DNA of 64,000 nucleotides. It comes from Planctomycetota bacterium (GTDB lineage: Bacteria > Planctomycetota > Planctomycetia > Pirellulales > Lacipirellulaceae). The stretch's first letter is position 1, and every line of letters starts with the position of its first letter. The position numbers were made by a program, and so were the translations under genes. The DNA is taken from assembly GCA_013152205.1 (NCBI GenBank), contig JAADGV010000054.1, forward strand, positions 62,001 to 126,000. Direction: 5' to 3'. Below the pieces are notes generated by a model, which was given only the letters and a program-made list of their open reading frames with translations, searched no databases and was not told where the DNA came from. Shown piece by piece: positions 1 through 64,000 of the stretch.

Positions 1-17
1 AAATCAAACATTTCACA

Positions 18-872
18 TCACCCCGCCATCCGACGAACCTCAGAAACTTCCTCTTCGTCAATGGTCGGATGCACACGTAAGGTTACCTGCGGCGGGCTAC
101 GTCGCTCTTGCACAAACCCTCGCTGGCCTCCACTAAAGAACGTTGCATACTCAGCCGCCACTCCTACCGAGAATTGCGATTCCAAAGCGGTAACCATTTC
201 CTTGAACGGCAACCCTTCGCGATAGATCAATCGATAAGCAGCCTTCAATTCAGCGACTTCCTTATGAAGAAAACCAGCACGACGCAAACCTACCTTGTTC
301 AGCCCAACGATCATCGCGGTCGTTCCATCCGTAAGCAAAAACGGAGGCACATCGCGCACCAATTTTGTGCAGCCACCAATCATCGCTAAGCGTCCAATCC
401 GAGTGAATTGATGCACTGCCACATTACCACCTAAGCAAGACCGATTCCCAACCTCGACATGGCCGCCCAACATAACCCCATTGGTAAGAATCACATGATT
501 CCCGAGACGACAATCATGAGCCACATGCGAACCCACCATCAACATGCAATCGTCGCCAATCTCGGTCGTTGCGCTAGCCGTCATCGCTCGATGGATGGTC
601 ACATGCTCGCGTATCGAATTCCTGGCACCAACGACCAACGTGCCCGGATTGTCTGGAGCCTGAGTATGCTGAGGCAGACCCCCCAACACAGCACCCTCAC
701 AAACCGTAGTCTCTGGCCCAATGGTTGTCCCTTCGCAAATATTCACCTGAGCCGCCAAGCGACACCCATCACCAATCCGCACTCCCGACTCAACAATACA
801 GTAAGGGCCAATCTCTACCGCCGAGCCAATTTCTGCCTGGGAACTTACAATCGCAGTCGGGTGGATAATCAC
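18..872 (-). CDS. lpxA: Acyl-ACP--UDP-N-acetylglucosamine O-acyltransferase (LpxA)
   Basis: This cytoplasmic enzyme transfers a 3-hydroxyacyl chain from acyl carrier protein to UDP-GlcNAc, the first step of lipid A synthesis. The 284-residue protein is built from hexapeptide repeats (left-handed beta-helix, about residues 1-190) followed by a helical C-terminal part. The motif GSHVAHDC places the likely catalytic histidine at residue 119, matching E. coli His125; GGHVEVG and AVHQF match the other substrate-binding histidine regions. The start is GTG at 870-872, with GAGGA seven bases upstream. It is slightly longer than E. coli LpxA (262 residues). The presence of this gene fits an outer membrane with lipid A, as in planctomycetes. 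The next gene in its operon would lie outside the window. Confidence 0.95.
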   Translation of the reverse strand: MIIHPTAIVSSQAEIGSAVEIGPYCIVESGVRIGDGCRLAAQVNICEGTTIGPETTVCEGAVLGGLPQHTQAPDNPGTLVVGARNSIREHVTIHRAMTASATTEIGDDCMLMVGSHVAHDCRLGNHVILTNGVMLGGHVEVGNRSCLGGNVAVHQFTRIGRLAMIGGCTKLVRDVPPFLLTDGTTAMIVGLNKVGLRRAGFLHKEVAELKAAYRLIYREGLPFKEMVTALESQFSVGVAAEYATFFSGGQRGFVQERRSPPQVTLRVHPTIDEEEVSEVRRMAG

Positions 873-1252
873 GGTGGGTCCTCACGTGTCGGTAAGCTCA
901 ATGAGCAGCAGCACGCACCAGCTCGTCGGTAGAAGAGACCAATGCAAGCGTCGAATACTTCAGCGGGGCGGGAACTCCGCTAGCGATAGTATCGGTTACC
1001 CCGGTTGTGCCGTCTTAACGATTGGCTATCGAATTGTGCCAAATCGCCCTGCTTACTTCATTTAACACCTGCTAGCATTGCCGTTCTCGACAGAAAGTCG
1101 TTTGCCAGAAACCACTTACCTCGACCGTGCTACCCCCTGGGCGAACACGGCCAACGTGCGGTAGACTCGCCTTTCTGAACACTCAATCCGAACCAAACCC
1201 CCGAAAATCCCAGCGACCGATGCTCGCTGGCATATCCTAAGGAGCCTAGACC
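873..1252. other. Intergenic region between divergent lpxA and TPR gene
   Basis: I see no convincing gene here. The region must hold the promoters of the leftward lpxA and the rightward TPR gene. AAGGAG at 1241-1246 is the ribosome binding site of the TPR gene. Confidence 0.5.
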
Positions 1253-1594
1253 ATGTCCGACGTAGTCACTCTGTACGACGAAGCCGACAAGCTAAAAGAT
1301 GCTGGCAAACTTGAAGAGGCCGTTGCCAAACTTAATGAAGCACTCGCAATCGACGAAAACTATGCCTTGGCCCATTCAGCCCTAGCAGTCGTCCAGCAAC
1401 GCCTGGAAAAGCACGAGGAAGCCGTCCAGCACGCACAGCGGGCCGCCGAACTCGAACCCGACGACCCGTTCAGCTTTACCGCCCTGAGCGTAACATTCCA
1501 ACGTGCCTATGCTGGCACCAACAACATGGACTACATCCGCCTCGCCGAAGACGCCATGGAGCGCAGCCGCCAACTCAGCCAGGGCAGGGGGTAG
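1253..1594 (+). CDS. Small tetratricopeptide-repeat protein
   Basis: The 113-residue protein consists of about two and a half TPR units (roughly residues 3-36, 37-70 and a partial third), with the typical pattern of small residues in EAVAKLNEALAIDENYALAH and EAVQHAQRAAELEPDDP. TPR arrays bind other proteins; no partner is evident. There is no signal peptide or membrane segment, so it is probably cytoplasmic. The start is supported by AAGGAG nine bases upstream of the ATG. It stands alone between the leftward lpxA and the leftward DUF3467 gene, so it is probably its own transcription unit. The fold is clear but the function is unknown. Confidence 0.8.
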   Translation: MSDVVTLYDEADKLKDAGKLEEAVAKLNEALAIDENYALAHSALAVVQQRLEKHEEAVQHAQRAAELEPDDPFSFTALSVTFQRAYAGTNNMDYIRLAEDAMERSRQLSQGRG

Positions 1595-1634
1595 CCTTCT
1601 TTAGGGTGGCGTTCTCGCGACCGCAGGCGAAGCC

Positions 1635-2012
1635 CTACGACTGCTGAGGCTTACCAATCACTCGCTTCTGCACATCGGTCTCGAGCACGCCAAATGCCTG
1701 CTCGTGCCGCTGCACCGAAAGATGCAAGGCATGCAGCATCCGCTTAGCTGTGAAGTAGTTTGTCACAATTCGTTGCGAAACACGAACCGGCTCTGTCGGA
1801 ACGCCGAACGGTTGGGCGTTGAGTCCGAAATCGATGATTAACTCCTCAGGAGTGCCCGTCACTCGGCAAAAGTTTGCATAGGAACAAATCGCATCCGATT
1901 CATCAACCTTCACCCGATTCGCTTGTTGCTGGGCCTGCTGCCCCTGGTTCTCACCACTCGAACCCTCAGCACGTTTTTCCTCGTTCACTACTTCAGTCTT
2001 TTCGTCTGCCAC
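1635..2012 (-). CDS. DUF3467 domain protein
   Basis: This 125-residue protein has a disordered, Glu/Gln-rich N-terminus (residues 1-32) followed by a DUF3467 core (about 35-110), recognised from the pattern YANFCRVTGTPEELIIDFG and VSQRIVTNYFTAKRML. DUF3467 proteins are small, widespread in planctomycetes and bacteroidetes, and have no established function. The start is GTG at 2010-2012 with GGAGAG five bases upstream, a strong ribosome site that supports the non-ATG start. It converges with the TPR gene and is 117 bases downstream of rsmG on the same strand, so the two could share a transcript. Confidence 0.85.
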   Translation of the reverse strand: MADEKTEVVNEEKRAEGSSGENQGQQAQQQANRVKVDESDAICSYANFCRVTGTPEELIIDFGLNAQPFGVPTEPVRVSQRIVTNYFTAKRMLHALHLSVQRHEQAFGVLETDVQKRVIGKPQQS

Positions 2013-2129
2013 GATATCTCTCCAATGTGATTTGCTTTTGAATGTCTAAGTAGTCTCAGGCGGTATTACGATGAGTCACCCAGTCTAGCTGACAACCGCG
2101 AAAAATTCCATCCGCCTAGCGATCTAAGA

Positions 2130-2822
2130 CTACCCCGCTTCATCCTGTTTGCACACACTCAGGACGACACTCTCCGCATCATTCCCTAGCGTGGGATAAG
2201 TGGCGACTTTGCGTAGTTCCAGTCGGCTCAGTAGGCCACGATGCCTCGCTTCGCCCCGTTCTTCTACCCAGCGAGGGCCTTTAATCAGTAGTAGCCGATC
2301 GAACGCATCCCAGTGGGGTTGAACCCAATAAAGAATCTTCGACAGTACAGCAACCGCCCGAGCAACCAGGGTGCCAAAGGTCTTTAGTTCCAAAACCTCC
2401 TCAGCCCGACAGGCGAAGACCTGCACCGGTAGCTGCAACTCCTCGACTATTGCTTGCACAACCTTGGCCTTTTTCTGGGTCGATTCGCAGACACTCACTC
2501 GGAGGTCCGGACGGCAGATCGCCAAGATAAGCCCCGGCACGCCGCCCCCGGTGCCGATGTCCAGCACCCGCTCGCCAGGCTCCAGGAGCTTTGCCAGTTC
2601 CAGGCTGTCAGCCACATCGCGGCTGACAAACTTTTCCAACGTCGTATGACGAGTCAGGTTGAGTTGCTCGTTCCAACGCCATAGGGCCTCTCGATAGCGG
2701 TCGAGCAAAGCGATTTGCTCGTCGTCGAGTTCGGTTTTTCTATCGGTGAGTATCTCGTCCAACACGGTGCGAAGTGCTGCGGGGTCCACTCCGCTCGCTT
2801 GAGGGGTTCCGTCAGTAGCCAA
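2130..2822 (-). CDS. rsmG: 16S rRNA (guanine-527-N7) methyltransferase RsmG
   Basis: RsmG methylates N7 of G527 in 16S rRNA using S-adenosylmethionine. The Rossmann SAM-binding motif LDIGTGGGVPGL is at about residues 87-98, and the family N-terminal helix LDRYREALWRWNEQLNLT precedes it at 40-57. The protein is 230 residues, a little longer than E. coli RsmG (207). The only start that takes in the whole family region is TTG at 2820-2822; there is no internal ATG before the domain and no strong Shine-Dalgarno, so the exact start is uncertain and the GTG at codon 12 is possible. It diverges from truB across about 150 bases, which must hold both promoters. Confidence 0.93.
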   Translation of the reverse strand: MATDGTPQASGVDPAALRTVLDEILTDRKTELDDEQIALLDRYREALWRWNEQLNLTRHTTLEKFVSRDVADSLELAKLLEPGERVLDIGTGGGVPGLILAICRPDLRVSVCESTQKKAKVVQAIVEELQLPVQVFACRAEEVLELKTFGTLVARAVAVLSKILYWVQPHWDAFDRLLLIKGPRWVEERGEARHRGLLSRLELRKVATYPTLGNDAESVVLSVCKQDEAG

Positions 2823-2971
2823 GTAATCGGTCTTTCAATTGGGGGAGTAAATTAGGTTCATCCGCAGTATCGTGCAACCGTGGGGATATGCAAAGGGTGC
2901 AACTGCCCAGTACGCTATCGATTTCCGCTTTCCTGCCCACCACTTCCCAAGTTTGCTTCAGTTTTGCTTCC

Positions 2972-3856
2972 ATGTTTGGCATCCTAAATATCAACAAACC
3001 AGCAGGTTGGACTTCGCGCGACGTGGTAAATCGCGTCCATCGGCTGGTAAAACCTGCCAAGGCAGGACATGCCGGGACTCTCGACCCGCTCGCCACCGGC
3101 GTGCTGGTGGTCTGCATTGGCCCAGCCACACGGCTAATCTCCTATGTGCAGGAAATGCAGAAGCAATATCAAGCCACCTTCTTGCTCGGACGCTCAAGCC
3201 CTAGCGACGATACCGAAACCGAAATCGTCGAACTTGCCTCGCCGCCAATACCAACGCTCGACGACATCAAGGCTCGACTCCCGCAGTTCACCGGTAGTAT
3301 CCAACAAACGCCGCCGATTTACTCGGCTCTGAAGATCGGCGGCAAAAGGGCCTACCACCTAGCCCGCAGCGGCCAGCAGGTCGAGCTGAAGCCGCGGACA
3401 GTTCAAATTTACGAACTCGTGATCACTGCGTACGAGTACCCACGGCTAGAAATGACGATCCGCTGTGGCAGTGGCACCTACGTACGCAGCGTGGGGCGAG
3501 ACCTCGCCGAGTCGCTAGGAACCGCCGCGGTAATGTCGGGCTTAACTCGAACTGCCATCGGGCATTTTCAGGTTCAAGATGGCCTTTCTCTCGATCAGCT
3601 AACCCAGGAAGAAGTAGCAGCCAAGCTGCAACCGGCCAGATGCGCGGTCGACCATCTGCCAACAATAACACTCACGCCACAGCAGCTCGAAGAAATCCGC
3701 AACGGTCGATTGATCGAAGTCGACACAGCGGCCCTCTTCGACTCGCCCTGTTCTGAAATCGCCGCCCTAGACAACGATGGCCGTCTTGTTGCTCTCATGC
3801 AAGAGAAACAGCCTGGAATCTTAGGGCCAATACGCAATTTCCCCTCACCCCCATGA
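2972..3856 (+). CDS. truB: tRNA pseudouridine(55) synthase TruB
   Basis: TruB makes pseudouridine 55 in the T-loop of tRNAs. The start ATG at 2972 gives MFGILNINKPAGWTSRD, the normal family N-terminus; an upstream in-frame ATG at 2888 would add 28 unrelated residues. The catalytic aspartate is D38 in GHAGTLDPLATG. Further family motifs are QTPPIYSALKIGGKRAY and GSGTYVRSVGRDLAESLG. At 295 residues the length is normal for the bacterial family, with a short C-terminal region instead of a full PUA domain. Its neighbours are unrelated, and it is followed by a 400-base region with no gene. Confidence 0.95.
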   Translation: MFGILNINKPAGWTSRDVVNRVHRLVKPAKAGHAGTLDPLATGVLVVCIGPATRLISYVQEMQKQYQATFLLGRSSPSDDTETEIVELASPPIPTLDDIKARLPQFTGSIQQTPPIYSALKIGGKRAYHLARSGQQVELKPRTVQIYELVITAYEYPRLEMTIRCGSGTYVRSVGRDLAESLGTAAVMSGLTRTAIGHFQVQDGLSLDQLTQEEVAAKLQPARCAVDHLPTITLTPQQLEEIRNGRLIEVDTAALFDSPCSEIAALDNDGRLVALMQEKQPGILGPIRNFPSPP

Positions 3857-4263
3857 CCCGCATCACCGGCCTGTACGAACGTCTTTCCTGTTCGAACTTC
3901 CTGAACCCCAGCGAACAAACGACGGGCCGGTTCCGTCGAATAGATTTGGACTAGTGTTGCTCGTTCTAGACATAAAAACCTGTCGTGACGATTGTGCGTT
4001 GCAGGGTAGGTCGTGCGAATCGTCCGAGGCAGGTAAGGGTTGGCGCGCAATCCGGGCAGATTGAACCTAGGCGTAGCGATTGGTCGAAGCTGTAAACACG
4101 GTGCTTAACGTGCGCTCATTGTGCGCCCGTTCTGTGCAGACGATACACCCAGGACGGGTGACTTACGGAGAAGTTAATATCGGGCAAGGATGAGCCCTAC
4201 GATCGGTTCGCAGGCTGCCACGAAGGCGGCGCGGACGAGTCAACGAGGTCGTGTTGAGCATCC
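3857..4263. other. Gene-free stretch upstream of ftsK
   Basis: No open frame with family resemblance, tRNA cloverleaf or clear terminator is seen. The longest frame on the minus strand (to 4050) largely overlaps truB and looks like a shadow. It presumably contains the ftsK promoter. Confidence 0.5.
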
Positions 4264-7092
4264 ATGTTCAAGAACCGCAATCTGAGATTTGATCTCTTCG
4301 CACTCGTGCTGTTGGTGGTCGCTGTCATGCTAGCGGTCTCGCTAGCAACCTACGACGCCAGCGACCCGCCCAGCACGCTCGTTTACCCTCCGCATACCGA
4401 GTACCACAACGCCTGTGGGCCAATCGGTGCGTATGTCACACACTTTCTGCTCGAAAGTGTTGGCATCGGCGCCTACTATCTCCTCGCCTCGCTGGCAGGC
4501 TTGTCGATTGCCTTGCTGTGGCGGGGCGAAGTCGACCAACCCGTACTACGTGCTGTGGGCTGGGTCGCCTCGCTCGTCGCCATTGCCACGCTAGCGACTT
4601 TGGCATTTCCAAACATGACCCCCGGCCCGGTAATCGGTGCGGGCGGATATCTGGGCGCAATGGGACAGGCGCTGTTAGAAACACACTTCGCCACAGCCGG
4701 TGCGTACATCCTAGCAATCAGCATCTTGCTGGCAGGGTTGCTGCTGTCGACCGACTATTTTGTTTTCCGCGCCATCGTTGCCACCACGGCCTTGTCAGGT
4801 CACGGCTTGATGTCGATGGGGCACTTCGGCCATTCTGTTCGTCGCCGAGATCGTCCGAAAACCGACTTGGAGGATGAGTTCGTCGAGGGAGAAGAGGACG
4901 AATACGAGTACGAAGAGGAGGAACTCGAAGAAGACGAAGAATGGGAGGAGGAAGAGGATGTCGAAGACGAAGCACCGACGCTCAAGGTCCGTACTCCAAA
5001 TTCAAAGCAAGAAGATGAAGTCGAAGAGGAAGAGGAGCCCGAGCAGCCAGCCCCGGCCAAGCCGCTGAAGAGCAAGCTCACCTCTGCTCTCAGTATCAAA
5101 CGCAAGAAAAAGCCAGAGAAGAGCGAGCGAGAGGAAATCATCGACCAACTGGAAGCCGCTGACCAATCGCACCCCAATGTTGATGCTGACTACGAGCTGC
5201 CCTCGCTCGATTTGCTGCTAGAGTCTGAGGATGTCTGCTACGAGGAGCACGAACGAGAGGTCCGTCGCAAGGCGAAAATACTCGAGAAAACCTTCCGCAA
5301 CTTTGGCTTCAACGTAAAAGTAGTCGAAATCGAGACCGGCCCGGTAATCGCCCAATACGAGGTCCAGCTAGAAGCTGGCCTACGGTTGGCAAAGATCACC
5401 AACCTGTCGGACGATCTGGCCATCGCGTTGCGTGTGCCCAGCGTGCGCATCGTGGCTCCCATTCCCGGCAAAAACACGGTTGGCATCGAAGTGCCCAACG
5501 AGAACCGCCAGTTGGTCCGCATTCGTGACGTCATCGAACAAGCTGATGGGCGAGCCAAGCGGATGAAGATCCCCATCTACCTGGGCAAAGATGTCTCGGG
5601 AAACCCGATGGTCGTCGACCTTACCACGCTTCCTCACCTGTTGATCGCTGGTCGCACCGGTACGGGCAAGAGTGTTTGCTTGAACTCGATTATCGTTTCG
5701 ATGCTGATGAGCAGCGGGCCGGACGAAGTGCGCATGTTGATGATCGATCCCAAGATGGTCGAACTCAGTGGCTACCGAAAACTGCCCCACCTGATGCATC
5801 CGGTCGTCACCGACATGAAAAAAGCCGAGGCCATTCTCTCCTGGGCCGTCGACAAGATGGAAGAGCGATACCAACTGCTCGCCCGGGCTGGGGTACGCCA
5901 CATCAGCGTTTTCAACCAATTGGGCGAAGAAGAACTTCGAGATCGGATTCGGCCGAAAAGCGAAGCCGAATGGGAAACCATCCCCAAGCAGCTACCGTTT
6001 GTTGTCATCGTGGCCGACGAGATCGCCGACTTGATGATGACGGCTGGCAAAGACGTCGAACAGCATATCATTCGCCTCGCTCAAAAAAGCCGGGCCGTCG
6101 GCATCCACCTCATCCTGGCGACCCAGAAACCAACCGTCGATGTTATCACCGGATTGATTAAGTCGAACCTGCCTGCCCGTATCGCTTTCCAAGTTGCCAG
6201 CCGCACCGATAGCCGCGTGGTGCTTGATGAGATGGGGGCTGACAAACTGCTGGGCAACGGTGACATGCTATTCCTCTCGCCAGGAACCAGCCAACTGCTT
6301 CGCGGCCAAGGCACCTTCCTCTCGGACGACGAAATCACCCGGGTCGTCGATTTTGTAGGCACCGATGCGCCCCAGTTCGCTCAAGAATTGATCGAACTAA
6401 AAACCAAAGACGAAGAGGAAGAGACGACACCCGGCAAGTTAAAGAATCGCGACGAGTTGTACGAAGCAGCCGTCGACGTTGTCGTACGCGAACGACGTGG
6501 CAGTGTTTCGCTGCTCCAGCGCTGCCTAGGCATCGGTTACGGTCGAGCGGCAAGGCTGATCGACTTTATGGCCGAGGATGGCATCGTCGGCGAATACAAT
6601 GGCTCGCAAGCCCGTGAAGTTGCCATCTCGGTCGAAGAATGGGAAGCCATGAGCAGCGAGGGCGAGGAATCCTCGGAACCAGCAACGGGCCCAGTCACCG
6701 TAGCTACGGTGCCAGCGAAACCACGACGTGCAAACAACAAAATCATTCCTGGCACCGATGAGCCTAGTGATCTCGAAGAGGACGAAGCAACAGCCACTGC
6801 GCCTTGGGAAGACGAGGAGGAGGCCGAACTCGAAGACGACGAAGAATGGGAAGAGGAGGACGAAGCCGAGGAAGGTGAAGTCGCCGAAGATGAAGAGGAG
6901 GAGTGGGAGGAAGAAAAAGACGAGGAAGAGGCCGAACTCGAAGACGACGAAGAATGGGAAGAAGAGGACGAAGCTGAGGAAGGCGAAGTCGCCGAAGATG
7001 ACGAGGAGTGGGAGGACGAAGAGGAGGAAGCCGAACTCGAAGACGATGAAGAATGGGAAGAGGACGAGGAGGAATACGCCGACAGTGCGTAA
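4264..7092 (+). CDS. ftsK: DNA translocase FtsK/SpoIIIE with acidic linker and tail
   Basis: This membrane-anchored hexameric ATPase pumps DNA during chromosome segregation at division. The N-terminus has about four membrane segments (approximately 8-30, 55-86, 93-115, 147-180). A very acidic linker (about 200-265) leads to the alpha domain and the RecA-like motor: Walker A GRTGTGKS at 463-470 and a Walker B/DEIADLM segment near residue 580. The winged-helix gamma domain, which reads KOPS-like sites in other bacteria, is at about 723-790 (RRGSVSLLQRCLGIGYGRAARLIDFM). The last 150 residues are almost all Glu/Asp in near-perfect repeats, which is unusual because FtsK normally ends with the gamma domain. 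No strong Shine-Dalgarno precedes the ATG. Confidence 0.95.
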   Translation: MFKNRNLRFDLFALVLLVVAVMLAVSLATYDASDPPSTLVYPPHTEYHNACGPIGAYVTHFLLESVGIGAYYLLASLAGLSIALLWRGEVDQPVLRAVGWVASLVAIATLATLAFPNMTPGPVIGAGGYLGAMGQALLETHFATAGAYILAISILLAGLLLSTDYFVFRAIVATTALSGHGLMSMGHFGHSVRRRDRPKTDLEDEFVEGEEDEYEYEEEELEEDEEWEEEEDVEDEAPTLKVRTPNSKQEDEVEEEEEPEQPAPAKPLKSKLTSALSIKRKKKPEKSEREEIIDQLEAADQSHPNVDADYELPSLDLLLESEDVCYEEHEREVRRKAKILEKTFRNFGFNVKVVEIETGPVIAQYEVQLEAGLRLAKITNLSDDLAIALRVPSVRIVAPIPGKNTVGIEVPNENRQLVRIRDVIEQADGRAKRMKIPIYLGKDVSGNPMVVDLTTLPHLLIAGRTGTGKSVCLNSIIVSMLMSSGPDEVRMLMIDPKMVELSGYRKLPHLMHPVVTDMKKAEAILSWAVDKMEERYQLLARAGVRHISVFNQLGEEELRDRIRPKSEAEWETIPKQLPFVVIVADEIADLMMTAGKDVEQHIIRLAQKSRAVGIHLILATQKPTVDVITGLIKSNLPARIAFQVASRTDSRVVLDEMGADKLLGNGDMLFLSPGTSQLLRGQGTFLSDDEITRVVDFVGTDAPQFAQELIELKTKDEEEETTPGKLKNRDELYEAAVDVVVRERRGSVSLLQRCLGIGYGRAARLIDFMAEDGIVGEYNGSQAREVAISVEEWEAMSSEGEESSEPATGPVTVATVPAKPRRANNKIIPGTDEPSDLEEDEATATAPWEDEEEAELEDDEEWEEEDEAEEGEVAEDEEEEWEEEKDEEEAELEDDEEWEEEDEAEEGEVAEDDEEWEDEEEEAELEDDEEWEEDEEEYADSA
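6823..7080 (+). repeat. In-gene tandem repeat coding the acidic FtsK tail
   Basis: The sequence gccgaactcgaagacga starts copies at 6823, 6931 and 7030 (spacing 108 and 99 bases). Each copy encodes AELEDDEEWEE followed by a run of Glu/Asp, so the repeats keep the reading frame. Confidence 0.9.
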
Positions 7093-7104
7093 CCCCAAGT
7101 TAGC

Positions 7105-7122
7105 GCCGGCGGCCACACCGGC
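7105..7122 (+). repeat. Post-stop hairpin, conserved CGGCCAC loop
   Basis: Stem GCCGG/CCGGC encloses the loop CGGCCACA and is preceded by gttagc, 12 bases after the ftsK stop. A hairpin with the same loop core and a different but fully paired stem follows leuS at 23424-23441. There is no T tract, so it is not a classical terminator. Confidence 0.6.
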
Positions 7123-7243
7123 TCCTCACCATATCCCCACGTCCTGAACAAAACACACACCGATTTGCCGTTTTGGCCCCCTCGCGTACAATGGAAAAGC
7201 CGACACCGCGCCGGCTGACCGTTTTCCGAAGGAGACCCGTGCA

Positions 7244-7507
7244 ATGTTTTACCGATTATTGATGCTCTCGCTCATCTGCCTAGGAAGCTTCGCTTGGCAG
7301 GCCCCTGCCGCCGAAGCGGGCTGGCGAAATGGCCGCCGGGCTACGCGAGGTCGCACATACTCCTCCCGCTCGACCCGATCGCGAACTCGATCCACATCGC
7401 GCTCCAAGCCGTACATGACGCAATCGCGTAGCGCAGTACTCGACGGGTTCTTCGGCCCCGGCCCCGGCATGCAAGGCAACGACCGCTCATGGTACGTCGG
7501 CAAGTAA
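7244..7507 (+). CDS. Small basic secreted protein of unknown function
   Basis: The 87-residue product starts with a typical signal peptide (MFYRLLMLSLICLGSFAWQAPAAEAG, cleaved near AEA-G, residues 1-26). The mature part is rich in Arg, Ser and Thr (about residues 27-58) and ends in a Gly/Pro segment, GFFGPGPGMQGNDRSWYVGK. GAAGGAGA lies about eight bases before the ATG, a strong ribosome site that supports a real gene. I recognise no family. It sits alone between ftsK and a leftward SPFH gene. A strongly basic mature chain could bind an acidic surface such as cell-wall or nucleic-acid polymer, but that is only a guess from charge. Confidence 0.65.
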   Translation: MFYRLLMLSLICLGSFAWQAPAAEAGWRNGRRATRGRTYSSRSTRSRTRSTSRSKPYMTQSRSAVLDGFFGPGPGMQGNDRSWYVGK

Positions 7508-7571
7508 GAGCGATCAGCCAAGCGGCGAAACCGTGGGGTGGGTACAGCGAAGCGAAACCCACCGCACCGTT

Positions 7572-9173
7572 TTATTCGTTAGCACTCTTCTGCGGCACAT
7601 CTTGCACCATGTGGTTCAGCATCGTGCCAATCAGTGCGGTTGTTTCTCCGCTTTGGCCGCCGCCTTGCCCGATGACCATCACTCGTGGCGTGATCTCAAT
7701 CCCACCATCGCCGACGATTTTCAGGATCTCGACCAATGCGGCGTTGCCGCTGCCGATTTGCTGGGCGATTTTCTCGTAAGCTTTCGCCTGGGCTTCGGCC
7801 TTTAGGGTCACAGCTTCGGCCTCAGCCTCGGCCTCGATGATGACCCTCTCGCGTTCCTTTTCGGCAATCTGAACCTGATAGGCGGCAGTAGCCAAGCGTT
7901 TTTCCTCTTCGGCCTCTTGCTCGGTCTTGGTCAGTTCCTTCATTTGCTCAGCCGCTCGCTGCTGTTCTTTGAATGTCTCTTGCTCTTGCAAGGCAATCTC
8001 GCGGTCGGTCTGGGTCTTGAGCAAAGCGCCAAGTGTTTCTTCATTACCTACGTCGCCAATACGCACACCGGTGATCGTGACGCCGATTTCCCCCATTTCT
8101 TCCGCAAGCATTTTCAGCGATTCCGATTCTTGTAGCGAACGCTGTTGAACATAGTCAAGCGCTTTGACGCCTTCGGCATTGTTGCGGAAAATTGCCCGTA
8201 CCATCGAATTCATCACCGTCCGTAAGCCTTCTTCGTCGTCGCCTACCGTAGCAACTAGCAACGGGGCATCATTCGGCTGAATTTCAAACTCGACCCGAAC
8301 GTCTACCGGAAAAGTAAAACCATCGGAGGTACGGACCATGATCTCGCTCTCTTCGCCAGTACCGCTGACATTCTGCTGGCCACTGGTGGCCGTATAACGC
8401 ACGATGTGTTTACGGGTTGAAATGACAGTGACTTGATAGGCATTGGTGTGGCTATAGTCGTAGTACTGATCGGGGGCCAATGAAGTTTTCCAGATGCCAC
8501 GTTGCCCCATCTCGACAAGCTTGCGCACGCCGGCTTCGGCTTCACCCGTGCCCACAGGAGGCATTTCGCCAACGTTCGACTTCACCACCCCAACCTCGGC
8601 TTTGTCGATCGTTAATATCTCAGCGATTTCCATCTTGAAGAGTTTGGGATTAAAACGATATTTACCCGGCTTAAGCACCGAAGTTTGTGGCCCTTTGTAA
8701 CCGTTGCCCACGGTGAGAAAATATTCTGCATCCTGGGCCATCTCGGTTTCAGACCCTGGCTCCCAGAGAGGTGCATAGGTAGCCCCCAGCGGCAATGGTA
8801 GTCCGTCAGAAGCGGTGAGCATTCCCACCGTGCCCGGCTCGATTTCGAGTACATGTGTTTTCTCGATGCTGTAGATAAACGGCCAATACCAAGGATGCCA
8901 GCCGGGTGGCAGGATTGTAGCTTGCGGGCCTTTCTCGCCACTGGTCGCAATGATTTTCCCAGGCGGCAACGACTTGAGGCCAACGCTTTTCGATACCACT
9001 CCGGTTGCGTCTTCGCCAATATATTGAAACGAAGCCAGCGTAAAGAAGATCAGCATCACGACCACAGCCCCGCCGACAGCGGCCATCCTTAGCTTGAGCG
9101 ACCGCACTTGGGCTGAGCTAGCAATGATCAGACCCGCCAAAACGACTCCGGCAAACAGAAAAATAGTAGACAT
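7572..9173 (-). CDS. SPFH/band 7 domain membrane protein
   Basis: SPFH proteins form membrane-associated ring or raft assemblies and often control proteases. The ATG at 9171-9173 gives two N-terminal membrane segments (about residues 3-20 and 28-50), then an SPFH-like region (about 60-340) and an Ala/Glu-rich coiled coil (about 345-450, with runs such as EAEAEAEAVTLKAEAQAKAY) typical of flotillin-like proteins. The C-terminus is Gly-rich then hydrophobic. An in-frame upstream start at 9293 would add 40 residues with no family character. GGGGAG lies about 11 bases upstream of the chosen ATG. At 533 residues it is longer than HflK/HflC or stomatin because of an extra block of about 100 residues before the usual SPFH core. 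Function in this organism is unknown. Confidence 0.85.
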   Translation of the reverse strand: MSTIFLFAGVVLAGLIIASSAQVRSLKLRMAAVGGAVVVMLIFFTLASFQYIGEDATGVVSKSVGLKSLPPGKIIATSGEKGPQATILPPGWHPWYWPFIYSIEKTHVLEIEPGTVGMLTASDGLPLPLGATYAPLWEPGSETEMAQDAEYFLTVGNGYKGPQTSVLKPGKYRFNPKLFKMEIAEILTIDKAEVGVVKSNVGEMPPVGTGEAEAGVRKLVEMGQRGIWKTSLAPDQYYDYSHTNAYQVTVISTRKHIVRYTATSGQQNVSGTGEESEIMVRTSDGFTFPVDVRVEFEIQPNDAPLLVATVGDDEEGLRTVMNSMVRAIFRNNAEGVKALDYVQQRSLQESESLKMLAEEMGEIGVTITGVRIGDVGNEETLGALLKTQTDREIALQEQETFKEQQRAAEQMKELTKTEQEAEEEKRLATAAYQVQIAEKERERVIIEAEAEAEAVTLKAEAQAKAYEKIAQQIGSGNAALVEILKIVGDGGIEITPRVMVIGQGGGQSGETTALIGTMLNHMVQDVPQKSANE

Positions 9174-9482
9174 CGGTAGGTTGACTCCCCAAGAATGTTT
9201 GTTGCTTATGTCCGCGGCGGCCAAGCCGAAAATCAGCCCGCCCCGCGTACTCGAAAGATTTGTCCTATTTAACCTCTCTTCAACGTAGCTCACTCAGGCG
9301 AGGCAGCGCCAAGAAGCGGTGCCAACAACGGCTTTCTCCGGCTTATTCGCCGCTCGCTGCCCATTATTGCCGATGGAATACGACCAACCGGGCCTTTGGG
9401 TAGCGGTTGTCTGCTAAGCCGCAAGCGGTTAGACTCGATGGATCGAGTTAACCGTTACAACCCTTTCCCCCTCGGTCCTGCT
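9174..9482. other. Intergenic stretch, SPFH gene to micro-ORF
   Basis: No gene supported. It carries the promoter of the leftward SPFH gene and, if real, that of the rightward 31-residue ORF at 9483. Confidence 0.4.
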
Positions 9483-9578
9483 ATGTCGGCTGCTTTGAAA
9501 ATTGCGAAATCGATGCCCTTGGGCATCGCTATTATCGTGATTATCGTGGCTGGCATCGTCCCCTGCGGACGGCCTTAG
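9483..9578 (+). CDS. Putative 31-residue membrane micropeptide
   Basis: The ATG at 9483 opens a 31-residue frame: a basic start (MSAALKIAKSMPLG), one hydrophobic stretch (IAIIVIIVAGIVP, about residues 15-27) and the tail CGRP. The composition is that of a single-pass membrane peptide. A good rho-independent terminator follows 32 bases after the stop on the same strand. That terminator lies upstream of cimA and is not needed by any other rightward gene, which suggests a short transcript ends there. No Shine-Dalgarno is obvious. An in-frame ATG at 9396 would add 29 residues of no evident character. Not recognised; could be chance. Confidence 0.4.
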   Translation: MSAALKIAKSMPLGIAIIVIIVAGIVPCGRP

Positions 9579-9610
9579 GGTTGAGTACGGTTGAAACCGA
9601 TACACACAAA

Positions 9611-9646
9611 AGCCCCAAGGCCAGCGAAGGCCTCAGGGCTTTTTTT
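9611..9646 (+). terminator. Rho-independent terminator upstream of cimA
   Basis: Stem agccc/gggct plus inner aggcc/ggcct around the loop agcgaa, followed by a run of seven T from 9640. It ends a rightward transcript that starts before 9600, and could also act as an attenuator in a long cimA leader. Confidence 0.75.
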
Positions 9647-9743
9647 CGTTGAGGGGGAGAAACCGAAAACAAACCACCAACCAGCGCAAATCCGAGGGGT
9701 CGCCTCCCCTCTGATTCCAGTCCCCCAACCCCTGACCTCTACA

Positions 9744-11318
9744 ATGCCTCAGATCCAAACTTACGACACCACACTCCGCGATGGCGCTCAGGGCGAAGGC
9801 GTGAGCTTTTCGCTGGAAGACAAGCTTCTGATTGCCCGACGGTTGGACGACCTTGGCTTCGACTTTGTCGAGGGTGGCTATCCGTTGTCGAATCCCAAAG
9901 ACGCCGAGTTCTTTCAGCGGCTGGCAGAAAAACCGTTGAAAAACAGCAAAGCGTGTGCGTTTGGCATGACACGCCGTCGCGGCACAAAGGCCGACGACGA
10001 CATCGGCATGAAGTCGCTGCTCGATTCGCAAGCCCCGGTGATCACCATCGTCGGCAAGACGTCGGACTTCCACGCCACAAAGGTGTTGGGTGTCTCGCTC
10101 GAAGAGAATCTCGAAATGATCCGCGATACGGTCGCCTATCTCGTGGGCGAAGGCCGCGAGGTGATCTACGATGCCGAGCATTTCTTCGACGGCTGGAAGG
10201 CGAACCCCGAATATGCGGCTCAGACCATCCTCGCCGCAGCCGAGGCGGGGGCCTCGATCATCGTGATGTGCGATACCAATGGCGGCAGCTTGCCCGAAGA
10301 AGTGGCGACCATCACCAAAGAAGCAGCAGCCAAGGTCGCTTGTCCGCTGGGCATCCATACCCACAACGACTGCGAACTGGCGGTCGCCAACTCGCTCGCC
10401 TCGATCGATGCCGGGGCGGTCCACGTGCAGGGCACAATCAACGGGTTTGGCGAACGCTGTGGCAACGCCGACTTGATCTCGGTCATTGCCAACCTTGCGC
10501 TCAAAAAACAAGGCTACGAAGTGCTGGGCGCCTCCTCTTCAACCACGGGAGGGGTCGAACATCTGACCGAGCTTTCTCGTTATGTCTACGAAATCGCCAA
10601 CATGCACCTGCACAGCGGCCAGCCGTTTGTGGGGCCGAGCGCGTTTGCCCACAAGGGCGGCATGCACGTCCACGCAGTGGCCAAAGCGGCCTCCAGCTAC
10701 GAGCATATCGAACCTGCGGCTGTCGGAAACGAGCGGCGGGTGCTGGTTAGCGAGTTGTCGGGCCGTTCAAACATCATCGCCATGGCCACCAAGCACAACA
10801 TCCAAAACGACAAGGAGCTGATGAACCGCATCCTCCGGCAGGTTGTCGATTTAGAAAACCAGGGCTATCAGTTTGAGGCAGCCGAGGCGTCTTTCGATCT
10901 CCTGGTCAAACGCATTGCCGGCACCTATCTGCCCCATTTTGAGTTGGTACAGTACCATAGCAGCGTTGTAAATCGTGGTGGACATCCAATAACCGAAGCA
11001 ACCGTAAAATTGTTAGTCAACGATGAACTCCGCCACGAAGTGGCCGAAGGCGATGGTCCGATCAACGCCTTAGACGCGGCCTTACGAAAAGCGCTCAACG
11101 GGCATTTTCCGAGCTTGAACGACATGCAGCTTGTCGACTACAAGGTACGAGTGATCAACTCCGACGCCGCCACAGCCGCCAGCGTCCGCGTAGTAATCGA
11201 AAGCCGCGACGCCGCCGACACCTGGGGCACCGTAGGCGTCCACGAAAACATCATCGAAGCCAGTTGGGCAGCATTGGTCGACAGCATCGAGTATAAATTG
11301 TGTAAAGACGCTCACTAA
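9744..11318 (+). CDS. cimA: (R)-citramalate synthase CimA
   Basis: CimA condenses pyruvate and acetyl-CoA to citramalate, the threonine-independent entry to isoleucine synthesis. The ATG at 9744 gives MPQIQTYDTTLRDGAQGEGV, the standard start of the CimA branch of the HMGL/LeuA family. Metal-binding motifs are DTTLRDG near the N-terminus and IHTHNDCELAVANS at about residues 207-220. The catalytic TIM barrel spans about 4-270; the C-terminal LeuA-type allosteric domain (about 390-520) normally binds isoleucine or leucine as feedback inhibitor. At 524 residues it is normal for this subfamily, which is often annotated as 2-isopropylmalate synthase-like. A terminator at 9611-9646 separates it from upstream sequence. 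It is followed after 63 bases by valS, so branched-chain synthesis and valine charging may be co-transcribed. Confidence 0.92.
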   Translation: MPQIQTYDTTLRDGAQGEGVSFSLEDKLLIARRLDDLGFDFVEGGYPLSNPKDAEFFQRLAEKPLKNSKACAFGMTRRRGTKADDDIGMKSLLDSQAPVITIVGKTSDFHATKVLGVSLEENLEMIRDTVAYLVGEGREVIYDAEHFFDGWKANPEYAAQTILAAAEAGASIIVMCDTNGGSLPEEVATITKEAAAKVACPLGIHTHNDCELAVANSLASIDAGAVHVQGTINGFGERCGNADLISVIANLALKKQGYEVLGASSSTTGGVEHLTELSRYVYEIANMHLHSGQPFVGPSAFAHKGGMHVHAVAKAASSYEHIEPAAVGNERRVLVSELSGRSNIIAMATKHNIQNDKELMNRILRQVVDLENQGYQFEAAEASFDLLVKRIAGTYLPHFELVQYHSSVVNRGGHPITEATVKLLVNDELRHEVAEGDGPINALDAALRKALNGHFPSLNDMQLVDYKVRVINSDAATAASVRVVIESRDAADTWGTVGVHENIIEASWAALVDSIEYKLCKDAH

Positions 11319-11381
11319 CGTGCGCGGCTCAACCATCAAATCAGAACCGCGACCGTCAGGGAGCGCAACCCAAAATCAACC

Positions 11382-14300
11382 ATGCCAACCACCCCTCCCC
11401 CCGACCTCTCCACCCTCCCCTCCCAATACGACCACGCCGCTGCGCAAGCAAAGTGGTATCCCATCTGGGAAGAGCGAGGCTACTTCCACGCCGATCCCCA
11501 TGATTCAATAGATGGGGCTAGCAAGCCGTCCTATTCAATCGTTATTCCGCCGCCCAACGTGACCGGTGCCTTGCACCTGGGCCACGCGCTGAACAACACG
11601 CTGCAAGATATCCTTTGCCGCATGAAACGGATGCAGGGGTTTAATGTCCTGTGGATGCCGGGCACCGACCACGCGGGCATCGCCACCCAAGCGGTCGTCG
11701 AGCGTCGGTTGCTCGAAGAAGAAAAACTCTCGCGCCACGACCTGGGCCGCGAGAAATTGGTCGAGCGAATTTGGGAGTGGAAAGAGCAATACGAAAAGCG
11801 GATTCTTGGCCAGCTCAAGCAGCTTGGCGCCAGTTGCGATTGGCAGCGCACCCGGTTTACGCTCGACGACCAGTGCGCCCGGGCCGTTCGCGAGACGTTT
11901 TTTAAGCTGTTCAAAGACAATAAAATCTACCGTGGCAAGCGCCTAGTAAACTGGGACACCTTTTTGCAAACAGCCGTGAGCGACGACGAAGTATTTCATG
12001 AAGTCAAGAAAGGCCACTTTTGGCACTTTAAGTATCCGGTCATCGATCCGCAGCCCGGCGAACCAACGCATGTGACTATTGCGACGACGCGCCCCGAAAC
12101 CATGTTGGGCGACACGGCCGTAGCTGTGCATCCCGACCCGGCCGCGCAGCTCGACAAGGTCGAAGCCGACCTCAAAGAAAAACTGGCGGCTGCCCCCGGA
12201 AAAGAAAAAGAAGAAATCCAAGCACAAATCAAGTCCGTTATCGATCGACGCCAAGCGATCCTCCCCAAGTTAGTCCAGCTTCGCAACATGGCCCAGCGCG
12301 GCGTGAAATTAAAACTCCCGCTTACCGACCGCGAGATCCCGCTCATCGCCGACATTTGGGCCAAGCCCGAACTCGGCTCCGGCTGCGTAAAAATCACCCC
12401 CGCGCACGACGCCAACGACTACGAAGTCTGGCAACGCAGTATTTCTGGAGACGGGCCAGACATCGGCGCGATCAACATCCTCAACACCGACGGAACGCTC
12501 AACGACAATGTGCCAGAGAAGTATCGCGGGTTGTCGATGAAGCAGGCGAGGAAAGAGGTCGTGGCCGACCTCGCTAACGACGGTTTTCACGATCCGGAAA
12601 CCGATGTGGAGGATCGCGAAATCGACCTTGCCCACAGCGACCGAAGCAAAACGCCCATCGAGCCGTTCTTGGCCGACCAATGGTTCGTAAAAATGGACGA
12701 ACTGGCCCAATCGGCCATGGACGCCGTCGCCGACGGTCGCGTAAAAATCATCCCCGACCGCTACGCCAAAGGTTATCAAGATTGGCTCAGCGAAAAACGC
12801 GATTGGCCGATCGGTCGGCAACTTTGGTGGGGGCATCGGATTCCGGTTTGGACGTTGACGCTGCACAATCGTTCATCTTCGGGAGAGGATCTAGCGGAAA
12901 CACGTAATGCGTTCATGTCGGCATGGAAAGGTTTCATTGATGCTTTCGATATTGCAAATGATATCTCGATTACCCCCACCGATCACCTTGAAGTTTCATA
13001 TTATGTGTGCATTCGTTCTAAGCAAGCAGAGGAGTCGTTCAATTGTCTATATGGTCATGCTGACAACACTGCCCTTGTAAACAGTCGTCCACAGTCGCAG
13101 CTAAATTTCTCACAAAGTCAAGCACGTGAAAACGTCTTGAGCCTTGCGCTTATTGGACCTCAAGAAGAAGACGTCCTCGACACCTGGTTCAGCTCTGCCC
13201 TATGGCCCCACTCCACCCTAGGCTGGCCCGAGAAAACGCCGGAGCTAGAAAAATTCTATCCCACAAGCACGCTTATCACGTCACGCGACATCATCACCCT
13301 CTGGGTCGCCCGGATGGTGCTGACCGGGCTTTATAATATGGACGAGGTGCCATTCTCCGAGGTTTATATCCATCCAAAAATCCTCGATGGCTACGGCGAG
13401 ACGATGTCCAAATCGAAAGGAAACGGCGTCGATCCTTTGGATGTGATCGAAAAATTCGGGGCCGATGCGCTGCGGTTTGGTATCGCGTATCTGACGACCG
13501 AGACGCAAGACGTGCGGATGCCGGTTGAGTTTGAATGCCCGAACTGTCAGACGCAAATAAAACAGACCAAGAAAAACCGTGTGCTGCCTCGTATCGAATG
13601 CGACAAGTGCAAAAAACCCTTTAGCACGCAATGGGCCCGGTCGGACGATGACCTAGCCCTGCCTCGCGGGGCGGTGGTCAGCGAACGGTTCGAGCTTGGC
13701 CGAAACTTCTGCAACAAGCTCTGGAACGCCTCACGGTTTTCGTTGATGAATCTGGAAGGCTACGAAGCTGCCGAGGTGTCGGACGACGAGCTGCTGCTCG
13801 AAGACCGTTGGCTGCTAAGTCGGCTGGCGACCGTGACGGGCAAGGTCACCGAGGCCCTTGAGGAATATCGCTACGCCGATGCGGCCCGCGAGCTGTATCA
13901 TTTTGCCTGGGACGACTTTTGCAGTTTTTATGTCGAGATGGTGAAAGCCCGATTTGCCATGCCCGAACAAAGGGCGGTTGCCCAACGGGTGCTGGCCCAC
14001 GTACTCGACTCGTTACTACGGTTGCTGCACCCGATGATTCCGTTTCTCACCGAAGAAGTTTGGCACCTGCTCGGCAGCGTAGCCAACCGCCGAGGTTTAG
14101 CATCGCCGCCCACGGCAAGCGAATCGGTTTGCACCGCCCCGTGGCCAAAGGCCGACGCAGTCCGAATCGACACCGCCATCGAACAGCAGTTTGCCCAATT
14201 CCAAGCCGTGCTGGGCGCAGTTCGCGAAACCCGCATGGGCCAAAACATTCCGCCCAAGGAAGCCGTCAGTTTTTCGGTCAACTGCGACGCCGAAACGGCT

Positions 14301-14645
14301 GCGCGACTAGAACCCATGCAGCCCTACTTCCAATCGATGGCGAGAGCAACAGCCACGGCAATAGGCCCTGACGCTACAGCTCCCGAGCAAGCGGCCAGCA
14401 AACCACTGTCAGGCATGGAAGTCCACGTCGACATTAGCGACTTCTTCGACGCCGAGGCCGAAACCAAGCGACTCACAGCCGAGCGAGACAACCTCACCAA
14501 GTTCACCAAGTCGCTAGCTGGCAAGCTAAGCAACGAAAACTTCGTCAGCCGAGCCCCAGCCGAGGTGGTGCAATCCGAGCGAGACAAGCTAGCTGCCGCC
14601 GAAGAACAGTTAGCAGCCGTAGAAACAGCACTGGCGAAGCTGTAA
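11382..14645 (+). CDS. valS: Valyl-tRNA synthetase with unusual insertions
   Basis: ValS charges tRNA-Val. Class I signatures are HLGH at residues 65-68 and TMSKSKG near 675. The editing domain contains an extra charged helical segment (about 248-290, with KEKEEIQAQIKSVIDRRQ). Between WWGHRIPVW and DVLDTWFSS there are about 115 residues instead of about 36 in E. coli (roughly 493-593, nucleotides 12858-13160); this part is visibly richer in A/T and in codons unlike the rest. After KMSKS a second insertion (about 713-763) carries two CxxC pairs (CPNC and CDKC), a likely zinc ribbon. The C-terminal coiled coil (about 1010-1087) is normal. It totals 1087 residues against 951 in E. coli. The frame is unbroken. 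Confidence 0.95.
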   Translation: MPTTPPPDLSTLPSQYDHAAAQAKWYPIWEERGYFHADPHDSIDGASKPSYSIVIPPPNVTGALHLGHALNNTLQDILCRMKRMQGFNVLWMPGTDHAGIATQAVVERRLLEEEKLSRHDLGREKLVERIWEWKEQYEKRILGQLKQLGASCDWQRTRFTLDDQCARAVRETFFKLFKDNKIYRGKRLVNWDTFLQTAVSDDEVFHEVKKGHFWHFKYPVIDPQPGEPTHVTIATTRPETMLGDTAVAVHPDPAAQLDKVEADLKEKLAAAPGKEKEEIQAQIKSVIDRRQAILPKLVQLRNMAQRGVKLKLPLTDREIPLIADIWAKPELGSGCVKITPAHDANDYEVWQRSISGDGPDIGAINILNTDGTLNDNVPEKYRGLSMKQARKEVVADLANDGFHDPETDVEDREIDLAHSDRSKTPIEPFLADQWFVKMDELAQSAMDAVADGRVKIIPDRYAKGYQDWLSEKRDWPIGRQLWWGHRIPVWTLTLHNRSSSGEDLAETRNAFMSAWKGFIDAFDIANDISITPTDHLEVSYYVCIRSKQAEESFNCLYGHADNTALVNSRPQSQLNFSQSQARENVLSLALIGPQEEDVLDTWFSSALWPHSTLGWPEKTPELEKFYPTSTLITSRDIITLWVARMVLTGLYNMDEVPFSEVYIHPKILDGYGETMSKSKGNGVDPLDVIEKFGADALRFGIAYLTTETQDVRMPVEFECPNCQTQIKQTKKNRVLPRIECDKCKKPFSTQWARSDDDLALPRGAVVSERFELGRNFCNKLWNASRFSLMNLEGYEAAEVSDDELLLEDRWLLSRLATVTGKVTEALEEYRYADAARELYHFAWDDFCSFYVEMVKARFAMPEQRAVAQRVLAHVLDSLLRLLHPMIPFLTEEVWHLLGSVANRRGLASPPTASESVCTAPWPKADAVRIDTAIEQQFAQFQAVLGAVRETRMGQNIPPKEAVSFSVNCDAETAARLEPMQPYFQSMARATATAIGPDATAPEQAASKPLSGMEVHVDISDFFDAEAETKRLTAERDNLTKFTKSLAGKLSNENFVSRAPAEVVQSERDKLAAAEEQLAAVETALAKL

Positions 14646-14655
14646 ATAGGGTGAA

Positions 14656-14742
14656 GAAACCGCTAATCAACGCTGAGAATCGCTGATCTCAAACCTGCTT
14701 TTTCGTCTGTTCTCACATAATTAGCGCTGATTAGCGGTTTCC
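14656..14742. repeat. Inverted repeat, 'accgctaatcagcgct' family
   Basis: The left arm begins gaaaccgctaatca and the right arm ends tgattagcggtttc, so the two ends pair over about 14 bases. The family recurs at 52898-53203, including the inner words gatc and caaacctg. It lies just after valS and could affect its 3' end. Confidence 0.75.
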
Positions 14743-14886
14743 TTTTTTGGGTTGTGCCCAAAGGCCACTCTAAGTTTATTCGTGTTCATCAGTGGTTAAT
14801 TCCTGGCCCTTCTTATAAAATGGATTGGTTGCTGAAGACCGAGGCCTACAGCATTCAGGACACATTTTTGACAGAGGAAATAAACC

Positions 14887-15300
14887 ATGCCAGTGGCGAT
14901 GGAACTATCTCGGATTATCATCAGCGAGATTAATAGCGAGCAGGTGATTCATCTGAAAGAAATCGATGGCGATCGGATGTTCCCCATCCTGATCGGCATC
15001 TTCGAAGCAACCAGCATCCACCGACGGGTAAAGCACGATGAGGCTCCCCGACCGCTGACCCACGATCTGCTGGTCAGTACCGTCGAGGCGATGGGCGGCG
15101 AGTTTCAGGACGTCATTATCAGCGAACTGAAAAACCACACCTACTACGCCGTGCTGCGGGTGCGACACGAAGGCGAACTGATCGAGATCGACGCACGACC
15201 AAGTGATGCCATCGCCGTCGCCGTAACCTGCGATCCCGTGCTGCCCATCTACGTAAGCGAAGACGTGCTTAACGACGTGATAGGTGGGGGGGGGATGTAA
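14887..15300 (+). CDS. Bifunctional nuclease (DUF151/BFN) domain protein
   Basis: The 137-residue protein matches the BFN/DUF151 family: MELSRIIISEINSEQVIHLKE at the start, FPILIGIFEATSIHRR (about 37-52), RPLTHDLLVSTVEAMG (about 58-73) and IDARPSDAIAVAV (about 104-116). The plant member BBD1 and a Thermotoga structure founded the family, and plant members have nuclease activity; the bacterial role is unclear. GAGGAAA lies eight bases before the ATG. It is cytoplasmic (no signal or membrane segment). The stop is immediately followed by a perfect 13-bp inverted repeat shared with the convergent lysC. The Gly-rich C-terminus (IGGGGM) is encoded by a run of G that could be a slippery site for sequencing. 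Confidence 0.88.
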   Translation: MPVAMELSRIIISEINSEQVIHLKEIDGDRMFPILIGIFEATSIHRRVKHDEAPRPLTHDLLVSTVEAMGGEFQDVIISELKNHTYYAVLRVRHEGELIEIDARPSDAIAVAVTCDPVLPIYVSEDVLNDVIGGGGM

Positions 15301-15353
15301 AATGTGAGATTTATGATTGACGATCTTAAATCTTAAATCTTAAATCTCACATT
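15301..15353. terminator. Perfect inverted repeat between convergent genes
   Basis: Thirteen bases, aatgtgagattta, recur as their exact complement at 15341-15353. The repeat begins directly after the DUF151 stop and ends three bases from the lysC stop, so it probably serves as a bidirectional terminator. The loop contains the tandem word cttaaat three times. A clear T tract is lacking, so the termination role is inferred. Confidence 0.55.
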
Positions 15354-15356
15354 CCC

Positions 15357-17144
15357 TCACCCTATCACATCAGCAAAAGCCTCTTCCAGCGCTGCCAAGC
15401 CGGTTTTGCCTTTGTCGGCTTCGATAACCACGTTGACCTTTACCTCGCTGGTGCTGACCAACTCGACGTTGATGCCTGCCTGCGAAAGGGCGCGGAACAT
15501 GCGTAAGCCGACGCCCGTATGGCTGCGGATGCCGACGCCGGTGACTGATAGAATGGCAATATTGGCCTGAGACCCAACCGTCCCGCCCAGCTTTTCGATG
15601 ACCGACTTGACCGCAGCGACCGCTTTTTCGTGGTCGCCCTGTGGCACGGTAAAGCTGACGTTCGTCTTGCCATCGGCACCGATGCCTTGAACGATCATGT
15701 CCACTACGATATCCGCCGCGGCAACCCCTTCGAACACGTCAGCCGAAATGCCGGGGCTGTTGGGAACAGACGTCAGTGTGATTAACGCCTGCGTGTCGTT
15801 GAGTTGCACGCCGTGAACCGTAAGGTCTTCCATCGACTGTAGCCGACTCACCACCGCGAGGGCGTCTGTATCTTTCGCTTTCTTAGCAGCCTTCAACGAG
15901 TCTTCAAACGTTGCCCGACCTTCGGGAGCGATGCCAAGTTCAAATTCAGAATGAACGGCACGCAACGCTTCGAGCCCCTGCTCGCGGGTTACCAAACAAG
16001 AAACCTTGATTTCGCTGGTCGTAATCGCTTCGATATTGATCTCACCTTCGGCAAGGGCGCGGAACATACGGTCGGCAACCCCCGTTTGAGTGGCCATACC
16101 CAAGCCAACGACCGAGACTTTCGAGACATTGGCCTCGTGAGAAACCTCCGTAGCACCAACCGCCGCGGCTGCGTCGTTAACCGCTTCTAAGGCCCGATCG
16201 AGTTCGCTTTCTAATACGGTAAACGAAATGTCAGCTTTCCCATCGGTCCCGGCGGTCTGCAAAATCATGTCGACCGCCACGTTCACTCCGGCAAGCCTTT
16301 CGAATATCGTGAGACTAACGCCCGGCTTGTCGGGAACACCGGTCACGGTAATACGTGCCTCTTCTTTAGTAAGAGCACAACCGCTGACGGCTCGCTTTTC
16401 GGACTCAGTAATCGGGCCGATGATCGAACCAGGTTCGTCCGTAAAAACGCCGCTGTTCCGGACATGAATCGGCACGTTGAACTTCTTGCCGAATTCAATC
16501 GATCGGCTATGCATCACCCCGGCACCCAGGCTGGCCAGTTCGAGCATTTCGTCGTGGCTGACGTTCGACATCTTCCGCGCCTCGGCCACCACACGAGGAT
16601 CGGTCGTAAACACGCCATCCACGTCGGTGTAAATTTCGCACATGTCGGCCCCAAGCACAGCGGCCAAAGCCACAGCAGACGTATCGCTACCGCCTCGGCC
16701 CAGCGTGGTGATGTTCAAATCGTTATCAACCCCCTGGAAACCAGCAGCGATGACGATGTTGCCCTCGTCCAGCAGCCTACGCATACGGTCGGTCGAAATC
16801 GACTGAATACGAGCCTTCGTATGGCTAGAATCTGTGCGAACCCCAATCTGCCCCCCGGTGAGGCTCACGGCTTTGCCGCCGAGGTCGTGAATCGCCATCG
16901 CCACCAGGGCAACCGAAACTTGCTCGCCCGTGGAGAGGAGCATATCCATCTCGCGGGCTGGCGGGTCGTCGCAAACTTGGTTAGAAAGATCGACCAGCAT
17001 ATCGGTATTCTTGCCCATGGCACTCACAACCATCACTACCTGATGGCCCTGTTGCTGGGCACGATAAGCACGCCGCGCAGCGGCACGAATTTTCTCAGCA
17101 TCGGCAACGCTAGTACCACCAAATTTTTGAACGATTAAACTCAT
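15357..17144 (-). CDS. lysC: Aspartate kinase with four ACT domains
   Basis: Aspartokinase phosphorylates aspartate, the committed step to lysine, threonine and methionine. The catalytic domain (about 1-245) has KFGGTSVA at residues 7-14 and the GRGGSDTSAVALA nucleotide-binding loop (about 149-161). Instead of the usual single ACT pair, the C-terminus holds two consecutive pairs (about 262-420 and 430-590); GVGIRSHTGVGLRMFRALS in the second matches GLGMATQTGVADRMFRALA in the first. Such duplicated regulatory regions are known in cyanobacteria and planctomycetes and usually bind lysine and threonine. It has 595 residues. It is followed by repeats and a GxxExxY gene, with hom two genes upstream in the same direction. 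Confidence 0.95.
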   Translation of the reverse strand: MSLIVQKFGGTSVADAEKIRAAARRAYRAQQQGHQVVMVVSAMGKNTDMLVDLSNQVCDDPPAREMDMLLSTGEQVSVALVAMAIHDLGGKAVSLTGGQIGVRTDSSHTKARIQSISTDRMRRLLDEGNIVIAAGFQGVDNDLNITTLGRGGSDTSAVALAAVLGADMCEIYTDVDGVFTTDPRVVAEARKMSNVSHDEMLELASLGAGVMHSRSIEFGKKFNVPIHVRNSGVFTDEPGSIIGPITESEKRAVSGCALTKEEARITVTGVPDKPGVSLTIFERLAGVNVAVDMILQTAGTDGKADISFTVLESELDRALEAVNDAAAAVGATEVSHEANVSKVSVVGLGMATQTGVADRMFRALAEGEINIEAITTSEIKVSCLVTREQGLEALRAVHSEFELGIAPEGRATFEDSLKAAKKAKDTDALAVVSRLQSMEDLTVHGVQLNDTQALITLTSVPNSPGISADVFEGVAAADIVVDMIVQGIGADGKTNVSFTVPQGDHEKAVAAVKSVIEKLGGTVGSQANIAILSVTGVGIRSHTGVGLRMFRALSQAGINVELVSTSEVKVNVVIEADKGKTGLAALEEAFADVIG

Positions 17145-17182
17145 TTTTTTGATTTCGGATTTTGGAACAGAAAGAAAAAACT

Positions 17183-17492
17183 AACCACAACGGCACGACG
17201 GACACGACGAAAGTGAAATACTCCTAACAAAATTTCGATCTATCACGTTGTGCTCGTAGTGGTCAAACTAACATTTATATTGTCTGGCTAATACTACTGC
17301 GCAAGGTTGAACCACGACGACACAACGAACACGACGAAAGAAGACTGGATTTCGGGTATTTTCCTCGATCCAGAGCCTATCGAAACGCCGCAGGTGTTGT
17401 TTCTTGTGATAATCTCTCTCGTTTGAATTGATTGGCGGACAGCTTCTATGTGTTACATGCTGTAGATTCACGTCGTGGTCGTTGTGGTTAAC
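17183..17492. repeat. Cluster of 'accacgacgacacgacg' repeats
   Basis: This gene-free stretch between lysC and the GxxExxY gene holds four copies of one G/A-C-G-rich word. Forward copies lie at 17183-17213 and 17307-17340, reverse-complement copies at 17244-17263 and 17471-17492. They form two inverted pairs. Related copies occur at 17913-17942, 43086-43130 and 52801-52850. Confidence 0.75.
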
Positions 17493-17511
17493 TTGACCCT
17501 GCGCTGTAGTA

Positions 17512-17901
17512 CTAAAGTACAATTCGTTTGATGCCGTCCTTGAGCAATGTCACATTGAAATTAATCAATAGGCCAAGTCGTTGCTTTGTCATCTTCAAAT
17601 AGGTCAAGGTCTGCGCCTCGAAAAGTGGTATTATCTTCTCCACTGCTTTTAGTTCGACGATAACACAGTCAGCAGCGAATACATCTATTCTCAGACCCGA
17701 CTTTAATTTTTGTCCATCGTAGGTTATGGGCAACTCCGATTGTCTTTGAAACGAAACGCCCATTTTCGAAAGTTCGTGACATAAACACGTTTCATAGACC
17801 GATTCCAATAATCCTGGGCCAAGTGCCCGATGCACTCGAAATGCTGCCTCAATAACTAAACCAGCAATGCGTTCTGTTTCTTTTGGAATTGGCTCGTACA
17901 T
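17512..17901 (-). CDS. GxxExxY protein (PD-(D/E)XK nuclease-like)
   Basis: The 129-residue protein carries the family signature G30-L-L-E33-S-V-Y36 in LGPGLLESVYETCL. Residues D73 and E83-L-K85 (RIDVFAADCVIVELKA) match a PD-(D/E)XK nuclease core, consistent with Pfam's assignment of this family to the nuclease superfamily (PDDEXK_3). Members are often multi-copy in planctomycetes, bacteroidetes and leptospires, and their biological role is unknown. No signal peptide is present. The gene is framed on both sides by copies of the same dispersed repeat in the same orientation (17471-17492 and 17913-17942), and its third codon positions look more A/T-rich than its neighbours. Both points suggest it arrived as a unit with the repeats. 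Confidence 0.85.
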   Translation of the reverse strand: MYEPIPKETERIAGLVIEAAFRVHRALGPGLLESVYETCLCHELSKMGVSFQRQSELPITYDGQKLKSGLRIDVFAADCVIVELKAVEKIIPLFEAQTLTYLKMTKQRLGLLINFNVTLLKDGIKRIVL

Positions 17902-17912
17902 AAAAACTCGGT

Positions 17913-17942
17913 ACGTTGTGCTCGTCGTGCCGTCGTGGTTAA
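17913..17942 (-). repeat. Dispersed repeat copy flanking the GxxExxY gene
   Basis: The segment contains cgttgtgctcgtcgtgccg followed by tcgtggttaa. It matches 17471-17492 in the same orientation, so the GxxExxY gene lies between direct copies. Confidence 0.7.
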
Positions 17943-17953
17943 TTTACAGCGGT

Positions 17954-19159
17954 TTACTTACCTCCAATAAACCACCTCATCGCCTGCCAACCTGCTTCGA
18001 AGGCTAGCTTCGACTGGGCTGCGTTGGTATCGCTATACGACGTGAATTCGTCAGCCTCGATCCCGGTGCCAGCGATGGCGACCGGCACATTGCCATGTGA
18101 GTGCGTCTTGGTGCTTAGGAATGTGGGATGATCTGGCGAAATCATCATGCGCCAGTTGCCCGTTTGCTGAAGCGAACTCGCCAGGGGCGCTACGACGTGA
18201 CGGTCGATCTCTTCGATCGCTTTCACCTTTGCAGCACAATCGCCCTCGTGCGAGGCTTCGTCGGGAGCCTCGACATGAACACAGATCAAATCGACCTCGT
18301 TGAGAGCCTTGATGGCGTAACGGCCTTTGGCGGCGTAGTCGGTGTCGGTATAGCCCGTCGCGCCGGGAACTTCGATCCGTTTCCAACCGACCAGCGAGGC
18401 GAGGCCACGAAGCAAGTCGACAGCTGTGATCATGGCACCTTGCGGGCCATAGGCTTCGGCAAACGGCTGCAACTTGGGTGCTCGACCGATGCCCCAGAGC
18501 CAAACGCTCGTGGCAGGAAGTTTGCCCTCCGCAATACGTTTTTTGTTGACGGCGTGATCTTTGAAAATTTCCGCCGTGGCTGCCATGAGTTCGTTCAGAA
18601 CATCGCTCCCAGGCCCACGCGGAAAGTCGTCGAGAATCGATTGATCGGTGAGATCGTGTGGCGGAGTCGCACGCAGGTCCATGCTAAAAGGGGCCGGGCG
18701 CTGGGCACCTCGCCAGAGCAGCAGGTTGCGATAGCTGACCCCCGGCACAAACTCCAATCCCTCGCCGCCCAACTCCTCTTGGGCTGCGGCAAGCAGTTCG
18801 GTCGCTTCTTCGGTCGAAATGTGGTCGGCGGTGAAATCACGCATCGTTTGGTCTTCGACCGTGACCAAATTACAGCGGATGGCCCAATCTTCAGCGGCAA
18901 GCTCAATCCCCTGGGCAGCCGCTTCGATGGGAGCCCGTCCGGTGAAGTTCACGATCGGGTCGTAACCCAACAGGCTCATATTGCCGACTTCTGACCCGGC
19001 TGGCAGCGACGCGGGGGTGTGGCAGGCGCGGGCTACTACGCCCTCAGATGCTAAAGCATCCATCGCCGGGGTTTGTGCGGCTTCGAGCGGCGTTCGACCA
19101 CCAAGCTCGTCCTGCGGCTCATCCGCAGCACCATCAGGAATAACAATCGCATATTTCAT
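17954..19159 (-). CDS. iPGM-like protein, proposed homoserine kinase
   Basis: The 401-residue protein belongs to the archaeal-type cofactor-independent phosphoglycerate mutase (ApgM) branch of the alkaline phosphatase superfamily. It has metal ligand D9 in IPDGAAD, a likely phospho-acceptor S56 in PAGSEVGNMSLLGYDP, and C-terminal metal motifs HVEAPDEASHEGD and SPDHPTFLSTKTHSHGNVPV. A subgroup of this family (TIGR02535) is annotated as a proposed homoserine kinase in species without ThrB. Here it lies 55 bases downstream of hom in the same direction, and lysC follows further on, which favours homoserine phosphorylation over glycolysis; that is inference. The start MKYAIVIPDG is at 19157-19159; the open frame extends 34 residues further upstream without family similarity. 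Confidence 0.85.
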   Translation of the reverse strand: MKYAIVIPDGAADEPQDELGGRTPLEAAQTPAMDALASEGVVARACHTPASLPAGSEVGNMSLLGYDPIVNFTGRAPIEAAAQGIELAAEDWAIRCNLVTVEDQTMRDFTADHISTEEATELLAAAQEELGGEGLEFVPGVSYRNLLLWRGAQRPAPFSMDLRATPPHDLTDQSILDDFPRGPGSDVLNELMAATAEIFKDHAVNKKRIAEGKLPATSVWLWGIGRAPKLQPFAEAYGPQGAMITAVDLLRGLASLVGWKRIEVPGATGYTDTDYAAKGRYAIKALNEVDLICVHVEAPDEASHEGDCAAKVKAIEEIDRHVVAPLASSLQQTGNWRMMISPDHPTFLSTKTHSHGNVPVAIAGTGIEADEFTSYSDTNAAQSKLAFEAGWQAMRWFIGGK

Positions 19160-19214
19160 AAAAAGTTCCACAGCCGCAGTGCCACGCACTGCACGGCCCT
19201 CCAGCGTCAGTAAG

Positions 19215-20510
19215 TCAGTCTCGCACCCACATACGAACAGGATCCGCCTTAACACAATCAAGCTGGCTCATCGTATCGCAAGCTTTGCCCGCCGCACCGG
19301 CTGTGGTCTCATGGGTCATAATCACAAGCGGTACGGGCTGGCCATTCCCAGCCGGCTCGTGCTGCAATACCGATGCGATCGAGATGTCCTGGTCGCCAAG
19401 TGCCTGCGTAATCAGCGCAAGCACACCAGGGCTATCGTCGACCGTTACTCGCAAGTAAAACCGGCCACAGGCATGGGCATAGTCGGCGGGGGCAACCCGT
19501 GCTTGCCGATTCGACCATAGTTCGAGCGTGCTAAAAGTAATACCGGTGCGACCAACGGCTGTGTCTATCATGTCGGCAACCACAGCCGAAGCGGTTGGCA
19601 TCTGCCCCGCTCCTGGGCCATAGAACAGCAACTCGCCCACCGCGTCGGCATCAACACGAATCGCATTGAAAGGCCCGCCCACTTCGGCCAAAGGTTGGCC
19701 CGCCTTGACGAGGGTAGGCGAAACGTGCAGTTCCAGCCCCTCGTCAACCAACTGGGCAACGGCCAGCAACTTGATTTTGTAGCCCATCTCCTCCGCATAG
19801 CGAATGTCGGCTGTCTCCAGCGTGTCGATACCCGAACGTGGTATGTCATCCCAATCAACGCGAGCACCAAACCCTAGATGGGCAAGGATTGCCAGTTTTT
19901 GTGCCGCGTCGGTGCCATCGACGTCCATCGCCGGGTCGGCCTCGGCGTAGCCCAGCCGTTGGGCTTCGGCGACCACTTCGTCGTAGGCCGAGCCGTCCTC
20001 GTGCATTTTGCTGAGGATAAAGTTGCTCGTCCCATTCAAAATGCCATGCAACGACTGAATCTGATTGGCTGACAAGCATTGGCCAATGTTCGCGATAATC
20101 GGAATGCCACCCGCGACCGAGGCTTCGAAAGCCACACTACGACCAAGTTCGCGAGCACGGTCGAAAATTTCGGGGCCATGCTCAGCTAGCAAGGCCTTGT
20201 TCGCCGTCACCACATCTTTGCCGCTCTCCAGCAACTGCAACATGATCGTGCGAGCCGGTTCAAGGCCACCAATAAGTTGGGCAACTACCTTAATCTCGGG
20301 ATTATCGACCACCTCGGAGAGCTGATCGGTGAGTATGCCCTCAGGCAGATCGCAGTCGCGAGCTTTCTCAAGATCGCGAACAACCGCCTTCTCTAGCCAG
20401 AGCGTACGCCCTGCGTGCCGGGCAGTGCGATCGCCAAAATCGAGCAACAGGCGAGCAACGCCAGAACCGACGGTACCCAGTCCAATGATGGCAACTTTGG
20501 TTTTTTCCAT
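19215..20510 (-). CDS. hom: Homoserine dehydrogenase
   Basis: This enzyme reduces aspartate semialdehyde to homoserine with NAD(P)H. The N-terminal Rossmann motif is VAIIGLGTVGSGVARLL (about residues 6-22). The family signature appears around VVTANKALLAEHG (about 100-112) and GILNGTSNFILSKM (about 155-168), followed by EAQRLGYAEADPAMDVDGTDAAQKL. A C-terminal ACT domain (about 350-425) allows feedback control, usually by threonine. The 431-residue length is standard. It diverges from leuS across about 240 bases and heads a probable operon with the iPGM-like gene 55 bases downstream. Confidence 0.95.
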   Translation of the reverse strand: MEKTKVAIIGLGTVGSGVARLLLDFGDRTARHAGRTLWLEKAVVRDLEKARDCDLPEGILTDQLSEVVDNPEIKVVAQLIGGLEPARTIMLQLLESGKDVVTANKALLAEHGPEIFDRARELGRSVAFEASVAGGIPIIANIGQCLSANQIQSLHGILNGTSNFILSKMHEDGSAYDEVVAEAQRLGYAEADPAMDVDGTDAAQKLAILAHLGFGARVDWDDIPRSGIDTLETADIRYAEEMGYKIKLLAVAQLVDEGLELHVSPTLVKAGQPLAEVGGPFNAIRVDADAVGELLFYGPGAGQMPTASAVVADMIDTAVGRTGITFSTLELWSNRQARVAPADYAHACGRFYLRVTVDDSPGVLALITQALGDQDISIASVLQHEPAGNGQPVPLVIMTHETTAGAAGKACDTMSQLDCVKADPVRMWVRD

Positions 20511-20749
20511 GAATTTTGATTTGAGGGCGGGTTTGGCCTTACCATTCCGCCCTTCCCCTTATGCCGCAGATCGTTGGTTTGCGAACTTGTCACTTTACTT
20601 GGCCAGAGGCTACAAAGTCAACTGGTAGAGCGGTTTGCGCCGCGGCCCTGGGGCATTAGAATCGGTCGTTTGGCTCTGGGCCATGCGTTGCGTTGCAACG
20701 CGGCTGGCTTGAATTCCGCTTTCCGCAATCCGAATTCCGAAATCTCCTT

Positions 20750-23398
20750 ATGCCTCGCTATAATCCCGCCACCATCGAACCCAAGTGGCAAGCCTACTGG
20801 GACGAGCACCGTACCTTCGAGTCCCCCCGTTTGCCGAGTGGCGAGAAGATTTATGTTCTCGATATGTTCCCCTACCCCAGCGGCAACGGCTTACACGTTG
20901 GGCACCCTGAGGGCTACACCGCCACCGATATCGTTTGCCGAGCCGCTCGCATGCAAGGCAAATCGGTCGTCCACCCAATGGGCTTCGATTCGTTTGGGCT
21001 GCCAGCCGAGGAGCACGCGATCAAGACGGGCGAGCATCCTCGTATCCAAACCGAACAGAACATCGACACATTCCGTCGCCAGTTGAAGATGCTGGGCTTC
21101 AGCTACGATTGGTCGCGAGAATTGGCCACTACCGACGTGGCCTACTTCCGCTGGACCCAGTGGATTTTCTTGCAACTGTTCGACACATGGTTCGACGACC
21201 AGCAGCAAAAGGGCCGCCCAATTAGCGAGTTGCCGATCCCAGACGACGTCGCCGCTGCTGGCGACGACGCCGTACAAGAATTCCGAGACGAGCATCGCTT
21301 GGCCTATCAAAGCGATGCACCCGTGAACTGGTGCCCTGCCCTCGGCACCGTCTTGGCTAACGAAGAGGTAATCAACGGCAAAAGCGAACGAGGCGACCAT
21401 CCGGTCGAACGCCGCGCCTTGCGCCAGTGGATGCTGCGAATCACGGCCTACGCCAGCCGGCTGGAAGACGACCTAGAACCGCTTGATTGGTCGGAAAGCA
21501 TCAAAGCACTGCAACGCAATTGGATCGGGCGCAGTACCGGTGCCGAAGTCGATTTCTATTTGGCTTCCGAAGAATCGTCCGCACAAGATTGGCAATCCGC
21601 ACGCACAAAAAGTGGTTTCCCTCGCAAGCCGGGCGACAATGTTCTTCGCGTTTACACCACGCGCCCCGACACATTGTTTGGCGCGACTTACATGGTGATC
21701 GCTCCCGAGCATCCGTTTGTCGAACGACTTACGACCCCCGACAACACGGCTGCCGTAACCACCTATTGCGATCAGGCCGCCGCAAAAAGCGATTTAGATC
21801 GCACCGAGTTGGCCAAAGAAAAAACCGGCGTCTTCACCGGCTCCTACGCCACCAACCCCGTCAGCGGCGAGCCCATACCAATTTGGGTAGCCGACTACGT
21901 GCTAATCAGCTACGGCACCGGCGCCATCATGGCCGTCCCAGCACACGACGAGCGCGACTTCGAATTCGCCAAACAGTTCAACATCCCCATCAAATGCGTC
22001 ATCCAGCCGGGTCGCCACGCGACCCAAGGCGAAGCAGAGAAAATCCTAGCCGGCAATCAGGTCTACACCGAGCCAGGCACTGCCATCAACTCCGGCAAAT
22101 ACAACGGCCTAAGCACCAACGATTTCAAAGAAAAAATCACCGAGTCATTGGCCGCTAGTGGCTTAGCCAAAAAAGCCACCAACTACAAACTCCGCGACTG
22201 GCTATTTTCTCGCCAACGCTTCTGGGGCGAACCGTTCCCAATCCTGCACGAACTCGACGACGCCGGCGAAAAGACGGGCCGAGTTCAAGCAGTCGACGCA
22301 GCCGATTTACCCGTCGATTTGCCACACCTCGAAGACTTCAAACCGCACGGCCGCCCCGAGCCGCCGCTCGACAAAGCCCCCGACGAGTGGCTCTACCCGG
22401 TGATCGACGGTGTACGCTACAAACGCGAGACCAACACGATGCCGCAATGGGCAGGCTCGTGTTGGTACTACCTGCGATTTCTTGACCCAAAAAACAGCGA
22501 GGCGCTGGTCGACCCCGAAGTCGAAAAAGCCTGGATGCCGATCGACCTGTACGTAGGCGGCGCGGAACACGCCGTGCTGCATCTGCTCTACGCCCGGTTC
22601 TGGCACAAGGTGTTGTTCGATCGCGGCGTGGTCAGCACGCCCGAGCCTTTTCAGAAGCTGGTAAACCAAGGCATGATTCTCGGCGAAAACAACGAGAAAA
22701 TGTCGAAAAGCCGTGGCAATGTGATCAACCCCGACGATGTTGTCAACGAGTACGGCGCCGATTCGCTTCGGCTGTACGAGATGTTCATGGGCCCGTTGGA
22801 ACAAACCAAACCGTGGAACACCGAAGGCGTGAATGGCGTCTATGGCTTCTTGAATCGCGTTTGGCGAATGATTCTTGATGAAAACGCCGAGCAGATTTCT
22901 ATAAACCCGGCACTGTGCGACGAGGCTCCCACCGACGAGCAAAACCGCATCTTGCACAAAACCATCAAAGCGGTAACCGACGATATTGCCAAGATGTCGT
23001 TTAACACGGCGATTGCTCGCATGATGGAGTTCACCAACTTCTTCACCAAGCAAGATCGTCGTCCCCGATCAGCGATGGAGCAAATCCTATTGCTCGTAGC
23101 CCCATTCGCTCCGCATTTTGCCGAAGAACTCTGGCAAGCCTTGGGCCACAACGAATCTCTGGCCTACGAAGCATGGCCCACCTATGATGAATCGTTGCTC
23201 GTCGAAGATGAAATTGAAATCCCGGTACAGATCAAAGGCAAAGTGCGGGCAAAGATCACGGTGCCCGCCGATGCCGACCAGGCAAAGATGGAAGAACTTG
23301 CCCGTGCCGATTCGCGTATTGCGGAGTTGATTAAAGATAAGGAGATTATCAAGACCATCGTAGTCCCCGGAAAAATGGTTAGTTTTGTCGTGAAATAG
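20750..23398 (+). CDS. leuS: Leucyl-tRNA synthetase
   Basis: LeuS charges tRNA-Leu. The start at 20750 gives [20 protein letters not shown]; an in-frame ATG at 20693 would add 19 residues with no family similarity. The class I HIGH motif is HVGH near residue 49 in [21 protein letters not shown]-like context, and KMSKS is at about 650 ([18 protein letters not shown]). The CP1 editing domain lies at about 240-450, with [20 protein letters not shown] typical of bacterial LeuS. The C-terminal part ends with the [16 protein letters not shown]-type domain found across bacterial LeuS. It has 882 residues. The upstream 50 bases contain the short repeat words gaattccg and ccgaaat seen elsewhere between genes. 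A stem-loop lies 25 bases after the stop. Confidence 0.96.
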
Positions 23399-23423
23399 AA
23401 ATCCCCAATTAGCAGTCGTTAGC

Positions 23424-23441
23424 GGTGGCGGCCACGCCACC
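23424..23441 (+). repeat. Post-stop hairpin, conserved CGGCCAC loop
   Basis: Stem GGTGG/CCACC encloses the loop CGGCCACG and follows gttagc, as after ftsK. Two stem pairs differ from the ftsK copy on both sides so that pairing is kept. A degenerate copy of the loop (cggccaca, 24820-24827) follows glgC. Confidence 0.6.
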
Positions 23442-23506
23442 ACCAACAGTGAAGACAATCCATCGCGGAAAAAGTACAAAACTCTAGACAATAAAAAGGT
23501 ATCCCT

Positions 23507-24793
23507 ATGCACAATGTCGTTGCTGTAGTACTTGGTGGCGGGCAAGGCTCGCGATTGATGCCACTCACAAAATACCGCTCGAAACCTGCGGTTCCGCTGG
23601 CAGGCAAATATCGACTGATCGATATCCCGCTGTCCAATTGCATTAACAGCGGATTGAAACGCATCTATGTGCTGACACAGTTTTTGTCGGTGAGCTTGCA
23701 TCGGCATATCCGGCGCACCTATCGGTTTGATAACTTCAGCGGCGGGTTCGTCGAAATTTTGGCCGCTCAGCAAACCATCGCAGAAGGTACCGATTGGTAT
23801 CAGGGTACTGCGGATGCAGTACGAAAAAATCTGCGATATTTAACTCAAACAGACATCGAACAAATTGTGATCTTGTCTGGCGATCAACTGTATCGCATGG
23901 ATTTTTCTCAGATGCTCGATACACATCGCAAGTCGGGCGCCGATATCACCATCGCGGCCAAACCTGTGCATGGGCACGAGGCCGAAGGTTTGGGAGTCAT
24001 GCGAGTCGACGACACCGGGCGAGTCATCAACTTTGTTGAAAAGCCAAAGACCGAAGAACAATTGAGTTCGGTAAAAATGGATCCTGCTTGGATCGACAGC
24101 TGTGGAGTTGAAAGCAATGGCCGCGATTGTCTCGCGAGCATGGGCATCTATATCTTCAACCGCCAAGTGCTCGCCCAAGCACTCGAAGACACCGGCCATC
24201 AAGACTTTGGCAAAGAAGTGTTTCCCCAGGCCATCGACCAGCGCAAGGTCCAGGTGCATCTTTTCGATGGCTATTGGGAAGACATCGGCACCATCCGTTC
24301 GTTTTACGATGCCAATCTGCAACTGGCCAGACCAGACGCACCCTTTCAGATGGCAACGTCGTTGTCGCCGATTTATTCGCGGCCCCGTTTTTTGCCGCCT
24401 ACGCGTATTGACGGAGCTACGGTAAAAGGCAGCTTAGTAGCAGATGGTTGCATCATCGAACCTGGTGTGAAAATCGAAAACAGCGTGATCGGGCTACGCT
24501 GCCGCATCGGCCGAGACGTGACCATTCGCAACTCGATTATCATGGGTGCCGATTACTACGATTCGCCTAACGGCAGAAGCGGCAATGCCGAAAATAGGAT
24601 TCCCCTGGGAATTGGCGATGGCTCCGTGGTCGAGGGAGCGATTGTCGACAAAAACTGCCGAATTGGCGCAGGCTCCCAGATTATCAATTCCCAGAATATC
24701 GTTGACGGGGCAATCAACGATTATTGTTCGATCCAAGACAAGATTCTCGTCGTAGAAAAAGACGCCCAGCTTTCGCCCGGTTGGCACGCCTAG
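23507..24793 (+). CDS. glgC: Glucose-1-phosphate adenylyltransferase
   Basis: GlgC makes ADP-glucose from glucose-1-phosphate and ATP, the committed step of bacterial glycogen synthesis. The N-terminal pyrophosphorylase motif is VLGGGQGSRLMPLTKYRSKP (about residues 8-27), followed by GKYRLIDIPLSNCINSG and GTADAVRKN. The C-terminal left-handed beta-helix (about 300-428) carries hexapeptide repeats such as CIIEPGVKIENSVIGLRCRIG. The 428 residues and the sequence around YRLIDIPLSNC resemble cyanobacterial and plant GlgC more than the enterobacterial type. AAAAGG lies about nine bases before the ATG. No other glycogen gene is adjacent. Confidence 0.94.
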   Translation: MHNVVAVVLGGGQGSRLMPLTKYRSKPAVPLAGKYRLIDIPLSNCINSGLKRIYVLTQFLSVSLHRHIRRTYRFDNFSGGFVEILAAQQTIAEGTDWYQGTADAVRKNLRYLTQTDIEQIVILSGDQLYRMDFSQMLDTHRKSGADITIAAKPVHGHEAEGLGVMRVDDTGRVINFVEKPKTEEQLSSVKMDPAWIDSCGVESNGRDCLASMGIYIFNRQVLAQALEDTGHQDFGKEVFPQAIDQRKVQVHLFDGYWEDIGTIRSFYDANLQLARPDAPFQMATSLSPIYSRPRFLPPTRIDGATVKGSLVADGCIIEPGVKIENSVIGLRCRIGRDVTIRNSIIMGADYYDSPNGRSGNAENRIPLGIGDGSVVEGAIVDKNCRIGAGSQIINSQNIVDGAINDYCSIQDKILVVEKDAQLSPGWHA

Positions 24794-24987
24794 CCCGAAT
24801 AACCCACAGTTTCCGCCTGCGGCCACAACGGAGCGTGCAACTTTGCAATTCTCCTGCCACTACCGCTTGGTTGGTTGGCTTCGCTGTGGCATACTGGACG
24901 GTTCCCAATAATACTCCTCCAGCCGGTTTCAAGGCATTCCCAGAGCAACGTCCCGCCACCCGCTACAAGCTAGAGAGATTGAGACTC

Positions 24988-25695
24988 ATGCGACTTCCCG
25001 ACCTAATCGTCACTTGCCTCGCTCTAATGTTTATGGTCCCTGCGTTTAGCACATGCACATTAGCAGCCGAGGGCGAACAAATACTCCTCGACGAACCGAT
25101 CGAAGAGCCTCCCGCACGCATTATTAAAGAGGAAACCGTAAAGAGCCAATACGAAGATGGCAAACTTCAAATAGAACGCGGTGTTGCCCTTCTATCCAAC
25201 GAGTTGGTCTTAAATCATGGGAAATATACCGAGTATTACCACGATGGCAAAAAGTTTGTTGAAGGTAACTTTCAGCGCGGCATCCATTCTGGCGAGTGGC
25301 AGTATTGGCACCCCAATGAACAGCTTTGCAAAAAAATTGTTTTCAAAGACGGACGCCCGAACGGTCAATGGGAAACCTTTCGCGAGGATGGCACTCGAGA
25401 AGCCAAAAAACAATACCTCAACGGACTACGGCATGGCGAGTGGATTCGTTACTTTGCCGACGGCGAACAACCCAAGGTGAAAATGACTTACAATCATGGT
25501 AAAATCGAAGGTGACCGCCTTACCTATTTCGAAAATGGTCAGAAACATCAGCACATTATTTTTAAGAACGGACTGATGGATGGTACCTTGACCAATTGGA
25601 ACGAAGCGGGCGAAAAAACATCCGAGTTAACCTTCAAGGAGGGGAAAGCGGTGGGCAAGGTTGTTCGATTTAAGCCCACCAAAGGCGACAACTAA
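24988..25695 (+). CDS. Secreted MORN-repeat (MORN_2) protein
   Basis: The 235-residue protein begins with a signal peptide (MRLPDLIVTCLALMFMVPAF, cleavage near LAA-EG, residue about 28). From about residue 75 on it has five to six MORN_2-type repeats with the pattern YxDGKKxxEGxFxxGxxxGxWxxW, for example EYYHDGKKFVEGNFQRGI and TYFENGQKHQHIIFKNGL. Such proteins are often labelled YwqK-family antitoxins, but there is no toxin partner here and the signal peptide argues against that role. Extracytoplasmic MORN proteins are common in planctomycetes and have unknown function. The ATG at 24988 is chosen because the upstream in-frame extension (to 24724) overlaps glgC and lacks repeat or signal character. 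Confidence 0.8.
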   Translation: MRLPDLIVTCLALMFMVPAFSTCTLAAEGEQILLDEPIEEPPARIIKEETVKSQYEDGKLQIERGVALLSNELVLNHGKYTEYYHDGKKFVEGNFQRGIHSGEWQYWHPNEQLCKKIVFKDGRPNGQWETFREDGTREAKKQYLNGLRHGEWIRYFADGEQPKVKMTYNHGKIEGDRLTYFENGQKHQHIIFKNGLMDGTLTNWNEAGEKTSELTFKEGKAVGKVVRFKPTKGDN

Positions 25696-25795
25696 CCGCA
25701 GTTGATTCCAAGTGCCCCCTCACTTATTCGCTATTACCGAAACTTCTAATGCTAGCTCGCAGACCGCGTAGCTTGCATTGGTGTGGCGCTCTTTA

Positions 25796-27778
25796 ATGAC
25801 TAACGAAAAAAAACCAGCTGATCCCCCTCCAAAGCAACGACCGCCTGAACGCAGCCCCATGAGCTGGTTCATCGTGGTGTTGCTCGGATTCGTAACCGTA
25901 CTTTTCGTTACGAATATGTTCGACACTCAACCACAGGTTTCTTATACCCAGTTGTTGAAAGAAGTCGAAGCAAACAATGTCGCTTGGGTTACCATTCTCG
26001 GCCTGCAAGTCACAGGCGAGTTCAAAAACGAAATTACCCTGAAAACGGATACGACCGAAGAAACTTCCAAAAAAGAAGATCAAAAGCCCATCAAACGCTT
26101 TGAATGCACGATTCCACCACAAGCGGGAGAAGCGTGGCTGGCAAAGCTTGAGGCCCAAGAGGTTGAAATCAAAGCCGAAATCCCCTCGGGCCCCGAAGAT
26201 CTCTTCATTTTCATCTCACTGGCCGGCTTGGTGTTGCTCGTCTTTTTCGGATGGAGCATGTTCCGCCGATCACGCGATCAGATGATGGGCGGGGGCATGC
26301 TCGGGGGAGTCACCAAAAGCCCTGCTCGACGTTACGACGCCGACGAAAATCGAGTAGTGTTTGACGATGTTGCCGGACTCGAAGGGGTGAAGAAAGACCT
26401 GCAAGAGATAGTTCATTTTCTCAAAGACTCAGAAAAGTTTCAAAAACTCGGCGCCCGAGTACCCAAGGGGGTTCTGCTGATGGGCCCACCGGGCACGGGC
26501 AAGACGTTGCTCGCCAGGGCGATCGCGGGCGAGGCCAGTGTGCCTTTCTTTTCAATTAACGGTTCGGAATTCATCCAGCTTTTTGTCGGTGTTGGAGCGG
26601 GCCGTGTTCGCGATATGTTCAAAACCGCTCAAGATAATGCCCCCTCGATCTTGTTCATCGACGAAATCGACGCCGTCGGTCGACAACGCGGAGCGGGCCT
26701 GGGGGGTGGGCATGACGAACGCGAACAAACACTCAACCAAATCCTCAGCGAGATGGATGGGTTTAGCCCCGGGTCGACGGTGATTGTTCTAGCCGCAACC
26801 AATCGCCCCGATGTCCTCGACCCGGCACTGCTCCGACCTGGACGTTTTGATCGACATATCACCGTCGACAGGCCCTCGATTAAAGGACGCCGCGAACTTT
26901 TCGAGCTACATAGCCGCGATGTCCCCATCACCGAGAACGTCGATTTTGAAAAATTAGCCCGCGCCACGGTTGGCCTCACTGGCGCTGATATCCGCAATTT
27001 GGTGAATGAGGCCGCCCTCTGGGCTACTCGGCAGGAACACGACAAAGTCGACATGGACGACTTCGAACATGCTCGCGATCGGGTGCTGATGGGCGCCAAA
27101 CGCGAGGAAGTCGTCACCGAAGAAGAAAAAGAAATCACCGCCTACCACGAAGCAGGGCACACCATCCTTGCTTGGCTGCTCCCCAATAGCGATCGAGTTC
27201 ATAAGGTCACCATTATCCCGCGTGGACGAGCGCTGGGCGTTACGCAGTTGGTGCCTGAGGAAGATCGCCACAATATGCGGGAAAGCGAAATGCTTGCCCG
27301 ATTGGCAATGATGCTGGGTGGGCGAACCGCCGAGAAAATACAGTTTGACGAATACAGCGCTGGTGCCGAAAACGATCTCCAACAAGCTACCGCACTGGTT
27401 CGACGTATGGTCACCCGCTGGGGAATGAGCGAACGGCTTGGCCCGGTGGCATACAGCCATAGCGAAGAGCAGCCGTTTCTTGGACGCGAGATGGCCCACG
27501 AACATCGCACCTTTAGCGAGCATACGGCGCAGATAATCGACGAGGAAATCACTCGAATACTCCACACTGCTTCTGAGCAAGCCGAGCAGCTTCTCGCCAA
27601 GCATCGCGATAAACTTGAGACCCTTTCGAAAGCCCTGCTCGAACGCGAAATACTCGACTACGACGAGATCGAAGAACTGATCGGTCCTTCGATTCACCAA
27701 TCAAAAAAGTCTGGGAGCGGCGCTGTCGACGCCGCTACGATTCGCACAAACCGAGATCAACCATCGAATCAAAACTAA
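25796..27778 (+). CDS. ftsH: ATP-dependent zinc metalloprotease FtsH
   Basis: This membrane AAA+ protease degrades misfolded and regulatory membrane proteins. Domains in order: membrane segment 1 (about 22-42), a periplasmic FtsH_ext domain (about 43-135), membrane segment 2 (about 138-158), an AAA ATPase with Walker A GPPGTGKT at 230-237 and Walker [12 protein letters not shown], the SRH arginines in [17 protein letters not shown], and the M41 protease with the zinc site H451-E-A-G-H455. The ATG at 25796 is preferred to the in-frame ATG at 25778; both have weak ribosome sites. At 660 residues it is normal length. The SPFH protein at 7572 is of a type that often partners FtsH, but it is not adjacent. 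Confidence 0.96.
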
Positions 27779-27893
27779 CCTTTGTTTTGGTCATTTGATC
27801 TTCTGGTTTTGTATTTATTTCGGATTTCGACATTCGGATTTCGTATTTTTGAAGCAATAAACTTGAACCAGCTTAGTGCATAGGACTTCAATC

Positions 27894-28217
27894 GTGACCT
27901 CTACCGATTCCAACTCCCTGGCCCACGTAGTCTACTTCACTCTCAAAGATGGTTCCGACGAGGCCCAGGACTCCCTGGTTGCCGCATGTCGCGAATATTT
28001 GAACGACCATCCGGGCTTGGTCCATTTTAGCGTTGGCCGCCGTGCAAAAGCCTACCAGCGGGACGTCAACGATACTCGACACGAGGTAGGCATCGTATTG
28101 GTCTTTGCCACCGAAGCAGATCACGAACGCTATCAAACTTCGGACCGTCACGAAAAATTCATCAGCGAACAAAGCAGCAATTGGGCCGAAGTGCGAGTCT
28201 TCGACACCCTAGTTTAG
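27894..28217 (+). CDS. Dabb (stress-responsive alpha/beta barrel) protein
   Basis: The 107-residue protein matches the Dabb fold, a dimeric ferredoxin-like barrel: LAHVVYFTLKDGSDEAQDSL at the start, then HFSVGRRAKAYQRDVNDTRHEVGIVLVFATEADHERYQTSDRH. Members include plant stress proteins and some cyclases, but most bacterial ones have no known reaction. GTG at 27894 is chosen because AGGA lies eight bases upstream; an in-frame GTG at 27876 would add six residues. It is cytoplasmic. It follows ftsH by 115 bases that contain short tandem words (atttcggatttcg), and a hairpin repeat follows its stop by 17 bases. Confidence 0.85.
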   Translation: MTSTDSNSLAHVVYFTLKDGSDEAQDSLVAACREYLNDHPGLVHFSVGRRAKAYQRDVNDTRHEVGIVLVFATEADHERYQTSDRHEKFISEQSSNWAEVRVFDTLV

Positions 28218-28234
28218 AGCGACTCAACTCCATC

Positions 28235-28255
28235 GCCCGGCCATCCTGGCCGGAA
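28235..28255. repeat. Hairpin repeat, 'agcccggccatcctggccgg' family
   Basis: Stem ccggcca/tggccgg with loop tcc, 17 bases after the Dabb stop. Other copies: 32314-32334, 44911-44931, 45361-45381, 57551-57570 and 47236-47254 (divergent). Confidence 0.8.
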
Positions 28256-28311
28256 TACCAAACACAAACAGAATACGCCCTCCGCTTGATTTCAGATCGC
28301 AGCCCCTCATT

Positions 28312-28340
28312 TATCCCTAACGTCGCGGTTAGGTTATAAT
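28312..28340 (+). promoter_or_regulatory. Putative ppk promoter
   Basis: A perfect TATAAT lies at 28335-28340, about 97 bases before the ppk start. The best -35 candidate 17 bases upstream (tatccc) is poor. The palindrome ctaac-gtcgcg-gttag (28317-28332) overlaps the spacer and could be a protein-binding site. This is a weak call from sequence alone. Confidence 0.3.
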
Positions 28341-28365
28341 CGAAGGTAACGGCCTCTAAGACCGT

Positions 28366-28400
28366 CTGGAGGGGGGCGATTTGAAGAAATCGTCCTCCAG
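28366..28400 (+). promoter_or_regulatory. Hairpin in the ppk leader
   Basis: CTGGAGG (28366-28372) pairs with CCTCCAG (28394-28400), and inner CGATTT pairs with AAATCG around the loop gaag. It ends 36 bases before the ppk ATG. Function is unknown. Confidence 0.45.
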
Positions 28401-28436
28401 GTATCGACCCTGCGATTCTCAGCGAATCTACCCGCG

Positions 28437-30590
28437 ATGGACAATCCACAGACATTCCTGCCCGAGCATTTTATCAACCGCGAGTTGAGTTGGCTGGAAT
28501 TCAATGCGCGAGTATTGGAAGAGGCGCAAGACCCGACAAACCCACTGCTCGATCGGGCGAATTTTCTGTCGATCTTCAGCTCGAACTTGGATGAATTTTT
28601 CATGGTTCGGGTGGCCGGGTTGCGAGAGCAAGCGTTTGGGGGCGTGGCCGCCCAGGACGTTGCTGTCGACGGTTTTCGATCGCTGACGCAATTATTAAAA
28701 ATCTCTCATCGCACTCGGCAGTTGGTCAAAGATCAATATCGCTGTTTCAACGACGACATCTTGCCGGCACTCGCAAAAGAAAAAATTTACATCCTCAGCG
28801 AGCAAGATTTAAGCAAGAGCCAACGAAAGATTGTCAGCGATTTCTTCCGTCAACGGGCGTTTCCAATCCTCACGCCGATGGCCATCGATCCTAGTCACCC
28901 GAGCCCGCGCTTCCACAACCGGGGTGTCTATTTAGTGGCCCTCTTGCATCGCACAAGTGGGCTAGGTCCAGCCGATCTGTTTGCCGTCGTTCAATTGCCA
29001 CAGGTGCTGCCCCGTTTTGTTCATGTGGGCGAGCCGGGCGAGCATGTGTTTGTTCTTTTAGAAGACATATTGGCTTTGAAAATGCCCGAGCTATTTGGCG
29101 GCTACGAAATCAACCATCATGCGTCATTCCGAATCACCAGAGACATGGATGTCGATCTCTTAGAACAAGAATCCGACGACATGCTCCAGTCGATCGAGTC
29201 GCACCTTCGTGCTCGGCAGCACTCCGAAGCGGTTCGACTCGAAGTACAATCCGACATGGGACGCGATCTGTTAGCCATGTTGGTTAGCGAAGAGCACTTA
29301 CACCACAGGCTTGGCGTCGACGACGAAACCTACAGCGAGGTTTACCACATCGATGGCATGCTCGACATGACCGGCCTACGAGAGCTTACGAGCTTGGCTA
29401 GCAAAGAGGAGCTGCACGAACCGCCATTTCAGCCACGTCGACCCCTAGGTTTACGTACGAACGACGATATCTTTGCCGAGATCGCCAACCGAGACATCTT
29501 GCTGCATCATCCGTTCGATTCGTTCGACCCCGTTGTAAAATTCATCGAGTCGGCTGCGGAAGACCCTCATGTACTTGCGATCAAACAGACACTCTATCGC
29601 ACCAGCGGCGATAGCCCGATTATCCGTGCTTTGAGCCAAGCTGCCGAAAATGGCAAGCATGTCACTGCGTTGGTCGAACTAAAAGCCCGTTTCGACGAGG
29701 CAAACAATATCGTCTGGGCCCGACAAATGGAACGTGCCGGTGTGCATGTCGTGTATGGGTTCATGGACCTAAAAACACACTGCAAATTGGCCATGGTCGT
29801 ACGACAAGAGGGAAAAAAAGTACGGCGGTACATACACCTTGGCACGGGCAATTACAATCCGACGACCGCCAAACTCTACACCGACATGGGGCTGTTCACG
29901 GCAAACAAAATGATGGCAGACGATGCCTCGGCACTATTCAACTTTCTGACAGGCTATTCGCAAGGCCATGAGTGGAAGAAACTGATCGTTGCGCCACAAG
30001 ATTTACACCGCCGCACGATCGAGTTGATCGATACCCAAACCAAGCGGGCCCAAGAGGGGAAAAAGTCGCGAATCATTGCCAAGCTCAATTCGCTGGTCGA
30101 CCGCGAAACCATCGAATCCCTTTATCGGGCTAGCCAGGCGGGAGTCCCAATCGATCTGATCGTCCGCGGAATCTGCTGCCTTCGACCGGGCCTCAAAGGC
30201 ATTTCCGATAACATCCAGGTTCGCAGTATCGTGGATCGATTCCTGGAACATAGCCGCATTTTCGTATTCGGCGAAGGCTCGAAAAAACAGGTATTTCTCT
30301 CCAGCGCCGATTGGATGCCTCGCAACTTTGAGCGCCGAGTCGAAGTGATGTTCCCGGTCGACGCGCCCGACTTGCAACAACGCATTTGCGAAGAAGTCCT
30401 ACCCATCTACCTGAGCGACAATACTCGAACTCGAATCCTATTGTCGGATGGCACCTACGATCGTATCCCCGCAAAACCGGGCGAAGCTGAACGACGCTCG
30501 CAACGCGATTTGCTTTACGCAACCAACGGCGACACCAATCGGGACGAAAACGATTCAAAGGACAACAAAACCAAGAAGTCTAGTCTCTAA
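28437..30590 (+). CDS. ppk1: Polyphosphate kinase 1
   Basis: Ppk1 reversibly builds polyphosphate from ATP. Family N-terminus FINRELSWLEFNARVLEEA is at about residues 12-30, and SNLDEFFMVRVAGLREQ follows. The autophosphorylated histidine is H448 in MDLKTHCKLAMVVRQEG, and GTGNYNPTTAKLYTD follows as in the family; the second conserved histidine lies in FGEGSKKQVFLSSADWMPRN-type context further on without an obvious change. The 717-residue length is normal, ending in a Lys/Asp-rich tail (about 700-717). The leader has a TATAAT box and a strong hairpin. It is not next to ppx or pho genes here; repeats follow the stop. Confidence 0.95.
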   Translation: MDNPQTFLPEHFINRELSWLEFNARVLEEAQDPTNPLLDRANFLSIFSSNLDEFFMVRVAGLREQAFGGVAAQDVAVDGFRSLTQLLKISHRTRQLVKDQYRCFNDDILPALAKEKIYILSEQDLSKSQRKIVSDFFRQRAFPILTPMAIDPSHPSPRFHNRGVYLVALLHRTSGLGPADLFAVVQLPQVLPRFVHVGEPGEHVFVLLEDILALKMPELFGGYEINHHASFRITRDMDVDLLEQESDDMLQSIESHLRARQHSEAVRLEVQSDMGRDLLAMLVSEEHLHHRLGVDDETYSEVYHIDGMLDMTGLRELTSLASKEELHEPPFQPRRPLGLRTNDDIFAEIANRDILLHHPFDSFDPVVKFIESAAEDPHVLAIKQTLYRTSGDSPIIRALSQAAENGKHVTALVELKARFDEANNIVWARQMERAGVHVVYGFMDLKTHCKLAMVVRQEGKKVRRYIHLGTGNYNPTTAKLYTDMGLFTANKMMADDASALFNFLTGYSQGHEWKKLIVAPQDLHRRTIELIDTQTKRAQEGKKSRIIAKLNSLVDRETIESLYRASQAGVPIDLIVRGICCLRPGLKGISDNIQVRSIVDRFLEHSRIFVFGEGSKKQVFLSSADWMPRNFERRVEVMFPVDAPDLQQRICEEVLPIYLSDNTRTRILLSDGTYDRIPAKPGEAERRSQRDLLYATNGDTNRDENDSKDNKTKKSSL

Positions 30591-30783
30591 CGATTCAAAA
30601 TTTTCGCTGCGCGCAAATTTTTTGTATGATTGACCTCGCAATTTAGACTCTCGCTGAGACAGCAGAGCTATAGCAATCCGATTTTCTCCGCTGTCTCTGC
30701 GCCTCTGCGAGACAATCCCTTTCTCGTCTTTCCTTTGCGACTTAGCGCCTTTGCGAGAAAATCCTACTTGTTTTCATTTTGAG
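30591..30783. repeat. Intergenic repeats of the 'cgcctctgcgag' type
   Basis: This spacer between convergent ppk and the CehA-like gene has no gene. It holds related words ctgcgcctctgcgag (30695-30712 area) and agcgcctttgcgag (30746-30760 area), a type of short dispersed repeat related to 'accacagaggacacagagg' at 43137-43155. Confidence 0.55.
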
Positions 30784-32295
30784 TTACTCCGCGTTGGCCT
30801 GTCGCAACTTCTCTTGCCAGAAAGGCCGGGCCGCTTGGATGTCGGCAAGCACGGCTTCATTCCCCGGAAATTTCTCAGCCGCCTCGTCCAGCCAGTCAAT
30901 GAAAAACTGCACGCTTTTTCGGCTTACACGCGGCTGATAGTTGGCTTCGACAAAATACGGCCCGGTGGTTGCGTACTGGTAATTTTGAGATTGACTGGTG
31001 ACAGCCCGAACCAAAAACCAGCCGCTCTCCTCGAACTGAACCGGCGGCAAACGGCCTTTCTGCTGGGCAAGTTGCTCTAATCGCACCTCGTAAACCACAC
31101 GGCCATTCTTGATGATTTCAAGATATTCGACCGGCGCTTTCTCGTAGAACGTAAGGCTCAAGCCGATATGAAATTCGCGTGATTCACCCGACTCTAGCCG
31201 AAAGGCGTGCCCTGGCAACTGGCCCTCGACCTTGGGGCGAAGCAGCGGTCCATTGGTCACGATTACCCGACCAGCACGAAGTCCCTCAAACCATTTTTCT
31301 GGGGTGAAATCCTCCTCGCAATAAACATAAACCCGATTGGTTCCCACCGGACTGGCATTGGCCCCAGAGCCGCTCCCCGCTGCCGGAGCAATACGCAGGC
31401 CGCAATTCAGAAGATGGTGATAGATTGTCTCACTCCACCGACCGTTGCCTGTCTTGCCCGGAAAAAACGCCTTATCGCGAGGCCGCCCCCACCCTTCGTT
31501 GTCGACAGCGCCATCTGCTAGTGCATGACGATGAATAATCTGAATCGCGTCGAGCTTACCCCCCGCAACCCATAGCGGCAGATCCCAACCAAACGGCGAG
31601 AGAGCCACGACTTCGGCATCGGCTTGGTCGGCTAACTCCAATAATCGAAGCGTCGAGCCTTTGGCTTTTTCGCGGCAAACGTCGCTCGCTTCGGGCGAGT
31701 CTCCCCAAGCAAACATCAACAAACCACCACCCCGTCGATAATCGAGCAATACCCGTGGATCGAACGTAGGCCCTTTCGCGGCTTTCGCCTTCCGGCATTT
31801 ACCTCGCAGATTTTCGACTGCTATTGGAGATACAAAATCCACACCAGTCGCCCGCATCAGCAAAGCAACATCTTTGCCCCGTTGGTGAACATCAAGATCG
31901 CCGGCCCACCACCCTTCGGCTTGCATATCGACTTGCCGCTGAAGCACGATTTCGGTTTCGTCTTCCGCATGACGCTCAATCGTAAAATGCCCCGGCCGAG
32001 TGTGGTACTCAGGCCCTGCCTCAATAAGAAATTTATATGCACCTTTTCGCAATTCGAGAGTGACTTCGCCATCGAAAACAAAATAGTCGCCATGCGAAAT
32101 AGCGCCCTTCGACTTGACTCGCACAGCCCGACCACGAGCATCACGCAGCTCCATGCGAACAGCGAGGCGTTGCCCTGTCTTCTCGTCAATCGCAATGATC
32201 GTTAGCTTCCCGTCATAGCGGGCAGCAACGGCCAGTTGAGCGGTTTGTAGCAAGAGCGCAACGCCAGCGGCGATAAAGAACAGTCGTCGAAACAT
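30784..32295 (-). CDS. Secreted CehA/McbA-family metallohydrolase-like protein
   Basis: The 503-residue protein starts with a signal peptide (residues 1-24, cleavage after VAA). An N-terminal beta-rich region (about 28-115) precedes a PHP-like domain typical of CehA/McbA proteins: GWWAGDLDVHQRG corresponds to the family motif GDxHxH, and HHLLNCGLRIAPAAGSGSG and NRVYVYCEEDFTPEKWFEGL are characteristic. The first metal motif reads LDVH rather than HxH, so one of the usual histidines is replaced by aspartate and full metal binding is uncertain. Family members cleave carbamates or phosphoesters, but the large planctomycete group has no known substrate. The protein is extracytoplasmic. It is followed in the convergent direction by ppk. 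Confidence 0.78.
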   Translation of the reverse strand: MFRRLFFIAAGVALLLQTAQLAVAARYDGKLTIIAIDEKTGQRLAVRMELRDARGRAVRVKSKGAISHGDYFVFDGEVTLELRKGAYKFLIEAGPEYHTRPGHFTIERHAEDETEIVLQRQVDMQAEGWWAGDLDVHQRGKDVALLMRATGVDFVSPIAVENLRGKCRKAKAAKGPTFDPRVLLDYRRGGGLLMFAWGDSPEASDVCREKAKGSTLRLLELADQADAEVVALSPFGWDLPLWVAGGKLDAIQIIHRHALADGAVDNEGWGRPRDKAFFPGKTGNGRWSETIYHHLLNCGLRIAPAAGSGSGANASPVGTNRVYVYCEEDFTPEKWFEGLRAGRVIVTNGPLLRPKVEGQLPGHAFRLESGESREFHIGLSLTFYEKAPVEYLEIIKNGRVVYEVRLEQLAQQKGRLPPVQFEESGWFLVRAVTSQSQNYQYATTGPYFVEANYQPRVSRKSVQFFIDWLDEAAEKFPGNEAVLADIQAARPFWQEKLRQANAE

Positions 32296-32313
32296 CAGAA
32301 AAACACCCCCATA

Positions 32314-32334
32314 GCCCGGCCATCCTGGCCGGAA
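32314..32334. repeat. Hairpin repeat, 'agcccggccatcctggccgg' family
   Basis: Identical stem and loop to 28235-28255, preceded by cata. It lies 19 bases upstream of the CehA-like start, in the spacer before the DnaJ gene. Confidence 0.8.
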
Positions 32335-32561
32335 GATCCCGAAGAATACCCCTTCATAGGAAGTCTAGCCCCGAATTTCCCAGGATCATCCATTTTTCCA
32401 TTTCGGGTAGGCTGTAACGGTGCTGTAACACTAGCCCGACGCGCTAGCGAGGGAAATCCCGGAAAAACCCCGTTCTTAGGCATATTTCGCTCGCTATTTC
32501 GATGCGGTAAGATAGTTGGCTGACACAAAATTCTAGGAGTTGATAGGACAGGGTAGTTTGC

Positions 32562-33506
32562 ATGGCAGAAGATTATTACGAAACCTTAGGCGTCAATCGC
32601 GGAGCTTCGGCGGAAGATATTCAATCGGCCTACCGAAAATTGGCTCGTAAGTACCACCCCGACCTCAACCCTGACGACAAACGGGCCAAAGAACAGTTTC
32701 AAAAAGTTCAGAATGCGTTCGATGTGCTTAATGATTCCAAAAAGCGAGAGATGTACGATCGCTATGGCAGCGCCTACGAATCTGTAGGAGCAGCCGGCCC
32801 AGGCCCTCAGGCTTGGGGAGCCGGGGATGGGAGCCCTAACTTCGACATCAATCTGGACGATCTGTTCGGCGGAGGAGGCGGCGGTGGCGGGGGCTTTGCC
32901 GACCTATTCAAAAACCTAGGCCAACGTGGCCAACGACCCTCAAGGCCTGCAGCCCCACAACGGGGGGCGAACATCGAGCAAGCAATAACCGTCCCATTCA
33001 CAACGGCAGTCCTGGGCGGTGAATACCAAGTTGGTATTCGCCGAAGTGATGGCACCGAGGAGACCTTGCACATAAAAATCCCCTCGGGGATCGAAGATGG
33101 AAAAAAAATCCGCTTGCGAGGCCAAGGAGAGCCTAGCCCCGACGGAGGCCCCAACGGCGATCTCCTCATCAAAGTTTCTGCCGCCCCGCACCCGCACTTC
33201 CGCCGCAAAGGCCGACGACTCGATGTGCAGCTACCCATCACCGTTGCCGAAGCCGTGAATGGTGCGAAAGTCGATGTCCCCACGCCCCACGGTACGATCT
33301 CGCTAACGGTGCCGCCCGGCACCTCCAGCGGTAGCAAGCTACGCGCAAAAGGGCAGGGCGTAAAAGGCACTAGCGGGGAGCCGGGAGATCTCTTTGCCGA
33401 GGTACAGATTGTTCTCCCCAAGAAGATCGAGGAATCCGACCGCAAAAAAATACAAGCGATCATGGAAAAGTACACCGACGATCCGCGAACGGGCCTAAAA
33501 TGGTAG
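32562..33506 (+). CDS. DnaJ-type co-chaperone (CbpA-like, no zinc finger)
   Basis: The J domain (about 4-70) has the HPD motif at H32-P33-D34 and stimulates a DnaK partner. A Gly-rich linker (about 100-115) leads to two C-terminal peptide-binding beta domains (about 140-305: [57 protein letters not shown]). The cysteine zinc finger of true DnaJ is missing, so it resembles CbpA or DjlA-free class II J proteins. The 314-residue length matches CbpA. AGGAG is about 20 bases and AGGG about 10 bases upstream of the ATG. It converges with a secreted propeller gene across a palindromic spacer. Confidence 0.93.
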
Positions 33507-33579
33507 CGTCAGTCGTTCTAAATTGGGAACCCTTTTCAGGGGTCTTTGATTCTTAACAAACTCAAACTAAAAAGCACCC

Positions 33580-33714
33580 AACCACGAATCATACGAATAG
33601 CACAAATAATTAGGGCCTAGTCAGGCCCTAAATCAACCCAATTCAGACGCATCTGGGAGGGGATTTTAAGCTAAATTCCGTCCCTATTCGTGTAAATTCG
33701 TGTCATTCGTGGTT
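33580..33714. repeat. Nested palindrome between convergent genes
   Basis: The outer arms AACCACGAAT (33580-33589) and ATTCGTGGTT (33705-33714) pair. A second pair is ACGAATAG (33593-33600) with CTATTCGT (33684-33691). An inner hairpin, TTAGGGCCT with AGGCCCTAA around agtc, lies at 33610-33631. The outer word belongs to the same loose family as other 'accacga' repeats in the window. Confidence 0.7.
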
Positions 33715-33796
33715 CAAATCCTTTTCACTTTGAGAAATTCCTACCTGTTTGGTTGTGGCTTTGCCATATTGGCTCTTGGTGGTGAGGAATCTGGGG

Positions 33797-34783
33797 CTAG
33801 GGCCGGGCAACCGCCGTTGCGGGGACGATAAGGACCGTGCCGTGACGCATCTGTTTTGCGGGTAGCGTCATCTCTTGTGAGCGGTTTGTCCAGGTTTTTA
33901 GATCGTTGCTCGTCGCGAGACAATACGAAAAATCGCTGCCAGGAGCATCCCAATACAGCATCCACTGACCGTCGTGTTTCAGCAGCGACGGGCCTTCGCC
34001 CATCGTGGCGACGATGTCTGTTCCTGCTCCGACAAGCGGCGGCCCCAGCGTGGTTTCAAACGGCCCCTGCATGTGTTTGCTGAACGAGAGTCGCAGATTT
34101 TTGCCACCTTGCTCAGGAGGCATCTCGTTTTTGATCACCATCACCCAGCGGTCATCGGAAGTATTGGTTGTGTTGCGATTGTCGTGGGCGATATACGGAT
34201 CGATCACCCCGTACTCAGGATTTTTCGGACTGAAAAATAGGGTTGGTCGTGAGAACGTCTTGAAGTCCTTCGTTCTAGCCGCGTAGGTGCGATGGTCGTT
34301 GCCGTGCGGATCGGCGGACCCGTCTGCGTCGGCAAGCTCTGCCAGTGTTGTCGAACTCCAGAGGATCAGAAATTCGTGTTTTTCTGGATCCCAATGCAGT
34401 TCGGGCGCCCATGTGTTCTTCACGGCGGTGAACTCGCCCCAGATGTCGATTTTTGTTGGTTCGCTCCAACGGACGAGATCGTTTGAATGTGCGTAGCCGA
34501 TGCTTAGGGAGTTCCAACTGGTTGTCCATACCATATGAAACACGCCTTCGTGATAAACGATCGAGGGATCGCGAGTGAGGCTTTCCTGTCCCCATTTTGG
34601 CGCTGGCAGAACGACCTTGCCATCGTTGAGCCATTGGAACTTCAGCCCGTCGTGGCTAGTTGCGAAGTAGATGCCGGTTTCGCCATTGCCCAAGAAATAG
34701 GGCAAAAGAAAAATATCGTCCGCCCGACTTGTACCGCCACCCAGGGCAAGCAGCGCTGCAATGCAAAGTAGCTGTTTTTTCAT
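33797..34783 (-). CDS. Secreted GH43-like beta-propeller protein
   Basis: The protein of about 328 residues begins with a signal peptide (MKKQLLCIAALLALGGGTSRA). The rest shows the repeated blade pattern of five-bladed glycosidase propellers: DPSIVYHEGVFHMVWTT, YAHSNDLVRWSEP, APELHWDPEKHEFLILWSS and YWDAPGSDFSYCLATSNDLKTW. The DPSI motif and the following acidic residues fit the GH43/GH32/GH68 superfamily, but I cannot name the three catalytic acids with confidence, so substrate and activity are open. An in-frame ATG four codons upstream (34795) is an alternative start. It is separate from the propellers at 51.7 and 53.3 kb and shares only the fold. Confidence 0.75.
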   Translation of the reverse strand: MKKQLLCIAALLALGGGTSRADDIFLLPYFLGNGETGIYFATSHDGLKFQWLNDGKVVLPAPKWGQESLTRDPSIVYHEGVFHMVWTTSWNSLSIGYAHSNDLVRWSEPTKIDIWGEFTAVKNTWAPELHWDPEKHEFLILWSSTTLAELADADGSADPHGNDHRTYAARTKDFKTFSRPTLFFSPKNPEYGVIDPYIAHDNRNTTNTSDDRWVMVIKNEMPPEQGGKNLRLSFSKHMQGPFETTLGPPLVGAGTDIVATMGEGPSLLKHDGQWMLYWDAPGSDFSYCLATSNDLKTWTNRSQEMTLPAKQMRHGTVLIVPATAVARP

Positions 34784-34819
34784 TCTTCTATCCATTACGA
34801 CGCTGGTACTCGTTTGGGG

Positions 34820-34839
34820 CCGCGGGCTTACGCCTGCGG
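34820..34839. repeat. Hairpin between propeller and CCA genes
   Basis: Stem ccgcgggc/gcctgcgg (one mismatch) with loop ttac. It lies between two leftward genes, eight bases before the stop of the upstream CCA-enzyme gene, and may separate their transcripts. Confidence 0.5.
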
Positions 34840-34846
34840 TTCTGTT

Positions 34847-36103
34847 TTATGATTCGTTTTGTGGCTTGTTATCCTGTAGCCAGTGGTCGGCTTGTTTTAG
34901 GGCTTGCTGGGGGGTGGTGATGTTGCCGAGTAGTTGCTCGTCGCGGATATGTTCGAGCAGGCGGCCAAACTGGGGGCTGGGCGTGATGCTGTGGGCGATT
35001 AAGTCTTTGCCTGAAAGTAGCGGTTCGGGATTTAGTTCTTCAGCTGGCAAGGCAAGGCGACGTCGGCATTCTTGTACGCAGGGGTGATCGTCGCCCCAAG
35101 TGGCGGCGGCCAAGGCGACAAGTTCCTCTGCGCCTTGGTGGACCAACAAGCGTTGCAGTTGGGGCCAAGGCATCTGGTCTGCCTTTTCGAGGCAAGATAA
35201 GGCCTGAACTAGCCACGTCGCGCGGTCGATTTCGTTATTGGTGAAACGGAACCGCCGTCCAATCTGGCCGACAATTTTGTTTTGTTCCAATTCAAATAGC
35301 ATCGTCGCCAGCGCTGCCGCTAGTGATTCGCTTTGTAGGCGTTCGAGCCGGGTGAGCAATTGCTGCCACGCGGTTGGCTGCTGCTTGGGCCAGTCGGCAA
35401 GTTCGGGGAGCAAGGGTAGCAGCAAGCCACTGTCTTGCAGAAGTTGAATTCCCAAACGACGTTGGGGATGGGTTAGCATCCGTCGCAATTCGGCGCCAAT
35501 TCGTTCGGCACTGACGATTTTTACTTCGGATGCCATGCTGCGGATGGCGTCGAATGTCTGCTCTTCAATTTGAAATTTCAGGGTCGTAGCAAATCGAACT
35601 GCCCGAAGCATGCGGAGCTTGTCTTCGGAGAATCTATCGCGCGGGTTGCCGATCGCACGGATTACGCCTTTTTGTAAGTCGGTCTGGCCATCGACATAGT
35701 CGATCACTTGTTCATCGATTGGATTGTAGAACAGGCCGTTGATGGTGAAGTCGCGTCGCTGGGCATCCTCCTCAGCGGTTGTATAGACGACCTCTTCGGG
35801 CCGTCGGCCATCAACGTAGGCGCCGTCGGATCGGAATGTTGCGACCTCGATTGGCGGTTGCTTGTGACGGCCTAGCACGGCAATCACTCCGAAGGCGGCG
35901 CCGATTGCTAGGGTACGCCGTTTGCCGAATAGATCTTGAACTTGTTCGGGTCGGGCGCTGGTTGCCACATCGTAATCTTGGGGTTCGCGGCCGAGCAGTT
36001 GATCGCGCACACACCCGCCTGCCCATAAGGCTTCGTATCCGGCCTCGCGTAGTTGGCTTAGTACCTGCAAGGCGAATTCACGTTGTGGGATTGGTTGGGG
36101 CAC
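34847..36103 (-). CDS. CCA tRNA nucleotidyltransferase / poly(A) polymerase family
   Basis: The class II nucleotidyltransferase head has GGCVRDQLLG (about residues 29-38) and the metal-binding aspartates D43 and D45 in PQDYDVATSA. RRDFTINGLFYNP, RFSEDKLRMLRAVRFATTL and ERIGAELRRML follow as in CCA-adding enzymes and PcnB. Such proteins add CCA to tRNA 3' ends or add poly(A). The 418-residue length suits a bacterial CCA/A-adding enzyme without an HD domain; sequence alone does not settle CCA-adding from poly(A)-adding. It is cytoplasmic. The start MPQPIPQREFALQVLSQLRE lies 16 bases downstream of the addA stop, so it may be the last gene of an addB-addA transcript. Confidence 0.9.
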   Translation of the reverse strand: MPQPIPQREFALQVLSQLREAGYEALWAGGCVRDQLLGREPQDYDVATSARPEQVQDLFGKRRTLAIGAAFGVIAVLGRHKQPPIEVATFRSDGAYVDGRRPEEVVYTTAEEDAQRRDFTINGLFYNPIDEQVIDYVDGQTDLQKGVIRAIGNPRDRFSEDKLRMLRAVRFATTLKFQIEEQTFDAIRSMASEVKIVSAERIGAELRRMLTHPQRRLGIQLLQDSGLLLPLLPELADWPKQQPTAWQQLLTRLERLQSESLAAALATMLFELEQNKIVGQIGRRFRFTNNEIDRATWLVQALSCLEKADQMPWPQLQRLLVHQGAEELVALAAATWGDDHPCVQECRRRLALPAEELNPEPLLSGKDLIAHSITPSPQFGRLLEHIRDEQLLGNITTPQQALKQADHWLQDNKPQNES

Positions 36104-36119
36104 GGTTGGGTTTCGGCGT

Positions 36120-39100
36120 TTATGAGAGTTGGGATTGGATTGCGGTGTCGATATGGTTGGTCAGGGCGGTGCGTTGGTTATCGTTCCAGTTACATGTGAC
36201 TTCGGCGCTGGGTCTTAGGAAGTGTAGGACGCACTCGACGGGGGTGACGCCTAGGGCTTGTTGGCAGGCTAGCGAGTAGACGAACATTTGCATGGTGTAG
36301 TTCTTGGCAGCCTTATGGACATCGTTTTCGGTGACGCGGTTCGACTTGTAGTCGAGGATATGCCAATTGCCAGCCGGGTCTTGGTAGAGGCAGTCGATAA
36401 ATCCGTGGAGAAAGCAGCCCTCAAACTGCTGCTGGCTGCCGGGCCAGCCTAGGATGAACTCGACTTCGCGCCGGACGACTTTCGCTTGTGCTAACTCGGC
36501 TGCCCGTGGGCTTGCTTGGAATTTACTGAGCATGTCGCCGGCCTCTTTCGCTGCGGTTCGCCAGTCGCCTTCCACATGCTGGGGGGCTAGATGGAGGCAA
36601 AGTTCTTGGAGGTCGTCGTTTTTCTTTAAGTCGGCATGTTCCAGCACTGCGTGAACTAAGTTGCCAAGCCCCAGGGCTTCGGTTGCTGTGGTGGTCTCTG
36701 CGGTAGTTGGTTGTTGTTGGTGCTTGAGTTGTCCGGAAAGGCGCGAGAAAGAAAATCGTTTTCGTGCAGCCAGATCGGGCGGGATCGCTGCCACCGAGGG
36801 GGGCACTTCGCCCCGGCCCGCCTTGGCTAGTTGTCGGGTTTTTTCGAGAAGTTTTTCTAGGTCGACGCCTGACGATTTGCCGATGCTCTTGCGGCCGCTG
36901 TCGGGCTCCTCGATCGTGACGAGAATCGAAGGCGTCTGGATCCCGGTCGGCGGCGCTGTCAGGCATTGCCCGGTCTGCAAGTCAAAACGGTTGGCTAGGA
37001 ATTTCAGCCAATCGCTTTTCGGTTTTTCGAGATCTTCGAGACTGCTGGAAAGGAGGAGATAATCGGCCGCTCGGGTGCAGGCGACGTAGAGCAGACGTTT
37101 GCGTTCTTCCTCTTCTTCTAATTGCTCGGCAAAGTGGTGGATGTCCCAGCCGACACGCGTTTTGCTATCTTTTGCCGGCACCAAGGGGCCAAGCTGCGTG
37201 TCGAAGAGCGGCAGCCTTTTGTTTGAGCGACTATTGCGCGATAGATCGGGGACGACGACCAACGGGAACTCTAGCCCTTTGGAATGGTGAATCGTCATGA
37301 TGCGGATCACGTCGCCGTCGGATTGGGTTGTCGCGAGTGGTTCTTTGGGAGTACGTACGACGAACTCGGAGAGTTGGGTAATAAATCCGTTCAGGTCGCC
37401 AGGGCTGGTGCGATCGATGGCCCGTGCCTGCTCGATTAGTTTATGGACATTGGCCAATTTCCGTTGTCCCAGGAACTCGCACAGCAACGTCGCATCGTAG
37501 CCGGTCAGTGCGATGGCTTGTTTGAGCAGTTGGGCAACGAGTCGATGATCTTTTTGGCTGCGCAATTCGGTGAGTGTTGCTGCTGCGCGAGCGGTTTTTG
37601 CTCGTTCTTCGTCGGATAGTCGCGAGGGCAGGGCGTCGGCAAACAGGCCTGCGTTTAGCGAGCCATGCTGTTGGACGAGCCAAAAGAGGGTTTCGTCTTC
37701 GAGTGCGAACATCGGGCTGCGCAGCACTCCGGCAAGGCTCAAATCGTCTGCCGAGCTGGCGATCGCTCGCAACAAGTGCAGAATGTCGTAAATCTCTTGC
37801 TGTGCGTAAAAGGCATGGCCCCCGGCTAAGTAGTAGTCTAAGCCTTGTTCGCGCAGGGCTTCTTCGTAGATGGCAACGTCGCTCAGCGTCCGCAACAAAA
37901 TGGCAACGTCTCCCAGCTTCAATGCGCGTGCGTTGGGTTTTCCGCCCGTATTTTCGTCAGGCTGATAGACGATCGGTTCGCCGGAATCTAATAGCTGGGC
38001 CAATCGACGTGCGATGAAGCGAGCCTCGCGCACCCTAGCCCGCTGTGCCTTGCCGAGGCGACGTGCGAATTCGTCGCTAGGCTCACTGCCATCGTCGAGC
38101 GCCCAGAGAAATTCGATCGAGCCGGGGGTTGCCACCTGGGGGCGACTTGGTCGTAGCGGCTCGTATTGTTCGCCAAACGCATCGTAAAACAGGGTGTTTA
38201 CAAAGTCTAGTACGGCCGGTTGGCTGCGGAAGTTGGTGGTTAGCGAGAGGCGGCTTCGATCGGGGAGCGTCTTTCGTAGTTCGCTGGAGACGCGTGGTTC
38301 GGCACCGCGGAATCGGTAGATCGATTGTTTGAAATCGCCGACGACAAACAAGCCTTGCTGTGCCCAATCGTCTCCGCAAAATGCTTTGACGATCGATACC
38401 TGGAGCGGGTCGGTGTCTTGAAACTCGTCGACCATCAGTAGCCGGGTGCTCTTGGTAAGGCTCTCGCGTATTCCGGGATACCGCTCGTCGGTGAGCAACT
38501 GATGGGCTTGCAGCAAGAGGTCGTCGAACTCTAACACGTTGCGTGCTTGTTTTAGTCGTTGATAGTGCTGCGATACATCGCCCACAAGTTCCAGGAGATC
38601 GAGCCCGACCTGTGCGGCCTCTAACATCGGAGCGTGCTGCAATGGGTGCCGCAAAATGTTTTTGTCCAGGAGTTCGCGGACTGCTTTGTTCGCGTCGGAA
38701 TACCGCTGATATTGCTCGACATCTTCCCAATCTTTTTTGGTGCATACACCTCGTACTTTCGCCAATTCCCGAAGCTGTATGATCGCCTGATGGGGTTCTT
38801 TTTGGTTTGGCAATTCGTCGAGCGTGCGAAGAATCTTGTCGAAGTGTTCATTCAAGCTTGCTTTAGAGACGTCGGCGGTTCGGCAAAACGTCTGCAATTG
38901 AAGGATGGGCTCTGCCGAGAGCAACGCTGCCATTACCATCGGCACAATCTGCTTGCAAAAGTGTTCTTGCCATGCGTCGACCAATTGCTCAGGGCTTGCT
39001 TTGCCCCATGCTGAGACGACCTGCTGGACATCTTCGCCAAGTAATCGGGCCACGTGGTCTCGTAGCCCTCGCAAAGTAAAGTGGGTGGCTAGCTGGAGCA

Positions 39101-39593
39101 TTTTTTCGTTGCCGGCCAGCAGGAGTTGTCGCAAGCGATTGTCTACGGTTTGCAGACGCAAGAGTTCGGCAGCGGGCGGGTCGAGCGTTTCGAAACGCGG
39201 GTCGACCTCGGCTTCTGCCGCGTGGCTACGCAACAATGCCCCGCAAAAGGCGTGAATTGTGCTGATTCGGGCAGCGTCGAGCGTACGGATCAGCCGATTC
39301 CAGGCTTGCTTTTCGCCCGAGTTGGTCGCCTGTTCAAGTCGCCGGTAACAGCGTGAGCGTACCCTTTCGCGCATCTCGCGAGCAGCGGCATCGGTAAACG
39401 TGATTGCTACTAATTCGTGCAGGTCGGCTGAAGGCTCGACGACTTGGGGGTCGAGGTACGACAGAAACCGCTCGGTCAGCACAAAAGTTTTTCCGCAACC
39501 GGCGCCTGCGGCGAGCGAAACCGAGCGGCCGTGAGCAGCGAGCGCTTGGTGTTGCTCGGAAGTTAAGTTCAAAGGGTTTGAGTTTGCACTCAT
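36120..39593 (-). CDS. addA: AddA-type helicase-nuclease subunit
   Basis: AddA is the UvrD-like helicase and nuclease of the AddAB double-strand-break enzyme. Walker A is AAGAGCGKTFVLTERFL (about 28-44), motif VDEFQDTDPLQ (about 390-400) and the C-terminal helicase part follow, and the PD-(D/E)XK nuclease sits near residue 1080 (GFIDCLYQDPAGNWHILDYKSNR split across D and DYK). The start ATG at 39591-39593 overlaps the addB stop as ATGA, which fixes the start and implies translational coupling; the open frame continues 32 residues further upstream without similarity. At 1157 residues it is a normal AddA size. RecBCD genes are not seen. Confidence 0.92.
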   Translation of the reverse strand: MSANSNPLNLTSEQHQALAAHGRSVSLAAGAGCGKTFVLTERFLSYLDPQVVEPSADLHELVAITFTDAAAREMRERVRSRCYRRLEQATNSGEKQAWNRLIRTLDAARISTIHAFCGALLRSHAAEAEVDPRFETLDPPAAELLRLQTVDNRLRQLLLAGNEKMLQLATHFTLRGLRDHVARLLGEDVQQVVSAWGKASPEQLVDAWQEHFCKQIVPMVMAALLSAEPILQLQTFCRTADVSKASLNEHFDKILRTLDELPNQKEPHQAIIQLRELAKVRGVCTKKDWEDVEQYQRYSDANKAVRELLDKNILRHPLQHAPMLEAAQVGLDLLELVGDVSQHYQRLKQARNVLEFDDLLLQAHQLLTDERYPGIRESLTKSTRLLMVDEFQDTDPLQVSIVKAFCGDDWAQQGLFVVGDFKQSIYRFRGAEPRVSSELRKTLPDRSRLSLTTNFRSQPAVLDFVNTLFYDAFGEQYEPLRPSRPQVATPGSIEFLWALDDGSEPSDEFARRLGKAQRARVREARFIARRLAQLLDSGEPIVYQPDENTGGKPNARALKLGDVAILLRTLSDVAIYEEALREQGLDYYLAGGHAFYAQQEIYDILHLLRAIASSADDLSLAGVLRSPMFALEDETLFWLVQQHGSLNAGLFADALPSRLSDEERAKTARAAATLTELRSQKDHRLVAQLLKQAIALTGYDATLLCEFLGQRKLANVHKLIEQARAIDRTSPGDLNGFITQLSEFVVRTPKEPLATTQSDGDVIRIMTIHHSKGLEFPLVVVPDLSRNSRSNKRLPLFDTQLGPLVPAKDSKTRVGWDIHHFAEQLEEEEERKRLLYVACTRAADYLLLSSSLEDLEKPKSDWLKFLANRFDLQTGQCLTAPPTGIQTPSILVTIEEPDSGRKSIGKSSGVDLEKLLEKTRQLAKAGRGEVPPSVAAIPPDLAARKRFSFSRLSGQLKHQQQPTTAETTTATEALGLGNLVHAVLEHADLKKNDDLQELCLHLAPQHVEGDWRTAAKEAGDMLSKFQASPRAAELAQAKVVRREVEFILGWPGSQQQFEGCFLHGFIDCLYQDPAGNWHILDYKSNRVTENDVHKAAKNYTMQMFVYSLACQQALGVTPVECVLHFLRPSAEVTCNWNDNQRTALTNHIDTAIQSQLS

Positions 39594-42500
39594 ACGTTGG
39601 TGGGGGGCTTTGGTGGCACCCATTCCTTTTCTAGGCTGCGCAGGTGAGCCACGCGACAGATGGTTGCCAACGTACATGATCGAGTACAATTTTCATCGGC
39701 GTTGTAAACCGGAAACTGCCCTTCGCGGATGCCACGCACCAGTTCGCGAACCCGCTGGAGCAGTACCGGTTGCAACTCGTCCCACTGGGGCGAGGTCTGC
39801 AAGTCGCCGGATTCTAGTTGCCGTACTTCGAGTGCGCCGCCGCGTCCGGTTGGGAACCCTTTTCCGGCAACGCTCCAATAGCCGGTGGTTAGGGCCATGG
39901 CATTTTGGTCGGCGAGCAGTAGATGTTCGGCAGCCATCGCGTAGAGGGGTAATTGCAATTGCTGTCCCGATCGCACTTTCTCGACCTTCAGTTTGACTTC
40001 TTTGCCCGACTTGTAGTCGATGATGTTGAAAACGGTGATGCCGCCAACTCGTCCGACATCGACTCGGTCGATCTGTCCTGTGAGCAGGATTCGCTCTTCG
40101 CCCAAGTCTAACTCGAAGGGCAGGGCCGACGAACCGCTGTCGTCGGATTCGTCGCCTGTCCACGTTTTGGGGCCAAACCGAACCTCGAAGAATTGGGGCA
40201 CGGGCGGTTGGTCGAGGTGCCCCCAGCGACCGCGGTAGTCGACTTCCTGCTGGGCGTACTGAGGGGCCAAGGCTTCGATTTCACGGCGTTCGATCTCGCG
40301 TAGCGCCTGTTGCAAGCCATAAAGGGGTGCTGCATCGATGGCTTGCTGAAGGGCGTGATGAAATCGTTGGGCCAGTTCGGTCGCAGGATCCTCGACCTCG
40401 TTTTTTTCGCCAGTCATGTCTTCGACATGCTGGTGGAGCGTTGCCAATACCTGATGCAGCAAGCTGCCTCGTCGCATCGCATCGCTACGCAGGGCTAGCT
40501 CTTCGGGAGCCTCGAGCGAAAGCAACTGTTCGCCAAAGAACCGAAACGGGCAAGTGGCGTAATTTTCTAGCTGACTAGCGCTCCAGAGATGCTCGCTATC
40601 GAACCGTTGAGTCAACACCTTGCGTGCCACATCTCCCAAGATCAGTCCTTCGTAAACGCCGAATTCCTCGCGTTTTCCTCGTTCTGCGATGCAATGAATA
40701 CCACCGACGATTGCTTGGGCGACCGTCGCGCGGCTCGGTTCGCAGAGAAGTCCTGCTAGCCACTGGTGGTCGCCTTCCAATGCCCGAGCGATCGCCTGTT
40801 GTCGAAATGCAGTTTCGCTTTGTGGCTCGGTGTCGGTACGGACGAAATCGCCCAGCGACGATTTTTCTTCGTGGATGGCAACGCTGCCAAAGCAGCGCTT
40901 TAGTTCGACAAGCAACGGGCTTGCTGAGAGTGTTTGGCCTTTGGCGTCCATTGCCGCGTAGCTCAGCGTAAGCTGGTGGCTTGCGCGGGTTGCTAACTCG
41001 TAGAACAACTGCATCGACTCGCCGTTCAACGATTCTTGCCCGACTTCTGTGCCCCCCAGTCCTGCCGCTTGCCGGTCGAGACGCCGCACATCAAACAGGG
41101 GGTTGCCACTGGCCACGCTGGCAAACGATTGTTCGCCCAACCCGGCTAGGAATAGATATTTGGCAGAGATATGCCTGCCAGATTCCGAGGAAAGCACCCT
41201 GACTCGACCGGTGGGGTCGTATTCAGCCGACAACCGTTGATCGCGTGCGACCGTTTCTAGTATCTCGATGAAATCAAAAATAGTTAGCGAGGGCGTACTC
41301 GTTTTGATATGCACGTCGAGCGATTCGATGGCTCGCAGGCCGCGCTGAAGTACCTGCCATGTCGCTTGGGTAGCCCCATGTTTGTTAGGTTCCTGTTCGT
41401 CGGCCAAGGCTCCTAGCTCGACAAGCACTGCCTGAAGCTGTCTGATCCATTGCGATAGCGGGGCTTCTTGTGGCAGGCTGTCGAGTCGCTCTGCCAGACG
41501 CCGTAGATGCCAGAGGCTTACTCCCGCCTCGGCTGCTCGCCGAGAGGTAGCAGTCGAAGTCGATTTTTTGGCTTCGAGCCAGCGTTGTAGATGATCGAAC
41601 AGTGCCTGCCGACCGCCGGGCAACTGGGCCGAGCGGATGCAGCGTTCGAGGGTTGCTCGCAGGTCGCTACTTTTTTCTTCGCCATCGTCGGGTGCATCGT
41701 CCAGCAGGTGGAACATTCGATTGCTGACTACCTCAAGCAAATGCCGAAAGGGCCAATCCTCGGCACGTAGACGCAGGAGCGAAAAAATACTGCGGAGCAA
41801 CGGCGTCGCAATCAGCCGAGTTTGCGACTCGATTAGGTAGGGGATGCCGTGGTCGGCCAGCGTCTCGCAAATCCGCGGGCTTAGCTCCTCTAAGCTGCGA
41901 AATACGAGGGCGATTTCGTGCGGGCGGGCTTGTCCACTACGCAGCAACCCTTTGATTCGCTGGGAGACTTCGTCGAGTTCCTGCTCAGCACTACTTGCGG
42001 CGAGGATCTCGATTCCCGCAGAATCAATTCCCGTGGATGCAATCTCATGCGGCTCGCAGAACAGGTGTTTTGCTAGGTGTTGCAGCCCGGGGGAAGCAAA
42101 ATGAGAAGTTCCCTCGATGCGAACTTGCATGTCCGGAAAAATTTGCCGCAGCCGCCGGAGTGTCTCGGCTGCTTTTGCAAACAGCAGCGAGCGTCCTGTT
42201 ACTTGATCGGGGGACTCGACCTGCTCCAGGGTCAGCGAGATATGCAGCCCAGCCGATTTTTCAGCCAACTGACGCAAAATGTCGTACTGAGCAGACGTAA
42301 AATCGGTAAACCCATCAACGACCACTAGCGCATACTCGGGGTCGTTGCCAGAGAGCGTTTGCTTGGAGAGTAAATCGCGAGCTGCCCAAAATCGGCCCTC
42401 CGCATCGTACAGATCGTAGTCGAGCAGGTACTGTTGGTAGCGTTCGAAAATCGCGGCTAATTCATGCTCGCGTTGCTCTCGACAGCGGGGGGCGAGATCC

Positions 42501-42931
42501 TTGGGCCAAACATCCCGCCTCTTGAGTTCCGCGATTAGCTCGCTTGTTTGGGCCAGGAATCCGGGGGTTTTCGCAACTTGTGCATAGTGGGTGACTTGGC
42601 CTGCTGCGAGGGCTTGAGTGACCGCGGCTTGCAGTACCCGCCGTTTTTGAAGACGCGAAATGGGGCGAATCTGTCTCGCCCCGGCAGCTACGACCGACTC
42701 GGCATACCCGGCAAAGGTGAGGATATTTAGCCCCAAGTAGGCTTTCTCAGCCGAGGCTAACATCGAGTCTCGAACCCGAGCTACGGCATGGTGGTCTGGC
42801 CCGATCCAAAGACTCTCAGCGGATGCCGCGAGGGCCTTCTGGCTGAGCAGTGCCTGCCGGTACTGCGTTAGCAAAGAGTCGTTTTTTCGACTCCGAACAG
42901 GCCCCGCCAGCAGATTTACCTGGGCAGCCAT
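39590..42931 (-). CDS. addB: AddB-type helicase/nuclease subunit
   Basis: AddB pairs with AddA in end resection and recombination. The 1113-residue protein has an inactive-helicase-like body with UvrD-like segments and a C-terminal PD-(D/E)XK nuclease (FNIIDYKSGKEVKLKVEKV). A cysteine before the nuclease (YATCPFRFFGEQLL) together with C-x3-C-x5-C near the C-terminus (ENCTRSCTLATICRV) resembles the four-cysteine iron-sulfur staple of AddB. The ATG at 42929-42931 gives MAAQVNLLAGPVRSRKND, a better N-terminus than the frame's first codon at 43060. The gene heads the addB-addA unit (ATGA overlap). The N-terminal Walker A of full AddB is not evident (AGPVRSRK), so ATP binding by this subunit is doubtful. 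Confidence 0.85.
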   Translation of the reverse strand: MAAQVNLLAGPVRSRKNDSLLTQYRQALLSQKALAASAESLWIGPDHHAVARVRDSMLASAEKAYLGLNILTFAGYAESVVAAGARQIRPISRLQKRRVLQAAVTQALAAGQVTHYAQVAKTPGFLAQTSELIAELKRRDVWPKDLAPRCREQREHELAAIFERYQQYLLDYDLYDAEGRFWAARDLLSKQTLSGNDPEYALVVVDGFTDFTSAQYDILRQLAEKSAGLHISLTLEQVESPDQVTGRSLLFAKAAETLRRLRQIFPDMQVRIEGTSHFASPGLQHLAKHLFCEPHEIASTGIDSAGIEILAASSAEQELDEVSQRIKGLLRSGQARPHEIALVFRSLEELSPRICETLADHGIPYLIESQTRLIATPLLRSIFSLLRLRAEDWPFRHLLEVVSNRMFHLLDDAPDDGEEKSSDLRATLERCIRSAQLPGGRQALFDHLQRWLEAKKSTSTATSRRAAEAGVSLWHLRRLAERLDSLPQEAPLSQWIRQLQAVLVELGALADEQEPNKHGATQATWQVLQRGLRAIESLDVHIKTSTPSLTIFDFIEILETVARDQRLSAEYDPTGRVRVLSSESGRHISAKYLFLAGLGEQSFASVASGNPLFDVRRLDRQAAGLGGTEVGQESLNGESMQLFYELATRASHQLTLSYAAMDAKGQTLSASPLLVELKRCFGSVAIHEEKSSLGDFVRTDTEPQSETAFRQQAIARALEGDHQWLAGLLCEPSRATVAQAIVGGIHCIAERGKREEFGVYEGLILGDVARKVLTQRFDSEHLWSASQLENYATCPFRFFGEQLLSLEAPEELALRSDAMRRGSLLHQVLATLHQHVEDMTGEKNEVEDPATELAQRFHHALQQAIDAAPLYGLQQALREIERREIEALAPQYAQQEVDYRGRWGHLDQPPVPQFFEVRFGPKTWTGDESDDSGSSALPFELDLGEERILLTGQIDRVDVGRVGGITVFNIIDYKSGKEVKLKVEKVRSGQQLQLPLYAMAAEHLLLADQNAMALTTGYWSVAGKGFPTGRGGALEVRQLESGDLQTSPQWDELQPVLLQRVRELVRGIREGQFPVYNADENCTRSCTLATICRVAHLRSLEKEWVPPKPPTNV

Positions 42932-43085
42932 GCAAGCTCCGTTTCGATGTAAAGCACCCCCGACCTTGCAAAATGTTACAAAATCTCTTCGATTTGCCAA
43001 GATACTAGTCCTCAGTGCCCGAGATTCCCTCCGGGAGAGTGAACCTATCACGAAAGGCACCCACCAGCGCTACAGCACAGAGTTC

Positions 43086-43155
43086 ATTGAACCACGACGA
43101 CGCGACGAGCACAACGAAAATACGAAGAAGATTTTACCACAGAGGACACAGAGGA
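43086..43155. repeat. Composite 'accacgacgacg' plus 'accacagagg' repeat
   Basis: The first 45 bases match 52801-52850 over nearly the whole length, including the following word aatacgaagaag. The second part, accacagaggacacagagg, is a different short repeat. Confidence 0.7.
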
Positions 43156-43227
43156 AAAAGTTTAAGAGACTATTTTTCTTTTCTAAAACGTAACATTTTT
43201 GATTTTTCTGGAAAAACCGTGGCTAGC

Positions 43228-43274
43228 GCCAAAACGGCTAACCCCCAAATTAAGCTTTGACAAAACACTAGAGC
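43228..43274. repeat. Half copy of 'caaagcact' element
   Basis: The 47 bases match 47142-47188 at 44 positions. Their right end (caaaacact) resembles the arm end of the palindrome at 63187-63290. The copy lies five bases downstream of the leftward stop at 43279. Confidence 0.75.
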
Positions 43275-43278
43275 TACG

Positions 43279-44289
43279 TTACAGCTTGCTAAAGAAGCGT
43301 TGCAACGAATTTTGCTTTGGCCTATGCGCAACCCTGGTCTTACGCGAACGATACAACTGGGCCAGCGTTTTGCCTTGCGGGGGGATGACAAAGAACTTCA
43401 CGTCATCAACAACCCAAGGCGTTGACCAATTCTTGCCGTTCTCCCAATTCGCAACGTCAAAAAAGAAGTTGTCGAAGTACATCGCTTTCGAACCATACGG
43501 AAAGCTGGAATAGAGGTGATCTTCTTCGGTGAGGTCGTCGACGCCTTCGCTAGCGTAAAAATGCACCTGCCCGTCTGGGGTAAATGACATGCCAAACGTC
43601 CACCAGCCCGGCTCATAGATTTTTGGGCCCCCCAGGTCGCGGCCGTTGCGTTTGGCGCGAATGCTAATTTGGGCGAAATCTTCGTCAAACTTTTTGCTGG
43701 TTTCGCTACGGAACAGTATGAAAAAACCAGGCCAGTATGGCTCAACCGAACCATCGCGATCGCGCCCCCGCACGTCGGCGCGAATTCCAAACGAGGCACC
43801 CGTTCGGTTTTCCCAGCGGTCGAATTCTGGCAAGTAAACCCGCACGGTGCAGCTTGGTTGCCAACTGACAGGCACCGATTTGCCAATGCGAGAAGAGACC
43901 CCCATCAGCAAATCGTCTTGCATTTGTTTGCCAGAAATTTTGCCCGGAATACCAGACAACCGCGTTGCCATCAGCATCGAACCCTGGCTGCCCTCAATAC
44001 CACCCGGCGGTGTTCGCACCCACTTCACCACATCGGGTTGTCCACGCAAAGCGCTCTCGTACCAGCGGCCATTGCGAGACTTTCCACCAGGCGCCCGTTG
44101 ATTCTCGTCCTGTTCGTGGCTGGCCTTTTTGCCGTTCTTGATATAACCCCAATCGGGATCTTCAAAGTCGTCGCCAACCCGAGCGACCTTGACGCCCGTG
44201 CCGGGCACAAAAGGTTCGTCGGCAAACGAATGAGGGGCCGAGACAGCAGTGCTAAATAGAATTGTCCAAAAGCAAAGGCGAGGTGTCAT
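43279..44289 (-). CDS. Secreted protein of unknown function
   Basis: The 336-residue product starts with a signal peptide (MTPRLCFWTILFSTAVSA, cleavage near FAD-E). The mature part is rich in aromatic and charged residues; segments such as DDFEDPDWGYIKNGKK, VRVYLPEFDRWENRTG and GWWTFGMSFTPDGQVHFYASEG suggest an all-beta, concanavalin-like jelly-roll fold, which is an impression rather than a match. GGAG lies nine bases upstream of the ATG at 44289; an in-frame ATG at 44355 would add 22 residues. I recognise no named family. It is likely periplasmic or surface exposed, and stands alone between addB and the CbiX-like gene. Confidence 0.75.
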   Translation of the reverse strand: MTPRLCFWTILFSTAVSAPHSFADEPFVPGTGVKVARVGDDFEDPDWGYIKNGKKASHEQDENQRAPGGKSRNGRWYESALRGQPDVVKWVRTPPGGIEGSQGSMLMATRLSGIPGKISGKQMQDDLLMGVSSRIGKSVPVSWQPSCTVRVYLPEFDRWENRTGASFGIRADVRGRDRDGSVEPYWPGFFILFRSETSKKFDEDFAQISIRAKRNGRDLGGPKIYEPGWWTFGMSFTPDGQVHFYASEGVDDLTEEDHLYSSFPYGSKAMYFDNFFFDVANWENGKNWSTPWVVDDVKFFVIPPQGKTLAQLYRSRKTRVAHRPKQNSLQRFFSKL

Positions 44290-44415
44290 CCTTGACGCTC
44301 CGTCTGAATGTTTTATTGATGGGTAATGTTTGATGTCGAAAAAACGAATCGACAATCACACATCCGTATCTATCGGCAAAGTTTGCGCAATCATTCAGTT
44401 TTACCAAGCGAAGTG

Positions 44416-44835
44416 CTAGCACGCGGGCCCGCTTTCAAGCGATTCGACGATCCGCTCGTCGATAACCTTCAGGAGTAGTTCGTGCAGCCCAAGCGGCGCC
44501 GTCACCAAATGCTGAATCCCCCCACAGGCCTCAGCCGCTTCAGCGGCAAGACGCGGAATATCCAAATCCCAGTGCCGCCCAGGCCCCAGGAAATAAGGAA
44601 ATACAACCACCAATTCGGCACCACGCTTAGCACAAAGCTCAAACGCAGTTGCAATCGAAGGCTCAGACAACTCCATGTGCGCAGGCTCAACGATCGCCCA
44701 GTCCGACCGTTGCCGATAGGCCTCAGCTACCTCAAGCAGCAACTGATTGCTTTGCTCGCGCCGCGATCCGTGATCGACCAGGATGACCGCAACTTTTTCT
44801 GGCGCGATATTCCATTCGGAGAGGTCAGGGAGCAT
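44416..44835 (-). CDS. CbiX/SirB-like chelatase family protein
   Basis: The 139-residue protein matches single-domain CbiX-type sirohydrochlorin chelatases: VAVILVDHGSRREQSNQLL at residues 15-33, with H23 as the likely metal ligand, and LVVVFPYFLGPGRHWDLDIP (about 77-96) with the second histidine. Such proteins insert cobalt or iron into sirohydrochlorin for B12 or siroheme. No other B12 or siroheme gene is in the window. ATG at 44835 is preferred because GAGG lies eight bases upstream; a TTG at 44871 would add 12 residues. It is cytoplasmic, and a long hairpin lies in the spacer on its 5' side. Confidence 0.82.
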   Translation of the reverse strand: MLPDLSEWNIAPEKVAVILVDHGSRREQSNQLLLEVAEAYRQRSDWAIVEPAHMELSEPSIATAFELCAKRGAELVVVFPYFLGPGRHWDLDIPRLAAEAAEACGGIQHLVTAPLGLHELLLKVIDERIVESLESGPAC

Positions 44836-44887
44836 CTCGTTCGCCTCGACAGAAAAAGCGACTCGTGACAAGGCGTGGATATATTAA

Positions 44888-44931
44888 CCGGCCAGAATGA
44901 CCGGGCCATAGCCCGGCCATCCTGGCCGGAA
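44888..44931. repeat. Extended hairpin of the 'agcccggccatcctggccgg' family
   Basis: The family hairpin at 44911-44931 is preceded by ccggccagaatgaccggg, which pairs with cccggccatcctggccgg at 16 of 18 positions, so the copy can fold as one long stem-loop instead of the short one. Confidence 0.75.
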
Positions 44932-44972
44932 GTATCAAAAAAACAGCAGCAATACGTTCGAAGGCGGACTTC

Positions 44973-45257
44973 TTAGTTCTTATAAACTTTATGCTGCGGC
45001 CGACCCGAGAGAATTTGCTCTTTTCCCCAGTTGGTCACCGCTCGAAAATCGTCGCTCTGGATGAACGAGGTAAATGCCTCTTCGTCCGACCACTCGCTGG
45101 TAATCAGGTACGAAGCGCCATCTGCCGTATCTTTCCACAAGGTCGAGCTTGTATGGCCTTCAGCCGCATTGAGGGCGTCGATCACCCCGGCGAACTTCTC
45201 CTCAAAATCTTGTTGCTTGCCTTCAATTACGTGATAGTTCATGCCAACAGTAATCAT
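44973..45257 (-). CDS. Antibiotic biosynthesis monooxygenase (ABM) domain protein
   Basis: The 94-residue protein is a dimeric ferredoxin-like ABM domain: MITVGMNYHVIEGKQQDFEE, then TLWKDTADGASYLITSEWSDEEAFTSFIQSDDFRAV. The name comes from founding members; most single-domain ABM proteins are quinone- or heme-related oxygenases or have no known reaction. GGAGAG lies about nine bases upstream of the ATG at 45255-45257. It is cytoplasmic, with no sign of a biosynthetic cluster. It could be co-transcribed with the CbiX-like gene 138 bases downstream, but the hairpin between them may interrupt that. Confidence 0.82.
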   Translation of the reverse strand: MITVGMNYHVIEGKQQDFEEKFAGVIDALNAAEGHTSSTLWKDTADGASYLITSEWSDEEAFTSFIQSDDFRAVTNWGKEQILSGRPQHKVYKN

Positions 45258-45360
45258 ATTTTCTATTCTCTCCGGTTATGTTGTTAATTTGCAAGTAAAA
45301 TTGAACACGAATTGTCGTATGTCGGAGCGCCCAAGTAAAGGACACCCCCACCACCCCATA

Positions 45361-45381
45361 GCCCGACCATCCTGGTCGGAA
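45361..45381. repeat. Hairpin repeat, variant with compensating stem change
   Basis: Stem ccgacca/tggtcgg with loop tcc. Compared with the usual ccggcca/tggccgg, one base pair is changed on both sides (G-C to A-T). It lies 20 bases after the rarA stop. Confidence 0.8.
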
Positions 45382-45400
45382 ACAGATGCTCCAAAAAATA

Positions 45401-46723
45401 CTACTCCTGCCGCGATTCGCGCAACTTGGCGCGAATCACCTCCAGCCGCTTGCCCAGTTCGGCCTCAAAACCGCGATCCACGGGCCGGTAGTATTCTCGT
45501 TCGACCCCCAAATAGTCTTGCGACGCCACGCCATCTTCCGCATTGTGGGCATACTCGTAACCCTCGCCGTGGCCGAGCCTCTTGGCTCCCGCATAGTGTT
45601 TGTCACGTAAATGTGTTGGCACCGGAACCGTTCGGCCTTCTCGCACATCGGCACGCGCTTCACCAATCGCAACGGTCGCAGCATTCGACTTTGGCGCACA
45701 AGCCAAATAGGCGACTGCCTGAGCCAAGCTCAGTTGACACTCGGGAAGGCCTACAAATTCACATGCCTGCATCGCCGCAACTGCGACCTGCAGCGCTCGC
45801 GGGTCGGCATTGCCAACATCCTCGCTGGCAAGAATCACTAATCGCCGCGTTAGGAATCGCACATCCTCGCCTCCCTCCAACATGCGGGCGAGCCAGTAAA
45901 TCCCCGCGTCAGGGTCGCTTCCACGGATGCTTTTTATCAACGCACTGATGGCGTCGTAATGGGTATCGCCGTCGCGGTCGTACTGAACCGCCTTACGCTG
46001 CACCGACTCTGCCGCCAATTCAAAAGTAAAATTGACGGGCCGCTCGTCCGTCGAAAGAACGCCGATTTCCAGCGCACTCAGCGCCTGACGTGCATCGCCG
46101 TCGCAGGTGCTTGCCAGAAACGCCGCGGCATCGTCATGCAGATTCACCTCTTGGCTACCAAGCCCCCGCTCGCGATCGAGTAAAGTCCGTTGCAGCAGGG
46201 TCAGGATGTCGTCCTCACACAACGGCTGAAATTCAAACACCCGGCTTCGGCTCACCAACGCACTGTTTACCGCAAAGAATGGGTTCGAGGTCGTCGCACC
46301 CACCAGGACGACGGTGCCTTCTTCGACGTCAGGCAGCAAGGCATCTTGTTGCGATTTGTTGAACCGATGAATCTCGTCGATAAAAAGCAACGTCCGAGTA
46401 CCCTCAGCTGACAGGATATCGCGGGCGTTATCAAGAACTGCACGCAGATCCTTCACGCCACTGGTCACGGCATTGAGTTGGCGAAATCTGCAACGTGTCT
46501 CGGTTGCCAACAGATGGGCCAACGTCGTCTTTCCGGTTCCGGGCGGGCCGTAGAAGAGCAGGGCGGTTAGCCGGTTGGCCTTAATCAATCGTCGCAACAG
46601 TTTCCCTTCGCCCAAAAAATGTTGCTGGCCAACAAATTCGCTGAGAGTGCGCGGACGCATCCGCATCGCCAAGGGCTGAGCATGGCGGCGATTTTCGGCT
46701 TCGGCAGCGGCGAACAAAGACAT
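45401..46723 (-). CDS. rarA: Replication-associated recombination protein A (RarA/MgsA)
   Basis: RarA is an AAA+ ATPase related to clamp loaders that acts at stalled replication forks. Walker A is [15 protein letters not shown] (about 59-73), Walker B FIDEIHRFNKSQQDALL (about 121-137), and GATTSNPFFAVNSALVSR follows as sensor. The C-terminal tetramerisation region has DPDAGIYWLARMLEGGEDVRF and ASEDVGNADPRAL. The 440-residue length is standard. The N-terminus MSLFAAAEAENRRHAQPLAMRMRPRTL is typical. It stands alone here with a 600-base spacer on its upstream side. Confidence 0.95.
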   Translation of the reverse strand: MSLFAAAEAENRRHAQPLAMRMRPRTLSEFVGQQHFLGEGKLLRRLIKANRLTALLFYGPPGTGKTTLAHLLATETRCRFRQLNAVTSGVKDLRAVLDNARDILSAEGTRTLLFIDEIHRFNKSQQDALLPDVEEGTVVLVGATTSNPFFAVNSALVSRSRVFEFQPLCEDDILTLLQRTLLDRERGLGSQEVNLHDDAAAFLASTCDGDARQALSALEIGVLSTDERPVNFTFELAAESVQRKAVQYDRDGDTHYDAISALIKSIRGSDPDAGIYWLARMLEGGEDVRFLTRRLVILASEDVGNADPRALQVAVAAMQACEFVGLPECQLSLAQAVAYLACAPKSNAATVAIGEARADVREGRTVPVPTHLRDKHYAGAKRLGHGEGYEYAHNAEDGVASQDYLGVEREYYRPVDRGFEAELGKRLEVIRAKLRESRQE

Positions 46724-47141
46724 AGCAGGCGGGTGTGTTTTAGGATGGCAAGCCGAGGGAACTCGGGCGAGGGTCGTGAAATAGCAACAGCCCCTACAAC
46801 CGTTGTACGCGAAGCGGTTTCGCTCGCCTACCCTACCGATAATTCCGGCAAACCTTCACAATCTCAAGCCCTCGCGATTGCAGTGTCGATGTTTTGAGGA
46901 TGTTTTGAGTAAGCGATAACATTTAAGCCACCCGCAGTAAAGTAGAACGCGAAGGAACGCTGATCAGGCGGATTTTCACGGATACGAAGGGAAGTGATTT
47001 TCGAGGCTATAGAGCGATGGATCGAAACAGACGGTTGGCACAAAATAAGGTGTCTGTCTGGGACAGCAGACTGGAGTCGTACGATTGGGCCTCGAATCCA
47101 CCATGCGTCCAAGAGGCCGGCCTAAGGAACTGACCTAAACA

Positions 47142-47188
47142 GCCAAAACGGCTAATCCCAAAATTAAGCTTTGACAAAGCACTAGAGC
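47142..47188. repeat. Half copy of 'caaagcact' element
   Basis: It matches 43228-43274 at 44 of 47 positions and ends in caaagcact, the same as the arm end at 63282-63290. Confidence 0.75.
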
Positions 47189-47235
47189 ATTCCTCATTTG
47201 AGTGTTTCGCCCCACCGGGACGGTGGGACTATATA

Positions 47236-47254
47236 GCCCGACCCTCTGGGTCGA
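47236..47254. repeat. Divergent hairpin repeat
   Basis: After the family header tagccc the stem is cgaccc/gggtcg with loop tct. The header is kept while stem and loop differ from the consensus. Confidence 0.6.
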
Positions 47255-47332
47255 GAGTGCCAGAACCCAAAACTCAAATTGAAAAGAAGAATCACGCGGA
47301 AAAGACTTGCTGTGCGGAAGTGCGAGGACGAG

Positions 47333-48934
47333 CTATGCAAAACTCCAGTAGAGCGTAAGCATGAGTGCCACGAGCAGCAGGGCCAGCATTCTTGGATCCC
47401 AGATCGAACGCACCGGTTCTGTGGTTAAAGCAGCCAAAGGGTTGGGCCAGCATAGGCCGTCGACTTGCTCGGGCGCGGGGCGGGGCGTCATCAGGCTCAC
47501 CACGACGAACAGACCGCAGCACAGGACGAATAGCCACCATGCTTGCAGCATGAAGGGGATACCCAGTTGATTTGAAATCAACATGAATCCAAAGGCAGGG
47601 AAGTCGACGATGAACACGACGATCCCCAGCAAGAAGCCGCCCAGGAGCGTGCAGAATGCCGCCTGACTCGTGCCGCGAGGCCAAAACACGCCCATCAGGA
47701 ATACCGCCGTGATCGGCGGGGCCAAGCAGGCAATCATGTGGTTCAGCCCTGCGAAGATACCGCCGAAATGTTTGCCCTGCGTGCTCCACGCCATGGCGAC
47801 TAGCATCGCGACCACTGCGGTGATCCGGCCGATTTTTACCAACTGAGCCTCCGAAGTATTCGGCCAAAGGCGTCCAACCAGATCAATCGAGACCAGGGTC
47901 GAAGCCGAATTGAGCGCTCCGGCAACCGTCGACATCAACGCAGCCAGCAAACCTGCGGCCAACAACCCCTTCAGGCCGGTGGGTACTAGCTGCTCGATCA
48001 ACACCGGCAGTGTTTGATCCGGTTCGTCGCCGATCTGGTCGCGAAACAATACGTACGCCATCACTCCGGGGAACACCATAAGAAAGACTGGCAACACCTT
48101 GATGAAACCGGCAAACAAAGGGCCAAGCTGCGCGTCGCGTTGGGTGCGTGCGCCCAGCACTCGCTGCACGATCGTTTGGTCGGCGCACCAATACCAGATT
48201 CCCAGCACCGGGTAGCCCAACAGCATCGCATACCAAGCGTAATCGCCATCGGCGTGCAGCATGGAAAGCTGTCGTGGTTTGACTGCCTGCTCTAAGGCGG
48301 CATAGGTGGTGATGCCCTGATCGGCAAGCGCCGAAGCGCCGCAAACCGTAATGATGATCGCGCCAACGAGCAATAGGACCGTTTGCAGGGCTTCGGTCAC
48401 AACAACAGCCAACAGCCCGCCCACGACGGTGTAGATCACCGTAGCGGTTGAGATAACCACGATCGAAAGAAGCGGATTTAGGCCGAAAAACCGCTCGATG
48501 ATCGTGGCGCCTGCATAAAGCGAGACACCGATGTGGATGAACATCGCTCCGAAGATGGCCATCACGGCAACCACCATTCGTGAAGCCGCCGAGTAGCGAC
48601 GTTCCAGGTATTCCGGAAGCGTAGCCACGCGGCTGCGAAAGTAAAAGGGCGCAAATACGATTCCCAAAAGAATCAGGCAGAACGTGGCCAGCCATTCGAA
48701 ATTCCCAAAGACCAAACCGTCCTTGTATCCCGACGACGCCAGCCCCACCAAATGTACGGTCGAAATGTTTGTGGCGAACAGCGCCAGCCCAATCATCGGC
48801 CAGCGGAGCGATCGGCCAGCGAGAAAATAGTCGCTAGTTGTGTTTTTCTCGCGGCGAGAGGCAAACAGTCCCAGCGCAACGATGCCTACCAAGTAGGCAA
48901 CAATGATCACCAGGTCGAGCGTCTCAATTCGCAT
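47333..48934 (-). CDS. SSS-family sodium:solute symporter
   Basis: The 533-residue inner-membrane protein has 13 to 14 hydrophobic segments and the SSS signatures: SDYFLAGRSLRWPMIGLALFAT (about 34-55), FAPFYFRSRVATLPEYLERRY (about 95-115) and GVMAYVLFRDQIGDEPDQTLPVL-like loop regions. It most resembles the sugar (SGLT-like) branch, for instance WWGADQ-type segment GIWYWCADQTIVQRVLGAR. It starts 12 bases after the stop of the Ldh2 gene, so the two form an operon. Divergent from the fucosidase side, it probably imports the released sugar, perhaps L-fucose; this is inference from context. AGGAAC lies about ten bases before the ATG. Confidence 0.9.
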   Translation of the reverse strand: MRIETLDLVIIVAYLVGIVALGLFASRREKNTTSDYFLAGRSLRWPMIGLALFATNISTVHLVGLASSGYKDGLVFGNFEWLATFCLILLGIVFAPFYFRSRVATLPEYLERRYSAASRMVVAVMAIFGAMFIHIGVSLYAGATIIERFFGLNPLLSIVVISTATVIYTVVGGLLAVVVTEALQTVLLLVGAIIITVCGASALADQGITTYAALEQAVKPRQLSMLHADGDYAWYAMLLGYPVLGIWYWCADQTIVQRVLGARTQRDAQLGPLFAGFIKVLPVFLMVFPGVMAYVLFRDQIGDEPDQTLPVLIEQLVPTGLKGLLAAGLLAALMSTVAGALNSASTLVSIDLVGRLWPNTSEAQLVKIGRITAVVAMLVAMAWSTQGKHFGGIFAGLNHMIACLAPPITAVFLMGVFWPRGTSQAAFCTLLGGFLLGIVVFIVDFPAFGFMLISNQLGIPFMLQAWWLFVLCCGLFVVVSLMTPRPAPEQVDGLCWPNPLAALTTEPVRSIWDPRMLALLLVALMLTLYWSFA

Positions 48935-48946
48935 GTTTTAATGTTC

Positions 48947-50041
48947 CTAGTCGTCCGCTCGATTTGCACGAGACGCATCGCCATCGGTGAGCGGCTCTTG
49001 TTTGTACTGTTGGGCACAGCGGTTCAGATTCTCAATCACGCCAAGGCCGAGCGGAATGCCATTGGCCAACCGCTCCTCGCGGCAGATGATTTCGGGTTCG
49101 CCCGGATAGAGAACGCGACCGTCCGGCTGCGATGGCGTCAAGCTGCCGACGCATCGCATCATCTGGTCGACTCGCTGGCGAAATGTGTCCTCCGGAATAA
49201 AACGTGAAACGTCGATTGCACCCACAAGACCTCCAAGATTTCTCTGTTGCGACAAATCGCCATACATTTTTGGGATGTCGGGGCCGTAGGGGCTTCCGCT
49301 CAACATGGCACATAAAACGTCGATCATGATTCCTAGTCCAGAGCCCTTATGACCGCCAAAAGGATGAACCGCCATGACTTGGGCTGGGTCGGTTGTTTCA
49401 CAACCGTCCGAATCGACTGCCCAACCTGTGGGAATCGGCACGCCCTCGGTGATCGCATTTTGTACCGAGTTCCAGGGTGTGATGCTGGTCGCCATGTCGA
49501 GGCAGAGCGATTTGCCTTCTGCGCCGGGCGCGGTGATGCAAATAGGGTTGGTGCCGCAAAACGGCTTGGAAGAACCGTGAGGGACGACCATCGAATCGAC
49601 GTGGGTGAAGGCAAAGCCGATCATTCCCGCCTCCGCAATTTTCAGCCCGTAGTAGGACAGAGCGCCGCAGTGGCTGGAGTTTTGCGCCGACACCCAACCG
49701 GCACCTGCCTGACGGGCTAAACGCACCGCCTCATCAGCAGCCTGCCACATGACGAGTTGTCCCAGGCCGTTTCCGCCATCGACCAACGAAGTTGCCGGCG
49801 CAAGTTCCCGCACGTCAATATCCGGACGCGGCTCAATGCTGCCGGCACGAATTCGAGACAAATAATGAGGAAGCCGAGCTAACCCGTGGGAATCGATTCC
49901 GCGGAGATTCGACTCGACAAGCGAATCGCTCACGAGCTGGGCTGCTGGCTCCTGAAGGCCGGCAGCTTTCAGCAATAGCGAACCAAACTGCTTCAGCCGA
50001 GAGTGGCTCAGCCGAATCGCGGGAGCTTGAATTTGTGGCAA
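48947..50041 (-). CDS. Ldh2/malate-lactate dehydrogenase family oxidoreductase
   Basis: The 364-residue protein belongs to the NAD(P)-dependent Ldh2 (malate/L-lactate/ureidoglycolate/sulfolactate) family: ESNLRGIDSHGLARLPHYLSR (about 43-63, catalytic His), NSSHCGALSYYGLKIAEAGMIG and GTNPICITAPG, with HPFGGHKGSGLGIMID near 230. It probably oxidises or reduces a 2-hydroxy acid. In this context it could act on a sugar-acid breakdown product such as lactate, but the substrate is not readable. The start is TTG at 50039-50041: AGGAGAGG lies nine bases upstream, whereas the frame's ATG at 50119 lies in the neighbouring promoter and overlaps gntR. SSS follows at 12 bases. Confidence 0.88.
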   Translation of the reverse strand: MPQIQAPAIRLSHSRLKQFGSLLLKAAGLQEPAAQLVSDSLVESNLRGIDSHGLARLPHYLSRIRAGSIEPRPDIDVRELAPATSLVDGGNGLGQLVMWQAADEAVRLARQAGAGWVSAQNSSHCGALSYYGLKIAEAGMIGFAFTHVDSMVVPHGSSKPFCGTNPICITAPGAEGKSLCLDMATSITPWNSVQNAITEGVPIPTGWAVDSDGCETTDPAQVMAVHPFGGHKGSGLGIMIDVLCAMLSGSPYGPDIPKMYGDLSQQRNLGGLVGAIDVSRFIPEDTFRQRVDQMMRCVGSLTPSQPDGRVLYPGEPEIICREERLANGIPLGLGVIENLNRCAQQYKQEPLTDGDASRANRADD

Positions 50042-50097
50042 GATTTTTTTCCTCTCCTGCTTGATCTGGGTACAATATTCTATATTATATAAAATAT
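50042..50097. promoter_or_regulatory. Divergent promoter with AT-rich palindrome
   Basis: The 23-base segment 50075-50097 is a near-perfect palindrome: left atatt-c-tatat, centre t, right tata-aaatat; 20 of 23 positions are symmetric or nearly so. TATAAT occurs on the minus strand within it. It overlaps the ATG of the GntR gene at 50096 and lies 34 bases from the Ldh2 start. It is the only plausible control site for both transcription units and the likely operator of the adjacent GntR/FCD protein; that is inferred. Confidence 0.5.
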
Positions 50098-50797
50098 GGC
50101 AGATACGACAACAGGTCATACCGCTATTTTACCGCTGGCCCAGAACATCGGATTGCGCGATAGTGTTGCCGAGCGTTTGCTGGTCGCTGTTCTCGACGGC
50201 AGTTTACAAGCAGGCGACCGGCTTGTGGGGCAACGTCTGGCCGCGCAGCTTGGCGTGAGCGCGACGCCGGTACGCGAGGCATTGATCGAGTTGGCAACTC
50301 TAGGCTTTGTCGAACTGCTGCCCAACCGGGGCGCGGTCTGCTGTGAATTCGGTCCCACAGAACTCCGCGATATCTTTCAGGTCCGTCGTCTCCTTGAGGC
50401 GGAGGCCGCCTTCGGTGCTTGTGGGCGGGTGCCAGTCGAACAACTGCAAGAACTTCGTGGGCGGATGCTCAAACTTTTGGAGACCGTTGAGACCGATCCT
50501 GCGTGGTCCGATCATGCAATGGCTGCCGACCACAAGTTGCATAAAGTCATCCGACAACATTGCCCTAACCGGCGACTTGCCCACGAGATCGAGCGCGACA
50601 ACGTCTTAATGCGGGCCATCCGCCGAGTGGCGGGCAATCTTTACAACGTTCAGTTGCGGGCTGTTTCTGAGCACTTACTGATCATCAAAGCCCTTTTGGC
50701 AGAGGACGCCGAATTGGCCCGTAAGCGGATGAGCAAACACGTTGAGAGTACTGCTCGGGGAATCGCCAAAGTGATGTTCCAACAGCGCGGGGAATAG
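50096..50797 (+). CDS. GntR-family regulator, FCD (FadR-type) domain
   Basis: The 233-residue protein has an N-terminal winged helix (about 22-90: VAERLLVAVLDGSLQAGDRL, then LGVSATPVREALIELATLGFVE) typical of GntR, followed by the all-helical FCD effector domain (about 95-225). Histidines and acids in MAADHKLHKVI and RAVSEHLLIIKAL match the FCD metal site that often binds sugar acids. The effector in this locus could be a fucose-derived acid. It starts at ATG 50096 inside the palindromic promoter and is followed after five bases by the SDR gene, so it controls its own operon and, likely, the divergent Ldh2-SSS unit. Confidence 0.9.
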   Translation: MADTTTGHTAILPLAQNIGLRDSVAERLLVAVLDGSLQAGDRLVGQRLAAQLGVSATPVREALIELATLGFVELLPNRGAVCCEFGPTELRDIFQVRRLLEAEAAFGACGRVPVEQLQELRGRMLKLLETVETDPAWSDHAMAADHKLHKVIRQHCPNRRLAHEIERDNVLMRAIRRVAGNLYNVQLRAVSEHLLIIKALLAEDAELARKRMSKHVESTARGIAKVMFQQRGE

Positions 50798-50802
50798 CAA
50801 AC

Positions 50803-51621
50803 ATGAGCCCAACCGACAACACAGAAAGCCCTGCCTTAAAACTGGCCAATCGGGTTGCTGTCATTACCGGAGGCACCAAGGGTATCGGTTTGGGCTGCGC
50901 GAGTGTCTTCGGCCGGCATGGCGCGAGCGTTGTGATTGCGGCTCGCAATGAACAGTCGGGCCGTGAGGCAGAAGGACAATTGAAGGCCGCCGGTGTCGAA
51001 GCATTGTTCGTTTCTTGCGACGTTTGCAGCGAGCAGGACATGCAGCAATTGTTCGAGCAGGCTATCACTCGGTTCGGCCAGATCGATTGTCTGGTGAACA
51101 ACGCTGGCTGGCATCCGCCGACCCAAAGCATCGAGGACGTGAGTGTCAAAGAGTTCGAGCAACTCGTGCGTTTGAACCTCACGAGCACTTTCATGGGTTG
51201 CAAATTTGCAATTCCCCACTTACGGAAGACGCAGGGCTCGATCATTAACATGTCGAGCGCCGTGGCAGCCGTAGGTCAAGCTGCGGCACCTGCATACGTC
51301 AGCACCAAGGCGGGGCAAATCGGGCTGACCAAGGCGTTGGCGCTCGATCTGGCCCCCGACGGCGTCCGGGTTAATGCGGTTTGCCCGGCAGGCGTGATGA
51401 CACCCCTGATGCGAGATTGGGCCAACAGCGAATACAACGCCGAGGAGGCGCTAGCAATGGTTGATCGTTGGCACCCGCTGGGCCGCATGGCAACGGTGGA
51501 AGAAATCGGCGAAGTTTGCGCATTTCTCGCGAGCGCTGAAGCATCGTTCATAACCGGCCAAGAAATTTTTCCCGACGGTGGCGCCTCGCTAGGGTACGCA
51601 GAAAAGGCACCTGCGAAATAA
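50803..51621 (+). CDS. SDR oxidoreductase, L-fucose dehydrogenase-like
   Basis: The 272-residue classical SDR has the NAD(P) motif TGGTKGIG (about 22-29), NNAG (about 100-103), catalytic Ser and YxxxK (SSAVAAVGQAAAPAYVSTKAGQ). It resembles human HSD17B14, now known as an L-fucose dehydrogenase, at several places I know from memory: FGxxDCLVNNAGWHPP, PYLRKxQGxxINxSS, and the end SLGYAEKA versus ELGYGCKA. The product would be L-fucono-lactone, the first step of oxidative fucose breakdown. Five bases separate it from gntR; the ribosome site GGGGA overlaps the end of gntR. The function assignment rests on this similarity and on the fucosidase nearby. Confidence 0.85.
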   Translation: MSPTDNTESPALKLANRVAVITGGTKGIGLGCASVFGRHGASVVIAARNEQSGREAEGQLKAAGVEALFVSCDVCSEQDMQQLFEQAITRFGQIDCLVNNAGWHPPTQSIEDVSVKEFEQLVRLNLTSTFMGCKFAIPHLRKTQGSIINMSSAVAAVGQAAAPAYVSTKAGQIGLTKALALDLAPDGVRVNAVCPAGVMTPLMRDWANSEYNAEEALAMVDRWHPLGRMATVEEIGEVCAFLASAEASFITGQEIFPDGGASLGYAEKAPAK

Positions 51622-51701
51622 GCAAGAAAACAGAAGACCAAGCGGAACGCGAAACTATTTTTCAACGAAATACTGCAACTCAGGCGATTGGGACGACAAC
51701 T

Positions 51702-52775
51702 ATGCAACGAATACTTCAAGTAGTTACACCCGCAATCATCCTGCTAGGCATCGCTTCCACCGCGTGGTGTCAGGCCCCAGCTAAAAGCCTCGGCGACAAC
51801 GAGCCGAATTCCAAGAGGAACCAAGAAGCAGACAAGCCTTCCGCAGCAGTGTGGAAACATCCATTGACTAAAAAAGGAAAACTCCATTCGCCTCTTGTCG
51901 AGGTTACCCCGTTTGTCTTCAAAGATCGCCTGTATCTTTTAGAGAACTGGCAGAAGCAATGGGAGTTTGCTGATTCCTCGGATGGTGGCCGCACACAGGA
52001 AGATGAGATTCGTATTCGGTCGGTTATCTCCGATCGGATTGTTTCTACCCCGCTACTCGGCCATGGGCTAGGAATGGCGTTTGTCTGGGAAGATCGCGTC
52101 TATGTCTTTGCGGGCAACTGGGGCAAGGAAGAAAAATGGAACATCACCAAGATAGAAATGACCTCCTCCGCGGATTTGATTCACTGGACGGAGCCCGTTG
52201 TCGTCCTCAAGGCGGAGCCCCAGGAAAAATTCTTCAATGTTTCGGTTTGCCGAGGGAAAGATGTGTTTACTCTGCTCGTGGAAACGAATGATCCTGCTTG
52301 GCCGACCTTTACGTTCAAGTATTTTTCATCAAAGGACCTGAAAGAATGGACGAGGATTCCTGACGCTCTTTATGGCCGGAAAAAATATGTAGGTGGACCA
52401 GCGCTCTACTTTGAAGACGGTATTTACTACACGCTCTACTTGCAGTCGCTAGGCGGCGGGCGATATGAAACTCGCATTACACGCTCGACCGATCTGGTTC
52501 ACTGGCAGGATGCACCGAAAGATCGTCCGTTTGTAACTTTCAATCCAAAAAACAAAGTCCATTCATTACGACCTGAGAACATCCGCGAGGTGAATGCTTC
52601 GGATGCTGAGGTGTGCCATTGGAAGGGGAAGACGTTGGTTTACTTCACCGGAGGCGACCAGCATTTTGCGGGGGACCTGCAACTGGCTGAATTCAAGGGG
52701 TCGCCTGCGGAGTTGTTCAAATATTTCTACGTCGACTCGCCTGTCGTTGCCCCTGAAGTCCAAAAAGGCAGGTAG
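51702..52775 (+). CDS. Secreted five-bladed beta-propeller protein
   Basis: The 357-residue protein has a signal peptide (residues 1-24, cleaved after WCQ) and a propeller with GH32/43-like blades. Its second half shares motif order with the C-terminal domain of the following 1413-residue protein: FFNVSVC versus LFNSSVC, NDPAWPTFTFKYFSSKDL versus NDPAYPGFTTKFARSDDL, KEWTRIPDALYG, RSTDLVHWQD and VNASDAEVCHWKGKTLVYF. Catalytic residues of a named glycoside hydrolase are not evident, so it may bind rather than cleave glycan. The gene follows the SDR by 80 bases and has its own spacer, so it may have a separate promoter. Extracytoplasmic. Confidence 0.85.
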   Translation: MQRILQVVTPAIILLGIASTAWCQAPAKSLGDNEPNSKRNQEADKPSAAVWKHPLTKKGKLHSPLVEVTPFVFKDRLYLLENWQKQWEFADSSDGGRTQEDEIRIRSVISDRIVSTPLLGHGLGMAFVWEDRVYVFAGNWGKEEKWNITKIEMTSSADLIHWTEPVVVLKAEPQEKFFNVSVCRGKDVFTLLVETNDPAWPTFTFKYFSSKDLKEWTRIPDALYGRKKYVGGPALYFEDGIYYTLYLQSLGGGRYETRITRSTDLVHWQDAPKDRPFVTFNPKNKVHSLRPENIREVNASDAEVCHWKGKTLVYFTGGDQHFAGDLQLAEFKGSPAELFKYFYVDSPVVAPEVQKGR

Positions 52776-52800
52776 GCGAACTGTTTAGGCGAGCAGCAGA

Positions 52801-52850
52801 ATTGAACCACGATGACACGATGGGCAAGACGAAAAATACGAAGAAGGTTT
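52801..52850. repeat. 'accacgatgacacg' dispersed repeat
   Basis: It resembles 43086-43130 over nearly its whole length and ends in the shared word aatacgaagaag. Confidence 0.7.
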
Positions 52851-52897
52851 TATCGCAAAGGATGATCTAGCGCGGCCTTTGGCCTCAACCCAAAAAG

Positions 52898-53203
52898 GAA
52901 ACCGCTAATCAGCGCTAATACACGCTAATAGGAAAAACAGGCAAAAAAACAGGGTAACCGTTTACGGAATGAAAAAGGTTGAACCACGAAGGACACAAAG
53001 AGCACTAAGGGATTGGAAGACAAATCGCTTGCCCGCACTTGCAGCTTTGGCTTTGCCAGAAGGACTAAATTTACCCTGATGGATGACTATTGAATTCTAT
53101 TCTTCGTGTCCTTAGTGATCTTTGTGGTTCAGTTTCTTCCATCCCGTGAACGGTTACAAAACAGGTTTGAGATCAGCGCGTATCAGCGCTGAATAGCGGT
53201 TTC
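52898..53203. repeat. Large nested palindromic element
   Basis: Outer arms gaaaccgcta (52898-52907) and tagcggtttc (53194-53203) are perfect complements; the next nine bases pair at eight positions. An inner pair is gtaaccgtttacgg (52954-52967) with ccgtgaacggttac (53144-53157), 13 of 14. A third, imperfect pair consists of the gaaccacgaaggacac and ctttgtggttcag words. The outer arms are the family at 14656-14742. Confidence 0.75.
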
Positions 53204-53309
53204 TTCTCACAAAAAAATGTGTCAAGAAAACTTGCAGAGGTACGCCTTCCTCATGCTGAATTGCCCGACAAATAGATTCCAAAACTATATGGTAAGGAGT
53301 TGCAAAGAT

Positions 53310-56300
53310 ATGACGAACAATGTTAGTAGCGCACTGATTTTGGCTTTGGGTGTTGTGGCAAGTTGCACCTCCGCCTATGCGGCAGATGAGGTGGCGCCTG
53401 TGGCTACGGCGTCGCTGCCACGAATCGAAAAACTCGGCACGATCGATCTCGACTTGGTTGAATCTCAGCCGATTGTCTTTCGCGATCGGCTTTACCGTTT
53501 TGAATCAGTGAGAACCCGCTACCAAGGCAACCAGACCGGCAAGCCGTATTTCCGCTTCGTCGATCCGACCAATGGCGAAACAACCCCCAGCTTTGCCGAG
53601 GGGCACGATCTGGGTAGCGCACTGGTCGATGGCGACACGATGTATGTGTTCGGCACGCCCGGTTGGGGCTCGGCAGCAATTGATATGTTCTGGTCGAAAG
53701 ATTTGAAGACTTGGAAGTCGAAGCGGATATTGGATTTGCCGGGGTGGAAATTGTACAACAGCAGCGTGTGTAAAGCTGGAGATCGGTACGTGATGGCCTT
53801 CGAGGTCGGCGGGCCACCGGAGATCGTTGGCGTCGGATTCACCAGCCGGTTTGCTGAGTCGAAGGACTTGCAAAGCTGGAAGTTGCTCGACGAGCCAGCT
53901 GTGTTCACAAAAAAGCGTTACTCGGCTTGCCCCACGATCCTCTACGTGGATGGGTGGTTTTACGTCGTCTATCTCAAGTCGACGGGTTACAAGTCGAAAG
54001 GCACCCAGAAGTACAACCCTGCGATTGTCCGATCGAAAGATTTGGCCCACTGGGAAGAAAGCCCGCTGGGCGCGCTCATGCACTTCGACGAAGCCGACAA
54101 ACGCATCGCCAACCCTCGCCTCACCGACGCGCAGCAACAGGTGATTGCCAAGGCGCTGAACCGCAATAACTCCGACCTCGATTTCTGTGAACACAACGGT
54201 CGGGTGATTATCAACTATTCCTGGGGCGATCAGGTAGGCCATGAGTTTTTGGCCGAGGCATTTTATGCGGGCACGTTGAAGGGGTTACTCACCGGCTTTT
54301 TTCCCCAAGACTCCGGCAACCTGGCGGAGACGCCAGAGCAGCGCGACGCGCGTATGGCTTGGTTTCGCGACGCACGGTTCGGCATGTTCATCCATTGGGG
54401 TCTTTACAGCGCTGCCGCAGGAGAATGGGATGGTAAGCCGGTCATCAAGCTGAGTTCGTGGACGATGCGAAATGCGCAGATCCCGCTGGAAGGGTACATG
54501 AAGCTTCGAAAGGATTTCACGGCGGCAAAGTTCGATGCCGACGCCTACGCGAAACTCGCCCAAGACGCAGGGATGAAATACATCATTTTGGTGAGCAAGC
54601 ATCACGAAGGCTTCTGTCTGTGGAACTCGAAAGCGACGGACTACGACATCACTTCAACACCCTACCCGGGCGATCTTGTAAAAGAACTGGCCGGGGCGTG
54701 CAAGCGGCGCGGCCTTCGCTTTGGTGTGTATTACTCGATCCTCGACTGGCACCATCCCGACTACACTCCGCGTTTGGCTTGGGACAAGCGCGAGCAGAAG
54801 CCTGAGTTTGGCAAGTACATCGGCTACATGAAGGCTCAGCTCAAGGAGTTAGTCGAAATTGCGCCGAACGTCGACGTCATGTGGTTCGATGGCGAATGGG
54901 ACAAAAGTTGGACGCACGAACATGGCAAAGACCTGTACGCCTACGTTCGCTCGCTCAAGCCTTCGATTCTGGTTAACAACCGCGTGGACAAGGGGCGAGC
55001 AGGCATGAAAGGGCTAACCCGCGAAGGAGATTATGCCGGCGATTTTGGCACGCCCGAGCAGCAAATTCCGCCCATGGGCCTGCCGGGCGTGGATTGGGAA
55101 ACGTGTATGACGATCAACGACACGTGGGGCTACAAACGCCAGGACTCCGCCTGGAAATCGACCGACGAGCTGCTGCACCAATTGATCGACTGTGCCAGCA
55201 AGGGCGGCAACTACCTGCTGAACATTGGCCCCACAGCCGACGGCACGATCCCGGCCCCTTGTCCGAAGCAATTACGCGAGATCGGTAACTGGCTCTCGCA
55301 AAATGGCGAGGCCATTTACGGCACGATGGCTAGCCCCTTCCCGGACCAACTGCCTTGGGGACGTTGTACGACCGGGAAGCCGCGCGATGGGGTGACGCCG
55401 ATGTACTTGCACGTTTTTCAGTGGCCGGCCGACGGCAAGCTGACGGTTCCACCACTGAAAAACACCGTGCGAGGCGCCTATCTGCTGGCCGATAAAAAGC
55501 AGACAGCACTCGCCCTCGAGCGGCAAGATGGCAAGACGATCGTCACTCTGGGAGACAAACCCTCGAAAGATTCGGCGATAGTCGTTGTGCTTCAGATCGA
55601 AGGCAAACCGACGTTAGCCTCTGTCGCAGTGCCGACGCAAACCAACGTCTCGATAACGACAAAGCCGGTGACTCTGTATGTCTCGAAACTGGGCGACAAC
55701 ACCGACGGAACCAGTTGGCAGAAGGCGTTTCACACGGTCCAAGCTGCGCTGTCGGCTGTGCCCGACGACAAGGGAGGTCATCGCGTGATCGTCCGGCCCG
55801 ATACGTACATGGAGGCCAACATGCTCCCGGCTCATCGGGGAGCAAAGGGCGCTTACAACGAATTGATCGGCGATTTCGATGGGAGCCTCGGATCGGGCAC
55901 GACCGGCCATGTGGTTCTCGACGCAGGCGATCCGCACAAAGGTTTTAAGAGCTACGACTGGTGGGGAAACATCCGGGCCTACCAAAAAGGCTGGTCGGCT
56001 GAACATACCGAGGAAACGGTTTCGGCTATCAAGTGGGACCGCTGGATTCTTCGCCGTTTGTACGCCACCGGTGGCGATGGCGGCCTCTGTTTCGACTGTA
56101 CTGACAAAATCGAACCCTTTACGGTAATCGTCGAAGACTGCATCAGCATCGGGCGCGCCTTCGGGTGCGGCGCGATGAGCTGCCTGTCTCGAAGCGACGA
56201 ACCGATCACGTTTCGCCGTTGCAACATGTGGTCGCTAGACGAGTGGGGCGACACGGCTGCCGGGTATGTCCGCATCGAAAATAAATCGATGCCAGAAAAG

Positions 56301-57551
56301 CCTGACATCGTGTTCGAAGATTGCACGATGGTGAGTCCCCAATGTGCGCTGAAGGGCGGCAACTACGGTTTTCATACCTACACCCATGCGCTTGTGAAAA
56401 ATTGCATTCTCGTCGCTCTCAACTTCTCGCAACCTCACGGCACGCCCACCGATGGCGTGGTTCAGAGTGTGCAAAACGGCAAGTATTTTCACGTTGACTT
56501 TGAAAACTGTGTCGTCATGGGGTTCAAGGTCTTTGGTGTGAAAGTCGACAAAGATTCTGCGGGCGACATAGGGTACTCGACCAAAGGGTCGGCGCTGGCC
56601 TATGTGCAATACACGCAACAAGTCCCCAAGGGTTTTCACACCCTCGACCGCTGGCCGGTTGAGGCCTTCGCGGCAATCGCGCCTCCTGCCCCCGTCAAGC
56701 CGACACCTGTGCTTGCCAATCGCGAACTTGTTGTGTCTGACATGTGCGAGGTCTCGCCATTTATTTGGAAAGGCCGCCTTTGCCGGATGGAATGCTACAG
56801 GCCCGGTCGCGGCGGTGCGAAAGAAGATTACTACCTGTTACTACGCGACGTGGAAACGGGCGACCAGATGGCCCGTTTCGCCGTGGGCTACGGATTGGCC
56901 TCTTGCCACGTCAAGGATGGGGTGTTCTATGGCTTCGCCTCCCGTTTCGAGGAGAACAATTGGAACGATGTGACCTTGTTCAAGTCCCGCGACCTAAAAA
57001 CCTGGGAACAGAAGACCATTATCGAACAGGAAAACGAACACCTGTTTAACAGCTCGGTCTGCGAAGGGCCTGATGGGTTTGTGATGGCCTACGAATCGAA
57101 CGACCCTGCTTATCCAGGATTCACAACCAAGTTTGCCCGGTCCGACGATCTCGATACCTGGACCAAACTGCCCGACGCTGCCTTTGGCACAAACCGCTAC
57201 ACCGCATGCCCCACCGTCCGTTACATCAATGGCTACTACTACGTACTCTACCTCGAACACCGACGGCCTTCACACGTCTACGAGACCTACGTGACCCGTT
57301 CCAAGGATTTGAAGACTTGGGAACTCAGTAGTGCTAATCCGGTGATCGCGCCCACGGGCCTGGACGAAGGCATCAACGCCTCGGACTCGGAAGTCGTGGA
57401 GTTCGACGGCAAGACTTTTGTGTACTACGCCGTCGGCGATCAACTCACCTGGATGAATGTTAAACGAGCAGAGTTCGAAGGCACTCTCCAGCAATTTTAC
57501 GAACGGTGGTACGTCCAGCCAGGCATCCGCGACTACGCCCTCGCCCCATAG
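53310..57551 (+). CDS. Secreted multidomain GH29 alpha-L-fucosidase fusion
   Basis: The 1413-residue protein has a signal peptide (MTNNVSSALILALGVVASC, cleaved near AYA-AD). Domain 1 (about 30-335) is a beta-propeller. Domain 2 (about 338-766) is GH29: WFRDARFGMFIHWGLYSAA, SKHHEGFCLWNS, the likely nucleophile D527 in VMWFDGEW, and GGNYLLNIGPTADG. Domain 3 (about 787-1115) is a right-handed parallel beta-helix (VYVSKLGDNTDGTSWQ-type start, then VEDCISIG, FRRCNMWS, FEDCTMVS, VKNCILVA). Domain 4 (about 1135-1413) is a second propeller similar to domain 1 and to the upstream protein. It should remove terminal alpha-L-fucose outside the cytoplasm; the beta-helix and propellers may bind or process the polymer. 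The start is supported by AAGGAG ten bases upstream. GH29 enzymes are usually 400-600 residues. Confidence 0.92.
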   Translation: MTNNVSSALILALGVVASCTSAYAADEVAPVATASLPRIEKLGTIDLDLVESQPIVFRDRLYRFESVRTRYQGNQTGKPYFRFVDPTNGETTPSFAEGHDLGSALVDGDTMYVFGTPGWGSAAIDMFWSKDLKTWKSKRILDLPGWKLYNSSVCKAGDRYVMAFEVGGPPEIVGVGFTSRFAESKDLQSWKLLDEPAVFTKKRYSACPTILYVDGWFYVVYLKSTGYKSKGTQKYNPAIVRSKDLAHWEESPLGALMHFDEADKRIANPRLTDAQQQVIAKALNRNNSDLDFCEHNGRVIINYSWGDQVGHEFLAEAFYAGTLKGLLTGFFPQDSGNLAETPEQRDARMAWFRDARFGMFIHWGLYSAAAGEWDGKPVIKLSSWTMRNAQIPLEGYMKLRKDFTAAKFDADAYAKLAQDAGMKYIILVSKHHEGFCLWNSKATDYDITSTPYPGDLVKELAGACKRRGLRFGVYYSILDWHHPDYTPRLAWDKREQKPEFGKYIGYMKAQLKELVEIAPNVDVMWFDGEWDKSWTHEHGKDLYAYVRSLKPSILVNNRVDKGRAGMKGLTREGDYAGDFGTPEQQIPPMGLPGVDWETCMTINDTWGYKRQDSAWKSTDELLHQLIDCASKGGNYLLNIGPTADGTIPAPCPKQLREIGNWLSQNGEAIYGTMASPFPDQLPWGRCTTGKPRDGVTPMYLHVFQWPADGKLTVPPLKNTVRGAYLLADKKQTALALERQDGKTIVTLGDKPSKDSAIVVVLQIEGKPTLASVAVPTQTNVSITTKPVTLYVSKLGDNTDGTSWQKAFHTVQAALSAVPDDKGGHRVIVRPDTYMEANMLPAHRGAKGAYNELIGDFDGSLGSGTTGHVVLDAGDPHKGFKSYDWWGNIRAYQKGWSAEHTEETVSAIKWDRWILRRLYATGGDGGLCFDCTDKIEPFTVIVEDCISIGRAFGCGAMSCLSRSDEPITFRRCNMWSLDEWGDTAAGYVRIENKSMPEKPDIVFEDCTMVSPQCALKGGNYGFHTYTHALVKNCILVALNFSQPHGTPTDGVVQSVQNGKYFHVDFENCVVMGFKVFGVKVDKDSAGDIGYSTKGSALAYVQYTQQVPKGFHTLDRWPVEAFAAIAPPAPVKPTPVLANRELVVSDMCEVSPFIWKGRLCRMECYRPGRGGAKEDYYLLLRDVETGDQMARFAVGYGLASCHVKDGVFYGFASRFEENNWNDVTLFKSRDLKTWEQKTIIEQENEHLFNSSVCEGPDGFVMAYESNDPAYPGFTTKFARSDDLDTWTKLPDAAFGTNRYTACPTVRYINGYYYVLYLEHRRPSHVYETYVTRSKDLKTWELSSANPVIAPTGLDEGINASDSEVVEFDGKTFVYYAVGDQLTWMNVKRAEFEGTLQQFYERWYVQPGIRDYALAP

Positions 57552-57570
57552 CCGGGTCATCCTGGCCCGA
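57551..57570. repeat. Hairpin repeat overlapping the fucosidase stop
   Basis: Stem cgggtca/tggcccg (one G-T pair) around loop tcc. The family header catag supplies the stop codon TAG of the fusion gene. Confidence 0.75.
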
Positions 57571-57714
57571 AATAGGGGGACCATTTGCAGCTGAGGCCAA
57601 GTAACGTTCCTGATGCACACATCAATAAATTCAAATGTCCAAAAAGCTTTGTGGTCGTTTGAGTTTTTTGACCTTACGCGATTTCTTAATCGCACCAAGC
57701 ACTTTCCAACCGCT

Positions 57715-60700
57715 TTAAGCCCGTCGGGATTCTGGGTAATTGCGAGACGCAAAGTCGTCGGCCCCGTTTCGGTGTTTGACCGCGACTTCGTCGCCGACGA
57801 TGTAGGCGATGGCGGTCTCTGCCGATACCGCAACTGGCTTCGGGGCGGGGGCATGTTCTTCTTGTGTCGACCACTCGTAGACGGTTTCTGTCGCGACCGG
57901 GGCCTCTACTTCTGGAAGCTCGACGACCGTCTCGATCACTTCTTCCTCGATCTTTTCTACGAACGGGTAGTCGTAGAATTCCATTGGTTCAGGTTCTTCG
58001 GCCACCACTTCGACGGGCTTCGGCTTGCGATGTTTCTTGGGTTTTTCTTCCGGAGCGGGTTCGGTAGTTTGCTCTTCCTCGACCGGCTCTGGCTCTACTA
58101 GTTCAGGAATTGGCGTTCCGCCGCGACTTGGCAGTTTTCGACAGTCGGCATCGAGTTTTTTGAACATCTGCCACATGTGCTCGTGGCATGTGAACACCAA
58201 GAGCTGATGTCCGCCCGCAGCAAATTCGCTGAGTACCTCAGCAGCCCGTTGGGTGCGAACAGCATCGAAATTTACCAGCACGTCGTCGAGCACCATGGGC
58301 AGCCGAATTCCACGGCGGGCAAAGTTTGCGACTAAGGCCAAACGCACGCTCAGGAACAACTGTTCTCGGGTACCGCGACTAAGTCGATCGACGGCAAGCG
58401 ATTCGCCGGTGGATTTTTCGACCAACAGCACGTCGTTGGCAAGCGGTGTCCAAACTCGTTGGTACTGGCCATCGGTCAGTTTGGCCATGTATTGCGAAGC
58501 TTCTTCCAGCGTTTCGGGCTGACGGTTGGCTTCGTAATCCGATCGAATTCGCTCTAGTACGCGGTTCACTACGGCATGTTCACGCCAAGACTGTCGAGCG
58601 TCTTCTAACTGTTTTATCGTGATGCCCAATTCGAGTTGCCGTTCGGCCAGCGAGCGATCCTCGGCCATCGTCCGCTGCTCTTGGCTTTTTGCCCCTCGCT
58701 CGCCGACTAAGGCTTTTAGTTCTTCCTGTTTTTGTTCCAACAAAGACGACGCAGTTTCCCACAGGTCGTCTAGTTGTTCGATGCTTGCCGGGGTTAGCAG
58801 GTCGGCGAAGGTTTCTTCGGGGGCGTGGTTGCCAATCGCGGCGGCAATCTCTCGGGAAATCTCAGCCTGTTGTTTTTTTAGCTTGAATGATTGTTGCTGC
58901 TCTTCGGCCAGACGACGGTAGGCCGTTTCGTCGTCGCTGTTGGCGGCATGAAACAGCGCCTCACGACGTCGCCCATGGCCTACGATGGCCTTCCGATGTT
59001 TTGCTTCCTGGGCCTTCAAGGCTTTGGCCTTTTCCGACAATTCCTTACGTCGATCGATATCCGTCAGTTGGCGGCGACGTTCGTTGAGCAAGTGTTCGAG
59101 TTGGTCGAGCGTATTCACTTCAACTTCGTACTGTTCGCCGTCCTCGTCTTCTTCGATTTCATCAGAAACAAGCACGCAATCAATTTCTTGGGCCAGATCG
59201 GTAACCCGACGGGTGATGGTTTCGTGTTCTCGCTGACGTTGGGCCGCATCTTCGCGGCGCAACTTGGCCCGCTGCTCCAAATCGCTCAAGGCGGTAAATC
59301 GCTCGCTGACCGTTAAAAAACGCTCGGGGTCCAGTTTTTCAGAAAATCCAAGTCCGGCCAGCTTCGACCGCCAAGCCTTCATGGATTTGTTTAATTGCTC
59401 GCGGGCCTGAGTGACACAAGAGTCTGCGGAAGAGACTTCGTGGCCAGCTTGTTTGCGCTGTGCTTCGTAGGGCAAAATGTTTTCAAGCTCAGCTAAATGT
59501 CGCTCGGCGGCTTGCAATCGTAGCACCGCCGAACCGTCGGTCATCGACAACTGAGCATCAAGCTGCTTTTTCTCTTTCTCGGTTTCGCTTACCTGACGGG
59601 CCAGCATTTCAAGTTGCCGCTGACAGCCATCGAGCTTTTCGGCGACAGCATCTTCGGTGAAAAACTTGAAGCCAAAAGTGAGGCCAAGGGTCACCAAGGC
59701 GCCTACGGCAATCATCGCGCCGGCACTTCCCAACGGAGAACCGGGGATAAAGAGCCAAGTGCCCAGCAGCAGACCGCTTAGGACAATCGCTGCCAGCGAC
59801 CAGTTGAACACCGAAAGGGGCATCACCTGATCGTCAAGCAAATCCTGGCTTTGCTGCTGCATCTCGACTTCGTGGCTGCGGGCTTGTTCCAAGCGTTGTT
59901 CGACTTGCAAGCGTTTACGCAACATGGCGACCAAATCGCTGGCCTCTCGCACATCCATTGGCAGGCCGTGTTGTTCGCCACCTACCACGGCGGTTTCGAT
60001 TTTTACTTGCAACGACCGCTCGTTCTCGGTCACCGCGTCGAGGCCCTGCTGCGCCTCGTCGACCCGTTTTTGTGCAGCCCGAATTTCTTGCATCAACGGC
60101 TGCAAACCTTCGAGGTCGGCATTGCTGATTTCTTTCAGCGTGTTTCGATCGGCCAGTCCAAGTGCTGCCCCGAGCCGTTCTTGCTCGCCTTCGAGCCGTT
60201 GTTCGAGTTCTTCGGCCTCGGTTTCTAGATCCTCGGTTTGTCGTTCGAGCGATTGCAACCAATCACGCTGCTCGCCAAGTGCCTCGATCCGGCAAGAGGC
60301 TTTCACCAAGCGTTCGTTGATGCCGAGCCGTTCTGATTCTTCCTTTAGCTGGCGACGTTGCCCTTCGAGGATGGCAGCTTCGCGTTGATGCGATTCGATT
60401 TTCTTGGCCAGCTCGTCCAATCGTTCGATCGCGTCGTCTGGCAATTGGATTTGCCCGCTGAATTGTTCTAGTTGCGACGCGATTTTTTTTCGTTTCCGCC
60501 AATTTGGTTTCAGCCCAACTGCGATTTCGATCGTACGCGCGCGACGTTCACAGTCTCGTAGCTCCGCTTCCTTGGCAGCGATTTCGGCATCGAGTTCCTT
60601 GATTCGTACGGCTAATTGCGCCCAACCTCGGCTGCGCTGTGCCAATTGTTGGATTTCGCCCTGCAGGGCGTCGCGTCGGCCGATCAGTTGGGCGATTTTC

Positions 60701-61251
60701 GATTTGTGGTCTTTGCCCGACAGGAGGTCGTGTCGTGTTTGTCGCAAATTTTGGATGACGTCGTAGAGACTCACCCGGTCGACCCCGGAGGTCAGCCGAT
60801 AAAGCCATTCGGCGGCTTGGCTATCTGAGAGCGTACCGAGTTCCTGGATTTCGCGGAGGCCGATGGCAAAGATATTGTTGAAGGTCGTCTCGTCGACTTC
60901 AGACAGCGCCTCTCGCAATAATCGATCGCCGCCGGTTTGGCCATCTTGGGTGGTAATCGTCGCTAGCCCCAGATCGTCAGGCCCGCGATCGGCGATTCGT
61001 GTTAATTCGAATCGGTTCTCGCCATCGACAATCCCTAAGATCCCGCCTGGCTTGCCGCCCGAGACCGGTGGCAGATAACGCTGACGTCGCTCGGGCGAGA
61101 TGCCGTACATCACCGAGCGAATAAATTGCATCAGCGTTGTCTTGCCAGCCTCGTTAGCGCCATAAAAGACGGTTACTCGGCTAGACAGATTGGTCAGTTG
61201 CAGGTCGTGCCAAACACCGAACCCATCAATTTTTGTATCGGTTATTTTCAT
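57715..61251 (-). CDS. YhaN-like AAA ATPase with membrane-spanning coiled coil
   Basis: The 1178-residue protein begins MKITDTKIDGFGVWHDLQLT with Walker A GANEAGKT at 31-38, as in YhaN and other SbcC/Rad50-like ATPases. Long coiled coils (about 190-470 and 540-900) are broken by two membrane segments in the middle (about 480-505 and 512-535), the feature that separates YhaN from SbcC. The C-terminal ATPase half has the signature DRLSRGTREQLFLSVRLAL and Walker B LPMVLDDVLVNFD. An unusual tail of about 145 residues (from about 1035), rich in Pro, Glu and Lys, follows. It starts 20 bases after the metallophosphatase gene; the pair should act as a nuclease-ATPase complex at DNA ends, probably held at the membrane. 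Confidence 0.88.
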   Translation of the reverse strand: MKITDTKIDGFGVWHDLQLTNLSSRVTVFYGANEAGKTTLMQFIRSVMYGISPERRQRYLPPVSGGKPGGILGIVDGENRFELTRIADRGPDDLGLATITTQDGQTGGDRLLREALSEVDETTFNNIFAIGLREIQELGTLSDSQAAEWLYRLTSGVDRVSLYDVIQNLRQTRHDLLSGKDHKSKIAQLIGRRDALQGEIQQLAQRSRGWAQLAVRIKELDAEIAAKEAELRDCERRARTIEIAVGLKPNWRKRKKIASQLEQFSGQIQLPDDAIERLDELAKKIESHQREAAILEGQRRQLKEESERLGINERLVKASCRIEALGEQRDWLQSLERQTEDLETEAEELEQRLEGEQERLGAALGLADRNTLKEISNADLEGLQPLMQEIRAAQKRVDEAQQGLDAVTENERSLQVKIETAVVGGEQHGLPMDVREASDLVAMLRKRLQVEQRLEQARSHEVEMQQQSQDLLDDQVMPLSVFNWSLAAIVLSGLLLGTWLFIPGSPLGSAGAMIAVGALVTLGLTFGFKFFTEDAVAEKLDGCQRQLEMLARQVSETEKEKKQLDAQLSMTDGSAVLRLQAAERHLAELENILPYEAQRKQAGHEVSSADSCVTQAREQLNKSMKAWRSKLAGLGFSEKLDPERFLTVSERFTALSDLEQRAKLRREDAAQRQREHETITRRVTDLAQEIDCVLVSDEIEEDEDGEQYEVEVNTLDQLEHLLNERRRQLTDIDRRKELSEKAKALKAQEAKHRKAIVGHGRRREALFHAANSDDETAYRRLAEEQQQSFKLKKQQAEISREIAAAIGNHAPEETFADLLTPASIEQLDDLWETASSLLEQKQEELKALVGERGAKSQEQRTMAEDRSLAERQLELGITIKQLEDARQSWREHAVVNRVLERIRSDYEANRQPETLEEASQYMAKLTDGQYQRVWTPLANDVLLVEKSTGESLAVDRLSRGTREQLFLSVRLALVANFARRGIRLPMVLDDVLVNFDAVRTQRAAEVLSEFAAGGHQLLVFTCHEHMWQMFKKLDADCRKLPSRGGTPIPELVEPEPVEEEQTTEPAPEEKPKKHRKPKPVEVVAEEPEPMEFYDYPFVEKIEEEVIETVVELPEVEAPVATETVYEWSTQEEHAPAPKPVAVSAETAIAYIVGDEVAVKHRNGADDFASRNYPESRRA

Positions 61252-61270
61252 GGTTTGATAGCTCTGTAGT

Positions 61271-62506
61271 TTACAGGTCGTCCCCATCCATTAAATCGAT
61301 GCCCAATTTGGATGCGGCCAATAGGAGGGCAGGGCGATCGTCGGCGTTTACCTCGGCCAACTCCGCCATCGGACCATCGCGGGAATCTTCTGGTAGAAAG
61401 TCGGTTAGTCCGAGCCGAATTTCGTCGTCGGCCTCAAGTTGCTGGAAATGACGTAGCAAATCGCCACGGATTGTTTCTTGGTCGTACCACTCGGCGGGCA
61501 CTTCTAGCGGCGCGTCGCACTCAATGGCGACTGTCCACACCGCTGGCGACTCGGCCCCATGGCGGTCACGCAGTTGCTGGGTGATGCTGTCGCTCACTCC
61601 GCCGCGGCGAATGTGGTAGAGCAATGTCCCGTGGCCTGTGATTTGCCAGGTCACCAGCAAATTTCGCTCTTGGTGCTTATCTCGAAGTTTTGCAATCCGA
61701 TCTAGCAACTGTTGATACAAAGCTTCGTGATCGGTACCGGCGGTGATTTCCACCATTTCGGTCACCCAGCGAATCTGGTCGGTCGCCACGAAGCGAGTTT
61801 TTACGTTTCCGGCCTCATCAACGGTTACCAGCGTACAACCTCGTGGGCCTGATTCTTCTGGCGTGCGTCCCTGGGGAGTGCCTGCGTAGTGGGCAATCCC
61901 AGGGGATTGGTCGACCGTTTGCCGGCGATGTTGACCCCCGAGAGCCATATAGTGGACCCGATCGCCTTCGGCTCCTGGCGAGGCGGCTGTGCCATACGAG
62001 ATCCCGACGGTGAACAGGCCGTTAACGTCTCGGTGGAACCCCTCGTCGTCGAAGGCCATCGCGTGCTGGCGGCTGATACCCTGGATGAGTGCCACGGTTT
62101 CGTCACCGCGTTGGTGCGGGATACTCTCGACTCGGCCAACCGGGAAAATGTGGACATTCTCGGGCAGTTCGACACTGGCAGGCCAAGAATCGCTGGGATC
62201 GGCGTCTCCACAGGCCCAGTAAACGGCCACGCCATGCTGATTCAAACGCTGAAACTGCTCGGTAAGGAACACAATCGCTCGCGGGCCGACACGATCGAAA
62301 TCGACCACATCACCGGAGAGCAGCAGCGCATCGGCCCCTTCGGCGAGAACCGTCTCGAAAACCTGCAAAGCAGCTAGAAATGGGGCTTCTAGAAATAATT
62401 CACGGAGATTTTCGGGGACTTCTGCGACACCACCTAGCGGGCACTCCAAGTGAAAATCACTGGCGTGAACAAAGCGAAGCGAGGGCTGAGAAGGGGCTTG
62501 AGACAT
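61271..62506 (-). CDS. Metallophosphoesterase, YhaO/SbcD-like nuclease
   Basis: The 411-residue protein has the calcineurin-like phosphoesterase motifs: FVHASDFHLECPLGG (D17, H19), SGDVVDFD (about 65-72), and the late GG-QH motif (ALGGQHRRQ). It resembles Mre11/SbcD and its YhaO relative, which cut DNA ends together with a Rad50-type ATPase. The ATG at 62504-62506 has AGGAGG nine bases upstream, which fixes the start; the frame continues 70 residues further without similarity. The late motif is GGQH rather than the usual GHxH, so the last metal ligand may be shifted or changed. It is translated just before the YhaN-like protein. Confidence 0.88.
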   Translation of the reverse strand: MSQAPSQPSLRFVHASDFHLECPLGGVAEVPENLRELFLEAPFLAALQVFETVLAEGADALLLSGDVVDFDRVGPRAIVFLTEQFQRLNQHGVAVYWACGDADPSDSWPASVELPENVHIFPVGRVESIPHQRGDETVALIQGISRQHAMAFDDEGFHRDVNGLFTVGISYGTAASPGAEGDRVHYMALGGQHRRQTVDQSPGIAHYAGTPQGRTPEESGPRGCTLVTVDEAGNVKTRFVATDQIRWVTEMVEITAGTDHEALYQQLLDRIAKLRDKHQERNLLVTWQITGHGTLLYHIRRGGVSDSITQQLRDRHGAESPAVWTVAIECDAPLEVPAEWYDQETIRGDLLRHFQQLEADDEIRLGLTDFLPEDSRDGPMAELAEVNADDRPALLLAASKLGIDLMDGDDL

Positions 62507-62846
62507 TCTACGCCTCCTTGCGTGCGCACCAAACAGGGGCGGCAACGCAGTGTGCGGGGCTGCGTGCCTTGAAAAATCCATTCCTCGTCGCGGCAGTCTA
62601 CCCTGGATTGCCCGACTGGCCAACTTCAGCTTTTGTCTTTGGAAACCAAAGAAGTGGGTCTCGCTCGAGGGAGGATCATGGTAAATTGGGGCGCTAGCGG
62701 CCAACCAGCTTGACAAAGTCTGCTAGGATAGGCCAAAATCCGCGCCTGCAACGAGTTTGTGCTGGTATTGTGCAGCAGTAGCCTACAGGAATTAAGGTAA
62801 CTGCTAGCAGGTTTTCAATTCGAGTCGAGGTTAAAAGGTAGTGAAG
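62507..62846. other. Spacer between nuclease pair and acidic gene
   Basis: No gene is supported. It contains the divergent promoters of the leftward yhaO-like gene and the rightward acidic gene. AAGG at 62835-62838 is the ribosome site of the latter. Confidence 0.5.
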
Positions 62847-63188
62847 ATGGAGTACGGAAATACGGCGACAATCGAACCTCCCGAAGGCGAAATCGGTCAA
62901 CCCTTGAAGAGAGGGGCCATCGCTTGGGCGTCAAACTCGATCTATGCCGAAGGCACCGAAGGCACCGAGGGCGACGATTCGTTTGACGACTTTGATGATG
63001 AGTTCGATGACGACTTTGATGATGATTTCGACGACGATTTCGAAGAAGACTGGGACGACGACCTCACTGAGGACGAAGAATTTCCAGACACTTTCGGCGG
63101 AGACAAAGACGGTGAAGACAAAGAAGATACCAAGGTAGATTCTCCTAAGTCGCCCTTCAAAAGCGATCCCGATTTCGACACCGCCTAG
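62847..63188 (+). CDS. Asp-rich acidic protein of unknown function
   Basis: The 113-residue product has an ordinary N-terminus (MEYGNTATIEPPEGEIGQPL) and then a run from about residue 45 to 75 made almost only of Asp, Glu and Phe (FDDDFDDDFDDDFEED). Such runs can bind metal ions or basic proteins, but no function is known. The ATG at 62847 has AAGG eight bases upstream; an in-frame GTG at 62841 is possible. Its stop codon is the first TAG of the palindromic element at 63187. Together with the acidic FtsK tail it is one of two strongly acidic proteins in the window. Confidence 0.75.
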   Translation: MEYGNTATIEPPEGEIGQPLKRGAIAWASNSIYAEGTEGTEGDDSFDDFDDEFDDDFDDDFDDDFEEDWDDDLTEDEEFPDTFGGDKDGEDKEDTKVDSPKSPFKSDPDFDTA

Positions 63189-63290
63189 TGCTTTGTCACA
63201 AGCCTTTTTTCGGATAGCGATCTTGTTTCCTACCTGCAAATTCAGCTTGTACAAGATCACTACCCGAAAATTAGATGTTGTCAAAGCACT
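63187..63290. repeat. 104-base palindromic element (MITE-like)
   Basis: Ends agtgctttg (63187-63195) and caaagcact (63282-63290) are perfect complements. An inner pair ttttcggatagcgatcttgt (63207-63226) with acaagatcactacccgaaaa (63251-63270) matches at 18 of 20 positions. The left end begins inside the TAG stop of the acidic gene. Two half copies lie at 43228-43274 and 47142-47188. Confidence 0.8.
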
Positions 63291-63305
63291 CGTGAAAAGT
63301 CGGAC

Positions 63306-63381
63306 GTCCAGGGGCTAGAGTCCTGAGCCAAACGTGGGCTGACTCTTTTTGGCTATGGACTCTCGACTCTCTGCCCTGGAC
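63306..63381 (+). promoter_or_regulatory. Nested hairpin in the ileS leader
   Basis: GTCCAGGG (63306-63313) pairs with CCCTGGAC (63374-63381), GAGTCC (63318-63323) with GGACTC (63357-63362), and AGCCA (63326-63330) with TGGCT (63350-63354), all in nested order. The stem ends seven bases before the ileS ATG. No Shine-Dalgarno is visible between. Confidence 0.5.
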
Positions 63382-63387
63382 CCCAAC

Positions 63388-64000
63388 ATGTTTCCTGCCG
63401 TCGATAAGAGAGAAAGTTTTTCGCAACGTGAACTTGCCATCGGTGAATTCTGGAAGTCTCAGGGCATCTACAAAAAATCACTAGCGGCCCGAGCCGAGGC
63501 GCCGCCGTTCGTATTCTACGAAGGCCCCCCCACAGCCAACGGTATGCCTCACCCCGGGCATTGCCTAACCCGTGCAATTAAAGACGTCTTTCCCCGTTAT
63601 CGCACGATGCGCGGATTTCGTTGCGAGCGCAAGGCGGGATGGGACACGCATGGGTTGCCGGTTGAAGTTGAGGTGTGCAAAGAGCTTGGCATCCATTCCA
63701 AAGAAGAGATCGAAGCCTACGGCATTGAACCGTTCATCCAAAAATGCCAACAGAGCGTCTGGCGGTACATGCAGGAATGGGAACGCCTGACCGAGCGGAT
63801 TGGTTTTTGGGTCAACCTCGAAGAAGCCTACGTCACTTACCACCAAAGCTACGTGGAAAGCGTCTGGTGGTCGCTGAAAACGCTGTTCGACCGAGACTTG
63901 CTCTACCAAGGCCATAAAATCGTCTGGTGGTGGGCACAGGGCGGCACAGCCCTATCGGCCGGCGAGGTGGGGCAGGGCTACCGCGAGGTGGCCGACCCGA
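63388..64000 (+). CDS. ileS: Isoleucyl-tRNA synthetase, 3' end beyond the window
   Basis: The first 204 codons read [20 protein letters not shown] onward; the gene continues past 64000. The class I motif is HPGH in [20 protein letters not shown], followed by [20 protein letters not shown] and [12 protein letters not shown]. This GPPTANG...LTRAIKDV pattern is that of the eukaryote-like branch (IleS2, usually insensitive to mupirocin) rather than the common bacterial one (GPPYANGDIHIGHALNK). The usual CPRCGTAL metal knot reads WWAQGGTAL, so its cysteines are missing. A nested hairpin occupies the leader. The minus-strand frame at 63565-63915 is a shadow. Confidence 0.9.

Follow-up and report, generated by a model that had tools for sequence, protein, structure and literature searches.

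A planctomycetotal protein that joins a GH29 alpha-L-fucosidase domain to two related propellers and a beta-helix

According to a review, GH29 enzymes combine their catalytic domain with one or two beta-sandwich domains; sandwich domains, presumed to bind sugar, are carried by most of them (PMC10154630). None described there carries a propeller or a beta-helix. In the window, i.e. the 64,000-nucleotide stretch of a planctomycetotal contig analysed here, a single gene appears to place a GH29 domain between two propellers and to add a beta-helix. This raises the question of what such modules contribute to a fucosidase, and whether the protein carries one activity or more. We propose, with a probability of roughly 0.6, that it is a secreted (as predicted from its leader) multi-module exo-alpha-L-fucosidase of a fucose-scavenging locus.

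One frame encoding four domains

Positions 53310-57551 of the forward strand form one open frame of 1413 codons (P0001) whose translation is devoid of internal stops; the longest open frame around it spans 53217-57551 (+). An AAGGAG at 53294-53299, 10 bases 5' of the ATG at 53310, is a plausible ribosome site. The predicted signal peptide (residues 1-24, 53310..53381, +) consists of the hydrophobic leader MTNNVSSALILALGVVASCTSAYA, and a VASC motif close to its end would be compatible with a lipoprotein signal as well. Profile HMMs for the propeller, GH29 and helix, built in this analysis from relatives, place a propeller at residues 10-342, GH29 at 336-772, the helix at 781-1130 and a second propeller at 1110-1413. 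The order of signal peptide, propeller N, GH29, right-handed beta-helix and propeller C in one frame is thus confirmed, with borders near those of a sequence-only reading of this DNA. That its architecture is unusual for GH29, as that reading also held, agrees with the beta-sandwich partners in the review cited above.

Could two genes, one encoding propeller and GH29, the other helix and propeller, have been joined by the assembly? The genome is fragmented (130 contigs, 93% complete), and we found no second instance of the four-domain order among about 1,130 genomes. However, where a frameshift or join had been considered, the frame is intact across the three junctions, GC content is level across the whole gene and repeats of at least 20 nt within it are short in-family motifs only, with no long repeat at the joins. 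The gene also lies well inside a contig of more than 126 kb, and GH29-helix and helix-propeller-GH29 fusions are present in other genomes, so that a chimera is very improbable. In the gap 5' of the gene, an inverted repeat (tgaaccacgaaggacacaaag ... cttagtgatctttgtggttca, window 52980-53131) looks like a dispersed repeat.

A literature search, with most subscription journals outside its reach, returned no paper describing this architecture. A survey of planctomycetotal enzymes reports multi-modular CAZymes, and states that a single CAZyme from this phylum had been characterised (PMC11131199).

The fucosidase domain and its locus

The GH29 domain with its C-terminal sandwich covers residues 336-772 (54315..55625, +). 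Pfam model PF01120 matches residues 337-667 with 313 bits (cut-off 25; E 3e-93), and structures 9rzx, 6gn6, 9rzy and 2wvv match over the full catalytic domain with E down to 1e-83, sharing with P0001 the nucleophile Asp and the acid/base Glu. With WFRDARFG beginning at residue 351 and WFDGEW at residue 525, the position given earlier for D527 is borne out. Both D527 and E583 are invariant (32/32 aligned GH29 sequences); by homology, D527 would be the nucleophile and E583 the likely acid/base, the aligned Glu being the one that we take to be E288 of BT2970. Judged from these alignments, the GH29 assignment is safe and the domain complete, as had been claimed; it would take off terminal L-fucose. 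No other GH29 match occurs in the genome, which is 93% complete.

Upstream of P0001 we found a Na+:solute symporter (47333..48934, -), an Ldh_2-family dehydrogenase (48947..50119, -), a GntR/FCD regulator (50096..50797, +) and an SDR dehydrogenase (50803..51621, +). The SDR scores 205 bits with the L-fucose dehydrogenase model, under the 300-bit cut-off, and shares 65-70% identity with SDRs located close to GH29 in two further genomes. The Ldh_2 gene is conserved in the same relatives. A locus of another genome (L229 in G632) has the order amidohydrolase, FAA hydrolase, SDR, symporter, Ldh_2, GntR, propeller, SDR, GH29, the last three genes being consecutive and nearly touching; its symporter is 74% and its SDR 65% identical to those of the window. 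The propeller gene of L229 shares an operon with GH29, close to likely genes of the L-fucose pathway. Neighbours with DUF1559, a marker of Planctomycetota, in genomes of the same family suggest a Planctomycetota-like origin for the genome of P0001.

The non-phosphorylating L-fucose route comprises a dehydrogenase, fuconolactonase, dehydratase, a further dehydrogenase and an FAA-type hydrolase, and the gene set of L229 fits this route. For the FAA hydrolase of L229, a 54% match exists elsewhere in the genome of P0001; since the matches there to the amidohydrolase, which is the candidate L-fuconolactonase, are distant (31%), evidence for the route in this genome is incomplete. In our proposal, the neighbouring symporter would import the freed fucose, which the SDR and Ldh_2 dehydrogenases would then oxidise.

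Propellers and beta-helix

Propeller N (about residues 26-338; 53385..54323, +) and propeller C (residues 1129-1413; 56694..57548, +) were delineated by HMM and alignment, the latter also by AlphaFold, with the domains folded singly, and Foldseek. A separate signal-peptide gene (51702..52775, +, 357 aa) encodes a third, U-type propeller detected by HMM, 36% identical to propeller C. All three belong to one family, within which N, C and U each fall into a supported clade of their own in the tree. The two outer propellers are related, as had been suspected from the sequence. Recent internal duplication was rejected, N and C falling into different clades (support 100/99). In a same-genus genome (L123, G008:C108:20337-20531), a fragment of 82 codons matches the end of propeller N at 72-77% identity and may be a decayed copy. 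Members of the family are also joined to a glycosidase of (alpha/alpha)6-like type (weak PF17389) or to domains that lack annotation (L221:5080-8760, L222:6377-9208, L230:1399-3441), and a GH43-family protein at window 33797-34795 (-; PF04616, E 5e-12) is distinct from the fused propeller family.

The model of propeller C is confident (pLDDT 93.5) and shows the five-bladed fold of GH43. Its best Foldseek match is BT_0996 (E 9e-10, TM 0.67), followed by GH43, GH159 and GH130 enzymes, and Pfam gives a weak PF04616 match. BT0996 (GH2, GH137 and CBMs; Bacteroides, RG-II) is itself a two-activity enzyme with a propeller domain. These likenesses would agree with a second hydrolysis by GH43/GH32- or GH137-type outer domains, the dual activity first proposed from the sequence. 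In a profile alignment to 5jow and 5z5d, however, the position of the GH43 acid Glu (blade IV, AEGP motif) is Ala or Gly in 33/33 propellers, leaving a GH43/GH32-type activity unsupported. Identity to BT0996 is only 16%, its propeller partner is GH2 rather than GH29, and no beta-helix has been described for it. The column aligned with position 240 of the BT_0996 chain, presumably the GH137 catalytic Glu, is not conserved among the propellers, although this alignment is local and maybe one blade off; structures 5mui and 5mt2 differ at this position (Gln vs Glu). We regard active propellers of these types as improbable. Three other carboxylates are invariant in the propeller alignment (E1147, E1262 and D1359 in propeller C; E51, E165 and D289 in propeller N; E67, E194 and D301 in the U-type protein), which leaves room for a different chemistry or for a ligand pocket. 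We favour a conserved sugar pocket of a non-GH43 type.

The helix module (residues 781-1130; 55650..56699, +; HMM, AlphaFold, Foldseek) belongs to no Pfam family. Its model is a right-handed beta-helix (pLDDT 85), in line with the parallel beta-helix anticipated earlier; the closest folds are the PL9 pectate lyase Pel9A (1ru4; E 4.5e-5, TM 0.51) and an RG lyase (5olq), then pectin methylesterases. Sequence searches of Pfam, NCBIfam and PDB were without match, and the suggestion of a sulfatase-like helix thus stays unsupported. Across 21 sequences, D910, R911, W912, R949, R961, E964, D977, D981, N1038 and Q1041 are invariant. Because conserved acidic and Arg residues follow a single line of coils, the helix is more probably an enzyme than not.

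A narrower form of this proposal would have the helix act on a fucosylated polymer of plants or algae, as a polysaccharide lyase or as a backbone hydrolase, with GH29 clearing the branches. The fold matches and the invariant D/R/E lines speak for it, and the model has the right-handed parallel beta-helix of PL9 and weakly resembles these lyases. On the other hand, beta-helices in general reach a TM of about 0.5, identity to the PL9 enzymes is 13%, and no uronate-specific gene was identified near P0001. PL9 lyases use a Lys base and an Asp calcium cluster; in the alignment of 21 sequences no Lys is invariant, the best being K880 (19/21). We consider this narrower form less likely than not.

The "fucose polymer" of the sequence-only reading is no more than a guess, as the nearest, though weak, fold matches to the outer modules are pectin-active enzymes (PL9 lyases, GH137 of an RG-II enzyme) and not fucanases. 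Sulfatases, counted as a sign of fucoidan, gave 26 matches, which is not decisive.

A recurring module pair and its possible role

Helix and propeller also occur beyond P0001, including as stand-alone proteins, many of them without GH29 nearby (custom HMM scan). Among 297 genomes of the order, the helix was found in 15, the propeller in 22 and both in 13 (search table, strong E-values); the propeller thus accompanies 13/15 helix genomes against 1.1 expected (Fisher p 3e-15, uncorrected for kinship). The two modules are joined as helix-propeller in G023, G027, G354, G420 and a KSB1 locus (L023), and as propeller-helix in G482, G578, G581 and G584. Two helices follow each other in G485 and in G458, there adjoining a propeller gene, and in G488 a helix gene adjoins a propeller gene.

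GH29 is fused to these modules in further orders: helix-propeller-GH29 in a Hydrogenedentota assembly (L022) and again in that phylum in a protein cut by a contig end (L251), GH29-helix in another Hydrogenedentota assembly (L250) and GH29-propeller in a family relative (G026, L138). The Hydrogenedentota fusions draw on the same module families as P0001 (in L022, helix and propeller are 84% and 78% identical to their counterparts), but differ in order, lack propeller N and have a GH29 domain only about 40% identical. The helix-propellers closest to that of P0001 are held by G023, of the same family (86%), and by Hydrogenedentota (about 81% identity), suggesting an inter-phylum transfer. The existence of a recurring, travelling helix-propeller pair, repeatedly fused to GH29 in different orders, is well supported, and this pair with its several fusions is what is new here. 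Independence of all fusions within GH29 was not shown by AU tests, in which a single clade was not rejected (p 0.28-0.51); only the differing domain orders argue for separate events. Elsewhere, GH29 lies behind an ApbE and a 3-keto-disaccharide hydrolase domain in Phycisphaerales (L025:6252-9689, 1146 aa; L030:5820-9692, 1291 aa), with a GH29 protein of similar length in L027, and an Armatimonadetes assembly (L024:1-2923) has two slightly overlapping GH29 frames in tandem.

Since relatives from two phyla combine these parts in different orders, it is probable that both module types target the sugar polymer on which the fucosidase acts. A serious rival is that helix and propellers only bind or space, GH29 being the single activity. 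The loss of the GH43 acid position in all propellers, the lack of an invariant helix Lys, which makes a PL9-type base doubtful, the presumed sugar-binding role of the sandwich domains on most GH29 enzymes and the propellers appended to other, different proteins are consistent with it. Against it stand the three invariant propeller carboxylates and the dense acid/Arg set of the helix, which exceed a usual binding fold, as well as the existence of free-standing helix and propeller proteins. We regard a purely binding role as less likely than not and favour a catalytic helix, paired with a propeller that either binds sugar or is catalytic in a non-GH43 manner.

In the favoured reading, the GH29 domain would remove terminal fucose, and the helix-propeller C unit and propeller N would work on the surrounding glycan or keep hold of it, so that debranching and the next step would take place on a single polypeptide. 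Going further, and only tentatively, helix and propeller may be the founders of two new carbohydrate-active families acting as a pair on one glycan motif, which Planctomycetota-like bacteria and Hydrogenedentota repeatedly fused to GH29, such that a single chain would first remove fucose and then cleave the linkage thus exposed. In these bacterial groups, which break down polymers containing fucose, many of the enzymes are unnamed or without tests. Through the repeated fusion, and the operon in another genome, two uncharacterised module families can be tied to fucose removal; they become candidates for new enzyme families, and the substrates worth assaying narrow to a short list.
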